Below, in pieces: positions 1-47,126 of a stretch of 47,126 bases of DNA (its first letter is position 1; each line of letters begins with the position of its first letter). The stretch is from NCBI GenBank assembly GCA_944321975.1, contig CALUNJ010000007.1:1-47126 (forward strand), in the 5' to 3' direction. The notes under the pieces are model-generated. The model was not told where the DNA came from, did not search any database, and saw only the letters and a list, made by a program, of their open reading frames with translations. The DNA is from an uncultured Paraprevotella sp. (GTDB lineage: Bacteria; Bacteroidota; Bacteroidia; Bacteroidales; Bacteroidaceae). The translations under genes and the position numbers were made by a program.

Positions 1-159
1 TGTTCTGACACAGTATCTCGCAGAAATGGGCTTTTTAAGGGCCGACTAAAGATAGGAAAACTTGCAGATTTATCAAAGACTTGTGTGGATTAAATTGTTG
101 AATAACAACAGATAAAGACATTCTTAAGGGACGACTGTTTACGCGAGTCCGGGATAATT

Positions 160-250
160 TCCAGTTAGAACAAGAGGGATGCAGATTTTTCTCAAGCGAT
201 TCACATTTTTTTCTCAAGCGGGAAATGTTTTTTTCTCTTGAGGGATTTTT
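160..250 (-). repeat. Dispersed palindromic repeat, copy A
   Basis: The core CTCAAGCGATTCACATTTTT starts at 191 and is followed directly by TTCTCAAGCG, then a degenerate second unit ending in CTCTTGAG near 242. Read on the minus strand, CGCTTGAG, an A/G-rich run, TCTGCATCCCTCTTG matches the right flanks of copies B and C, so this copy is inverted relative to them. It lies in non-coding DNA. Short ORFs across it encode only the translated repeat (KKCESLEK) and are not genes. Confidence 0.75.
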
Positions 251-560
251 TCATTCTTCTTGTGTACGAATTTTTCATTCCTGCGGTTCCATGGCGGGTT
301 GTCTTCAGCGCCGTAGGCTGTTCTTGCTGCCTCGGGGCGCGGGGGTGCGTGTGAAGGGCCGGTGAACCCTTTTGGGGGCGGGGTTCACGTCAAGTGGTTG
401 ACAATCAGTTTGTATGAATGGGTGAAGCGTTTTTTCACCATAAAATTTCTCTGTGATGGGAGGGGGTGTGGCACCTTCGGATTCAACCGCTTGTGTTCCG
501 ACGGCTCGCATGGGGCGGCTTTTCCCGGGAGGCTGGTGCCCCTTGCTTTGTAGGATGCTT
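250..560. other. Intergenic stretch without a recognised gene
   Basis: No ORF here has a recognisable product. Two small hairpins are visible: GTGAACCC/GGGTTCAC (362-369 with 381-388) and GGTGAA/TTCACC (about 421-439). Neither is followed by a clear T tract, so no terminator is claimed. The DNA between copy A and the first gene otherwise looks non-coding. Confidence 0.5.
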
Positions 561-567
561 GTTTATT

Positions 568-729
568 TTATCCTTCCGGCAGTAGCGCGAGGTAGCTGCG
601 CGGGACGTAGGTGATGGCCACGGCGGCCACGCCTTGGATTTCGGCCACGACTTTCTTGTTTTGCTTGACGCGTGCCTTCCACGCCGGCAAAGATGCCTTT
701 CCTTTCATAATACTGATGTCCAGCGTCAT
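568..729 (-). CDS. Possible small protein, 53 residues, unknown function
   Basis: This is an unrecognised short ORF supported mainly by its promoter. On the minus strand a TACCTTTG -7 box (769-776) and a TTG (796-798), 19 bases apart, place the transcript start near 762. The first ATG after that is at 729, which excludes the longer reading that begins at 798. The product is basic in its first half (KARVKQNKK) and hydrophobic in its second (VAAVAITYV), and ends LALLPEG. There is no signal peptide or known motif. It lies downstream of mlaF on the same strand but has its own promoter. The promoter could instead drive a non-coding transcript. Confidence 0.4.
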   Translation of the reverse strand: MTLDISIMKGKASLPAWKARVKQNKKVVAEIQGVAAVAITYVPRSYLALLPEG

Positions 730-768
730 TCCAAGGACTTTTCCGCCGGGGCGGATCCGGATTTTCTG

Positions 769-798
769 CAAAGGTACGAAAAGGAATAATATGAACAA
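769..798 (-). promoter_or_regulatory. Bacteroidetes promoter for the 53-residue ORF
   Basis: On the minus strand TTG (798-796) and TACCTTTG (776-769) are separated by 19 bases, matching the -33/-7 layout of the phylum's primary sigma factor. Confidence 0.55.
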
Positions 799-857
799 TT
801 TTTTTAACCGTTATTTCCGGCTTCTTTCCGCGCCTTTTCCTTTCCCGGTGCCCGGTC

Positions 858-1613
858 TCACTTGTTGGCCTCTTTTACTTTCCGGAAGAGGTCCGAGGCG
901 AAGATGAAGCTGTTCAGCCGTTCGTTGGTGGAGGACATGATCTGGTCTTTCGAGCCTTGCCATTCTTTCCGCCCTTCATATATATATAGGATGTTTTCGC
1001 CGATGCCCATGACGGAGTTCATGTCGTGGGTGTTGATGATGGTGGTCATGTTGAATTCCACGGTGATGTCGTGGATCAGTTCGTCGATCACCAGGGAGGT
1101 CTTGGGGTCGAGCCCGGAGTTCGGCTCGTCGCAGAAGAGGTATTTGGGGTTGAGCGCGATGGCCCGGGCGATGGCCACGCGTTTCTGCATGCCGCCGCTG
1201 ATCTCGTCGGGGTATTTCTGCTGGGCTTCGAGCAGGTTGACGCGGTCGAGGCAGAAGCGCGCGCGCTTCACGCGGTCGGCGTAGTTGTCGCGCGAGAACA
1301 TGTCGAGGGGGAACATGACATTTTCGAGCACGGTCATGGAGTCGAAGAGGGCTGCGCTCTGGAAGATCATGCCCATTTCGCGGCGCAGCATTTTCCACTC
1401 CTGTTTGTTCATCGTCACCAGGTCGCGCCCGTCGTAGAGCACTTCCCCGCCGGTGGGGCGGAAGAGACCCACGATGCATTTCATCAGCACGGTTTTCCCC
1501 GATCCGCTTTGCCCGATGATCAGGTTGGTTTTCCCGTTTTCGAACACACTGTTGATGTCCTTGAGCACTTCCTTGTCTTCGAAGGACTTGTATAGCGATT
1601 TGACTTCTATCAT
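858..1613 (-). CDS. mlaF: MlaF-type ABC transporter ATP-binding protein
   Basis: This is the ATPase of an Mla-type transporter, which powers phospholipid movement between the membranes of the Gram-negative envelope. The 251-residue product shows Walker A GQSGSGKT (residues 34-41), the signature ISGGMQKR, Walker B YLFCDEPNSGLDP, and an H-loop histidine in INTHD. The CDEPNSGLDP version is typical of MlaF/YrbF. The start is the ATG at 1613, where it shares one base with the stop of the permease gene (TGATG). Longer readings upstream are mlaE in another frame. The pair is clearly co-transcribed and translationally coupled. No MCE-domain mlaD follows, so the substrate-binding partner must be elsewhere in the genome. 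Confidence 0.93.
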   Translation of the reverse strand: MIEVKSLYKSFEDKEVLKDINSVFENGKTNLIIGQSGSGKTVLMKCIVGLFRPTGGEVLYDGRDLVTMNKQEWKMLRREMGMIFQSAALFDSMTVLENVMFPLDMFSRDNYADRVKRARFCLDRVNLLEAQQKYPDEISGGMQKRVAIARAIALNPKYLFCDEPNSGLDPKTSLVIDELIHDITVEFNMTTIINTHDMNSVMGIGENILYIYEGRKEWQGSKDQIMSSTNERLNSFIFASDLFRKVKEANK

Positions 1614-2359
1614 CAGGATAACAATTGAGTGAGTAACACGTCGGAGAAGAGGATGAGCACGCTGCTGCTCACCACGGAGTTGGTGCTGGCCTTGCCCACT
1701 TCCACGGAGCCTCCCTCCACAGTGTAGCCGTAGAAGGCCGACACGCTGGTGATGACGAAGGCGAAGAAGACGGACTTGATGAATCCCATCCACACGTACC
1801 ACTCGTTGAACTCATGCTGGAGTCCCAGGGTGAGGTCGTCTATGGTGATGATGTGGCCGATGACGGCCGTGGCGTATGCGCCGACGAATCCGGAGAATAT
1901 GCTGAAGCAGACCAGCACGGGCATCATGGTCATCATGCCGAGCACTTTGGGCAGGATGAGGTAGTTGGCCGAGTTGACCCCCATGATCTCGAGCGCGTCG
2001 ATTTGCTGGGTGACGCGCATGGTGCCGATTTCCGAGGCGATGTTGGAGCCTACCTTTCCGGCCAGGATGAGGCACATGATGGAGGACGAGAACTCCAGGA
2101 GCATGATTTCGCGCGTGGTGTAGCCCGTGACGAACTTCGGCATCCAGGGGCTTTCGATGTTGAGCTTGATTTGTATGCAGATGACCGCCCCGATGAAAAA
2201 GGAGATGAGGAGGACGATGCCGATGGAGTCCACGCCCTGCTGGCTCATTTCCTTGATGTACTGTTTGAAGAACATGCGCATCCGTTCCGGGCGCGAGAAT
2301 GTGCGCCTCATGAGCATCAGGTAGCGGCCGAAAGTGGCCACGCTTTTGGTGAGTAGCAT
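1613..2359 (-). CDS. mlaE: MlaE-family ABC transporter permease
   Basis: This is the inner-membrane permease of the Mla-type phospholipid transporter. At 248 residues it has the usual family length. An amphipathic N-terminal stretch is followed by about five hydrophobic segments, starting near IGIVLLISFFIGAVICI. The family's conserved cytoplasmic region is present around the GKVGSNIASEIGTMRVTQQ sequence and the EIMGVN turn. It is the first gene of the mlaE-mlaF unit, with a TAATTTTG -7 box just upstream. It is divergent from lptB, so two envelope lipid transport units share one 130-base intergenic region. Confidence 0.93.
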   Translation of the reverse strand: MLLTKSVATFGRYLMLMRRTFSRPERMRMFFKQYIKEMSQQGVDSIGIVLLISFFIGAVICIQIKLNIESPWMPKFVTGYTTREIMLLEFSSSIMCLILAGKVGSNIASEIGTMRVTQQIDALEIMGVNSANYLILPKVLGMMTMMPVLVCFSIFSGFVGAYATAVIGHIITIDDLTLGLQHEFNEWYVWMGFIKSVFFAFVITSVSAFYGYTVEGGSVEVGKASTNSVVSSSVLILFSDVLLTQLLS

Positions 2360-2382
2360 AGTGTTGTCCTTTTTATTTCACA

Positions 2383-2390
2383 CAAAATTA
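2383..2390 (-). promoter_or_regulatory. -7 element of mlaE promoter
   Basis: TAATTTTG on the minus strand matches TAnnTTTG and lies 24 bases upstream of the mlaE ATG. No good -33 TTTG is visible. Confidence 0.45.
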
Positions 2391-2465
2391 ATGAAATTCC
2401 CCTAAAAAGAAGCCGGATGGGCGAAATACTTTTGCCAGGCCGGGGCTTTTTTAATACAATTTGCG

Positions 2466-2473
2466 TATTTTTG
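2466..2473 (+). promoter_or_regulatory. -7 element of lptB promoter
   Basis: TATTTTTG lies 18 bases upstream of the ATG at 2492. This implies a very short leader and argues against the longer lptB reading that begins at 2417. Confidence 0.5.
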
Positions 2474-2491
2474 TGCGCAAATTTCAAATCT

Positions 2492-3301
2492 ATGGCAGAA
2501 GCTCTTTCGCAAGACCGCCGGCAGGGCGGCCTGGTGCTCCGCACGGAGGGCCTGGTGAAAACGTATGGCAAGCGCACGGTGGTGAACAATGTGTCGTTCG
2601 ATGTCAAGCAGGGGGAAATCGTGGGGTTGCTGGGTCCCAACGGGGCCGGGAAGACCACTTCCTTCTACATGACGACGGGCCTGGTGGTGCCGAACGCGGG
2701 GCGCATCTTCATCGGCGACCTGGAGATCACCAAGTTCCCGGTGTACAAGCGTGCGCGGAACGGCATCGGCTACCTGGCGCAGGAAGCGTCGGTGTTCCGC
2801 AAGATGACGGTGGAAGACAACATCGCGTCGGTGCTGGAGATGACGGGGCGCCCCAAGGAGTATCAGAAGGAGAAGCTGGAGAGCCTGATCGCCGAATTCA
2901 GCCTGCAGAAGGTGCGCAAGAATCTGGGCGACCGCCTGTCGGGCGGGGAACGGCGGCGGACGGAGATTGCCCGCTGCCTGGCCATCGACCCCAAGTTCAT
3001 CATGCTCGACGAGCCGTTTGCGGGCGTGGATCCCATCGCGGTGGAGGACATCCAATACATCGTGTGGAAACTGAAGAAGCGCAACATCGGGGTGCTGATC
3101 ACGGACCACAACGTGGAGGAGACGCTCTGCATCACCGACCGGGCCTATCTGCTTTTCGAAGGGCAGATCCTGTTCCAGGGCTCGCCGAAGGAATTGTCTG
3201 AGAACGAAGTGGTGAGGGCCAAATATCTGACGAACAGTTTTGTGCTCCGCCTGAAGGACTTCCAGAAGATAGATGAAGAAAAAAGTGCGCAAGGACATTG
3301 A
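2492..3301 (+). CDS. lptB: LPS export ABC transporter ATPase LptB
   Basis: LptB is the cytoplasmic ATPase that drives LptFG to extract lipopolysaccharide from the inner membrane and push it along the Lpt bridge. The 269-residue product carries Walker A GPNGAGKTT (residues 48-56), signature LSGGERRR, Walker B FIMLDEPFAGVDP and H-loop ITDHNV. The AGVDP and ITDHNV forms are LptB hallmarks. I chose ATG 2492 because the -7 box sits at 2466-2473 and the residues before it do not resemble the family. The C-terminal extension past residue 240 is longer than in E. coli LptB. No lptFG is adjacent. Confidence 0.93.
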   Translation: MAEALSQDRRQGGLVLRTEGLVKTYGKRTVVNNVSFDVKQGEIVGLLGPNGAGKTTSFYMTTGLVVPNAGRIFIGDLEITKFPVYKRARNGIGYLAQEASVFRKMTVEDNIASVLEMTGRPKEYQKEKLESLIAEFSLQKVRKNLGDRLSGGERRRTEIARCLAIDPKFIMLDEPFAGVDPIAVEDIQYIVWKLKKRNIGVLITDHNVEETLCITDRAYLLFEGQILFQGSPKELSENEVVRAKYLTNSFVLRLKDFQKIDEEKSAQGH

Positions 3302-3327
3302 TTTTTAAAAGATAAAAGCTATCTTTG
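3298..3327 (+). promoter_or_regulatory. tig promoter
   Basis: TTG (3298-3300) and TATCTTTG (3320-3327) are 19 bases apart. The leader to the ATG at 3395 is about 60 bases. Confidence 0.65.
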
Positions 3328-3394
3328 CAGCTTGTTGCCGCAGTGACACGAAAAGAGAGAGTAATTAATCAAATATAACAATTAGATTTCAAAA

Positions 3395-4750
3395 ATGAAT
3401 ATTTCATTAGAAAACCTTGACAAGGTGAGTGCCGTGCTTACCATTAAGTTGGAGAAAGCGGATTATGCCGACAGGGTGGAGACCGCGTTGAAGAAACTTC
3501 GTAAGACTGCGAATTTGCCGGGCTTCCGTCCCGGGCAAGTGCCCCTCGGGTTGCTGAAGAAGCGCATGGGGAAAGAGGTGACGGCCGAAGAAGTGAACAA
3601 ACTGTTGGGCGAGAAACTTTATGGCTACATCAAGGATAACAATCTGAACGTCTTGGGCGAGCCGCTTCCGAGCGAAAACCGCCAGCAGGATATTGACTTC
3701 GACACGATGGAGGAGTTCTCCTTTGCCTTCGACGTGGCTTTGGCGCCCGAATTCAAGGCGGAACTGACCAATGCCGACACGGTGGATTATTATGACATCC
3801 AGGTGGACGACAAGATGGTGGACGGCCAGGTGAAGATGTACGCCCAGCGCGGCGGCAGCTACGAGACGGTGGATGCCTACGAGGCGAAGGACATGGTGAA
3901 GGGCTTGCTGGCCGAACTGGACGAGAACGGCAACACGAAAGAGGGCGGCGTGCAGGTGGAAAACGCCGTGCTCCTGCCCGAATACATGAAGAATGACGAG
4001 CAGAAAGCCCTCTTCAACGGCTGCAAGGTGAACGACGTGCTGGTGATCAACCCCTACAAGGCTTATGACGGGCACGAGGCCGAGATTGCCGCCCTGCTGA
4101 AAATCAAGAAAGAAGAAGTGGCCGGCATGACTTCGGACTTCAGCTACCAGGTGCAGGAAATCACGCGCTTCAAGGAAGCCGCGCTGACACCGGAACTGTT
4201 TGAGCAGGTATTCCCCAATGGCGGGCTGAAGACCGAAGAGGAGTTCCGCGGGAAAATCAAGGACATCCTGGCTGAGCAGTTCCAGGCCGACAGCGATTAC
4301 AAGTTCATCCTCGACTTGCGCACTTACCTGACGGGCAAAGTAGGCAAGCTGGACTATCCCGAAGCCTTCCTGAAACGATTCATGCGCGTCAGCAATCCGG
4401 GCAAGGACGAGAAGTGGGTGGACGACAACTACGAGAAGAGCCTGGAGGAACTGACCTGGCACCTGATCAAGGAACAGCTGGTGAAGGCCTACGGCATCAA
4501 GGTGGAAAGGGAAGACCTGATGAACACGGCCAAGAACATCACGAAGATCCAGTTCGCGCAGTATGGCATGATTAACGTGCCCGACGAGGTGCTGAGCAAT
4601 TATGCCAACGACATGCTGAAGAAGCAGGATCAGGCGGAATCCTTGCTGAACCGCAGCGTGGAGAACAAACTCGCCGTGGCACTGAAGGATGTCGTCACGC
4701 TGAACCACAAGGAAATCAGCGTGGAAGATTTTAACAAACTGTTTGCCTGA
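3395..4750 (+). CDS. tig: Trigger factor (ribosome-associated chaperone)
   Basis: Trigger factor binds the ribosome exit tunnel and shelters nascent chains. The 451-residue product has the N-terminal ribosome-docking signature GFRPGQVP (residues 43-50), a middle region in the PPIase position (about 150-240) that I would not assume to be catalytic, and a long helical, charged C-terminal chaperone domain. It has its own promoter and is followed by clpP, clpX and recQ on the same strand. This matches the common bacterial tig-clpP-clpX order, in which folding and ATP-dependent degradation are encoded together. Confidence 0.95.
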   Translation: MNISLENLDKVSAVLTIKLEKADYADRVETALKKLRKTANLPGFRPGQVPLGLLKKRMGKEVTAEEVNKLLGEKLYGYIKDNNLNVLGEPLPSENRQQDIDFDTMEEFSFAFDVALAPEFKAELTNADTVDYYDIQVDDKMVDGQVKMYAQRGGSYETVDAYEAKDMVKGLLAELDENGNTKEGGVQVENAVLLPEYMKNDEQKALFNGCKVNDVLVINPYKAYDGHEAEIAALLKIKKEEVAGMTSDFSYQVQEITRFKEAALTPELFEQVFPNGGLKTEEEFRGKIKDILAEQFQADSDYKFILDLRTYLTGKVGKLDYPEAFLKRFMRVSNPGKDEKWVDDNYEKSLEELTWHLIKEQLVKAYGIKVEREDLMNTAKNITKIQFAQYGMINVPDEVLSNYANDMLKKQDQAESLLNRSVENKLAVALKDVVTLNHKEISVEDFNKLFA

Positions 4751-4814
4751 TAGCAGGTTAGGATTAAAATTGTGAAATAATCAAAAGGAAGGGAACTCCC
4801 GAACGCATTTTTCG

Positions 4815-4822
4815 TACATTTG
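4815..4822 (+). promoter_or_regulatory. -7 element of clpPX promoter
   Basis: TACATTTG lies 70 bases upstream of the clpP ATG. The -33 region is poor, so clpPX may also be read from the tig promoter. Confidence 0.45.
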
Positions 4823-4892
4823 TCTGACAATTGGCGGAAAATGAACGTTCAGGAGTTTCTTTTCTTTCCGCTTAAACTTATAGATTGAAGAT

Positions 4893-5554
4893 ATGAACGA
4901 TTTTAGGAAATATGCCGTCAAGCATTTAGGCATGAGCGGACAGGCGCTCGACGATGTGGTGAGCATGCAAAACCAGTATCTCAACCCCTACATCCTGGAG
5001 GAACGGCAGCTGAATGTCACGCAGATGGACGTGTTCTCGCGCCTGATGATGGACCGCATCATCTTTCTCGGCACGCAGATCGACGACTACACGGCCAACA
5101 CGCTGCAGGCGCAGCTGCTCTATCTCGACTCCGTGGATTCGGGCAAGGACATCTCCATTTACATCAACTCTCCCGGCGGATCTGTCTATGCCGGGCTGGG
5201 CATATACGATACGATGCAGTTCATCGGCAGCCCGGTGGCCACGATCTGCACGGGCATGGCAGCCTCGATGGCGGCCGTGTTGCTGGTGGCCGGGCGCGAA
5301 GGAAAACGTTCGGCACTGACGCATAGCCGGGTGATGATCCACCAGCCGATGGGCGGGGCGCAGGGACAGGCTTCGGACATCGAGATCACCGCGCGGGAGA
5401 TCCAAAAGCTGAAGACCGAGCTTTACACCATCATCGCGGACCATTCGCACACGCCTTTCGACAAGGTGTGGGCCGACTCCGACCGCGACTACTGGATGAC
5501 GGCCCAGGAGGCGAAGGACTACGGGATGATTGACGAAATCTTAATGCGTAAGCA

Positions 5555-5558
<4 letters not shown>
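4893..5558 (+). CDS. clpP: ATP-dependent Clp protease proteolytic subunit
   Basis: ClpP is the serine peptidase barrel that degrades proteins fed by ClpX. The catalytic triad is visible: Ser125 in GMAASMA, His150 in MIHQPMGG, and Asp199 in SDRDYWM, with the family's usual 25- and 49-residue spacings. Also present are INSPGGSV (oxyanion region) and GQASDIEI on the handle helix. At 221 residues it is somewhat longer at the N terminus than E. coli ClpP, so a propeptide is likely. Its stop overlaps the clpX start (ATGA), indicating coupled translation. Confidence 0.97.
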
Positions 5559-6787
<1,229 letters not shown>

Positions 6788-6836
6788 CCGGCGCGTCCCG
6801 GGAAGACGTGATACGTTAAGAAATCCTGAAAACCGG

Positions 6837-6938
6837 AAAATAGTTTCCTGATAATTTGCAAATATGAGTCATTTGTTTATAACTTTGTTAGGAACAATAG
6901 AGTTAAACTTAGATTTGATTTTATCGGGAAACTATTTT
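6837..6938. repeat. 18-base inverted repeat bracketing the recQ promoter
   Basis: The arms at 6837-6854 (AAAATAGTTTCCTGATAA) and 6921-6938 (TTATCGGGAAACTATTTT) are inverted copies with one mismatch, which would be a G-U pair in RNA. The 66 bases between them contain a complete promoter facing recQ, and the right arm ends four bases before the recQ ATG. In a transcript running through from clpX, the arms could pair and be followed by a U tract. As DNA, the arrangement resembles an invertible promoter. Confidence 0.7.
6855..6887 (+). promoter_or_regulatory. recQ promoter
   Basis: TTTG (6855-6858) and TAACTTTG (6880-6887) have 21 bases between them. The whole promoter lies inside the inverted repeat described at 6837-6938. 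Confidence 0.65.
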
Positions 6939-6942
6939 TTAT

Positions 6943-9123
6943 ATGGATGCAACACTGAATCTGACGGAACCTCTGAAGCGGTATTTTGGCTTTGACACCT
7001 TCAAGGGTGAGCAGGAGGCCATCATCCGCAACGTCCTGGCGGGCAAGGACACGTTCGTGCTGATGCCTACGGGAGGAGGCAAATCATTGTGCTATCAGTT
7101 GCCGGCCCTCCTGATGGAGGGGACGGCCATCGTCATTTCTCCCCTGATCGCCCTGATGAAAAACCAGGTGGATGCCATCAGGGCGATATGTGGCGACGAC
7201 GGTGTTGCGCATTTTATCAATTCCTCGTTGACGAAAGGAGCCGTGGAAACGGTCAAGAAAGACATTCTCGGGGGAAAGACCAAACTGCTCTATGTGGCTC
7301 CCGAATCGTTGACGAAAGAAGAGCATGTGGACTTCCTCCGCCAGGTGAAGATATCGTTCTATGCCGTGGACGAGGCCCACTGCATTTCGGAATGGGGGCA
7401 TGACTTCCGGCCGGAGTACCGGCGGATACGGCCGATCATCAACGAGATCGGGCAGGCTCCGGTGATTGCCTTGACGGCGACGGCCACCGACAAGGTGCGC
7501 GGGGACATCAAGAAAAACCTGGGCATGACGGACGTGAGCGAATTCAAGAGTTCTTTCAACCGGCCCAACTTGTACTACGAGGTGCGCAACAAGACGCACA
7601 ACGTGGACCGCGACATCATCAAGTTCATCCGCCAGCATCCGGGCAAGAGCGGCATCATCTATTGCCTGAGCCGTAAAAAGGTGGAAGAACTGGCCGAGAT
7701 CCTGCGGGCCAACAATATTAACGCGCGGGCTTACCATGCCGGCATGGATTCCCAGACACGTTCCCAGACGCAGGACGATTTCATCATGGAGCGCATCGAT
7801 GTCATCGTGGCAACGATCGCTTTCGGCATGGGAATCGACAAGCCGGACGTGCGTTTCGTGATACACTATGACATCCCGAAAAGCCTGGAAGGATATTATC
7901 AGGAAACGGGGCGGGCCGGCCGCGACGGCGGAGAAGGGCTTTGCATCACCTTCTACACCTATAAAGACCTGCAGAAACTGGAGAAATTCATGGAAGGGAA
8001 GCCCGTGGCGGAACAAGACATCGGGCGGCAGCTCCTGTCCGAGACTGCGGCCTATGCCGAGACTTCCGTGTGCCGGCGCAAGGTGTTGCTGCATTATTTC
8101 GGGGAGGATTATCCGGCGGACAATTGCGGGAACTGCGACAATTGCCTCCATCCGAAGGCCAAGGTCGAAGCCCGGAACGAGCTGGGCCTGTTGCTGGAGG
8201 TGGTGCAGGCGGTCAAGGAACGTTTCAAGGCCGACTACGTGATCGACGTGCTGACCGGACGGGAGACCGACGAGGTGGTGGCGCATAAGCACAACACGCT
8301 GGACTGTTTCGGATGCGGCATCGAGCGCGAGGCGCGGTTCTGGAATGCGGTCATCCGGCAGGCGCTGATTGCGGGGTTCCTGGAAAAGGAAATAGAGAAC
8401 TACGGCATCCTGAAACTGACGGGGAAGGGGCGCAAGTTCAGGAAGAACCCGGAATCTTTCATGATGTCGGAGGACAATGAATTCGACGAAGAGGAAGAAC
8501 CGGCACCCGGTCCGGGAAACGGCGTGGGGGCTATCGATCCGGCGCTTTTTGCCGCGCTCAAGGATCTGCGCAAAAAGATGTCCCAAAAGCTGGACGTGCC
8601 TCCTTATGTCATTTTCCAAGACCCTTCGTTGGAAGCAATGGCCACGGTTTATCCCATCAGTATTGAAGAACTACAGAACATTCCGGGGGTTGGGGCCGGG
8701 AAAGCGAAACGCTACGGAAAGGAATTTTGCGATATGATACGTCAGCATTGTGAAGAAAACGAGATAGAACGGCCGGAAGATTTGAGGGTGCGCACGGTGC
8801 CCAACAAGTCGAAGCTGAAAGTGAGCATCATACAAAGCATCGACCGCAAGGTGGCGCTTGACGACATTGCTTCTTCCAAAGGAATTGACTTCAGCGAGCT
8901 GCTGGACGAGATCGAGGCGATAGTCTATTCGGGCACGAAGCTGAACATAGACTATTTCCTGGACGAGGCGATGGACGAGGACCACGTGGAGGATATCTAT
9001 GAGTATTTCCGCACCTCGGAGACCGACGACCTGGCCGAAGCCTTGGAGGAACTGGGCGGAGACTACACGGAGGAGGAGGTGCGCCTGGTGCGCATCAAGT
9101 TCATCTCGGAGATGGCGAATTAG
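6943..9123 (+). CDS. recQ: ATP-dependent DNA helicase RecQ (long form)
   Basis: RecQ is a 3'-5' helicase that unwinds recombination intermediates and stalled forks. The 726-residue protein has Walker A GGGKS (44-48), DEAH (143-146) followed by the RecQ aromatic-rich loop CISEWGHDFRPEY, helicase C-terminal motifs ending in QETGRAGRDG, and a zinc site (C-x16-CGNCDNC). A winged-helix RQC region follows, then an HRDC-like domain near 520-600 with a helix-hairpin-like PGVGAGKAKRYG. About 100 acidic residues extend past the HRDC domain, longer than E. coli RecQ (about 610). It ends in a convergent terminator shared with purA. Confidence 0.95.
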   Translation: MDATLNLTEPLKRYFGFDTFKGEQEAIIRNVLAGKDTFVLMPTGGGKSLCYQLPALLMEGTAIVISPLIALMKNQVDAIRAICGDDGVAHFINSSLTKGAVETVKKDILGGKTKLLYVAPESLTKEEHVDFLRQVKISFYAVDEAHCISEWGHDFRPEYRRIRPIINEIGQAPVIALTATATDKVRGDIKKNLGMTDVSEFKSSFNRPNLYYEVRNKTHNVDRDIIKFIRQHPGKSGIIYCLSRKKVEELAEILRANNINARAYHAGMDSQTRSQTQDDFIMERIDVIVATIAFGMGIDKPDVRFVIHYDIPKSLEGYYQETGRAGRDGGEGLCITFYTYKDLQKLEKFMEGKPVAEQDIGRQLLSETAAYAETSVCRRKVLLHYFGEDYPADNCGNCDNCLHPKAKVEARNELGLLLEVVQAVKERFKADYVIDVLTGRETDEVVAHKHNTLDCFGCGIEREARFWNAVIRQALIAGFLEKEIENYGILKLTGKGRKFRKNPESFMMSEDNEFDEEEEPAPGPGNGVGAIDPALFAALKDLRKKMSQKLDVPPYVIFQDPSLEAMATVYPISIEELQNIPGVGAGKAKRYGKEFCDMIRQHCEENEIERPEDLRVRTVPNKSKLKVSIIQSIDRKVALDDIASSKGIDFSELLDEIEAIVYSGTKLNIDYFLDEAMDEDHVEDIYEYFRTSETDDLAEALEELGGDYTEEEVRLVRIKFISEMAN

Positions 9124-9180
9124 CGTTTCCTCCCGGCCGCGGGGCGAGTCCGCAGCCGTCGTGAGGGCGGTTCCCGTTGA

Positions 9181-9230
9181 CGCGCGCGACCCTTTCCGGA
9201 AGGCGGAAGCCTGCCACGGAAAGGGTCGCG
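9181..9230. terminator. Hairpin between convergent recQ and purA
   Basis: CGCGCGACCCTTTCCG (9181-9196) pairs perfectly with 9215-9230. The 18-base loop contains a second small stem (AGGC/GCCT). This perfect 16-base-pair stem lies exactly between two converging genes, so it probably ends both transcripts, although neither side has a strong T tract. Confidence 0.65.
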
Positions 9231-9260
9231 CGTTTGTGGATTCTCCCTTGCGGGGACTCT

Positions 9261-10535
9261 TTATTTGTTCCTGATGATGGTTTGCGCACGGTCCGGCCCC
9301 ACGGAAAGAATCGTGATGGGAGTGTCCAGCTCTTTTTCGAGGAAGCTGATGTAGTCTTTGAACGCTTGCGGGAATTGCGCTTCGTCGGTCATGTGCGACA
9401 AGTCTTCTTTCCATCCCGGAAGTTCCTTGTACACAGGTTCGCAGCCTTCGGTGTCAAAAGGCATGTCTGCCGTCAGCACGCCGTCCTTTTTGTAGGCAAT
9501 GCATGCCTTGACCGTGTCGAAGCCGTCGAGCACGTCGCTTTTCATCATGATGAGCTGCGTCACGCCATTGATCATGATGGCATATTTCAGTGCCACGAGG
9601 TCCACCCATCCGCAACGGCGGTTGCGTCCTGTCACCGCGCCGTATTCATGCCCGATTTCGCGGATCTTGTCGCCGGTCTCGTCGAACAGTTCCACCGGGA
9701 ACGGGCCGGATCCCACGCGGGTGCTGTAAGCCTTGAAGATGCCGAACACCTCTCCGACGCATCCCGGCCCGACTCCCAGTCCGGTGCATACGCCGCCGCT
9801 CGTCGTGCTCGAGGAGCTGACGAAGGGGTAGGTGCCGTGGTCGATGTCCAGCATGGTGCCTTGTGCGCCTTCGGCCAGGATGTGTTTGCCCTCCTTCAGG
9901 TAACGGTTGATTTCGATTTCCGTGTCAGTCAGTTGGAAGCCGCGCATGTATTCCACGCCTTCGAGCCATGCTTTTTCTTCTTCGGCGATGTCGTAGTCCG
10001 TGTAGTGCAGGTCTCTCAGGATCTGTTCGTGGCGGGCTTTGAGGGCGGCATATTTTGTTTCAAACGAGTCGAGGATGTCGCCCACGCGGAGTCCGGTGCG
10101 GGCCGCCTTGTCGCTGTAAGTGGGGCCGATGCCCTTGCCCGTGGTGCCCACTTTGGCCTTGCCTTTTGCGGCCTCGTAGGCGCGGTCCAGCACCCGGTGG
10201 GTCGGCAGGATCAGGTGTGCCCTTTTGCTGATGTGCAACCGCCCTTTCAGGTCATAGCCTGCGGCTTCCAGTTCCTTGACCTCGGCCATGAACAAGTCCG
10301 GGGCCAGCACGCATCCGTTTCCGATGATGTTCACCTTTCCGGGGGCGAAAATGCCCGACGGGATGGAGCGCAACACGAACTTTTTGCCGTCGAAGATGAT
10401 GGTGTGTCCGGCGTTCGGGCCGCCGGCAAAGCGAGCCACCACGTCATATTTCGGGGTAAATACATCTACCACTTTCCCTTTGCCTTCGTCGCCAAAGACG
10501 ATTCCCAAAAGGGCGTCAACTTTTCCTTTTTCCAT
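9261..10535 (-). CDS. purA: Adenylosuccinate synthetase
   Basis: PurA joins IMP and aspartate using GTP to form adenylosuccinate, the first committed step from IMP to AMP. The 424-residue product is full length. It has the N-terminal P-loop-like GDEGKGK, the GPNAGHT motif, GTTGKGIGP with the IMP-contacting loop, and EGAQGTMLDIDHGTYPFV. It is transcribed alone on the minus strand from a TAACTTTG -7 box. I see no fur-type regulator beside it. Confidence 0.96.
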   Translation of the reverse strand: MEKGKVDALLGIVFGDEGKGKVVDVFTPKYDVVARFAGGPNAGHTIIFDGKKFVLRSIPSGIFAPGKVNIIGNGCVLAPDLFMAEVKELEAAGYDLKGRLHISKRAHLILPTHRVLDRAYEAAKGKAKVGTTGKGIGPTYSDKAARTGLRVGDILDSFETKYAALKARHEQILRDLHYTDYDIAEEEKAWLEGVEYMRGFQLTDTEIEINRYLKEGKHILAEGAQGTMLDIDHGTYPFVSSSSTTSGGVCTGLGVGPGCVGEVFGIFKAYSTRVGSGPFPVELFDETGDKIREIGHEYGAVTGRNRRCGWVDLVALKYAIMINGVTQLIMMKSDVLDGFDTVKACIAYKKDGVLTADMPFDTEGCEPVYKELPGWKEDLSHMTDEAQFPQAFKDYISFLEKELDTPITILSVGPDRAQTIIRNK

Positions 10536-10568
10536 ATTTCAATCTCAAATTTGTTTTTCCAAACCGCA

Positions 10569-10576
10569 CAAAGTTA
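10569..10576 (-). promoter_or_regulatory. -7 element of purA promoter
   Basis: TAACTTTG on the minus strand, 33 bases before the purA ATG. The -33 region is weak. Confidence 0.5.
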
Positions 10577-10880
10577 ATCTTTTTTTGTGTAAGTAGGGTG
10601 CCGCCCCGCTTGTTTTTTTGTTTTTGTGGTGCGCAAAGGAGGATTTTTGCGGTGCGCTTGGCCGGAAAGGGTTGCCCGAAGGGCTTTGCGTCGTGGGCGG
10701 CAAGAAGTATGTGGTAGCGTAAAGGGGGCGTGGCTATCAACGATGGGACATCCGTGCTTCCCGGCAGGTTCCCGGAAGGCGCGGGTGTCTTTGTCGTGCG
10801 GGCTGCAGGCAAAGGTTATGGCTGCTTTTCTTCGATGCGGCCGGATGGTCGTGGGGATATGTTTTCCACTTCCCCGCAAG
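10577..10880. other. Intergenic region without a recognised gene
   Basis: Between the purA promoter and repeat copy B, several overlapping ORFs exist on both strands, but none shows a recognisable domain or a credible promoter. The region looks non-coding. Confidence 0.5.
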
Positions 10881-10885
10881 TCCAT

Positions 10886-11065
10886 ATTGTCCTATTTTTG
10901 AAGTGGTCTTTATTCTGTTGATAACCAATAAAATGAAAGACCTTCCGGGAAGCCTGGGTTTTTCTCAAGCGATTCACATTTTTTTCGCTTGAGAAAAAAA
11001 TGTGAATCGCTTGAGGGGAATTTGCCTTCCTCTTGAGGCCGGTTTTGTCCTGGCCGCTGCTTCCT
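10886..11065 (+). repeat. Dispersed palindromic repeat, copy B
   Basis: The centre is a perfect inverted repeat with 23-base arms. CTCAAGCGATTCACATTTTTTTC begins at 10964, its complement ends at 11015, and the loop is six bases (GCTTGA). The left flank, from GTCCTATTTTTGAAG to AACCAATAAAATGAAAG, and the right flank, GCCTTCCTCTTGAGG...TTTTGTCCT, match those of copy C. The element therefore extends well beyond the palindrome to about 180 bases. It lies between purA and the AlkD-like gene and contains no gene. Confidence 0.85.
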
Positions 11066-11140
11066 CTTTCCTCCTCGCGAGGCAGTGGGGACGCCTCCGC
11101 TTTCGGCATCGCCAAGGCTTGGGGCATCCACAGGGCATTT

Positions 11141-11749
11141 CTACAGTCCCAACTCTTCCCGCAGGACGGTTTCTCCTTCCTGGCCGGCCGTTTCGTCCAG
11201 TGTTTGGTATTTCTGTATGGCGGCCACGGCTGCCCGGCGGACAGTTGCCGGGCCGTGGAGCGCGGTGCGTGCCTGGTCGAGAAATTCGTCGGCCGACCGC
11301 GGGTTGGGTTGCATGCCTTGCATGAACAGGCGTGCCAGCACCAGGTAGCCGCAGACTTGGAACATGTCTTCCTCGCGGGCGATCCATTCGTAGGCTTTCT
11401 CCGAGGCATACGGGAGCCGGCAGAACAGGTTGAGCACGGTGTGTTGCGCGACTTCCACCGTGGGCATCTGTTCCACCCAGATGTCGGCGATTTCCGGATA
11501 GAACGAGTCCAGGGGCTGGAGCATGGCGGCCAGCAGTTTGCATTCGCGGATGTCTTCCTTCCACAGGGCTTGGGCCAGGCTGTGGTCTGCGGGATAGGTT
11601 TGGGCGATTTCCCTGAGCCGGGGAATCTCGACGCCGAAGTTGAGTTTGTATTTCATGCCGTTTTCCCGCATGTAGGCCGAGGCCACGCCGTTCATGGACA
11701 GGCGCAGGTCGGTTTTGATTTTTCTGAGCGTTTCTTGAGTGTCCATCAT
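11141..11749 (-). CDS. DNA alkylation repair enzyme-like protein (AlkD/HEAT-like)
   Basis: The 202-residue protein resembles the DNA alkylation repair (AlkC/AlkD-like, PF08713) family: all-helical, with tandem HEAT-like helices and tryptophans in the W-K-E-D and I-W-V-E segments. Family members excise alkylated bases, but I cannot confirm the catalytic aspartate or DNA-binding tryptophans by eye, so the activity is inferred. It is shorter than the typical 220-240 residues. Its ATG (11747-11749) overlaps the stop of the DPP III gene (ATGA). An in-frame second ATG follows directly, and the reading frame is coupled to the peptidase gene. Confidence 0.75.
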   Translation of the reverse strand: MMDTQETLRKIKTDLRLSMNGVASAYMRENGMKYKLNFGVEIPRLREIAQTYPADHSLAQALWKEDIRECKLLAAMLQPLDSFYPEIADIWVEQMPTVEVAQHTVLNLFCRLPYASEKAYEWIAREEDMFQVCGYLVLARLFMQGMQPNPRSADEFLDQARTALHGPATVRRAAVAAIQKYQTLDETAGQEGETVLREELGL

Positions 11750-13731
11750 TCGTTCTGGTAAGGTAGTGTGGCATAATCCCGGCTGTAGCGCAGCATCTGT
11801 GCGTCGTAGGCTTCGCCGTAGGAGACTTCGACGTCCTCAATGCGGCCTTGTGCGTCGTAGACGGGCGTGTAAACCGGGTTGATAAATCCTTTGTAGGGCG
11901 ACAGGTGCAGGGCACGGTAACGGGCCAGTACTTCGCTGTGGAGGGCGGGGTCGATTTTGATGGCGTAGCGTTCCACGAGATTGCGCGCGGCCTCATAGTC
12001 TCCTTCGCTCTTGATGCGCTGTATTTCGCGCAGCAACTGCCCGAAAAGCCCGCGCAGCTTTCCGTAGTCGTTGATGCGCACGTAGGTCTTCCCGTCGTGG
12101 ACGGTCATTTCCGCCACGCGGTCGGCCTTCCCTTGTTCGAATGCCCAGCGGGCAATGAGCGCACGGTTGCGCATGTGGGCTTCCTCGATGTCTTTGCCCG
12201 GCTCGATGCGCACCAGCTGGGTGAGCAACCCGTTCATCATGTAGCCGTAGTATTCCGCCTTATAGGCTTCCCCGTCGGGGGTCAGCCCCAGCTCCGTCAG
12301 TTTGGGGTCGGGCAGGTAGTATAGCCCGAAGAGGTCGGCGCGCGCTTCCTCTATGGTGGCTCCGTAGGCCTTCAGCGCGTCGGGGTCCACGCCGGGCAGG
12401 AGCCGGCCGCTTCCGTGCCCCAGGCATTCGTGGAGGTCGGTGTGAAGGTCGTCGCATTCGTCCTGGTAGCGGTCGAGCAGTTCCTGGGTGGCCTCGTCCA
12501 CGACAAATTCTTTTTGGAACCCGTTGCCGCGTGCGGCTTTGTTGTAGGCGTCGGTCAGGTTCCCTATGGTGACGCTCTTGCTGCCGTATTCCGCCCTCAC
12601 CCAGTTGGAGTTGGGCAGGTTGATGCCGATGGCCGAGGCGGGGTAGAGGTCTCCGCCGAGGATGGCAGCCTTGATGACCTTGGCCGACACTCCCTTGCAG
12701 ACGGTTTTCTTGAAGCGTCCGTCCACGGGCGAGTGGTCTTCGAACCACTGTGCGTTGGCGCTTAGCTTTTCCGTGCGCGCCGTGGCCTCCGCGTCCTTGA
12801 AGTTGGCGTAGCCTTCCCAGCTGGCCTTCAGTCCGAGCGGGTCGCCGTAGGTCTCCGTGAATCCGTTGGTGAAGTCGACGATGCTTCCCGTTTCCTGCAC
12901 CCAAAGGATGGTGTATTCGTCGAAGGTGTGCAGGTCCCCCGTGTGGTAAAACTCGATGAGCTTCCTGAGGACGGCCGCCTGCTGCGGGGTTTCTGCCACG
13001 GCCGCGGCCTTTTCCAGCCAATAGACGATGCGCCGGATGGCCGGTCCATACATGCCGTCGGCTTTCCAGGTCTTTTCTTCCAGGCGTCCGTCTTGGTTCT
13101 TCACGAGGAGGCTGTTCATGCCGTACATGACCGGCCGCCGTGGGTCGCCTTGTGCTTTCTGGCAGGCATAGAACGCTTCGGCTTCGGCCTGTGTCAGGCC
13201 TTCCCCGTAATAGTGGCAGGCGGAAGTCCGGATGAGGTCTTCCCCGTCGGCCTGGTTGACCCTTTTGGGCATGACCGAGGGGTCGAAAATCACCGGCGCC
13301 AGCATTTCGCACAGTTCCCGCGCCGTCTGCCCTTCGGCCAACGGGAGCTTTTCGGGCGGCACTTGTTCCAGTGCCTGGCGGAAGAAGGCCTCGCTGAATC
13401 CGGGCTTGAACTTTCCGCATCCGTAGTGGTGGTGTATTCCGTTGGAAAACCACACCCGTTTCTGGTAGACCACGAAAGCCTTGAAGTCGTCGGTATCCCG
13501 GTCTCCGGGATAATCCGTATAGATGGTTTCCAGTGTCCGGCGTATGCTCAGGTTGTATTTCCCGTTCTGGTCCCACAAGATGTCCCTGCCGGAGAGCGCC
13601 GCTTCGGAGAGGTAGTAGACCAGCGCCTTGCGGGCCGGGGTGAGGCATTCGAAGCCGTCCACCCGGTAGCGGAGCATTTGAATGTCCGCGAACTGTTCGT
13701 CTTGATAAGCAAATTTCTCTTCTGTTTGCAT
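11746..13731 (-). CDS. Dipeptidyl-peptidase III (M49 zinc metallopeptidase)
   Basis: DPP III releases dipeptides from the N termini of short peptides. The zinc site is clear: HECLGH at residues 434-439, with the second motif EEARAD at 461-466 giving the third ligand. HECLGH, rather than the eukaryotic HELLGH hexapeptide form, is the version known from Bacteroides DPP III. At 661 residues the protein is of the usual length. No signal peptide is evident from this start, so it probably acts in the cytoplasm. It forms a two-gene unit with the AlkD-like gene downstream. Confidence 0.93.
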   Translation of the reverse strand: MQTEEKFAYQDEQFADIQMLRYRVDGFECLTPARKALVYYLSEAALSGRDILWDQNGKYNLSIRRTLETIYTDYPGDRDTDDFKAFVVYQKRVWFSNGIHHHYGCGKFKPGFSEAFFRQALEQVPPEKLPLAEGQTARELCEMLAPVIFDPSVMPKRVNQADGEDLIRTSACHYYGEGLTQAEAEAFYACQKAQGDPRRPVMYGMNSLLVKNQDGRLEEKTWKADGMYGPAIRRIVYWLEKAAAVAETPQQAAVLRKLIEFYHTGDLHTFDEYTILWVQETGSIVDFTNGFTETYGDPLGLKASWEGYANFKDAEATARTEKLSANAQWFEDHSPVDGRFKKTVCKGVSAKVIKAAILGGDLYPASAIGINLPNSNWVRAEYGSKSVTIGNLTDAYNKAARGNGFQKEFVVDEATQELLDRYQDECDDLHTDLHECLGHGSGRLLPGVDPDALKAYGATIEEARADLFGLYYLPDPKLTELGLTPDGEAYKAEYYGYMMNGLLTQLVRIEPGKDIEEAHMRNRALIARWAFEQGKADRVAEMTVHDGKTYVRINDYGKLRGLFGQLLREIQRIKSEGDYEAARNLVERYAIKIDPALHSEVLARYRALHLSPYKGFINPVYTPVYDAQGRIEDVEVSYGEAYDAQMLRYSRDYATLPYQNE

Positions 13732-13756
13732 GACTTGGTTTCTGAATGGAGTTAAA

Positions 13757-13790
13757 CAAAAAAGGGATATATCGCTTGGATGTATCCCCT
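13757..13790 (-). terminator. Terminator of the AraC-type gene
   Basis: Read on the minus strand, GGGATACA pairs with TATATCCC around an eight- to nine-base loop, followed by TTTTTT. It lies 35 bases after the regulator's stop and just upstream of the DPP III start. Confidence 0.6.
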
Positions 13791-13825
13791 TTGTGTATCA
13801 AACAAAATAAAGTTCTCTTTCCTGT

Positions 13826-14263
13826 TTATCCTTTCATGGTTTCTTTCTCTTTGGCGAGATGTTCCATGCGGTAGCCGCGTGGGGTGGTTCCTAATATCTT
13901 ATAAAATGCGGCATAGAAGGATTGGCGGTTGGCAAATCCGACCATGGCTGAAATTTCCTCCATAGTCTTGTCCAAATACCGTTTGTCGGTCAGCAGGTAT
14001 TGGGCATCTTTGATGCGGTACTCGTTGACCAGGCTGGAATAGTTCTGATGGAACCGGATGTTGACCACGGCACTGATGTAGCGCGTGTTGGTGTTCAACT
14101 CCTCGGCCAGTTTTTTCGCGGAATAACTCGGATCGCGGTATTTCTTGTCGACCACGAACACTTTTAGGATTTTTTCATACAATTCGTCTACCAGCTCGGC
14201 TCTTACTAAGGAACGGTAGGCAGCATTTTTTTCTTTTCTTTCTGTTAAATTATACTTTCCCAT
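13826..14263 (-). CDS. Short AraC-type helix-turn-helix regulator
   Basis: At 145 residues this is a DNA-binding domain with almost no sensor. Two helix-turn-helix units are visible: SAKKLAEELNTNTRYISAVVN (about 48-68) and the AraC signature region MEEISAMVGFANRQSFYAAFYKILGTTPRGYR (about 101-132). Such regulators act as simple DNA-binding activators or repressors, or take input from a partner protein. It has its own terminator. Its targets are unknown, but the DPP III gene downstream and the divergent recQ are candidates by position only. Confidence 0.88.
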   Translation of the reverse strand: MGKYNLTERKEKNAAYRSLVRAELVDELYEKILKVFVVDKKYRDPSYSAKKLAEELNTNTRYISAVVNIRFHQNYSSLVNEYRIKDAQYLLTDKRYLDKTMEEISAMVGFANRQSFYAAFYKILGTTPRGYRMEHLAKEKETMKG

Positions 14264-14416
14264 ACAGCTTGATTGTTTTCGTCAAGAAAATAATCTTTCC
14301 TCTTTCTGCCCCTGTTGATGGATTGATTACTCTTTTCGATTTCCTTATTGTGTGCAAAAATCGTGTTTTTTTATTTCTTATACAAGCCTATTCAATTAAA
14401 AGATGCAAAAAAGGTG

Positions 14417-14424
14417 TATCTTTG
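14417..14424 (+). promoter_or_regulatory. -7 element of second recQ promoter
   Basis: TATCTTTG, 32 bases before the ATG at 14457. The -33 box is not obvious. Confidence 0.55.
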
Positions 14425-14456
14425 TGGGATTTTAAGCGAGAACAATAGGAATATTT

Positions 14457-16313
14457 ATGCAGAATATCTTAAAGAGGTACTTTGGCTTCTCTTCTTTCCG
14501 TCCGTTGCAGGCTGAAATCATCCGTGCCGTGTTGGCCGGGAAAGACGTGCTGGTGCTGATGCCGACGGGCGGCGGGAAGAGCCTGTGCTACCAGGTGCCG
14601 GCCTTGATGCGCGAGGGGACGGCGGTCGTGGTGTCTCCTCTGATTTCTTTAATGAAAGACCAGGTGGAAGGCATGGCGGCCAACGGCATCCCGGCAGCCG
14701 CCCTGAACAGCATGAACGACGAAGCGGAGAACCTGCGCATACGGGCGGCTTGCGTGCGCGGGGAGTTGAAGTTGCTTTACGTTTCGCCGGAACGCCTGGT
14801 GGCGGAGCTTCCTTATCTGATGAGGGACATGAAGGTGTCGCTGTTTGCCGTGGACGAGGCGCACTGCATTTCCCAGTGGGGGCATGACTTCCGTCCGGAA
14901 TACGCCCAGCTCGGCGCGTTGCGCCAGACGTTTCCCGGGGTGCCGGTCATCGCCCTGACCGCCACGGCCGACCGGTTGACGCGGGAGGACATCCGGAAGC
15001 AGTTGAAGCTGTCCGACCCGGCCGTGTTCGTGTCGTCTTTCGACCGTCCGAATTTGAGCCTGGACGTGAGGCGGGGCTATCAGAAAAAGGAGAAGGACCG
15101 GGCCATCCTTTCCATCATAGCCCGCCACCGGGACGATTGCGGGATTATATATTGTATGAGCAAGAAAAACACGGAGAGCGTGGCCGACATGCTCATGGGG
15201 CATGGCATCGTGGCCGCGGCCTATCATGCGGGTCTTCCGGCGGAAGAACGCGAAAGGGTGCAGGACGATTTCATCCACGACCGCATACAGGTGGTGTGTG
15301 CCACGGTGGCTTTCGGAATGGGGATTGACAAGTCCGATGTGCGTTTTGTCATCCACTACAATTTGCCGAAGAGCATTGAGGGCTTTTACCAGGAAATCGG
15401 CCGTGCGGGGCGCGACGGCTTGCCGGCTGAAACCGTGTTGTTTTATTCCATGGCCGATTTGGTGCAGCTGTCCAAGTTCGCTCAGGAAAGCGGGCAACGC
15501 GAGATCAACACGGAGAAACTGAGGCGGATGCAGGAGTACGCCGAGTCCGATGTGTGCCGCCGCCGTATTTTGTTGAATTATTTTGGCGAACCGGCTGATA
15601 CGGATTGCGGAAACTGTGATGTGTGCAAGAATCCGCCGAAACGGTTTGACGGCACGGTGCTGGCACAGAAAGCCTTGAGTGCCATTGTGCGCACCCGCCA
15701 GCAGGCAGGTGCGGGGACTGTGACAGACATCCTTCGGGGAAATTTCAGCGCGGAAGTGGTGAAGTGTCATTACGGGGACTTGAAGACCTTCGGGGTGGGA
15801 CGCGATGTGCCGGCAAGGGACTGGCGCGACTATCTGATGCAGATGCTCCAGAACGGGCTTTTCGAGATTGCCTATGACGAAGGAAACCATTTGAAACTGA
15901 CCGATGCCGGGCGTCAGGTGCTCTACGACGGACGAAGGGTGGAACTGGCCGTGGTGCGCAAGGAGGAACCACGCCCGGCGGGGCGCAGGCTGAGGCCGTT
16001 GCGTTCCGCCGCAGTGCCTGTGGGGCCGGGGAGCGCAGTGCCTGAAGGGGAAATGCCGCCTCGCCGGAAGGAACTTTTCGAGGCTTTGCGCCTTTTGCGC
16101 AAGCGGTTGGCTGACGCGCAAGGTTTCCCTCCCTATATCGTGATGTCCGACAAAGTGTTGCAGAATCTGTGCGAGGCTTGCCCCATGACGGTGGAAGCCT
16201 TTGGCGAGGTGAGCGGCATCGGCGAGTTTAAGAAGGAAAGGTATGGGAAAGATTTTGTGGAGGTGATCCGCCGTTACGTTGAGGCCGGGACGGCAAGGCA
16301 GGGGGAGAAATAG
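14457..16313 (+). CDS. recQ: ATP-dependent DNA helicase RecQ (second paralogue)
   Basis: This 618-residue RecQ has the E. coli RecQ layout: Walker A GGGKS (38-42), DEAH (133-136) with CISQWGHDFRPEY, the C-terminal helicase motif QEIGRAGRDG, a zinc site C-x-C-N-x-C region (NCDVCKNPPK), a winged helix and a C-terminal HRDC domain with VSGIGEFKKERYG. It lacks the acidic tail of the longer RecQ 8 kb away. The two proteins share family motifs but have clearly diverged, so this is not a recent duplication. It has its own promoter. Confidence 0.95.
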   Translation: MQNILKRYFGFSSFRPLQAEIIRAVLAGKDVLVLMPTGGGKSLCYQVPALMREGTAVVVSPLISLMKDQVEGMAANGIPAAALNSMNDEAENLRIRAACVRGELKLLYVSPERLVAELPYLMRDMKVSLFAVDEAHCISQWGHDFRPEYAQLGALRQTFPGVPVIALTATADRLTREDIRKQLKLSDPAVFVSSFDRPNLSLDVRRGYQKKEKDRAILSIIARHRDDCGIIYCMSKKNTESVADMLMGHGIVAAAYHAGLPAEERERVQDDFIHDRIQVVCATVAFGMGIDKSDVRFVIHYNLPKSIEGFYQEIGRAGRDGLPAETVLFYSMADLVQLSKFAQESGQREINTEKLRRMQEYAESDVCRRRILLNYFGEPADTDCGNCDVCKNPPKRFDGTVLAQKALSAIVRTRQQAGAGTVTDILRGNFSAEVVKCHYGDLKTFGVGRDVPARDWRDYLMQMLQNGLFEIAYDEGNHLKLTDAGRQVLYDGRRVELAVVRKEEPRPAGRRLRPLRSAAVPVGPGSAVPEGEMPPRRKELFEALRLLRKRLADAQGFPPYIVMSDKVLQNLCEACPMTVEAFGEVSGIGEFKKERYGKDFVEVIRRYVEAGTARQGEK

Positions 16314-16486
16314 GATGGATATGCCGCCTTCCGCATGAGGCTGTCCCTTCTCTTGCTTTATTTGGCCTTGGGGTGCAGGAAAGTCGGAAGCAGGGGCACA
16401 CCCTCACCTTGCAGAAAGGCATTTCTTTCCGCCTGTGATTTCCAAGCCAAGTCCAGCTTGCCCCTATGGGGGCTCCTGCAGGAGGG

Positions 16487-16897
16487 TCAGTCTTTGGGAA
16501 GGTTGAGTTCGTCTACGTGCAGGTCGATGTCGAAGTCGAAGTCTTGCGAGCCTTTGCCTTCTTCGGGTTGCGCCGTGGTGGCCTGGGTGCTTTGCCCCAT
16601 GCCCGGTTGTGTTGAACGGATAAAACGGACAGCTTCTTCCAATCCTTCGAGGAAATGGTCGAAGTCCTCTTGGTAGAGGAATATCTTATGTTTTTCATAT
16701 GTGACGGCCGGAGAGTCGGCATCGCCGCTCACGACCTTCTTGCTTTCAGTCACGGCAATGAACAACTCGTCTTTCCGGTTTCTCTTTACGTCCACATAAT
16801 AAATACGTTTGCCCGCTTTGATGGATTTTGAAAACACAATGTCCTTCTCTTTGTCGCCTTCCATGCTTTTCTTTAAATCTTCCATTTTTGCGTCCAT
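16487..16897 (-). CDS. PUR-family DNA/RNA-binding protein (DUF3276)
   Basis: The 136-residue protein belongs to the bacterial PUR-alpha-like family, which binds single-stranded nucleic acid through a beta-beta-beta-beta-alpha fold. The PUR unit covers about residues 20-95, including IYYVDVKRNRKDELFIAVTESKK and the helix with EDFDHFLEGLEEAVRFI. A low-complexity linker and a very acidic tail (DFDFDIDLHVDEL) follow. It is divergent from nusB. Its target and role in this phylum are unknown. Confidence 0.88.
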   Translation of the reverse strand: MDAKMEDLKKSMEGDKEKDIVFSKSIKAGKRIYYVDVKRNRKDELFIAVTESKKVVSGDADSPAVTYEKHKIFLYQEDFDHFLEGLEEAVRFIRSTQPGMGQSTQATTAQPEEGKGSQDFDFDIDLHVDELNLPKD

Positions 16898-16985
16898 ATA
16901 AAATATCAGGCTTCAAAATTGCAGATATTTTTCAAAACTTCCAAAAAAAAACAGAAAAAGATAGGATTTATCCCTGCAAAATCTG

Positions 16986-16993
16986 TATTTTTG
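16986..16993 (+). promoter_or_regulatory. -7 element of nusB operon promoter
   Basis: TATTTTTG, 22 bases upstream of the nusB ATG, in the intergenic region shared with the divergent PUR gene. Confidence 0.5.
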
Positions 16994-17015
16994 CACCGCG
17001 ATTGTATATTTTGAT

Positions 17016-17948
17016 ATGATAAACAGGGAAGTCATACGTTTGAAAGTTGTGCAAATCACTTATGCTTATTACCAAAATGGCGGTAAAAACATAGATACGG
17101 CCGAGAAAGAGCTGTTCTTCAGCTTGGGGAAAGCCTACGATTTGTACCATTATTTGTTGATGTTGATGGTGGAGGTGAACCGGATTGCCGAGCGGGCAGT
17201 GGAAACGGCGCAGAACCGGTATAACCGCATACACGTAGGAGAGAAGCCCAGCACGAAGTTTGTCGACAACCGTTTTATCCGGCAGCTGGAGGTCAACAAG
17301 CAATTGTTGGAATTCCGCGAGTCGCAAAAGAAAAACTGGGCCAACGAAGAAGACTTTGTCCGTTCATTGTATAAGAAAGTCATAGAGACGGATTACTATC
17401 AGGAGTACATGGCTTCTGCGGAGTCTTCGTATGCGGAAGACCGTGAACTGTGGCGCAAGATATACAAGAACCTGATCTGCAATAACGAGGATTTGGACTC
17501 GCTGTTGGAGGACATGAGCTTGTATTGGAACGATGACAAGTTCATCGTGGACACTTTCGTGCTGAAGACCATCAAGCGTTTTGAGGAGGAAAAGGGTGCC
17601 GACCAGGAATTGTTGCCCGAGTTCAAGGATGAAGAAGACAGGGACTTCGCCCATAGGCTGTTCCGCAACACCTTGCTCAACGCGGACTACTACCGGAAAC
17701 TGATCAGTGAGAACACCAAAAATTGGGAATTTAACCGGATTGCCCTGATGGACTTGGTGATCATGCAGATAGCGTTGGCGGAGATTGTCACGTTCCCCAA
17801 CATCCCCCTGAGCGTGTCGTTGAACGAATATGTGGATATTGCCAAGATTTACAGTACGCCACGTAGCGGCGCATACGTGAACGGTTTGCTGGATGTGATA
17901 GCCAAAAGGCTCATTGCGGAGAAGAAGATTTCTAAAATATCTATTTAA
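17016..17948 (+). CDS. nusB: Transcription antitermination factor NusB (long form)
   Basis: NusB binds boxA RNA with NusE to support antitermination on rRNA operons. The C-terminal third (about 200-305) is the recognisable NusB fold: FAHRLFRNTLLN, NRIALMDLVIMQIALAEI, and LSVSLNEYVDIAKIYSTPRSGAYVNGLLDVIAKRL. At 310 residues it is about twice the length of E. coli NusB (139). The extra N-terminal helical region is a known Bacteroidetes feature. It leads a four-gene operon with gaps of 14, 6 and 0 bases. Confidence 0.93.
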   Translation: MINREVIRLKVVQITYAYYQNGGKNIDTAEKELFFSLGKAYDLYHYLLMLMVEVNRIAERAVETAQNRYNRIHVGEKPSTKFVDNRFIRQLEVNKQLLEFRESQKKNWANEEDFVRSLYKKVIETDYYQEYMASAESSYAEDRELWRKIYKNLICNNEDLDSLLEDMSLYWNDDKFIVDTFVLKTIKRFEEEKGADQELLPEFKDEEDRDFAHRLFRNTLLNADYYRKLISENTKNWEFNRIALMDLVIMQIALAEIVTFPNIPLSVSLNEYVDIAKIYSTPRSGAYVNGLLDVIAKRLIAEKKISKISI

Positions 17949-17962
17949 AAAACAGTAGAACA

Positions 17963-18283
17963 ATGAATTTATTGACTATTTTATTGCAAGCCCAGAGCGG
18001 CGGCGGGATGTCGATGATCATCATGATGGTGGCCATCTTTGCCATCATGTATTTCTTCATGATCCGTCCCCAAAACAAGAAACAGAAAGAAATCCAGAAG
18101 TTCAGGAACAGCATCGTGCCGGGCACCGACGTGGTGACGGCAGGCGGGATTTATGGCAAGGTAAAGGAAGTGAACGACATGGACAACACGCTGATGATCG
18201 AAATCGCTTCGGGAGTGAAAATCAAGATCGCCAAGAATTCCGTATACGCAAGTGTGCCGACCGACACGGCTTCCGGAAAGTAA
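17963..18283 (+). CDS. yajC: Preprotein translocase accessory subunit YajC
   Basis: This is a single-span inner-membrane protein associated with SecDF-YajC and the Sec translocon. The 106-residue product has a short N terminus, one transmembrane helix (about 16-34, MSMIIMMVAIFAIMYFFMI), the diagnostic RPQNKKQKE right after it, and a small cytoplasmic domain with TAGGIYGKV. It sits 14 bases after nusB in the same operon. Confidence 0.95.
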   Translation: MNLLTILLQAQSGGGMSMIIMMVAIFAIMYFFMIRPQNKKQKEIQKFRNSIVPGTDVVTAGGIYGKVKEVNDMDNTLMIEIASGVKIKIAKNSVYASVPTDTASGK

Positions 18284-18289
18284 CCTGAA

Positions 18290-19288
18290 ATGGATCTTGA
18301 ACGCGTTCGAAAATATTATGGACATATCAAGAACGCCTTGTTGGGACCTCGCAACAAGGAGTTCTTGATTTTTTTATTGTTTTTCTTCATTTCGGCGGCG
18401 TTTTGGCTTTTGCAATCCTTGAACGAGACGTTCGACGTGGAGATTCAAGTGCCGTTGAAGTTGGAAAACGTTCCCTCGGACGTGGTGGTGACCTCTGAGC
18501 TTCCTTCCTTGCTGGCCGTGAAGGTGAGGGATAAGGGGACGGTGCTGGTGCGTTACATTTATGGCGCGGAGCAATTGCCGGTGGATGTAGACTACAAGGA
18601 CTTCGACAAGGGCATGACATCAGGGGGCGTGGTCGTACCTCTTCCCTATGTGCAGAAGAAAATCCAGTCCCGCTTGTTGTCTTCGACCAGTGTCGTGTCT
18701 ATCCGTCCCGACACGTTGGAATATTTTTTCAACCGTGGCGCGCGCAAGAAAGTGCCTGTCAGGATGGCCGGCACGATAGAGACGTCGCCTGAGTATTACT
18801 TGAAGAGCGTGGAGTTTACTCCCGATTCAGTGGAGGCTTTGGCGCCTTTGTCTATTTTGGACACCTTGTCCGTGGCTTATGTCGTGCCGGTACATGCGTC
18901 CGGCTTGTCTTCCAACAGGCGGGTGACTCGCTCGTTGCATCGGCTCCGGGGCGTGAAATTCATTCCGGCGGAAGTCAGCATGGGGGTCGAGGTGGACTTA
19001 TACACCGAGAAAACGGTGGAGGTGCCGGTCGTGGGACTGAACTTTCCCGGAAGCAAGGATTTGCGCACCTTTCCTTCAAAGGTGGATGTGACTTTCCGGG
19101 TCGGGATGAGCCGGTTCAAGGAAATCACGGCAGATGATTTCGTGCTGGCCGTGACTTATGAGGAGTTGATGGAGAACGACAGCGTGAAGCTCAAACTTCG
19201 CTTGAAATCCGTTCCGCCGGGGGTGTCCAACGTGCGGATCGAGCCTTCGGAAGTCGATTATTTGATAGAACAAACCCAAGGGGAATAG
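18290..19288 (+). CDS. YbbR-like (CdaR family) membrane-anchored protein
   Basis: The 332-residue protein has one N-terminal transmembrane segment (about 24-42) followed by YbbR-type beta domains outside the cytoplasm, with repeated segments of the type VPVRMAG and VEVPVVGLNFPG. In Firmicutes, YbbR proteins regulate the diadenylate cyclase CdaA. No cyclase gene is next to this one, so that role is not assumed. It sits between yajC and coaE, an order common in Bacteroidetes. Confidence 0.85.
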   Translation: MDLERVRKYYGHIKNALLGPRNKEFLIFLLFFFISAAFWLLQSLNETFDVEIQVPLKLENVPSDVVVTSELPSLLAVKVRDKGTVLVRYIYGAEQLPVDVDYKDFDKGMTSGGVVVPLPYVQKKIQSRLLSSTSVVSIRPDTLEYFFNRGARKKVPVRMAGTIETSPEYYLKSVEFTPDSVEALAPLSILDTLSVAYVVPVHASGLSSNRRVTRSLHRLRGVKFIPAEVSMGVEVDLYTEKTVEVPVVGLNFPGSKDLRTFPSKVDVTFRVGMSRFKEITADDFVLAVTYEELMENDSVKLKLRLKSVPPGVSNVRIEPSEVDYLIEQTQGE

Positions 19289-19894
19289 ATGCGCGTGGTG
19301 AAGATTGGCATTACGGGCGGCATAGGGTCCGGAAAGACGTTCGTGGCAGGTCTGCTGGCCCGCCGGGGGATTCCGGTGTATTCGACCGACGCGGCGGCCA
19401 AACGGCTGATGAAGGACTCTGAGTCCATCCGCAGGCAGTTGAAAGCGGTGGTGGGCGACGAGGTCTACCGGGCGGACGGATCTTTGAACAAGGAGCTGCT
19501 TTCCGACTATCTGTTTGCCGATTCGTCGCATGCCCGGAAGGTCAATGCGATAGTGCATCCTGTCGTGCGCCGGGATTTCCTGTGTTGGGCTTCTGCGCAG
19601 GCGGTTCCCGTGGTGGCCATGGAATGTGCCATCCTTTATGAGTCGGGATTCGACCAATTGGTGGATGAAGTCCTGTTGGTGGTGGCGCCGGAGTCCGTTC
19701 GCATACGACGCACGATGGCTCGCGACGGATTGTCGGAGGCACAAGTAAGGGCACGCGTGTCGGCGCAGATGAAAGACGAGGAGCGTGTCTCGCGTGCCAA
19801 GTATGTCATACACAACGACGGGGTTTCGGACGTGGGAACTGAAGTAGACCGCGTGCTGTCCCGCATCATGGGCTGTGGAGCGGCAAAAGATTAA
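19289..19894 (+). CDS. coaE: Dephospho-CoA kinase
   Basis: CoaE phosphorylates the ribose 3'-hydroxyl of dephospho-CoA, the last step of coenzyme A synthesis. The 201-residue product shows the P-loop GGIGSGKT (10-17), the STDAAAKRLM substrate region, HPVVRRDF, and the lid-proximal arginines. Its ATG follows the ybbR stop with no gap, so the two are translated together. Confidence 0.95.
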   Translation: MRVVKIGITGGIGSGKTFVAGLLARRGIPVYSTDAAAKRLMKDSESIRRQLKAVVGDEVYRADGSLNKELLSDYLFADSSHARKVNAIVHPVVRRDFLCWASAQAVPVVAMECAILYESGFDQLVDEVLLVVAPESVRIRRTMARDGLSEAQVRARVSAQMKDEERVSRAKYVIHNDGVSDVGTEVDRVLSRIMGCGAAKD

Positions 19895-19913
19895 GTTTTT
19901 TTAGAAGACAGAT

Positions 19914-19945
19914 TTTGAAAAAGAGTGGGTGAAGGACTATCTTTG
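19914..19945 (+). promoter_or_regulatory. Promoter of the DUF5606 gene
   Basis: TTTG (19914-19917) and TATCTTTG (19938-19945) are 20 bases apart, a near-ideal match. Confidence 0.7.
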
Positions 19946-19975
19946 CACTTGTTTTTGAACCAATAGGAAGTGAAT

Positions 19976-20416
19976 ATGTTAGAAACGATTTTGGCTATTT
20001 CCGGGAAACCCGGTTTGTATAAGTTGATTTCCAGGGGTAATCGCAGTTTGATTGTGGAAACGTTGGACGAGGCGAAAAAGCGCATGCCTGCATTTGCGGC
20101 TGACAAAGTGATTTCGCTGGCCGACATTGCCATGTATACGGATGACGGGGAAGTGCCTTTGAGGGAAGTGTTGGAGAGTGTGAAAAAGAAAGAGAACGGC
20201 GAAATCTCTTCTTTTGACTACCGGAAGGCTTCCAAGGCCGAATTGGAAACTTATTTCGCGGAGGTGCTGCCTAATTTTGACCGTGACCGTGTTTACCCTA
20301 CGGACATCAAGAAACTGATTGGCTGGTATAACTTGTTGGTGAAGGCCGGAATTACGGATTTCGCGGAGGCTCTGGCTCCTACGGAGGGCGACAATATTGC
20401 CGATCGGGAAGCCTGA
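19976..20416 (+). CDS. DUF5606-family protein
   Basis: This is a 146-residue cytoplasmic protein of the conserved Bacteroidetes family DUF5606, whose function is unknown. The N-terminal segment ILAISGKPGLYKLISRGNRSLIVETLD looks like a small beta barrel, and the C-terminal half is helical and acidic. I chose ATG 19976 rather than GTG 19970 because it gives the family's usual MLETILAISGKPG start. It has its own promoter and an intrinsic terminator, so it is monocistronic. Confidence 0.85.
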   Translation: MLETILAISGKPGLYKLISRGNRSLIVETLDEAKKRMPAFAADKVISLADIAMYTDDGEVPLREVLESVKKKENGEISSFDYRKASKAELETYFAEVLPNFDRDRVYPTDIKKLIGWYNLLVKAGITDFAEALAPTEGDNIADREA

Positions 20417-20443
20417 ACAGGGCATTCCTGAAGACGTGGACTC

Positions 20444-20483
20444 AGGGGCGGGCTGGCGTGTTGCCACCCCGCCTCTTTTTTTA
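20444..20483 (+). terminator. Terminator of the DUF5606 gene
   Basis: An imperfect GC-rich hairpin (AGGGGCGGGCTGGC / GCCACCCCGCCT) is followed directly by TCTTTTTTTATTT. Confidence 0.75.
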
Positions 20484-20752
20484 TTTCGTGAGCGCGTGTG
20501 ATTGCCCCCTTGCGCACCCCTCTGTTTCCAATGCATGTCGTCGCGGTGTCTTTCCGTATGCCACAGGCGGATTCCTTGTGGCTGGCATTTTGGCTGGCAT
20601 GTTTGGGCTTGAATCTTTATTTTTTTGCAGATAAATTTGCCTATTTCCGATTTTCTTCTTTTATTTGCATAAGATTAATTCATTTATTAAATATTAAAAA
20701 AGTTTATTGCCTATCGGAACACTCTTACTTCTAAATTGAAAAAAAGAAAAGG
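20484..20752. promoter_or_regulatory. Long leader region of the ECF sigma gene
   Basis: TTG (20609-20611) and TAAATTTG (20632-20639), 20 bases apart, form a promoter that leaves a leader of about 105 bases before the sigma ATG. The last 90 bases are strikingly AT-rich (TTTATTAAATATTAAAAAAG). No ORF of note is present. Confidence 0.5.
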
Positions 20753-21346
20753 ATGGAGAGCTTGACAAACTTGACCGATGAAATGTTGGTCAGACTTTAT
20801 GCAGAAGGCAATAACAATGCTTTTGATGTCTTGTTGGAAAGATATGAGGAGAAGATATTTTCTTATATTTTCTTTGTCGTGCGCAACCAGAACGTAGCCG
20901 ACGACATTTTCCAGGAAACCTTCATGAAGGCTGTGGTGACGATCCAGCAGGGGCGGTATGTGGAGAACGGCAAATTCCAGGCCTGGCTCACGCGGATAGC
21001 CCACAACCTGGTGATTGACTATTTTCGCCAGACGAGGAATGAGAATTGCGTGTCAAACGACGAGGTGGAGTATGACTTGTTCAACGACATCAAGTTGGCC
21101 GAAAGCACGGTGGAAGCAAAGATGGTGTATGAACAAGTGTTGGAGGACGTGAAGCTGTTGGTGGAGCATCTTCCGCAGAATCAGAAGGAAGTGGTTTTCA
21201 TGCGTTATTACCAGGGGCTATCGTTCAAGGAGATTGCCGAGGTCACGGGGGTGAGCATCAACACGGCACTTGGCCGCATGCGCTACGCTTTGTTGAATTT
21301 GCGGCGCATGGCGGTGAAAAAGGAACTTCATTTGGCCATTTCATAA
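20753..21346 (+). CDS. ECF-type RNA polymerase sigma factor
   Basis: The 197-residue protein has region 2 (about 25-90, with the core-binding DDIFQETFMKAV and a W-L-T-R-I-A-H-N-L-V-I-D-Y-F-R segment) and region 4 (about 130-185, the helix-turn-helix LSFKEIAEVTGVSINTALGRMRYAL). It has no extra sensor domain. No anti-sigma gene or SusCD pair is adjacent, so it is not a classical polysaccharide-utilisation sigma. A 43-residue ORF follows 72 bases after its stop. Confidence 0.92.
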   Translation: MESLTNLTDEMLVRLYAEGNNNAFDVLLERYEEKIFSYIFFVVRNQNVADDIFQETFMKAVVTIQQGRYVENGKFQAWLTRIAHNLVIDYFRQTRNENCVSNDEVEYDLFNDIKLAESTVEAKMVYEQVLEDVKLLVEHLPQNQKEVVFMRYYQGLSFKEIAEVTGVSINTALGRMRYALLNLRRMAVKKELHLAIS

Positions 21347-21418
21347 AATAATCGGTTCTTCGTATACTAAAAGGAGCTGTCCCGTCGTTATCTTGATATA
21401 GTTTAAAAGGGGCAGCTT

Positions 21419-21550
21419 ATGGAGGTAGCTTTACACAACGACATTCCTTCGCCGTCGCGGAGGGCGATTGCTTTTCTGAAACTGTTTGCACGGAACTATA
21501 AGGAAGTGGAGACGGCGGGCGGCGAGTTCGCGCGGATGATTTTGAAGTGA
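21419..21550 (+). CDS. Small 43-residue protein behind the sigma gene
   Basis: This ORF is too short for ordinary calling. It begins ATG GAG GTA GCT at 21419 and reaches TGA at 21550. The product carries SPSRRAIAFLKLFARNYKEV, an amphipathic basic helix, and a short C-terminal tail. Codon use is like the neighbouring genes, and GGGGCAGC a few bases upstream could serve as a weak ribosome site. It lies 72 bases after the sigma stop and ahead of the separate rpe promoter, so it most likely shares the sigma transcript. I have an uncertain recollection of similar PS-R-A-x-x-F-x-R-x-F-A-R-x-Y peptides in Bacteroidetes. The function is unknown. Confidence 0.6.
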   Translation: MEVALHNDIPSPSRRAIAFLKLFARNYKEVETAGGEFARMILK

Positions 21551-21576
21551 CGTGTCAATTTTTTCATATGCGTGGC

Positions 21577-21607
21577 TTGCGCATATAGGATATTTGGTTT
21601 ATCTTTG
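21577..21607 (+). promoter_or_regulatory. rpe promoter
   Basis: TTG (21577-21579) and TATCTTTG (21600-21607) are 20 bases apart. This fixes the rpe start at ATG 21641, because the longer reading would begin upstream of the transcript. Confidence 0.65.
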
Positions 21608-21640
21608 TACATATATGTGTCTGTAAAATGTATGTGTACT

Positions 21641-22291
21641 ATGAAGCGATTTGTGGCTCCTTCTTTGTTATCGGCCAATTTCGGTAATTTGGAACCGGAT
21701 TTGGACATGATTAACCGCAGCGAATGTGACTGGCTGCATATTGACATCATGGACGGTGTCTTTGTACCGAACATATCTTTTGGCTTCCCCGTGTTGAAAC
21801 ACGTGGCGCGCCTGTGCAAGAAACCTTTGGACGTACATTTGATGATTGTGCGGCCGGAAAAGTTCTTGAACGAGGTGAAAGACCTGGGGGCGTATTCCAT
21901 GAACGTGCATGTCGAGGCCTGCACCCACTTGCATCGCGTGGTGCAGCAAATCAAGGATGCCGGCATGAAAGCCGGTGTCACATTGAATCCGGCCACTCCC
22001 GTGTCGGTCCTGGAGGAAGTGGTCGAGGATTTGGACATCGTGATGTTGATGGCGGTGAATCCGGGGTTCGGCGGACAGAAGTTCATCACACATACATTGG
22101 ACAAGGTTGCCCGGTTGCGCCGCATGATTGACAGCCGGGGGGCAGGGGCGTTGATAGAGGTGGACGGCGGCGTGAATCGCGACACGGGGCGCAGGTTGTA
22201 TGAGGCCGGCGCCGATGTGCTGGTGGCCGGCAGCGCGGTGTTCCACGCGCAAGACCCGTTGGAGGAGATACACGTGTTGAAAAACCTGTAG
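21641..22291 (+). CDS. rpe: Ribulose-phosphate 3-epimerase
   Basis: Rpe interconverts ribulose 5-phosphate and xylulose 5-phosphate in the pentose phosphate pathway. From ATG 21641 the product is 216 residues, the normal TIM-barrel length. It has APSLLSANF at the start, metal and catalytic motifs HIDIMDG and DVHLMI, MAVNPGFGGQKF with the second catalytic aspartate region IEVDGGVN, and a phosphate-binding VAGSAVF. It lies 20-50 bases ahead of comEC and probably forms an operon with it. Confidence 0.95.
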   Translation: MKRFVAPSLLSANFGNLEPDLDMINRSECDWLHIDIMDGVFVPNISFGFPVLKHVARLCKKPLDVHLMIVRPEKFLNEVKDLGAYSMNVHVEACTHLHRVVQQIKDAGMKAGVTLNPATPVSVLEEVVEDLDIVMLMAVNPGFGGQKFITHTLDKVARLRRMIDSRGAGALIEVDGGVNRDTGRRLYEAGADVLVAGSAVFHAQDPLEEIHVLKNL

Positions 22292-22343
22292 CCTTCTGGA
22301 GGCTACGTTCATAAAATCCTGGAGGCGGCACCCTTTCCTGAGG

Positions 22344-24449
22344 TTGGCGTTGCCGCTTCTCCCCGGTTTCGGGCTTGGCCGGTGGTGGTCGGGTTTGGAC
22401 GGGGTGATTTGGGAGCCGGAACAGGTCGTGTGGGGGCTCGTGGTGTGTTCCGGGATTTTTTGTTTGGGGTGCGGATGGTTCTCGTTGCGGGAACGTGCGT
22501 GGCTCCATGGGGGGTGGGGCAACGTGTGTTTTGGCGTTGCTCTTTTCTTTTTCCTTTTCTTTTTCGGGATTTGGCGCTCGTCTGTGGCTTGGCAGGACAC
22601 CCGGATGGCTTGGCCGGAGGAACCTCGTGTGTGGCGGGTCATGCTGGCCGAAGTGCCCGAAGCCACTTCGCGTGCGGTGAGTGTGGCGGGCGTGGTGCTG
22701 GATGCAGGCTCCACACCGTGCCGGGAGGCGGGGCGGATACGGTTGTCGTTCTATGGAGACGGTTCTGCCGCAGGCCTTCAGGTGGGCGACGAGGTGGTGT
22801 TCCGGGGCGTGGTCCGTTCTCCTGTGAGCCGGGGGAATCCGGAAGAGTTTGATTATCCCACTTACCTTGCCGTGAAAGGGATTTCGGGAGTGGCCGGTGT
22901 GGGTGAGGGCGATTGGAAAAGAGTGGGCGGGCGTGAGGGATGGGACGGGCGGCTGGGGCTTATGTCCAATCTGCGCATCGGGGCGTTGTCAGTCCGCGAC
23001 CGGTTGTTGCGGCTGTATCGCGACGCTGGGCTGGAGGGAGAGCCGATGGAACTGATGGCCGCCTTGACGCTGGGAGAGGATTCCGGGTTGCAACCCGGGT
23101 TGCAAGAGGTGTATGCCGAGGTGGGGGTCATGCATGTGCTGGCTTTGTCGGGGACTCATCTCACCTATCTTGTCGCGATGTTGCATTTCCTTTTGCTGCG
23201 CTATTGCCGCGGCCGTGCCTGGGAATGGGGCGGCGGGCTGTTGGTGTTGGCTTTGGCCTGGGGGTACACTTTCCTGGCCGGCCTTCCTCCCTCGTTGGTC
23301 CGTGCGGCGGTCACTTATTCCTGCATGTCGGTCGGTGGCTTGCTGGGGCGTTCGGGCTTTTCGCTCAATGCATTGGCCGTGAGTGCCGTCCTGATGCTGT
23401 GCGTGAATCCCCTGTGGTTGTATGACGTGGGATTCCAATTGTCGTTTCTGGCCATGGCGGGCATTCTGGTGGTCTATCCGAAGTGTCGCGGGGTAGTGGC
23501 TCTTTTCGGACGTCATTGGGCCTGGCTGCCCGAAAGTTTGCTGGTTTCCCTGGCCGCTTCGGCGTTCACCGTGCCTTTGGTGGCTTGCTGTTTCGGGACG
23601 TTTGCCCCTTATTCGGCCCTCGGCACGTTGCTGGTTTCCCCCATTTCGGCGGTCCTGGTCTGCGCCATGCCGGTGTTGTGGCTGGCGGGTTGGACGGGTG
23701 TCGGTGCGGCTTTTTGTGTCGGGGTGGTGGAGTTCTTGGTGTCCCTTCAGAATGGCTGCTTGCGTTGGATGGCGGGTTGGCCTTGTGCGACGGTGGATGC
23801 AGACTGGTCTCCGCTGCTGATGGTTTCGTGCTACGCCGGGCTGGCTTTGTGCTTTTCCCGCCGGTGGTTTTCTCGGGCGGTGTGGTTGAAGCTGCTGTTG
23901 GGCGTGGCGTTGTGGATGGTGTGCATGGAGGTCGTTGCAGTCTGGCGCAGGCGCAACAGTTCGGGCGTGGTGTTCTATAACAATCCGGCCTGTCCGGCGG
24001 TTCATGTGATCTATTCTTCTTCTTGTTCCTATTTGTTTCCTGTCGATTCGACCCGTGTGCCGGGCGGCATGGCTTATATTGCCGACACCTTCTGGAGGCG
24101 TAAGCTGGATGCTCGCCCGTTGGTGGTTGCGGGGCGTTTTGCCGACAGCCGTGTGTCGGCCCGGGACGGTCTTGTGGCCTGCCGGGGCGGGCTGTCGTTT
24201 CTCTTGCTTTCCGATGCCCGGTGGGAGAACGTGGAGAGTGCCACGCTGGCAGAAGTGGACTATATCTACGTGTGCCGTGGTTTCACGGGCGGCCTTTCTT
24301 CCCTGTCCCGTTTGTTCCGTCCTCGTGGCGTGGTGCTCGATGCCTCTCTTTGGCCTTCGGACCGGGCACGTTATCGGGAGGAATGCCTTTCGCTGGGTTG
24401 GGCATGTCATGACATGCGGAGCAGAGGTGCCTTGAAACTGGGTCTTTGA
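22344..24449 (+). CDS. comEC: ComEC/Rec2-family DNA uptake channel protein
   Basis: ComEC proteins move single-stranded DNA across the inner membrane during transformation. The roughly 700-residue product has N-terminal transmembrane helices, a soluble beta domain (about 95-185), then the competence domain with the conserved VGVMHVLALSGTHLTYLV and about eight further helices. The C-terminal domain (after about 540) is a degenerate beta-lactamase-like module without the metal-binding HxHxDH. The start is uncertain: no ATG exists before residue 88. TTG 22344 is given here. However, in-frame WRRHPFLRL upstream resembles family N termini, and a GGAGG lies eight bases before ATA 22311. Confidence 0.88.
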   Translation: MALPLLPGFGLGRWWSGLDGVIWEPEQVVWGLVVCSGIFCLGCGWFSLRERAWLHGGWGNVCFGVALFFFLFFFGIWRSSVAWQDTRMAWPEEPRVWRVMLAEVPEATSRAVSVAGVVLDAGSTPCREAGRIRLSFYGDGSAAGLQVGDEVVFRGVVRSPVSRGNPEEFDYPTYLAVKGISGVAGVGEGDWKRVGGREGWDGRLGLMSNLRIGALSVRDRLLRLYRDAGLEGEPMELMAALTLGEDSGLQPGLQEVYAEVGVMHVLALSGTHLTYLVAMLHFLLLRYCRGRAWEWGGGLLVLALAWGYTFLAGLPPSLVRAAVTYSCMSVGGLLGRSGFSLNALAVSAVLMLCVNPLWLYDVGFQLSFLAMAGILVVYPKCRGVVALFGRHWAWLPESLLVSLAASAFTVPLVACCFGTFAPYSALGTLLVSPISAVLVCAMPVLWLAGWTGVGAAFCVGVVEFLVSLQNGCLRWMAGWPCATVDADWSPLLMVSCYAGLALCFSRRWFSRAVWLKLLLGVALWMVCMEVVAVWRRRNSSGVVFYNNPACPAVHVIYSSSCSYLFPVDSTRVPGGMAYIADTFWRRKLDARPLVVAGRFADSRVSARDGLVACRGGLSFLLLSDARWENVESATLAEVDYIYVCRGFTGGLSSLSRLFRPRGVVLDASLWPSDRARYREECLSLGWACHDMRSRGALKLGL

Positions 24450-24570
24450 AGCGGGGGACGGTGCGGGGCGTGGAGGCCATTCCGGAGCGACACGGCAAAA
24501 GGGGGCTGTGGGATTACGAGGGGCATAGGAATGCAATGTGTCCTTGCCCTCGCCGCATTCCTTCTCCCTG
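24450..24570. other. Intergenic DNA after comEC
   Basis: This stretch is non-coding. A seven-base hairpin, GGAATGC (24528-24534) with GCATTCC (24555-24561), is the only visible candidate for a comEC terminator, and no T tract follows it directly. Confidence 0.35.
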
Positions 24571-24745
24571 TCTGTATCGTCCTATTTTGAATGGAATTCT
24601 ATCTGTTTGGTAATCTGTGAAATAAAAAGTGTCTTGAGACATGCGGATTTCCTTCAAGCGGTTAACCTATTTTTCTCAAGCCAAAAAAATGTGAATCGCT
24701 TGAAGGAAATCCGCATGTCTCTTGAGGTCAATTTTGTCCTATTCG
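24571..24745 (+). repeat. Dispersed palindromic repeat, copy C
   Basis: A perfect 25-base inverted repeat (arms 24636-24660 and 24697-24721) encloses 36 bases that hold TTTTTCTCAAG and CAAAAAAATGTGAAT, the core of the family. The left flank GTCCTATTTTGAATGG...TCTGTTTGGTAAT...AATAAAA and right flank CTCTTGAGGTCAATTTTGTCCTAT align with copy B, although the arm sequences themselves differ. Arms that differ between copies while each stays complementary suggest that the paired structure is what is kept. Confidence 0.85.
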
Positions 24746-25083
24746 CCACGCGTTTCTTCCCTTCACGGGCAGCAGGAACGTCTTCCGCTTCATCACCGCA
24801 AACTTTCAGGTTGTTCTCCACTAAACCCAAATCGCATTAGACCGCATGAAGTGGCATTTCTGCTGGCGTGGATGCTCTTCCGGCATCTTGCTTGTGATGG
24901 GCCGCAATCCTGTGGGTTTGCGCAAAGGGGGGAGCCTGTGCGGGCCATCCGCAGTTGCAGGCCGGATCCGTTGAATGGTGACGCATCTGTGTTGTTTTGA
25001 AAAACCAGGCGGTAAGGTTGGCGGTGTGGATTTTTTTGCTTATTATTGCAAACAAAATTCAAACATTTTTAAAACCGTTCCGT
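24746..25083. other. Upstream region of the LRR gene
   Basis: No ORF with a recognisable product is present. A TATTATTGC (about 25038) resembles a weak -7 box for the LRR gene. The extended LRR reading that begins at TTG 24997 is rejected, because a signal peptide starts at 25084. Confidence 0.4.
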
Positions 25084-28000
25084 ATGATGATGCATACCCT
25101 TTTTTCCACCGTGAGTTTGGCGGCGCGCCGGTTTGCGCTGGCGGCTGTTTTGATTGTGGCGGGAGGTCTGTTTGCCCTTGCTGCCGATGAGGTGACGATA
25201 GACAGTCCCGGCCCCGGGCAGCTACAGCTGACACCCGATGCGCTCATAGCCCCGCGCCTCAAGGTCACTGGGAGCATCGATGCCCGCGATTTCGAGACGC
25301 TGAAGGCCGTCACGATGGCCGTCACACAGGAGCTTGACCTCTCGGAGGCCACCATCTGCGAGTATAGCGGCCGCGATGGCAGTTACACTCCGATAACGCC
25401 CGACTGGATCGTGGGCACAGAGAGACCGCGGTTCTACAAGGCCGGCGAGATGCCCGTTCACGCTTTCACCAAGGTGGGCGACAACTCGCTCACCAAGTGG
25501 CACTACGGCGGGAGCCTTGCCAAGCTGACGCTGCCCGCAAGCATCAGTTCGGTGAGTGCCGAAGCGTTCTGGAAGATGGAATGGCTCGCAGAGATTGAGG
25601 TTCCGGCATCGTCGGCCACGGCGCGCAGCATTGGCGGAGCGGTCTACGACCGCGGTGTGACTCGGCTTTTGGCCGTGGCACCCATGCAGTGTGACTGTCT
25701 CGTGATCCCGGCCACCGTAACCTCCGTGGCCGACAGCGCGCTCCACGGTGCCACGTTGCGCGGCATCAGGATTGAGGGCGGTGCCAAAGTGGACTTCGGA
25801 GAGCAAGGTTCGCTGAACTGCCCGTACGTTATAGCCCCCAACCCCGGCGACTATGCCGGACTGTTTGACGGTATCGACGTCATCTCAGACATCGACGAGA
25901 TTGCCGTGAGCTGTCCGGCCGAAGGCTCTCTGGCGCAGACGGTGGGCGACAGGGGCATAAAGGCTGCCGACGTGCGCAGCCTCACCGTGAGCGGCATCAT
26001 AGGGGAGAACGACATGGAGTGGCTGGCTCAATTGCCCAATCTGCACTTTCTCGACCTTGCCGGTGCCACGTTCGCAGGCTACAAAGTGGAGTTCATCGGC
26101 CACGGCGCGCTCTGCTCGCTCTCGCTGCCTTCAGGCTCCTATGCGCTCACCATCGCCGACTGCCCCTTCCTCGGCGGCAGGCTCGACGTGCCGGAGGGCG
26201 TCACTTATGTCAACTGCAAGGGTGCGCCGCTGATCACAGCCGTCAGGATGCCATCCACGCTCACGCGGCTTGAGGCCGGCTCGTTCGCCTCGTCGCTCAT
26301 GGCCGAGGCCGACCTCTCGGCCTGCGGCGGATTGAAAGAGGTGTCGGCTTTCGGCTCGTGCTATCGCCTGCGCACGCTCTTGTTGCCCCCTCGGCTCGAA
26401 GTACTCACTGGTATAAGCGGCCCGGTGGAAGCCATAGAGTTGCCGGAAGGACTGCGGGAACTGGTTGCACAGGGCTGGAACGTTGAGACCATGCAGTTGC
26501 CTGCATCGCTCGAAATGCTCGACATAAGCTATATGCTGCGGCTGAAGACGCTCGACGCCTCGGTGGCCGTGTCGCTGCGCGAGGCAACCGGGCCGAGTTT
26601 CTGCCCGCTGATAGAGGAGGTGGACTTCTCGGCTTCGCCCTTGGAGAGATACTATGGCATTTGCTTTGACCTTCTGCCCGCCACAGCCGCCGGTGCCGCC
26701 GCGCGCACCCCGCAGCGTGTCGTGGTCGTGGGCGGCACCCACGCCACCTGCATCCACTCCTCGCTGCGCGCCTTGCGTCTGCCGTCCACGCTCATGGAGA
26801 TTGCCGGCTACGGCATCAAAGGCTGCGCCAAGCTGGAGGAGCTCGACCTTCAGGGCTGCTCCGCCCTCGGTTCGGTCAGTTCTCTGAGCGGCCTCACCTC
26901 GCTCGCCACGCTGCGGTTGCCCGCCGACCTGACCCGCATCGAGAGCATGACAGGCTGTCCCGCTCTGGCCGACATCTATGTGGCGGCCGACAAGGCAGTC
27001 CCAGCTTTCGGCCTGGCTCCCGCCGAGGGTGTGCTCGAGCGCGCCGTGCTCCGTGTGCCGACAGGCAGCCGGGGGCTTTATTTCTCCGACACGCAGTGGA
27101 GCCGTTGCAAGGAGATTACGGAGTATGGCTATACCGTGCGCACAGCGACAGACATCAGCGGAGTGCCGCTCGCCGGCGCGGGGCTTTATGCCCCCGGCTC
27201 GCGGGTGCGCCTGTCAGCCCCTGCCAAGGTCTCAGAAGGCGGCTTTGTCCGCTCGTTTGCAGAGTGGGTTGTGGGGGCGCAGGCTTTCGGCACGCCTGTG
27301 GCCGAGTTTGCCGCCGAGGCCGCCGTAACGGCCACGGCAGTTTATGGCTGGGGCAGCGTTGACCCCGATGCCGCCGACATGGGCTTCACCGTGACAGCCC
27401 CAGAGGCTGGCGAACTGTACTTGAGCATCGACTGCTACGAAGGTTATGCCGTCTACGGCGAGCAGGGCTTCATAACCCGCGGCGACGCTTACAGCGAAAC
27501 GATACTGAGCGTGCCGGCAGGCACGAGCCGTTTTGCCCTTGTGCTTGTGGACGAGCCGACAGCAATAAACCTCTGGGAGCACTCTTCCACCGGCTCTATG
27601 GCCGTAAGCCGGCTGTACTTCGGCAGCCTGCCCTCGCTCAAGTCCCTCACTGTGGGCGGGCTTGGGCTTGACACCATCGACCTCGCGCCGATGCCTTCGC
27701 TGACCTATCTGTCGCTCAGCGGCAACGCCCTCGGCACGCTCGACGTGTCCGCCTGCCCCGGGCTGGAGTGGCTCGACTGCAGCAACAACCGCCTCACGAA
27801 GCTGGTGTTGTGTCCCGAGACGCAGCTCACTACGTTCGGCTGCAATTTCAACTCTTTCGGTTTCTCGCAGATCCCCGACCGCCTACAAAGTGCTCTGGAG
27901 CACTACTATGCAGATTACACAGCCTCCATCGTGCTCAATTATGTGCCGCCATTCGACCTCGGCACGGGCGACGTGCTCGACCTCAGCGGCGAGCAGTTCT

Positions 28001-28404
28001 CAGCCGACGGCCACCCCGTGGCCATCCGGTTTGCTTACGGCGGCAGCGAAGTGGCATCGCAGGGAGGCCGGTATGCCATTGCCGCGACGGGCTGGTATGA
28101 AGTGGACATGACCTGCGCCGATATGCCGTGGCTCAAGTTCGTGGGGTACTTCTGCGTGGACGGGCCATCGGGCGTTGAGCCGCTGCCGCTCGACGGAGTG
28201 CGCATAACCTCTGAAGGGCTTCGGGTCAGCGTTAGCGGACTGCCCGCCGGCAGCTCTTCGGTGCTCCTCTCAGCCACTGGGGCGCAGGTTGGCGCGGCCG
28301 TGGGTGGTGAGGTGAGCCTTTCTGCGGGCAGCCCCGGCGTTTACATACTGCGCCTCACTGACGATGCCGGGCGCACGCAGGCCGTGAAGCTCGCGCTGAA
28401 GTGA
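25084..28404 (+). CDS. Secreted BspA-like leucine-rich-repeat protein
   Basis: The protein is about 1106 residues, starting at the ATG cluster 25084-25092. An N-terminal signal peptide (RRFALAAVLIVAGGLFALAA, cut before DE) indicates export. Several BspA-type LRR blocks follow, with segments such as LTLPASISSVSAEAF and LVIPATVTSVADSAL, then DLQGCSALGSVSSLSGLTSL and, near the end, LTYLSLSGNALGTLDVSACPGL. The C terminus (VRITSEGLRVSV ... GVYILRLTDDAGRTQAVKLALK) resembles Bacteroidetes C-terminal sorting domains of type IX secretion. That is inference. BspA proteins bind host matrix or other cells. The DNA is visibly richer in G and C, with heavy CTC, GCC and GAC codon use, than its neighbours. 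Confidence 0.85.
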   Translation: MMMHTLFSTVSLAARRFALAAVLIVAGGLFALAADEVTIDSPGPGQLQLTPDALIAPRLKVTGSIDARDFETLKAVTMAVTQELDLSEATICEYSGRDGSYTPITPDWIVGTERPRFYKAGEMPVHAFTKVGDNSLTKWHYGGSLAKLTLPASISSVSAEAFWKMEWLAEIEVPASSATARSIGGAVYDRGVTRLLAVAPMQCDCLVIPATVTSVADSALHGATLRGIRIEGGAKVDFGEQGSLNCPYVIAPNPGDYAGLFDGIDVISDIDEIAVSCPAEGSLAQTVGDRGIKAADVRSLTVSGIIGENDMEWLAQLPNLHFLDLAGATFAGYKVEFIGHGALCSLSLPSGSYALTIADCPFLGGRLDVPEGVTYVNCKGAPLITAVRMPSTLTRLEAGSFASSLMAEADLSACGGLKEVSAFGSCYRLRTLLLPPRLEVLTGISGPVEAIELPEGLRELVAQGWNVETMQLPASLEMLDISYMLRLKTLDASVAVSLREATGPSFCPLIEEVDFSASPLERYYGICFDLLPATAAGAAARTPQRVVVVGGTHATCIHSSLRALRLPSTLMEIAGYGIKGCAKLEELDLQGCSALGSVSSLSGLTSLATLRLPADLTRIESMTGCPALADIYVAADKAVPAFGLAPAEGVLERAVLRVPTGSRGLYFSDTQWSRCKEITEYGYTVRTATDISGVPLAGAGLYAPGSRVRLSAPAKVSEGGFVRSFAEWVVGAQAFGTPVAEFAAEAAVTATAVYGWGSVDPDAADMGFTVTAPEAGELYLSIDCYEGYAVYGEQGFITRGDAYSETILSVPAGTSRFALVLVDEPTAINLWEHSSTGSMAVSRLYFGSLPSLKSLTVGGLGLDTIDLAPMPSLTYLSLSGNALGTLDVSACPGLEWLDCSNNRLTKLVLCPETQLTTFGCNFNSFGFSQIPDRLQSALEHYYADYTASIVLNYVPPFDLGTGDVLDLSGEQFSADGHPVAIRFAYGGSEVASQGGRYAIAATGWYEVDMTCADMPWLKFVGYFCVDGPSGVEPLPLDGVRITSEGLRVSVSGLPAGSSSVLLSATGAQVGAAVGGEVSLSAGSPGVYILRLTDDAGRTQAVKLALK

Positions 28405-28440
28405 CTTTTGTGGAAACACGGCACTTCCCGGATGGTTACA

Positions 28441-28486
28441 AAACAGACGTCACCCCGACCTGTTAGGGTGGAGGTGACGTCTGTTT
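28441..28486. terminator. Bidirectional terminator between LRR and ferritin genes
   Basis: AAACAGACGTCACC (28441-28454) pairs perfectly with 28473-28486, followed by TTTTTGGTTTG on the plus strand and TTTTG on the minus strand. It lies between convergent genes. Confidence 0.85.
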
Positions 28487-28516
28487 TTGGTTTGCCAATG
28501 GCGAAGTGCCACATCG

Positions 28517-28999
28517 TCAGGCACGCTGGCCCAGCTTGTCGTCGATGAAGATGAGGGCAGACTTGCCGGCCTTGCGGATCTTTTCGACGATGTCCTGAGC
28601 GGTGGCTTCTTCCTCCACCTGCTCGCGCACGTAGCCCCACAAGAAATCCTGCGAAGCCATGTCTTTGTCTTCGGATGCTACCTTGACGAGGTTCTCAATC
28701 AGTTTCGACACCTGGCACTCGTGTTCATAGACGTTTTCAAACACTTCCAACACCCCGTCCCACGATTGCGGAACGACATCCACCTTGTCCACCTTGGCCA
28801 CTCCGCCGCGCTTGATGAGGTAACCAGCCATGTCGTAGGCGTGCTCCAATTCTTCTTGCGATTGTTTTTTCAGCCATGTGGCACAACCGTCATAGCCTTC
28901 CTTTTGAAGGAAGAACGCCATGGAAAGATACAAGTTGGCCGACCACATCTCGGCCGTGATTTGTTCGTTGATCGCTTTTTGCAATTTGTCTGAAATCAT
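28517..28999 (-). CDS. ftnA: Ferritin
   Basis: Ferritin stores iron as a mineral inside a 24-subunit shell after oxidising ferrous iron. The 160-residue product is a four-helix bundle with the ferroxidase ligands in place: Glu17 (NEQITAEMWSANLYL), Glu50 and His53 (QEELEHAYDMAGYL), plus downstream glutamates in EHECQVSKLIENL and EQVEEEATAQDI. It lacks haem-ligating features of bacterioferritin. It is monocistronic, with a terminator shared with the LRR gene. I see no strong -7 box upstream. Confidence 0.95.
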   Translation of the reverse strand: MISDKLQKAINEQITAEMWSANLYLSMAFFLQKEGYDGCATWLKKQSQEELEHAYDMAGYLIKRGGVAKVDKVDVVPQSWDGVLEVFENVYEHECQVSKLIENLVKVASEDKDMASQDFLWGYVREQVEEEATAQDIVEKIRKAGKSALIFIDDKLGQRA

Positions 29000-29113
29000 A
29001 TCCGTAGGTTTTTAAAACGTTTCACGATTCTATAGGACATGCTACAATTACGGTGCCAGAACGTGCGGGATGCCTCTTTGTGGCAGCTATTAATTCTTAA
29101 AAACGCATTTTCC

Positions 29114-29704
29114 TCATAAGGAATTGCGGTGGATCAGGTCGAGGAATTCCTCGCGCGTTTTCGCCTGGTTGAAGGCACCGGTGAAATCGCTTGTGGTCGT
29201 GATGGAATTTTGTTTTTCCACTCCGCGCATTTGCATGCACATGTGGCGCGCCTCGACCACTACCATCACTCCGAGCGGGTGGAGCGCCTGGTCTATGCAC
29301 TCCTTGATTTGGAGCGTCATGCGCTCTTGCACCTGCAGGCGATGGGAAAAGCAGTCTACGACCCGGGCTATCTTGCTCAGTCCTGTGATGTAGCCATTGG
29401 GGATATAGGCCACGTGCACTTTTCCATAGAAAGGCAACATGTGGTGTTCGCACAAAGAGAAAAAGTCGATGTCCTTCACGATGACCATGTGGCGATAGTC
29501 TTCCTTGAACTTGGCAGAGTTCAATATTTCTCCGGGGTCTTCCGCGTAACCGCGTGTGAGGGTACGCATGGCCTTGGCCACCCTGTAAGGCGTTTTCTGC
29601 AGCCCCTCGCGGGAAATGTCTTCGCCCAGCAGCTTCAAGATGGCTGCATAATGGGTTTCCAGTTCTTTTTGGGACTCTTGGTTATAATCCTGAAATTCCT
29701 CCAT
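29114..29704 (-). CDS. folE: GTP cyclohydrolase I
   Basis: FolE converts GTP to 7,8-dihydroneopterin triphosphate, the first step of tetrahydrofolate synthesis. The 196-residue protein has the zinc ligands Cys85 and His88 ([10 protein letters not shown]) and Cys156 (RHMCMQMRG), plus QERMT and the GVEKQNS substrate loop. The start is ATG 29704, five bases after the SPOR gene stop. A longer reading that runs to 30193 is only the SPOR gene in another frame. It is co-transcribed with the SPOR gene and probably tpiA. Confidence 0.96.
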
Positions 29705-29709
29705 CAATT

Positions 29710-30216
29710 TTAATAAGGTATTTGTATCACGGACCTTACGATCAGTGCCTCGTCGAATTGTTCGGTGGCCTTTAGTTCCCGCAGGAACTGGCTGGCTTCT
29801 TCGTAGGTCCTGAAGTCTCCTACGCGGCAAATCCAGCGCGGGCTTTGGAAATGCGTGTATGTGGGCATGTCGAAATAGTGCTTCACCTTGGCGGCCATTT
29901 GCTGGGCTTCCTGGCGCGCCGTGCGCGAATTTCCTCCGGCATAAACCTGTATGCGGTAGCCGTTGGCTTTCATCTTTCGTGTCGGGCGCTTGGCTTGTTC
30001 CGCGGGGCTTTCGTTTTTGTTTCCCGTTTGCGGCACAGGCGTGCTTGCCGGTTCTTTGGCTGTCCCGTTGACCAGTTGCGTGATCACGGCATCTTGCACC
30101 ACGCGTACCGTCCCTTGTCCGGTTACCGGTTTGGTCAACCCGTCGATGAACTTCTCTTGAGCCATGGCAGGCATCAGTCCGCCACACAGGCACAACGACA
30201 AGAATAACTGTTTCAT
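29710..30216 (-). CDS. Secreted SPOR-domain protein
   Basis: The 168-residue protein starts with a signal peptide ([19 protein letters not shown], cut before QE), then a low-complexity basic linker (about 50-85). A SPOR domain follows at about 86-165 ([19 protein letters not shown] ... [19 protein letters not shown]). SPOR domains bind denuded glycan strands of peptidoglycan at division sites. It has no membrane anchor after cleavage, so it should be periplasmic. It lies between tpiA and folE, an order I recognise from Bacteroides genomes. Confidence 0.9.
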
Positions 30217-30258
30217 GTCAATCCGATTGTTTTTTCCGATGAATCAAATGAAGCAACA

Positions 30259-30292
30259 GCCGTCCCGGGGCTTTCTTTGCGACCGGGACGGC
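30259..30292 (-). terminator. Hairpin after tpiA
   Basis: GCCGTCCCGG (30259-30268) pairs with CCGGGACGGC (30283-30292). The T tract on the minus strand is weak, so it may attenuate rather than end transcription into the SPOR gene. Confidence 0.5.
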
Positions 30293-30318
30293 CGGTATGT
30301 GTGGTTGCGGCTCGGTGC

Positions 30319-31080
30319 TCAGGCTTTCCAGGCATCGATGATGCCTTTGAAATCGGCACATTTCAAGGCTGCGCCGCCGATCAGGCCGCCGTCTACGTCG
30401 GGCTTTGCAAAGATTTCCTTGGCGTTGGAGGGCTTGCAGCTTCCGCCGTAGAGGATCGACACGTTCTCGCCGGCTTCCGCGCCGAATTTTTCGGCAATGG
30501 TGCGGCGGATGAAGGCGTGCATTTCCTCAGCTTGTTCTGCTGTGGCTGTTTTTCCTGTGCCGATGGCCCAAACCGGTTCGTAAGCCAGGATGATGTGGGA
30601 GAATTGCTCAGCCGTCAGGTCGAACAGCGAGCCTTCGAGTTGCGCTTTGACCACTTCGTTCTGGCGGTCGGCTTCACGTTCTTCCAGCACTTCGCCGATG
30701 CAGAAAATCACCTTCAGGCCGTTGGCCAGTGCCAGGTTCACTTTTTCTTTCAGGATTTCGGCCGTTTCGCCATAATATGCCCGGCGTTCGGAATGGCCCA
30801 GGATGACATACTGTGCGCCAGTGGATTTCACCATGGCAGCGGAAACTTCGCCCGTGTAAGCCCCTTTTTCTTTGTCAGCGCAGTTTTCTGCACCCAATCC
30901 GACGAGGTTGGCATCCAATACGTTGGCCACGGAAGCCAAATGAATGAACGGGGTGCAAATAATGACGTCGCAGTTAGGCTTGTCGGCCGTCAAGGCTGCG
31001 TTCAACTCTGTAGCCAGCGCTACACCTTCCTGCAGGTTCAGGTTCATTTTCCAGTTACCTGCTACGATTTTCTTTCTCAT
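30319..31080 (-). CDS. tpiA: Triosephosphate isomerase
   Basis: TpiA interconverts dihydroxyacetone phosphate and glyceraldehyde 3-phosphate. The 253-residue TIM barrel has all catalytic residues: Asn9 and Lys11 (GNWKMN), His96 (ILGHSERR), Glu168 ([12 protein letters not shown], including the flexible loop 6), and the phosphate-binding [10 protein letters not shown] and LIGGAAL. Its start overlaps the end of the DoxX gene by 26 bases, which suggests translational coupling. Confidence 0.97.
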
Positions 31081-32404
31081 GTTTTTTCGTTTTTAAAAGG
31101 TTGTTAATCCTGTTTTTATGTTTCATGCGTTTATACATTTTGCTGCCCATCCAAATCCGGTCGGCGGAAGTCAGCAGGAACAAGGGCACCAGGAACCAAA
31201 GGACGACCCGCAGCGTCTTCATGGTGCGGGAGTCTGTCTGTAGCGCCCCGGTTTTGCTTTCTTCCAACGGCTTGTCGAGTTCATCTTCGTCCGGGAGGTT
31301 GTTGTGGCTCCATTTGTTGTACACGGTTCCCCCCTTTAGCAAGATTAGTCCGGGATTGGAGCGCACGATGGTTTTCAGCGTGATGCCGTCGGTGTTGCCG
31401 AAAGGGTAATCGGCTCCTTCCAAGTCTTGCCAGCGCCTGATGGCTTCGTCGCCCGACGCGGTAAGGCAATAAAATGAATAGCCGTGTTCCTGGCAGTAGT
31501 CATAGATTTCGTTGATGCGGTCGATGTTGCTGTCGTCGGCCTGTTCCAGATAGGGTGCCACCAGCAGGAACGTGTAACCGCTGTCTGTGAGGATGCTTTC
31601 GGTCTCGTCTTCCCCTTCGGGCCACGTCGTTACGGAGAAGTCATGCACGGGGGGCACGTAACCCTCTTTGACCAACTCTGTTTTGCTGTCCACGAAATGC
31701 CATGCCGTGTCCTCCGGATAGTCTTCGACGGTGAATTCCTTTTTTGTGCCGTTTTTTTCCAAGATGAAGGTCGTGCGGTACTCCGGTTCTTCCGCTCCTT
31801 CGGGCACTTGCATGCCTTCGGGGATGTTGGCTCCTATGTGATAGGGGCGGAAATCGAAGACCGGAAGATAGTAGAGGCAAAAGCCGGAGAGGATAAGCCC
31901 GAAGAATATCGAGTATAAGGAAATGGTCCATTGGTTGCGTTCGGACACGAAGCGGGGCATCATCCGGGGATAGCGGAAAACGATGACCGCCATCATCAGC
32001 AGCACGACGTTTTTTCCGAATGTTTGCCAGTTGGTCAGTTCCACGGCGTCTCCGAAACAGCCGCAGTCTGACACCGGGTTGGCCATGGCCAGATAGAGTG
32101 TCAGCGGGGCCATGACGCTTAAAAATAGCAGGTAGAACCAAGAGGTCATGCGGCGGCGTATGCCGAAGAACATATATACGCCGATGCAGAATTCGAACAC
32201 CGACATGAGCACGGAAATCCACAAGGGCATGAAGGAAGGAACCCACCCGTCCATGCCGAAGGCTTGCAGGTAGTCTTCAATCTTGTATTGGGTGCCGTGC
32301 GGGTCTACCAATTTGACCAAGCCCGAAAAGATGAACGTCACGGCCAGCAAGATCCGGCAGGCGTTCACCAACGCCCATCTCCATTTTCTTCCTGCGCTAC
32401 TCAC
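31055..32404 (-). CDS. DoxX/MauE-type membrane protein with thioredoxin-like domain
   Basis: The 449-residue protein begins with four transmembrane helices of the DoxX/MauE type (about 10-150), including [10 protein letters not shown] and a SDCGCFGD cysteine pair typical of MauE-like redox membrane proteins. A fifth helix follows near 160-180, then a periplasmic segment with a thioredoxin-like fold that has no CxxC in its usual place (LLVAPYLEQ ... [14 protein letters not shown]), and a final helix near 400. This suggests a redox role through the CGC pair, but no substrate is known. It is in an operon with DUF1599 (8-base overlap) and tpiA (26-base overlap). Confidence 0.85.
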
Positions 32405-32942
32405 CGAATGTCAGTTTTATCAGGCCGAAAACGGCGTAATTCATCATGTCCATGTAGTTGGCATCCACGCCTTCTGACACCAGCGTGTGTCCCGCCAGCG
32501 ATTCGATCTGCTTGGTGCGGTAGAGTTTCATCAGGATGAGGTCGGTGTAGGAGCTGATGCGCATGCCGCGCCACGCTTCGTCGTAGTCGTGGTTCTTTTT
32601 CACCATCAGGTCGAGTGAGCGTTTCGCATGCCGGTCATAATGTGCCAAAGCCTGATCGGGCGTGAGGTCTTCGGTGTCGGCATATCCTAATTCCAACTGG
32701 ATCAGTCCCACGATGGAATAATTGACGATACCTATGAATTCGGGGCGTATGCCTTCGCCCACCCACGATTCGCCTTTGACTTCCAGAGTCCTGATGCGGT
32801 TGGCCTTGATGAAAATCTGGTCGGTCACCGATGCCGGGCGCATGATGCGCCACGCTGCGCCGTAGTCGTGCAGCTTTTTGGCAAACAGCTCGCGGCATTC
32901 CGCCATTATCTGCTCAAATTGTTCTTGTGTATCCATTACCAT
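32397..32942 (-). CDS. DUF1599-family protein
   Basis: The 181-residue protein belongs to DUF1599. It consists of two similar halves: LHDYGAAWRIMRPASVTDQIFIKANRI and NHDYDEAWRGMRISSYTDLILMKLYRTKQ, each followed by a helix with a GxVNYxxxGLI-type end. The duplicated all-alpha units with acidic residues resemble nucleotide pyrophosphohydrolases of the MazG type, which remain an inference. It is the first gene of the DUF1599-DoxX-tpiA operon and has a clear promoter. A second ATG at 32936 is an equally possible start. Confidence 0.87.
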   Translation of the reverse strand: MVMDTQEQFEQIMAECRELFAKKLHDYGAAWRIMRPASVTDQIFIKANRIRTLEVKGESWVGEGIRPEFIGIVNYSIVGLIQLELGYADTEDLTPDQALAHYDRHAKRSLDLMVKKNHDYDEAWRGMRISSYTDLILMKLYRTKQIESLAGHTLVSEGVDANYMDMMNYAVFGLIKLTFGE

Positions 32943-32964
32943 GACGACGTATTCTCATACGATG

Positions 32965-32995
32965 CAAAGTTAGCACAAATCGTTGATAAAACAAA
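32965..32995 (-). promoter_or_regulatory. Promoter of the DUF1599-DoxX-tpiA operon
   Basis: On the minus strand TTTG (32995-32992) and TAACTTTG (32972-32965) are 19 bases apart. Confidence 0.7.
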
Positions 32996-33026
32996 GGGAG
33001 TCTGCCACGCAAATGACAAGCTCCCT
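32995..33026 (-). terminator. Terminator of the M23 peptidase gene
   Basis: On the minus strand AGGGAG and CTCCCT form a six-base stem followed by TTTGTTTT. The T tract is shared with the -33 box of the next operon. Confidence 0.45.
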
Positions 33027-33050
33027 GTATTTTTTATTCAGCAGAAATGC

Positions 33051-33935
33051 TTATGAATATTTGATGATTTGTCCTGGACGGAGAATCGTCTTCCGGCTAA
33101 TTCCGTTTAACTTGCACAGTTTAGACACCGTAGTGCCGTGTTTCGCGGCTATGATAGAGAGGTTTTCTCCCGACTTCACGCGATGGATTTTCGTGCGTGG
33201 CCTTGCGGTCGGTTTCGGGCGTGCGGAGGATTTGGATTCTTCGGCCTTTTTCCCGGAGCGGAACACGTAGTAGTCCGCGGTCACGTCTTGTGCCACGAAG
33301 TCGAACATTTCGGCCGGGTTGATGGCTTGTCCCAGGAAACGTGTTTCGAAATGCAGGTGCGATCCGGTAGAGCGCCCGGTGTTGCCTCCCAGCCCGATGG
33401 GTTCTCCTGCTTTCACAATTTGGTTCTCGGCCACGAGTTGTTTGGAAAGGTGCCCGTAGACGGTCTCCAATCCGTTCGGGTGACGGATCACCACATATTT
33501 TCCGTAACCGCCGCGTTCGTACTTCACGATACGCACTTTTCCGCTGAACGCCGAACGTATGGTATCGCCGATATAGACTTTGATGTCAAGCCCTTTGTGT
33601 TGACGGCGGAAGCTGGCGCGATAACCATAGTTGGAGGTTATCCGGCGGCTTGGCGTCGGCATGCAAAAGTGCCGCAAGTCTATCTTGTATTCTTCCGGCA
33701 CTTCTACATCATAGCGGTGGGCGTACTCGTTGTTCCAATCGGGATAAAGGTTCGACGCAGGGTTTTCGAGCAATTCATCGCCGATAAGACGTTGCAAGGC
33801 GACGGAGTCTATCGCTCTCATTTTTTTGTCTATGGGTGCTTGGCGAGCCAACAAGTCCTGTCCTGCAACGGGCAAGCTCAGCATGGCCAAAACTGCCACA
33901 GTTCCTGTCTTAAATCCTTTGAAATTGAAAAACAT
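33051..33935 (-). CDS. Secreted M23 metallopeptidase with LysM domain
   Basis: The 294-residue envelope protein probably cuts peptidoglycan cross-links. It has an N-terminal signal sequence (to about residue 25), then an M23/LytM domain (about 95-215) with zinc ligands His113 and Asp117 (HKGLD), His162 (VYGHLS) and the HLH at 193-195 (GSHLHFE). A basic linker follows, then one C-terminal LysM domain (about 248-293, HRVKSGENLSIIAAKHG) for glycan binding. The full ligand set suggests an active enzyme rather than an EnvC-like activator. It lies 42 bases downstream of ndk on the same strand. Confidence 0.92.
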   Translation of the reverse strand: MFFNFKGFKTGTVAVLAMLSLPVAGQDLLARQAPIDKKMRAIDSVALQRLIGDELLENPASNLYPDWNNEYAHRYDVEVPEEYKIDLRHFCMPTPSRRITSNYGYRASFRRQHKGLDIKVYIGDTIRSAFSGKVRIVKYERGGYGKYVVIRHPNGLETVYGHLSKQLVAENQIVKAGEPIGLGGNTGRSTGSHLHFETRFLGQAINPAEMFDFVAQDVTADYYVFRSGKKAEESKSSARPKPTARPRTKIHRVKSGENLSIIAAKHGTTVSKLCKLNGISRKTILRPGQIIKYS

Positions 33936-33977
33936 TTAATTCTTATGGTTTTATTAGTTCGCTTATTGTTCTCTTTT

Positions 33978-34439
33978 TTAGTGTTCGTCCAAAGCATACA
34001 AGTAGTTCCTGTTTGACGACTCATAGTCGAATATTTCCTCTGGCCTGAAGAACCTTTTGATTTCAATGGCGGCTGTTTCCAAGGAGTCCGACGCATGGAC
34101 AATGTTTTGCTGGTTGCTCATGCAGTAATCCCCGCGGATTGTGCCAGGGTCGGCGTTGCGTCCGTTTGTGGAGCCCGTCATGCTCCGCACTACGCGCACG
34201 GCATCTATGCCTTCCAGGCAACATGCTATTACAGGAGTCGACATCATGGAGTCTTTCAGAATCTGAAAAAACGGCTTCCCCGACAAATGGGCGTAGTGCT
34301 CGTTCAAGATGGAATCCGTCAACTGCATCATTTTCATTCCGGCCAACCTCAGTCCTTTTTTTTCGAAACGATTGATAATCTCACCTACCAGCGCACGCTG
34401 CAACGTGCAGGGTTTTAACAAGACCAAGGTTTGTTCCAT
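33978..34439 (-). CDS. ndk: Nucleoside-diphosphate kinase
   Basis: Ndk moves the gamma phosphate from ATP to nucleoside diphosphates through a phosphohistidine. The 153-residue protein has the active-site His115 in NIVHASDS, the nucleotide loop TNGRNADPGTIRGDY and the N-terminal LVLLKP. It is complete. It has a good promoter at 34499-34529 and may be co-transcribed with the M23 peptidase gene. Confidence 0.96.
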   Translation of the reverse strand: MEQTLVLLKPCTLQRALVGEIINRFEKKGLRLAGMKMMQLTDSILNEHYAHLSGKPFFQILKDSMMSTPVIACCLEGIDAVRVVRSMTGSTNGRNADPGTIRGDYCMSNQQNIVHASDSLETAAIEIKRFFRPEEIFDYESSNRNYLYALDEH

Positions 34440-34498
34440 GTGTATTTTGATTTTTAATTAGACATTCATGTATGGTGTTGCGGAAACACTAACGAGCG

Positions 34499-34529
34499 CA
34501 AAGATAGCCTTTTTATCACAAAAGGCCAA
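34499..34529 (-). promoter_or_regulatory. ndk promoter
   Basis: On the minus strand TTG (34529-34527) and TATCTTTG (34506-34499) are 20 bases apart. Confidence 0.65.
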
Positions 34530-34567
34530 GGATAATCGCAAAAAATGTCTTTTTCCCCGGCTTTTTT

Positions 34568-36664
34568 TTAAGAAATTGCGCTCCAGTTTACCAGCGTTTT
34601 CCGCAGTTTGCTCAACTGTTTCCACAAGATTTTGTTCCTTTCAGCTGCGCAGAATGGATCTTCATCCAATATTTTTTCGGCCGTGTCGCGCGCCAGTTGC
34701 AATATTTGTCCATCGCGCGCCAAGTCGGCTAACCGTAGGTTGAATGCGATGCCGCTTTGTTGTGTGCCTTCCAAATCTCCAGGTCCTCGGAGTTTCAGGT
34801 CGGCTTCGGCAATTTCAAAGCCGTCGTTGGTTTCTGTCATGATTTGGATGCGCTTGCGTGTGTCGGCGCTTAGCTGGTATTTCGTAACCAGAATGCAATA
34901 AGACTGGTCGGCTCCGCGTCCCACGCGCCCCCGCAGCTGGTGTAGTTGCGCCAAGCCGAAACGCTCGGCATTCTCGATGACCATGACGGAGGCGTTGGGT
35001 ACGTTTACGCCGACTTCAATAACGGTCGTAGCCACCAGGATTTGGGTTTCGCCGGCTGCAAAGGCTTGCATTTCTGCTTCTTTTTCGGCAGGCTTCATTT
35101 TCCCGTGCACGCGGCTGATGCGATACTCCGGCATGGCGCGGCATAATTGTTCATAGCCTTCTTCCAAATTCCTGATGTCCATTTTCTCGCTTTCTTTGAT
35201 AAGCGGGTAAACGACATATGCCTGCCGCCCCTCGTTCAATTGGGAGCGCATGAGCCGGTAAAGGCTTTCCCGCCGGTTGTCGAACTGGTGGATGGTTTGT
35301 ATGGGTTTGCGGCCTGGCGGAAGTTCGTCGATTACCGACACGTCGAGGTCGCCATAGAGGGTCATGGCCAAGGTGCGCGGGATTGGGGTGGCTGTCATGA
35401 CCAGCACGTGGGGGGGATTGGTGCTTTTTGTCCACAGGCGGGCACGTTGTGCCACGCCGAAACGATGCTGTTCGTCAATGACTACCATGCCCAATGAGTT
35501 GAAATTAACAGTGTCTTCCAATACGGCATGTGTTCCGACCAGGATATGCACGTTGCATTGTTTCACTCCTTCCAGCACCTCTTGCCGGCGCTTGCCTTTC
35601 ACCGCGCCGGTCAGCAATTCCACCCGTATGGGCAATCCTTCCAGCATGCTCCGGAACGTGGCGAAATGTTGCTCGGCCAGAATTTCGGTAGGAGCCATGA
35701 TGCAGGCTTGAAACCCATTGTCCAATGCAATCAGCATGCTCATCAGTGCGACCAGCGTCTTGCCGCTGCCCACGTCGCCTTGCAGCAGCCGGTTCATTTG
35801 TTTTCCGCTCCCCATGTCTTTCCTGATTTCGCGAATCACGCGTTTTTGTGCTTCGGTCAGTTCGAACGGCAATTTCTTCTCATAAAAGTCATGAAATAAT
35901 GTGCCGATGCGTGCAAAGACAAATCCGCGGTATTTTTGGCGCCGGTCGCGCGTGTATCTGATTATGTTGAGCTGGATGTAGAGAAGTTCTTCGAATTTCA
36001 GCCGGAATTGCGCTTTTCTCAATTCTTCCGCATTGCGGGGATAGTGAACATGACGCAACGCTTCGTCGAGCGACACCAGACGGAGCGAAGCGACCAAGTG
36101 TTCTGGGAGTGTTTCGGGGATGGTGAAGTTTATTTTCTCAAACAGGGTGGAGGTGAAATGTTCCAGCGAGCGGGAATTCAGCCCGGCCCGCTTCATCTTT
36201 TCCGTCGTATTGTAGTAGGGCTGCAACCCCATGGTGTTCAGGTGCAGGCTGTCGGCCGGATCAATATCGGGATGTGCGATGTTGATGCGCCCGTTGAATG
36301 CGCTCGGACGTCCGAAAACCACGTAATCAGTGCGCGTTTTGTACGTTGAGGTGATATATTTGAGTCCGTTGAACCAGATGAGGTCTACCACGCCTTTCCC
36401 GTCCGTGAAGTGGGCGATTAGCCGTCGCTTGCGTCCTTCTCCTTCCGTTTCGAAACTCAAGATCTGTCCGCGGATCTGCACATAGGGCATGTCTGCGGTC
36501 AGTTCATGAATGTAGTAGAGCCGTGTGCGGTCGATGTGTTTATATGGGAAGGTATAAAGCAAATCATGTAACGTGTGGATTTGTAATTCGTCTCCTAACA
36601 GCTTCGCGCGTTGCGGCCCGACGCCGGGCAGGAACTGGATGTCTTGGTGTTCGAGGTCTATCAT
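34568..36664 (-). CDS. recG: ATP-dependent DNA helicase RecG
   Basis: RecG remodels stalled forks and branched recombination intermediates. The 698-residue protein has an N-terminal OB-fold wedge domain (about 55-150), Walker A GDVGSGKT, the DEQHRFGVAQR Walker B region, TATPIPRTLA, and the RecG-specific C-terminal GRVGRG and RGPGDLEGTQQSG. It is full length. Its ATG overlaps the ispD stop by four bases, so it is the last gene of the pdxJ-mscS-DJ-1-ispD-recG operon. Confidence 0.96.
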   Translation of the reverse strand: MIDLEHQDIQFLPGVGPQRAKLLGDELQIHTLHDLLYTFPYKHIDRTRLYYIHELTADMPYVQIRGQILSFETEGEGRKRRLIAHFTDGKGVVDLIWFNGLKYITSTYKTRTDYVVFGRPSAFNGRINIAHPDIDPADSLHLNTMGLQPYYNTTEKMKRAGLNSRSLEHFTSTLFEKINFTIPETLPEHLVASLRLVSLDEALRHVHYPRNAEELRKAQFRLKFEELLYIQLNIIRYTRDRRQKYRGFVFARIGTLFHDFYEKKLPFELTEAQKRVIREIRKDMGSGKQMNRLLQGDVGSGKTLVALMSMLIALDNGFQACIMAPTEILAEQHFATFRSMLEGLPIRVELLTGAVKGKRRQEVLEGVKQCNVHILVGTHAVLEDTVNFNSLGMVVIDEQHRFGVAQRARLWTKSTNPPHVLVMTATPIPRTLAMTLYGDLDVSVIDELPPGRKPIQTIHQFDNRRESLYRLMRSQLNEGRQAYVVYPLIKESEKMDIRNLEEGYEQLCRAMPEYRISRVHGKMKPAEKEAEMQAFAAGETQILVATTVIEVGVNVPNASVMVIENAERFGLAQLHQLRGRVGRGADQSYCILVTKYQLSADTRKRIQIMTETNDGFEIAEADLKLRGPGDLEGTQQSGIAFNLRLADLARDGQILQLARDTAEKILDEDPFCAAERNKILWKQLSKLRKTLVNWSAIS

Positions 36665-37353
36665 TGGTGTGCAGCCAAGAGGGCTTCGGCTATGGTCAGG
36701 TCGAAGGGGGTGGTGATTTTAATGTTTTCCCGGTTGCCGGGTATGAGTGTGACCGGCACCCCGGATGCCTCCACCACCGAAGCGTCGTCGGTGAACGTGG
36801 GCTGGTAGGGGAGGGCATATGCTGCTTTCAGCACAAGGCCTTGAAAGGTCTGCGGAGTCTGCACCAGCCTGTATTTGCCCCGGTCTACGCTTTGGCTTTT
36901 CCCGGTTCCTCCGTCAGACAGCTCCCGAAGGGTTTCTATCACTTCCGTGACAGGCACCACGGCGCGATGGCGTGCGGCATGCCCGAAGCAGCCTGCGATG
37001 ACTTCCTTGCTCACAAAGGGACGCACTCCGTCGTGCACCGCTATCAGTGCATCTGTGGCTTCTTTTTCGGATATCACTGCCAGCCCGTTGGCCACGGAAT
37101 GGAAACGAGTGACGCCGCCGTCTGCCACTTGGTGGGGCACGTTGAATTCATATTCCCGGCAGAGTCCTTTCCAATATGCCTGTTGGGCTGTGGGCAGCAC
37201 CAATATCAGCCGTATCGCAGGATCGTAGTCCCAAAAGACATCCAGCGTGCGCATCAGCACAGGACGTCCGCCCACGGGAATGAACTGCTTGGGCACATCC
37301 GTGCCCATGCGCAGTCCTTTTCCGCCAGCCACTATGATCGCGAACTTCCTCAT
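36661..37353 (-). CDS. ispD: 2-C-methyl-D-erythritol 4-phosphate cytidylyltransferase
   Basis: IspD activates MEP with CTP in the non-mevalonate isoprenoid pathway. The 230-residue product has the nucleotide-binding start IIVAGGKGLRMGTDVPKQF, then VHDGVRPFVS, VVPVTEVIETL and QTPQTFQ, and ends with TDDASVVEASG and GNRENIKITTPFDL. All are diagnostic. It overlaps its neighbours on both sides by four bases (ATGA). Confidence 0.96.
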   Translation of the reverse strand: MRKFAIIVAGGKGLRMGTDVPKQFIPVGGRPVLMRTLDVFWDYDPAIRLILVLPTAQQAYWKGLCREYEFNVPHQVADGGVTRFHSVANGLAVISEKEATDALIAVHDGVRPFVSKEVIAGCFGHAARHRAVVPVTEVIETLRELSDGGTGKSQSVDRGKYRLVQTPQTFQGLVLKAAYALPYQPTFTDDASVVEASGVPVTLIPGNRENIKITTPFDLTIAEALLAAHQ

Positions 37354-37910
37354 TTGGATATTTCATTGTACAACATTCCGTTCAACACGGCATCGGCTTT
37401 TTCTGTCCCGCCCAGCCGTGCCACGATGGCATGTCCGAACTCAAATGCGGCCGCAGGCCCTTTCCCGGTGATGAATTGGCCGTCTTCTTCCACCAGCGCG
37501 CCCGTGTATTCCGCACCTTCGAGGTTGTCTTCGAATCCTGGGTAGCAGGTGGCTTTCAGTCCCTTCAGCAGCCCCATGCGTCCATACACCAAGGGCGCCG
37601 CGCAAATGGCAGCCAGGGGTTTCCCGGCTTCGTAATGCCGCATGATGCCGGCGGCCAAATCCTTGTTGGCTTCCAGGTTGTAGGCTCCGGGCAGGCCGCC
37701 GGGAAGTACTAACATGGCCGCTTTAGAGAAATCTACATCCTCTGTCAGCATGTCGGTTTCTACTTTGATGCCGTGTGCGCCTGTCACCATTTTGCTTCCG
37801 GTAGCAGAAACGATGCGGGTTTCGATGCCGGCACGGCGTAAAATGTCTACCACGGCCAAGGCTTCTACTTCTTCTGTGCCTTCGGCGAAAAACAAATACA
37901 CTTTTTCCAT
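37350..37910 (-). CDS. DJ-1/PfpI family protein
   Basis: The 186-residue protein of the DJ-1/PfpI superfamily has the nucleophile-elbow cysteine Cys103 (LAAICAAP) and the partnering glutamate in AEGTEEVEA near residue 14. It also has VLPGGLPGAYNL and a His/Glu region near the end. DJ-1-type members act as glyoxalase/deglycase-like or stress chaperone proteins, and which activity applies here is unknown. It overlaps ispD (ATGA) and follows the channel gene by 13 bases. Confidence 0.9.
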   Translation of the reverse strand: MEKVYLFFAEGTEEVEALAVVDILRRAGIETRIVSATGSKMVTGAHGIKVETDMLTEDVDFSKAAMLVLPGGLPGAYNLEANKDLAAGIMRHYEAGKPLAAICAAPLVYGRMGLLKGLKATCYPGFEDNLEGAEYTGALVEEDGQFITGKGPAAAFEFGHAIVARLGGTEKADAVLNGMLYNEISK

Positions 37911-37923
37911 ACTTCTGTTGGGT

Positions 37924-39204
37924 TTATGAATGATTCAAATTTTCTTTCAGGGCTTTCTGCACGTCTGCTCCAGAAGGTGACTGGAATACGCGCAAGCCGA
38001 ATTCAGGAATCACGGCCAGCACATGGTCGAACACGTCTGCCTGGATGCCTTCGTAGGGCACCCATTCTTTGACCGTGGAGAAGAAATACAGTTCCACGGG
38101 AAGGCCTTTGTCCGTGGGTTGCAGGTGGCGCACCATGCAGTGCAGGTCCGGGCTGGTGTGGGGCAGGCTGTGCAGGTAGGCCGTGAGATAGGCTCTGAAT
38201 ACGCCCAGGTTGGTCAGCCGCCTGCCGTTGACCTTCACGCTGTCGTCAATGCCGTTGGCCGCATTGTATGTTTTCAGCGCAGCCTCTTTCTCGTCGAGAT
38301 ATTCTTTCAGCAGATTGATCTTGCGGAAGCGCGCCAGCATTTCTTCCGTGCAGAATCGCACGCTGGTCATGTCTATGTTTATCGACCGCTTGATGCGCCG
38401 TCCTCCGCTTTCCCGCATGGCGTTCCAGTTTTGGAACGAGTCGCTCACGAGGGCGTATGGCGGGATGGTGGTCACCGTGTTGTCCCAATTGCGTACTTTC
38501 ACCGTGTTCAATGTCACTTCCGTCACGATGCCGTCCGCGTCATATTTCGGCATCTTGATCCAGTCGCCCACTTTCAGCATTTCGTTGGCTGAGAGTTGTA
38601 TGCCGCTGACAAATCCCATGATGCTGTCCTTGAAGATGAGCATCAGCACGGCAGCCGAGGCTCCCAGTCCGGCCAACAGTGAAACGGGATCCTTGTCGAT
38701 CAGTTCGCTCAGGATCACGATGCCTCCCACGAACCACATTGCCACCTGGATGGTTTGCACCATGCTCTTTAGCGGCCGGTTGCGGAAGTTTTCCTTGTCG
38801 CTGTAGATGGTGTAAACCGCATTCAGAAATGCGTGGATGAACATCAGGAACGACAGGACGATGAATATGAAACAGATGCGTTGCACCAAGTCCATGGCCC
38901 ACAGGCTGGAGCCGGAGAACACTGACGGGATGAACAGGTAGATGACCACGGGCATCACCATGTGGCTCAACCTCACCATGACTTTGTGGTCGAACACCAC
39001 GTCGTCCCATTTGGCTTTGGTGTGTTTCACCACTTTGGCCACCGCTTTCAGCACCACATGCCGGCACAGCAGGTCGGCCAGGAACGCGGTGCCGGCCAGC
39101 AGGAGCAATGCCGCCACGTGGCCCAGCACGATGGCGAGAGAGTTTCCCGCGCCCCACGATTCCAGTCCTGCCACGATCCGTTCCAGCAAACTCAGGTTTT
39201 TCAT
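37924..39204 (-). CDS. MscS-family mechanosensitive channel (YbdG-like)
   Basis: The 426-residue membrane protein has about five hydrophobic segments. The MscS pore helix and its beta domain are visible: LLAGLGASAAVLMLIFKDSIMGFVSGIQLSANEMLKVGDWI, then the beta domain (DGIVTEVTLNTVKVRNWDNTVTTIPPYALVSDSFQNW). A long C-terminal cytoplasmic domain with an insertion resembles E. coli YbdG more than MscS (286 residues). It releases ions under osmotic downshock. It is in an operon after pdxJ (23-base gap). Confidence 0.92.
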   Translation of the reverse strand: MKNLSLLERIVAGLESWGAGNSLAIVLGHVAALLLLAGTAFLADLLCRHVVLKAVAKVVKHTKAKWDDVVFDHKVMVRLSHMVMPVVIYLFIPSVFSGSSLWAMDLVQRICFIFIVLSFLMFIHAFLNAVYTIYSDKENFRNRPLKSMVQTIQVAMWFVGGIVILSELIDKDPVSLLAGLGASAAVLMLIFKDSIMGFVSGIQLSANEMLKVGDWIKMPKYDADGIVTEVTLNTVKVRNWDNTVTTIPPYALVSDSFQNWNAMRESGGRRIKRSINIDMTSVRFCTEEMLARFRKINLLKEYLDEKEAALKTYNAANGIDDSVKVNGRRLTNLGVFRAYLTAYLHSLPHTSPDLHCMVRHLQPTDKGLPVELYFFSTVKEWVPYEGIQADVFDHVLAVIPEFGLRVFQSPSGADVQKALKENLNHS

Positions 39205-39227
39205 CTTTCCCGCTGTTTTCCTCGTGT

Positions 39228-39941
39228 TTAGCGCAGGCAGTCCAAATAGCGCTTGATGGTTTCCTCCAGTCCAAGGTACAATGCGTCGCAGATCAGTGCA
39301 TGGCCTATGCTCACTTCGTCAAGTCCGCCAATCTGTTCATGCATGAACTTCAGGTTTTCCAGGCTCAGGTCATGCCCGGCGTTCACGCCCATGCCCAGGC
39401 TCTTGGCGACCTTTGCCGCTTCCGCGAAGGGGGCGATGGCTGTTTCCGCTCCGGCGGCATAGGCTGATGCGTAAGGTTCTGTGTAGAGTTCCACCCGGTC
39501 GGCTCCCGTTTTGGCTGCATATTCTACCATTTCGGGGTCGGCATTCACGAAGATGGAGGTCCGGATGCCTTTTTCTTTAAATTCCCCTACGATTTCGGTC
39601 AGGAAGGCCAGGTTTTTTTTCGTGTCCCATCCCGCGTTCGATGTGATCTGGTCCGGTGCGTCGGGCACTAATGTGACCTGTGTGGGTCTCACTTTCAGCA
39701 CCAGGTCGTTGAATTTGGCTATGGGGTTTCCTTCAATGTTGAATTCCGTGCGCAGCACCGGTTTGAGGTCATACACGTCCTGGTATCGGATGTGCCGTTC
39801 GTCGGGGCGGGGATGCACTGTGATGCCTTGTGCTCCGAACTTCTCGCAGTCCAATGCCACTTTTACCACGTCGGGGTTGTTGCCGCCGCGCGCGTTGCGG
39901 ATGGTGGCCACCTTGTTGATGTTCACACTTAGCTTTGTCAT
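39228..39941 (-). CDS. pdxJ: Pyridoxine 5'-phosphate synthase
   Basis: PdxJ condenses 1-deoxyxylulose 5-phosphate with aminoacetone phosphate to give pyridoxine 5'-phosphate. The 237-residue TIM barrel begins [17 protein letters not shown], followed by [55 protein letters not shown] and [10 protein letters not shown]. All are diagnostic. It is the first gene of a five-gene minus-strand operon and is divergent from nadK. Confidence 0.96.
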
Positions 39942-39977
39942 CTTGATATTCTGTTATTAATTCTATCACCTATAGGA

Positions 39978-40005
39978 CAAAGTTAGTAAAAAAATGCTAT
40001 ATTTG
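39978..40005. promoter_or_regulatory. Back-to-back -7 elements of pdxJ and nadK promoters
   Basis: TAACTTTG on the minus strand (39985-39978) serves pdxJ, and TATATTTG on the plus strand (39998-40005) serves nadK. The two boxes are 12 bases apart, so the -33 regions overlap the opposite promoter. Neither has a good -33 TTTG. Confidence 0.5.
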
Positions 40006-40048
40006 TGAACGCATAACGTGATAGAAAGTCTTAATTAATCTTAGTAGA

Positions 40049-40942
40049 ATGGCAGAAAAGCTCAAATTTGCCCTTTTCGGCAATGTGTATCAGGCCAAGA
40101 AATCGGCTTCGGTGAAGCAACTTATTTCCTTGCTCACCGCCCGTGGGGCCAAGTTGTATGTCGAATCCGCCTTCCACGATTATCTGGTCCGCACGTTGCG
40201 CCTCAGTTTCCGGCCCGACGGGCTGATTACCGGGCGTGATTTCTTTGCGGACATTGCCGTGAGCATGGGAGGGGACGGCACGTTCCTGGCCGCGGCCAGC
40301 CAGGTGGGCGACAAGCGCATTCCCATCTTGGGAATCAACATGGGGCGGCTCGGCTTTTTGGCCGATGTCTCGCCCGAGGAGATAGAGGCATGCATTGATG
40401 ACATTTACAACCATACCTATAAAATAGACGAGCGAAGTGTCATCGAGGTGCAGTATGAAGGGCCGAGGCTCTCGGGCTATCCTTTTGCGCTCAACGAAGT
40501 GGCCGTGCTCAAGCGCGACAATTCCTCGATGATTTCCATTCGCGTGGAGGTCGACGGCGAGTACCTGGCTACCTATCAGGCCGACGGGCTGATCATCAAT
40601 ACGCCCACCGGGTCCACGGGCTACGCCCTGAGCGTGGGGGGGCCGATCATCGTGCCCCAGTCTGGCACGTTTTGCATCACGCCTGTGGCGTCCCACAGTC
40701 TCAATGCGCGTCCTATCACGTTGCAGGACCGGGCGCGGATTACGTTGTCCGTGGAGTCGCGCAACCACAATTTCCTTGTGGCCATTGATGGGCGCAGCGA
40801 AGCCTGCACGGAAGCCACGCGCCTTCATTTGCGCCGGGCTCCCTATAATATAAAGGTGTTGCAGCGCAAGAACCATTCGTTTTACTCCACCCTGCGTGAG
40901 AAGCTCATGTGGGGCGCCGATCCAAGGGGGCAGTCATGCTGA
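40049..40942 (+). CDS. nadK: NAD kinase
   Basis: NadK phosphorylates NAD to NADP. The 297-residue product has the diagnostic GGDGT at 74-78, the NE motif in FALNEVAVLKR, and the glycine-rich TPTGSTGYALSVGGPI. It has a complete C-terminal beta domain. Its stop lies inside the start region of the next gene (ATG at 40936), so the pair is translationally coupled. Confidence 0.96.
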   Translation: MAEKLKFALFGNVYQAKKSASVKQLISLLTARGAKLYVESAFHDYLVRTLRLSFRPDGLITGRDFFADIAVSMGGDGTFLAAASQVGDKRIPILGINMGRLGFLADVSPEEIEACIDDIYNHTYKIDERSVIEVQYEGPRLSGYPFALNEVAVLKRDNSSMISIRVEVDGEYLATYQADGLIINTPTGSTGYALSVGGPIIVPQSGTFCITPVASHSLNARPITLQDRARITLSVESRNHNFLVAIDGRSEACTEATRLHLRRAPYNIKVLQRKNHSFYSTLREKLMWGADPRGQSC

Positions 40943-42600
40943 ATGTTTTTTTCAACAACCGTTCGAAGTATTCCACCTTGTGCCTGCTCCGGTGGTTATG
41001 GGGCATTTTGCGCCGCCATCGCGTGCAAGTGTGTCTCAACACCTTGTTGGGCTGCACTTCTGTGGGGCTTGATTTCGCTTTCATTGCCGCCACGAAGTGG
41101 GCCATAGACATTGCGACCCACCGGGCTTCCGCCCCGTTGGCGACGGCCGCCGCCGTCCTTGCGGGCATCCTTCTTTTGCAGCTGGGCCTCGGTTTCGCTT
41201 CGCGTTGGGTCAAGGCCATCCTGGGGGTCAAGGCGCAAAACCACATGCAGCTTTATTATTTTGACCGTTTGCTCCACAGCGAGTGGTCGGCCAGGCATGG
41301 GTGCCACAGCGGCGACCTGCTCAACCGGTTGGAACTCGACGTGAGGGACGTGGTGAACGCCACGACAGAGACCGCGCCGTCTATCGTGTCCGTAGGGGTC
41401 CGCCTCGCGGGAGCTTTTGTGTTTCTCTATTCCATGGATGCCCTTTTGGCTTGTTTTTCCGTGGCCATCATTCCTTGTTTCATCGTGTTGAGCAAGCTCT
41501 ACATGAAGCGGATGCGCAGGCTGACGCGGGACGTGCGCGACACGGACAGCCGCATTCAAAGCATCTTGCAGGAAACCATACAGCATCAGATGGTGGTGCA
41601 GACGTTGGAGCAACAGCCTGCCATGGTCGGGAGGCTCGACCGGGTGCAGCGCCATTTGCGCCAGCAGGTGAGGACGCGCACAAAATTTTCGTCGGTTTCT
41701 GCCACTTTCCTCAGCGCGGGCTTCATGGGGTGCTATCTCGTGGCGTTTCTTTGGGGAGCCGCCCGGCTTCACGAGGGGACGATTACCTATGGCATGATGC
41801 TTGCCTTCATCCAGCTGGTGGGGCAGATCCAGGGGCCTTTCCGCGACCTGACGCGTTTCATCCCTATTTTTGTCAATGCCTTTACGGCCGGGGAACGTTT
41901 GATGCAGGTGGAGGAGATTCCCTTGGAACAGCCGGGGGGCGGCATGCCGGTGGGGCCGGTGCCAGGCGTGAGGTTCAGCGATGTGACCTACGCATACTCG
42001 CCCGGAGGCCGCCTTGTCCTCAAGCACTTCAGCTATGACTTCCCGCCCGGAAGCCACACGGCCATTGTCGGTGAGACCGGGGCGGGGAAGACCACGCTCA
42101 TCCGGCTGATGCTTTCGCTCATCCATCCTGCGGAAGGGAAAGTGTCGCTCTACGACGGTGCTTGCGAGGTGCCTTGCGACGCCGGTACGCGTTCCCATTT
42201 CACTTATGTGCCGCAAGGCAACACGCTTTTCAGCGGAACCATCCGCGACAACCTGCGTCTCGGCAATCCGCAAGCCTCGGAGGAGGAGATGCGGGATGCG
42301 CTCGCGGATGCTTGTGCCGGTTTCGTGTTCAACCTGCCGGAGGGGTTGGACACCATGTGCGGGGAACAAGGGGCGGGGCTGAGCGAAGGACAGGCGCAAC
42401 GCATTGCCATTGCGCGTGCTTTGTTGCGCCCCGGAGGCATACTGTTGCTCGACGAGGCCACTTCCTCGTTGGATGCCGGCACCGAAAAAAGACTGTGGCA
42501 GAACATCGGCCGGCGCAGCAGGGGGAAAACCCTGATTTTTGTGACCCACCGCACAGGAATCATCGGGCCGGACGCTCGCATTTTGACGTTGAGAAAATAA
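40936..42600 (+). CDS. ABC exporter, fused membrane and ATPase domains
   Basis: The 554-residue half-transporter has six transmembrane helices in the first 310 residues, then an ATPase domain with Walker A GETGAGKTT, Q-loop YVPQGNTLFSG, signature LSEGQAQR, Walker B GGILLLDEATSSLD and H-loop VTHR. The signature has Glu where LSGGQ has Gly. The start is ATG 40936, overlapping the nadK stop. An upstream GTG (40909) is less likely. The substrate is unknown: similar proteins export lipids, peptides or drugs. A B12 riboswitch follows but lies downstream, so it does not control this gene. Confidence 0.9.
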   Translation: MLNVFFNNRSKYSTLCLLRWLWGILRRHRVQVCLNTLLGCTSVGLDFAFIAATKWAIDIATHRASAPLATAAAVLAGILLLQLGLGFASRWVKAILGVKAQNHMQLYYFDRLLHSEWSARHGCHSGDLLNRLELDVRDVVNATTETAPSIVSVGVRLAGAFVFLYSMDALLACFSVAIIPCFIVLSKLYMKRMRRLTRDVRDTDSRIQSILQETIQHQMVVQTLEQQPAMVGRLDRVQRHLRQQVRTRTKFSSVSATFLSAGFMGCYLVAFLWGAARLHEGTITYGMMLAFIQLVGQIQGPFRDLTRFIPIFVNAFTAGERLMQVEEIPLEQPGGGMPVGPVPGVRFSDVTYAYSPGGRLVLKHFSYDFPPGSHTAIVGETGAGKTTLIRLMLSLIHPAEGKVSLYDGACEVPCDAGTRSHFTYVPQGNTLFSGTIRDNLRLGNPQASEEEMRDALADACAGFVFNLPEGLDTMCGEQGAGLSEGQAQRIAIARALLRPGGILLLDEATSSLDAGTEKRLWQNIGRRSRGKTLIFVTHRTGIIGPDARILTLRK

Positions 42601-42613
42601 ATCGGCCCGGATG

Positions 42614-42645
42614 TTTGCCGGAGCCGTGGGAAAATGTTAACTTTG
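42614..42645 (+). promoter_or_regulatory. Promoter of the cobalamin riboswitch transcript
   Basis: TTTG (42614-42617) and TAACTTTG (42638-42645), exactly 20 bases apart, are among the best promoter matches in the window. Transcription should start within a few bases of the riboswitch. Confidence 0.75.
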
Positions 42646-42648
42646 CCC

Positions 42649-42850
42649 TCGTGGCAGGTGTCCTCCTTCGCCGTCCGGTGTCGGGGGATGAAATGGGAAC
42701 CGGGTGCGACTCCCGGACAGTCCCGCTGCTGTGAGTTCCAGAAACGCATCAAAAAGGAAGAAACCCGTGCCACTGCTTTGCGGCATAGGCCGTAAGCGGG
42801 AAGGCGTTTTTTTGATGCGGGAACGAGTCAGAAAACCAGCCTGCCGCCAT
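42649..42850 (+). ncRNA. Cobalamin (B12) riboswitch
   Basis: The conserved core is intact: ATGGGAACCGGGTGCGACTCC, CCGGACAGTCCCGCTGCTGTG, GCCACTG (about 42768) with GGGAAGGC, and the B12 box-like GTCAGAAAACCAGCCTGCC near 42828-42846. The closing stem pairs GGCAGG (near 42653) with CCTGCC. The distal stem GCATCAAAAA / TTTTTTTGATGC is also complete. Such RNAs bind cobalamins and usually repress B12 uptake or synthesis genes. Here a strong promoter precedes it but no recognisable target gene follows on the plus strand. Confidence 0.92.
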
Positions 42851-43277
42851 TTGACCAAAGGAATCCTGCTTCGAGGGTTAGGCGGGGATTCCGGCGACAC
42901 CGTCCCGTGGCATATGCCTTGCTCCTCAGACCCTGCCAAAGGCCGAAGTGATTCGCCCGATTTGTCTGGACCGTGCTATCTGCTATCAATCGACGGCACA
43001 GACACTCCCAACGGACAAGGTGTAAACGCGCAGGACAAAACATCCGCTTTCTGGAATGCCGCCCGGTTTTCTGCCCGTGGCGGCATTTTGGTGTCTTTTG
43101 TTTTTTGCTGTGGGACGGCGGGATTTCATTTTGACATTCCTCGTGTGGCTTCCCCGGTTTCTGCGAAAGAGGGAGGACGAGTCCTTTGGGCGGATGCCCG
43201 TTTGGCCTATGTTTGCGGTAGCATGTGCCGTGCTTTCTAAAACCTTTGTAATCATGAGTTTGCGCGCGGTTTTGAGA
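42851..43277. other. Region after the riboswitch, no recognised gene
   Basis: A hairpin GGAATCC (42860-42866) with GGATTCC (42886-42892) follows the riboswitch. An 87-residue plus-strand ORF at 43056-43319 begins MPPGFLPVAAFWCLLFFAV and is partly hydrophobic, but it runs into the repeat and has no known domain. A longer ORF from 42704 is riboswitch sequence read as protein. I see no btuB, cob or cbi remnant by eye. Confidence 0.5.
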
Positions 43278-43345
43278 CGGCTGGTTTTTTCTCAAGCGAT
43301 TCACATTTTTTTCTCTTGAGATTCACATTTTTTTCTCAAGCGAAA
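43278..43345 (+). repeat. Dispersed palindromic repeat, copy D
   Basis: TTTTTTCTCAAGCGATTCACATTTTTTTCTCTTGA is followed by a second GATTCACATTTTTTTCTC with a 22-base period (units at 43298 and 43320), then AAGCG. This copy is a tandem direct repeat of the core, unlike the palindromic forms B and C. It lies at the end of the apparently geneless DNA behind the riboswitch. Confidence 0.8.
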
Positions 43346-43527
43346 GGTTGGTGGTTCTACTGTGGAGTTGCTGGAAGGATGTTTCCTTGGGGGAGCGGGA
43401 GGATGAAGGATGTGGAATCCTTTTGGGCGCGAGAAAGAAAAGGAACGTTTTTTGGGGCAGGGTATGGCGGATTCCTTTTGTGCGGGGGCGTTCCCTTGTG
43501 GCATTTTCCGAAGGAAAGCCATGCATG

Positions 43528-43566
43528 AAAAATCCCCCGTCCGCGGAAAAAACGGACGGGGGGATT
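43528..43566 (-). terminator. hppA terminator
   Basis: On the minus strand AATCCCCCCGTCCG pairs with CGGACGGGGGATT (one bulged base) around a T-rich loop, then TTTTTC. It lies 33 bases after the hppA stop. Confidence 0.8.
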
Positions 43567-43598
43567 GTGGAGAGGTGAGAGGCGCAGGCCGTGGGTGG

Positions 43599-45803
43599 TT
43601 AGAACAAGCTCCACGACACCGTGAGCCCGGCCATGACAATGGCCACCATCGACATCAGCTTGACGAGGATGTTCAGGCTTGGCCCGGAAGTGTCTTTAAA
43701 CGGGTCGCCCACGGTGTCGCCCACGACGGCGGCCTTGTGCACTTCGCCGCCTTTTCCGCCGAAATGGCCTTCCTCCACATATTTTTTGGCATTGTCCCAT
43801 GCGCCTCCCGAATTAGCCATGAAGATGGCCAACACGAAACCGGCCGACAAGCCGCCCACCAGCAGCCCGATGACTCCCGGCACGCCGAATATCAGTCCGG
43901 TCAGGACGGGAGCCACAATGGCCAGTAGCGAGGGGAACACCATTTCGCGTTGTGCGCCTTTCGTGGAGATCTGCACGCAGCGGGCGTAATCCGGTTCGGC
44001 CTCGCCGCTCAGGATGCCTTTGATTTCGCGGAACTGCCGCCGCACTTCTTCCACCATGTGGCTCGCCGCCCGCCCCACGGCATTCATGGTCAGGCCGCAG
44101 AAAAGGAACGCCATCATGCTGCCGATGAACATGCCTGAGAGCACTTTGGGGTTCATCAGGGTCACGTCGTAATAAGTCATGAAGTCGGTGAAGGATGCAT
44201 CGTGGATGGGCAGTGTGGACCCGTCGGGCATGGTGAGCATGGTGTTGCCCAGGCGGGTCAGGCCGATGCGGATTTCCTCGATATAGGATGCCAGGAGCGA
44301 AAGTCCCGTGAGCGCGGCCGAGCCGATGGCAAAGCCTTTTCCTGTGGCGGCAGTGGTGTTGCCCAGCGAATCCAGGGCATCCGTTCGTTTGCGCACCGTT
44401 TCGCCCAGTCCGCTCATTTCAGCGTTTCCGCCCGCATTGTCGGCAATGGGGCCGTAGGCGTCGGTGGCCAGCGTGATGCCCAGCGTGGAAAGCATGCCCA
44501 CGGCGGCGATGCCTATGCCGTAGAGTCCCATGCTTACGTTGGTGAGGTCGAATCCGGATGCCAGCCAATAGGAGAGGATGATGCCGGCCACCACGGCGAT
44601 GACCGGAATGGTGGTGGACACCATCCCGAGCCCGATGCCGGAGATGATGACCGTGGCCGGGCCCGTCTTGCCACTTTCTGCCAGTCGCTTGGTCGGACGG
44701 TAAGACTGCGAGGTGTAGTATTCAGTGGATTGTCCGATGATGATGCCTACCAGCAGTCCGATGACCACGGCGAAGGAGATGTTCAGCCAATTGTCCAGTT
44801 CCAAGGCCCAAAGCACAAGGAACGTGGCGCCCACAATGAGGGCGGAACTAAGGTTTGTGCCCAAAGAGAGCGAACGGAGCAGGTCTTTCATGCCGGCGTC
44901 TTCTTTGGTGCGGACTGCGAAAATGCCGATAATGGAGAGCAGGATGCCTACGGCTGCGATCAGCATGGGGGCGATGACGGCCTTGAACTGCATGTCCACG
45001 TCGCCACTGCCCATGAACGCGGCAGCCCCAAGCGCGGATGTGGCCAGGATGGAGCCGCAGTAGGACTCGTAGAGGTCGGCTCCCATGCCGGCCACGTCGC
45101 CCACGTTGTCGCCCACGTTGTCGGCGATGGTGGCCGGGTTGCGTGGGTCGTCTTCCGGAATGCCGGCTTCAACTTTGCCCACGAGGTCGGCCCCCACGTC
45201 GGCGGCTTTGGTGTAAATCCCGCCACCCACACGGGCGAACAATGCTTGCGTGCTGGCTCCCATGCCGAAAGTCAGCATGGTGGTGGTGATCATGCAGAGT
45301 TTGGCGGCCGGTGTGTTCACATCGGTCGGGATCACGCAGTCTAACAGGATATACCAAAACGAAATGTCGAAAAGCCCGAGGCCTACTACGACCAGCCCCA
45401 TCACCGCCCCGCTCCGGAAGGCGATGCGCAGCCCTTTGTTGAGGGAATTGCGGGCGGCGTTGGCCGTGCGTGCGGAGGCATAGGTGGCCGTCTTCATGCC
45501 CAGGAAACCGGACAGGCCGGAGAAGAAGCCCCCCGTGAGAAATGCCACCGGCACCCATGCGTTCTGCAGGTTGAAGCCATAGGCCATGACGGCGAACAAC
45601 GCGCACAGTACGATGAATACTATGCCCACCACTTTATATTGTTGTTTCAGGTAGGACATGGCACCTTGGCGCACATGCAAGGCGATTTTTTGCATGACGG
45701 GCGTGCCTTCGTCAGCTCCCATCATCTGACGGTAGAAGTACCATGCCAGCAGCAAGGCCAGCAACGAGGATGCAGGAATCATCCAAAAGAGAATTTGTTC
45801 CAT
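43599..45803 (-). CDS. hppA: Membrane-bound ion-translocating pyrophosphatase
   Basis: HppA couples pyrophosphate hydrolysis to H+ or Na+ pumping across the inner membrane. The 734-residue protein has about 16 hydrophobic segments and the substrate site motifs [53 protein letters not shown], and the C-terminal [28 protein letters not shown] carries alanine where K+-independent enzymes have lysine, so it should be K+-dependent, and such enzymes in Bacteroides usually pump Na+. It is monocistronic with its own promoter and terminator. Confidence 0.95.
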
Positions 45804-45862
45804 GGTTTTAAGTTTATGGTTTTTGAGTTTCCACGTTTAGAGTTTAAAATAAAATGCCGTTC

Positions 45863-45870
45863 CAAAGTTA
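45863..45870 (-). promoter_or_regulatory. -7 element of hppA promoter
   Basis: TAACTTTG on the minus strand, 59 bases before the hppA ATG. The -33 region has only a TTTT match. Confidence 0.5.
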
Positions 45871-46020
45871 AGGAAAAGATGTCGTACGGAAAAGTTTTCC
45901 AATCACCTTTTTTGTATTTTGCACACTTTTTATGGTTTCTCTTCCTGGAGTCTCCAAAAGGGTGCATGGAAAGGAACGTGAAGGATGGCATTGTCGGTGC
46001 GGCACAAATGCAGGGCTGGA

Positions 46021-46052
46021 TTTGCTTTTTTCCTTCCCTTTTCGTAGCTTTG
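46021..46052 (+). promoter_or_regulatory. Promoter of the Rpn-family gene
   Basis: TTTG (46021-46024) and TAGCTTTG (46045-46052) are exactly 20 bases apart. Confidence 0.7.
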
Positions 46053-46077
46053 CCTCCGTAACAGAAAAATCATCGCC

Positions 46078-46989
46078 ATGTGTTCGGAAGGTATTATAGA
46101 CCGGTATGTTAATTTCTACACAGACTTCGCATTCAAGAAACTCTTCGGGACGGAAATCAACAAGGAGCTACTTGTGAGTTTCCTCAATGCTTTGTTGCAG
46201 GGACGTGAGGAAATAAGGGAAATAACTTATTTGAATACGGAGCATTTGGGCACACAGGAATATGACCGGCGTGCAGTGTTCGACGTATATTGTACCAATG
46301 AAAAGGGTGAATATTTCTTGGTGGAAATGCAAAAGGGCGAGCAGCAGTTTTTCAAAGACCGCAGCCTTTATTATTCTGCTTTTGCCATCCGCGAGCAGGC
46401 TCCGCGTGGAGAATGGGACTATGGCCTGAAGGGAATTTACACGATTGGCATCTTGAATTTTAAGATTTTTGAACATGATGCGGACTATCGCCATGAAGTA
46501 AAGCTGATGGATGTGGCCACAAAGCAAGTTTTTTATGATAAGCTGACCTTTATTTATTTGGAAATGCCCAAGTTTACCAAGACGGAGAAAGATTTGGAGA
46601 CGCTTTCTGACAAATGGTTGTATGCCATCAAGAACCTGGCAGCCTTGATGGAACGCCCGGCGACCTTGCAGGAAAAAGTCTTTGCCCATTTGTTTGAGGC
46701 CGCAGAAATAGCCAAGTTCGACAAAATGGAACGTCTTGAATATGAAGAAAGCCTGAAAAACTACCGCGATTGGTATAGCGTCATGAAAACGGCTCAGGAG
46801 AAAGGACACCAAAAAGGATTAGAGGAAGGGCGTGAAGAAGGTCGGAAGGAAGGACGTGAAGAAGGCCGGAAGGAAGGCGCAAATGAAAAAGCGTTGTATA
46901 TAGCTCGGCAGATGAAACAGAGTGGAATCGCAACTGAAATGATTGTGCGGTACACTGGGATTTCTGAAGAGCAGGTTAATGGTTTATAA
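46078..46989 (+). CDS. Rpn/PD-(D/E)XK nuclease-family protein (putative transposase type)
   Basis: The 303-residue protein begins with the family hallmark YVNFYTDFAFKKLFGTEINKELLVSFLNALL. The nuclease core follows with a D-x(n)-E-x-Q pattern: AVFDVYCTNEKGEYFLVEMQKGEQQFFKDRSLYY. Rpn proteins are DNA endonucleases linked to recombination, and the PF12784 branch is often labelled transposase without evidence of mobility. The C terminus is a charged EGREEGRK tandem (about 250-268) and a short helical end. No terminal inverted repeats were found around it. It has a strong promoter and terminator. Confidence 0.88.
   Translation: MCSEGIIDRYVNFYTDFAFKKLFGTEINKELLVSFLNALLQGREEIREITYLNTEHLGTQEYDRRAVFDVYCTNEKGEYFLVEMQKGEQQFFKDRSLYYSAFAIREQAPRGEWDYGLKGIYTIGILNFKIFEHDADYRHEVKLMDVATKQVFYDKLTFIYLEMPKFTKTEKDLETLSDKWLYAIKNLAALMERPATLQEKVFAHLFEAAEIAKFDKMERLEYEESLKNYRDWYSVMKTAQEKGHQKGLEEGREEGRKEGREEGRKEGANEKALYIARQMKQSGIATEMIVRYTGISEEQVNGL
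46825..46878 (+). repeat. 24-base tandem repeat in the Rpn-family gene
   Basis: Two full units (46825-46848 and 46849-46872) and a partial third (46873-46878) encode EGREEGRK. The two copies differ at two third-codon positions, and length changes would stay in frame. Confidence 0.85.
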
Positions 46990-47029
46990 AAAAGCCTGCG
47001 TTCTGTTTGAAAATGGACGCAGGCTTTTT
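46989..47029 (+). terminator. Terminator of the Rpn-family gene
   Basis: AAAAAGCCTGCGT (46989-47001) pairs perfectly with ACGCAGGCTTTTT (47017-47029), ending in a T run. The first A of the stem is the last base of the stop codon. Confidence 0.9.
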
Positions 47030-47126
47030 AGTATTTGTGCGTTATTGGACTAATCTATTGTTCCTGTCTCTTTTGAAGAATTAGGCAAAGGGTGGTTGTT
47101 GCTCCTTAAATGCTTTTTTAGGAGAA

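Follow-up and report, generated by a model that had tools for sequence, protein, structure and literature searches.

EutX of Enterococcus, like Rli55 of Listeria, places a B12 riboswitch ahead of an RNA that acts on a B12-dependent pathway. Metal-sparing small RNAs of the RyhB type, themselves under a protein repressor, ensure that cofactor-hungry enzymes are no longer made when the cofactor is scarce; the Paraprevotella RNA described here would follow the same sparing logic, with the sensor located within the same RNA. The SAM riboswitch fragments SreA and SreB act in trans on another mRNA. They and the Paraprevotella RNA are both riboswitch-bearing RNAs that pair with another mRNA (in our case, as predicted), the pairing element being the terminated aptamer itself in SreA/SreB and a dedicated tail here. 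In this group of bacteria, propionate formation depends on B12 at the step catalysed by methylmalonyl-CoA mutase.

According to the available part of one review, AspocR of Listeria monocytogenes is a B12-riboswitch-controlled non-coding RNA antisense to pocR, and Listeria Rli55 is a B12-riboswitch-controlled RNA that sequesters EutV (PMC8079631). A survey of antisense-acting riboswitches names, in its accessible text, two earlier cases (PMC9943018). In Xylanibacter ruminicola, B12 raises MutA and MutB at both the RNA and the protein level by a mechanism given as unknown, with no riboswitch near the genes; in the sections available, the authors consider the MutAB change minor and the control of propionate formation mainly post-translational (PMC11575231). 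Some cobalamin riboswitches of Gram-negative taxa act on transcription, as stated in the accessible part of PMC12121620.

The RNA reported here is encoded in the window, that is, the whole 47,126-nt contig of an uncultured Paraprevotella sp. that was analysed. Like AspocR, which represses a B12-dependent pathway without B12 and reportedly inhibits in trans, it carries a 5′ B12 riboswitch on a non-coding RNA; unlike AspocR, a long RNA that is antisense to its target pocR and acts on a transcription factor, it has a short loop that matches the mRNA of an enzyme encoded by an unlinked gene (PMC8079631, available part). A cis-antisense arrangement of the AspocR type is absent, mutA being on contig C26 and the RNA on C7. 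Rli55 is similar in that a B12 riboswitch precedes an RNA of about 450 nt with an action, here predicted, on a B12-dependent pathway, but Rli55 sequesters the protein EutV via ANTAR elements, whereas here base pairing with an mRNA is predicted (PMC8079631, available part). B12-riboswitch-controlled regulatory RNAs are already known from Listeria; trans-encoding and the match to an enzyme mRNA set the present RNAs apart. No earlier report of a trans-encoded anti-mutA RNA with a B12 riboswitch was found in the open-licence literature, preprints excluded and some sources available in part, and the word cobalamin is absent from the main text, as available, of the B. thetaiotaomicron transcriptome map (PMC7366714). 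In our opinion, the RNA is quite probably a B12-riboswitch-controlled, trans-acting small RNA, the tail of which pairs with mutA mRNA and represses mutA when B12 is scarce.

The riboswitch and its conserved tail

A first-pass annotation of this DNA had pointed to a promoter leading into a B12 riboswitch with no recognisable plus-strand gene behind it, and each of these observations held. The two promoter elements, TTTG and TAACTTTG, are present with a spacing of 20 nt; from the consensus of such elements, we take them to form a Bacteroidetes-type promoter. The riboswitch is a genuine member of RF00174 by covariance search: the match spans the full model (1-189) and, at 106.5 bits (E=8e-26), exceeds the gathering score of 31.5. 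No second RF00174 match was found in its genome, an assembly 86% complete to which the window contributes one entire contig; at least one match occurs in 17 of the 18 genomes of the genus. No convincing plus-strand gene was found between the riboswitch and hppA, which occupies 43599-45803 on the minus strand (Pfam H_PPase, E=7e-268). RF00174 and tRNA (two matches) aside, no Rfam family reached its gathering score in the loci scanned. The features are as follows.

40936-42600, plus strand: ABC exporter gene, the usual upstream neighbour, outside the RNA (Pfam ABC_membrane and ABC_tran; synteny)
42614-42617, plus strand: −33 element TTTG of the presumed promoter (sequence reading; aligned in relatives)
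42638-42645, plus strand: −7 element TAACTTTG, of the form TAnnTTTG (sequence reading; alignment of eight genomes)
42639-42858, plus strand: cobalamin riboswitch aptamer (RF00174)
42860-42892, plus strand: hairpin GGAATCC...TTCGAGGGTTA...GGATTCC, its loop conserved in eight genomes, which we take to be P13, the usual kissing partner of L5 in known class I switches
42941-42957, plus strand: M1, a small GNRA-loop hairpin, CGAA-GTGA-TTCG (alignment and folds)
42963-43004, plus strand: predicted hairpin B, with M2 in its loop; outer stem 42963-42968/42999-43004, inner stem 42971-42974/42993-42996 (folds)
42976-42991, plus strand: M2, the putative antisense loop CTATCTGC-TATCAATC, 16 nt (alignment; complementarity to mutA)
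43055-43089, plus strand: predicted intrinsic terminator AATGCCGCC...GGCGGCATTTT (sequence reading; stem kept in relatives)

Promoter, aptamer, a non-coding tail of about 200 nt and terminator recur in seven more Paraprevotella genomes, in six of which the same ABC exporter gene lies directly upstream, and DNA similarity among these relatives extends beyond the aptamer. The TA and CTTTG of the −7 element are invariant across the eight aligned genomes. After the aptamer, the alignment gives a constant order: the P13-like hairpin, a stretch of variable length, M1 (GGCCGAAGYGATTCGCC), M2 (CTATCTGCTATCAATC) and the terminator. The exact motif pair occurs in seven named public contigs, all from Paraprevotella and including P. 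clara YIT 11840 and P. xylaniphila YIT 11841. The aptamer family and the P13-like hairpin are those of other Bacteroidetes cobalamin riboswitches (the btuB, nrd and cob leaders), from which the present RNA differs in having no cis gene. In G013 (L051, contig 6, about 7545-9300), the RNA is located away from the exporter gene; its neighbour, divergently oriented, is an operon that has a riboswitch in front and by eye looks btuB-like.

The M1 loop is GTGA in the window and GCGA in the other seven genomes. M2 is identical in six of the eight, G013 differing at the last base and G005 having one inserted T. In full-length folds, M2 is predicted to be largely unpaired (mean probability 0.69-0.88) in seven genomes and half paired in G005 (0.47). 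The arms of hairpin B pair with a mean of −16.1 kcal/mol with their own partner versus −10.8 kcal/mol in cross-species combinations, some of which exceed the own ones; RNAalifold on the MAFFT alignment missed this hairpin because the arms misalign. An alternative P13-M1 pairing was considered as a switch and dropped, being possible in Paraprevotella and broken in G026.

Pairing of the terminator stem is preserved with different bases across relatives. A simple terminator scan lists a partial form of the hairpin at 43055-43089, and finds no plus-strand terminator-like site between 42650 and 43050; the predicted RNA would run from about 42651 to 43092, or about 440 nt. As read from the sequence alone, the RNA has its own promoter and intrinsic terminator, as looked for in a trans-encoded small RNA, and a riboswitch followed by conserved non-coding RNA without a cis gene, which is the layout of AspocR and Rli55. 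On these predicted features and their conservation, 42614-43092 is a stand-alone non-coding RNA gene, not a remnant.

The layout in the relatives bears on the readings offered by the first-pass annotation, among which a riboswitch controlling a non-coding RNA gains support from the gene-less RNA with its conserved tail in seven relatives. Its other suggestion, a decaying riboswitch that recently lost a btuB-type target, is hardly credible: no gene follows the riboswitch and the assembly is incomplete, but the gene-less layout, the tail motifs and the terminator stem, kept through base changes, persist in all seven, and the proposed comparison of exporter-to-hppA synteny argues against deletion, the exporter remaining upstream in six. 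It is also very improbable that the riboswitch precedes a small protein. There are open frames, one of them 178 aa long from 42704, but the M1-M2 spacings in the eight genomes (35, 37, 34, 37, 36, 32, 32 and 32 nt) are out of frame, so the conserved motifs cannot share a reading frame, and the 87-residue hydrophobic ORF at 43056, once proposed as the product, starts within the terminator hairpin, outside the conserved RNA. Antisense action into hppA, likewise proposed, is unlikely, since the predicted transcript should end about 500 nt before hppA and no hppA-like gene follows the RNA among the predicted genes of the five relatives with contigs continuing for 1.5-10 kb (those of the other two, G007 and G001, stop within 0.5-0.7 kb).

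Two further elements were noted on this contig. A gene for a PD-(D/E)XK nuclease family transposase lies beside hppA at 46078-46989 (PF12784, E=1e-75). The repeat copy D of the first-pass annotation, at 43281-43343 and past the terminator of the RNA, is a dispersed palindrome-like repeat (TTTTTTCTCAAGCGA...) with 26 scored matches in its own genome, the query itself included, and a few in G007 and G013.

Predicted pairing with mutA

The conserved tail and its match to mutA were not among the observations of the first-pass annotation. Methylmalonyl-CoA mutase was tested first because it is B12-dependent and because B12 raises MutA and MutB in X. ruminicola (PMC11575231, available part); it was the first candidate gene family, and mutA is the only candidate gene tried. 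The enzyme is present in 16 of the 18 genomes of the genus. mutA, which encodes the small subunit and lies upstream of mutB, has a leader that starts with GATTGATA right after a TAnnTTTG box, with ATG-GCAGATAG about 26 nt further on. The two halves of M2 are the exact and correctly ordered complement of these two 8-mers, the first located at the predicted mRNA 5′ end and the second in codons 2-4. The RNA thus has the conserved, mostly unpaired (by folding) segment complementary to a translation start that is looked for in a trans-encoded small RNA.

The bipartite match emerged only on reading the mutA leaders. A single uninterrupted target for M2 had been sought as a 15-mer with at most two mismatches, which was only modestly more frequent than its reversed control; the recurrent matches, to exbB-like genes (on the wrong strand) and to the end of the trigger factor gene in two genomes, were dropped. 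A duplex-energy test on whole tails was uninformative, yielding long meaningless duplexes, and local alignment with shuffles was used instead.

The exact bipartite site occurs at mutA in ten of the 18 genomes of the genus: in all eight that carry the RNA and in two of the ten others, a set that includes two genomes without methylmalonyl-CoA mutase. The mutA leader of G002 was not recovered. One further bipartite match in the genus, in G012, is antisense within a TolC-like gene. Outside the genus the pattern is found in 17 of 283 other genomes of the family, in none of which does ATG directly precede GCAGATAG. With 3 nt added at either end, the M2 of the window reaches a score of 16.7 with its own mutA. 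The control set consisted of 564 start regions in the window and in 12 related loci, at most four start codons being used per ORF; the best of these scores 10.9. In all eight genomes, complementarity to the own leader exceeds that to dinucleotide-shuffled leaders (p 0.001-0.014).

Certain observations qualify this picture. No RNA was found in G011 and G015, although mutA keeps the exact bipartite site there (L122, L110); the site alone therefore does not need the RNA. The exporter locus of G011 stops at a contig edge 250 nt downstream. GCAGATAG is partly constrained by the encoded protein (Ala-Asp-Ser). Within Paraprevotella the RNA-mutA pair is nearly invariant and no compensatory change was seen; the one predicted in G005 was not found, the extra T being present in the loop and absent from mutA. 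We regard the predicted RNA-mutA pairing as well supported.

Tails and hairpins in other genera

To 25 genomes from 22 other genera belong 89 riboswitch matches and 22 genomes with mutA. Most of these riboswitches precede btuB-, nrd- or cob-like genes; gene names here and below are visual readings of the translations, apart from those for which a Pfam match is given. Gene-less status was assigned by a mechanical ORF test, and 11 riboswitches were treated as gene-less. Five lack any ORF of 80 aa (L182, L193, L197, L244, L288); six were chosen by eye, four with short or distant ORFs (L243, L248, L277, L292) and two, L185 and L186, for a shared hairpin, although a gene comes after it. L187 and L249 had too little sequence for the ORF rule.

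The tails of gene-less riboswitches differ in sequence, and several match the start of their own mutA. That of G022 has a perfect 16-nt match, and that of G043 matches mutA codons 2-6 and part of the leader (p=0.003-0.004). The hairpin AATAAACTCTGCCAAGTTTATT, common to five genomes, is complementary to AATAAACT-A-TGGCAGA across the mutA start codon. For the 11 gene-less riboswitches, the match to the own mutA has p values of 0.002, 0.003, 0.003, 0.010, 0.016, 0.036, 0.046, 0.048, 0.144, 0.224 and 0.592, the last three (L186, L244 and L288) being not significant. Among the 73 other riboswitch leaders (five riboswitches without a mutA leader or enough sequence were left out), eight fall below 0.05 and two below 0.01, both reaching p=0.001, with a median of 0.51. 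The gene-less riboswitches match better (Mann-Whitney p=5e-5), in a set that is not fully independent, since more than one comes from the same genus; smaller sets give 2e-4 (n=9) and 0.015 (the five picked by rule only). The own leader is not always the top scorer among 37 leaders, because start regions resemble each other across genera.

The 16-nt core of the Bacteroides-type hairpin was found exactly in 32 of the 301 genomes of the family, and its target ATAAACTATGGCAGA in 43. Both occur in 31 genomes, the hairpin without the target in one (G025, where mutA allows a G-U pair) and the target without the hairpin in 12 of the 269 hairpin-free genomes; Fisher's test gives 3e-31, which overstates the association, the genomes being related. 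Of 30 target loci examined, 26 are mutA by protein start (20 by motif script and six more by eye), including L345, where the reading frame ends after 23 codons. Within genus g14, the target is present in 4/4 genomes with the hairpin and in 0/11 of the hairpin-free leaders read. An M1-like GNRA tip is located in the terminator region after 26 of the 32 hairpins. In 27 of the 32 genomes the hairpin comes directly after a cobalamin riboswitch, and in four (G048, G184, G210 and G197) the riboswitch is about 1.1 kb upstream; near the G035 hairpin, none was found within 1.5 kb upstream. One-mismatch variants of the hairpin, where sequence was at hand, showed no riboswitch core upstream by pattern search, and cmscan on L359 and L361 gave no match.

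In the 32 genomes, co-variation with mutA is seen at the bases by which the pairing is prolonged 5′ of AAACT. Of six positions, a mean of 5.03 pair in own combinations; shuffling lowers this to 4.59 (p=0.0001), and shuffling confined to genera lowers it to 4.81 (p=0.008). Thus, ATTG in the RNA accompanies CAAT in mutA (G132, G145, G171), ATC accompanies GAT (G052, G073, G025), and ATTT accompanies AAAT in others. In G132, G145 and G171 the 5′ arm of the RNA itself also reads CAAT, with one bulge, so that hairpin and target change together. G107 and G035 are counter-examples, in which the pairing run stops after two positions.

These comparisons bear on the idea that the RNA has other main targets, or a protein partner, with the mutA match secondary or accidental. 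Small RNAs often have several targets, and mutA was the sole candidate gene tried; nevertheless, we consider this quite unlikely, given that tails of different sequence match mutA in several genera, that co-occurrence and co-variation are seen, and that none of the 564 other start regions reaches the M2-mutA score. For the predicted pairing with mutA, comparison of genomes shows, on the level of sequence, that the RNA is conserved, that it is complementary to the mutA site and co-occurs with it, and that the two co-vary in related genera.

Proposed action and transcripts with a gene

In the proposed mechanism, the 5′ half of the RNA is the cobalamin riboswitch and the 3′ half would present the 16-nt loop for pairing in trans with mutA mRNA. 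The two loop halves would clamp the predicted mRNA 5′ end (GATTGATA) to codons 2-4 (GCAGATAG). About 26 nt, the start codon included, would be looped out in between, and the pairing would block translation of mutA. At low B12 the RNA would be made or active, and B12 binding would shut it off; the enzyme would then not be made without its cofactor. Repression of mutA, and its direction, are what we infer from this arrangement; it suggests that in these gut bacteria production of methylmalonyl-CoA mutase ceases when B12 is missing.

An RNA that pairs with mutA but activates it, or that is made in the presence of B12 (an ON switch), with B12 raising MutA directly, is in our opinion unlikely. The predicted pairing lies over the start region, where repression usually acts, the majority of B12 riboswitches are switched off by their ligand, and in the four genomes with the distant riboswitch it precedes a weak MetE-type ORF (by Pfam, in one of the four), a gene expected to be wanted at low B12. 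The published rise of MutAB with B12 would fit either sign if the riboswitch were inverted (PMC11575231, available part). To that rise, the predicted repressor RNAs offer a direct and testable answer in cultured gut commensals (PMC11575231, available part). They also suggest that gene-less B12 riboswitches deserve examination as small RNA genes rather than dismissal as remnants.

In these four genomes (L304, L313, L315 and L316), an ORF of 324-330 aa lies between riboswitch and hairpin, and the hairpin and terminator come after it. The G210 protein, the only one of the four tested, matches the Pfam N-terminal domain of cobalamin-independent methionine synthase with E=5.5e-4, under the curated cut-off. 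If this assignment is right, the anti-mutA hairpin lies within the 3′ UTR of a B12-repressed MetE-like mRNA. It is likely that Paraprevotella, g3, g9, g10, g14 and probably further genera of the family carry a riboswitch fused to a tail co-evolved with their own mutA start, the same hairpin being located, in some g3 genomes, in the 3′ UTR of a MetE-like mRNA that starts with a riboswitch. In the latter, if this is true, one B12-repressed transcript would supply the B12-free enzyme and silence the B12-dependent one.

Two other arrangements were observed. In L305, L311, L314 and L317, the anti-mutA hairpin is flanked by two same-strand cobalamin riboswitches, the starts of which are separated by about 1.1 kb. 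In L204 (G031), counted as gene-bearing despite its good match, a strong match to the own mutA start is followed by a gene that by eye resembles a membrane transporter; the tail looks like a real antisense tail, and one transcript is possibly doing both jobs.
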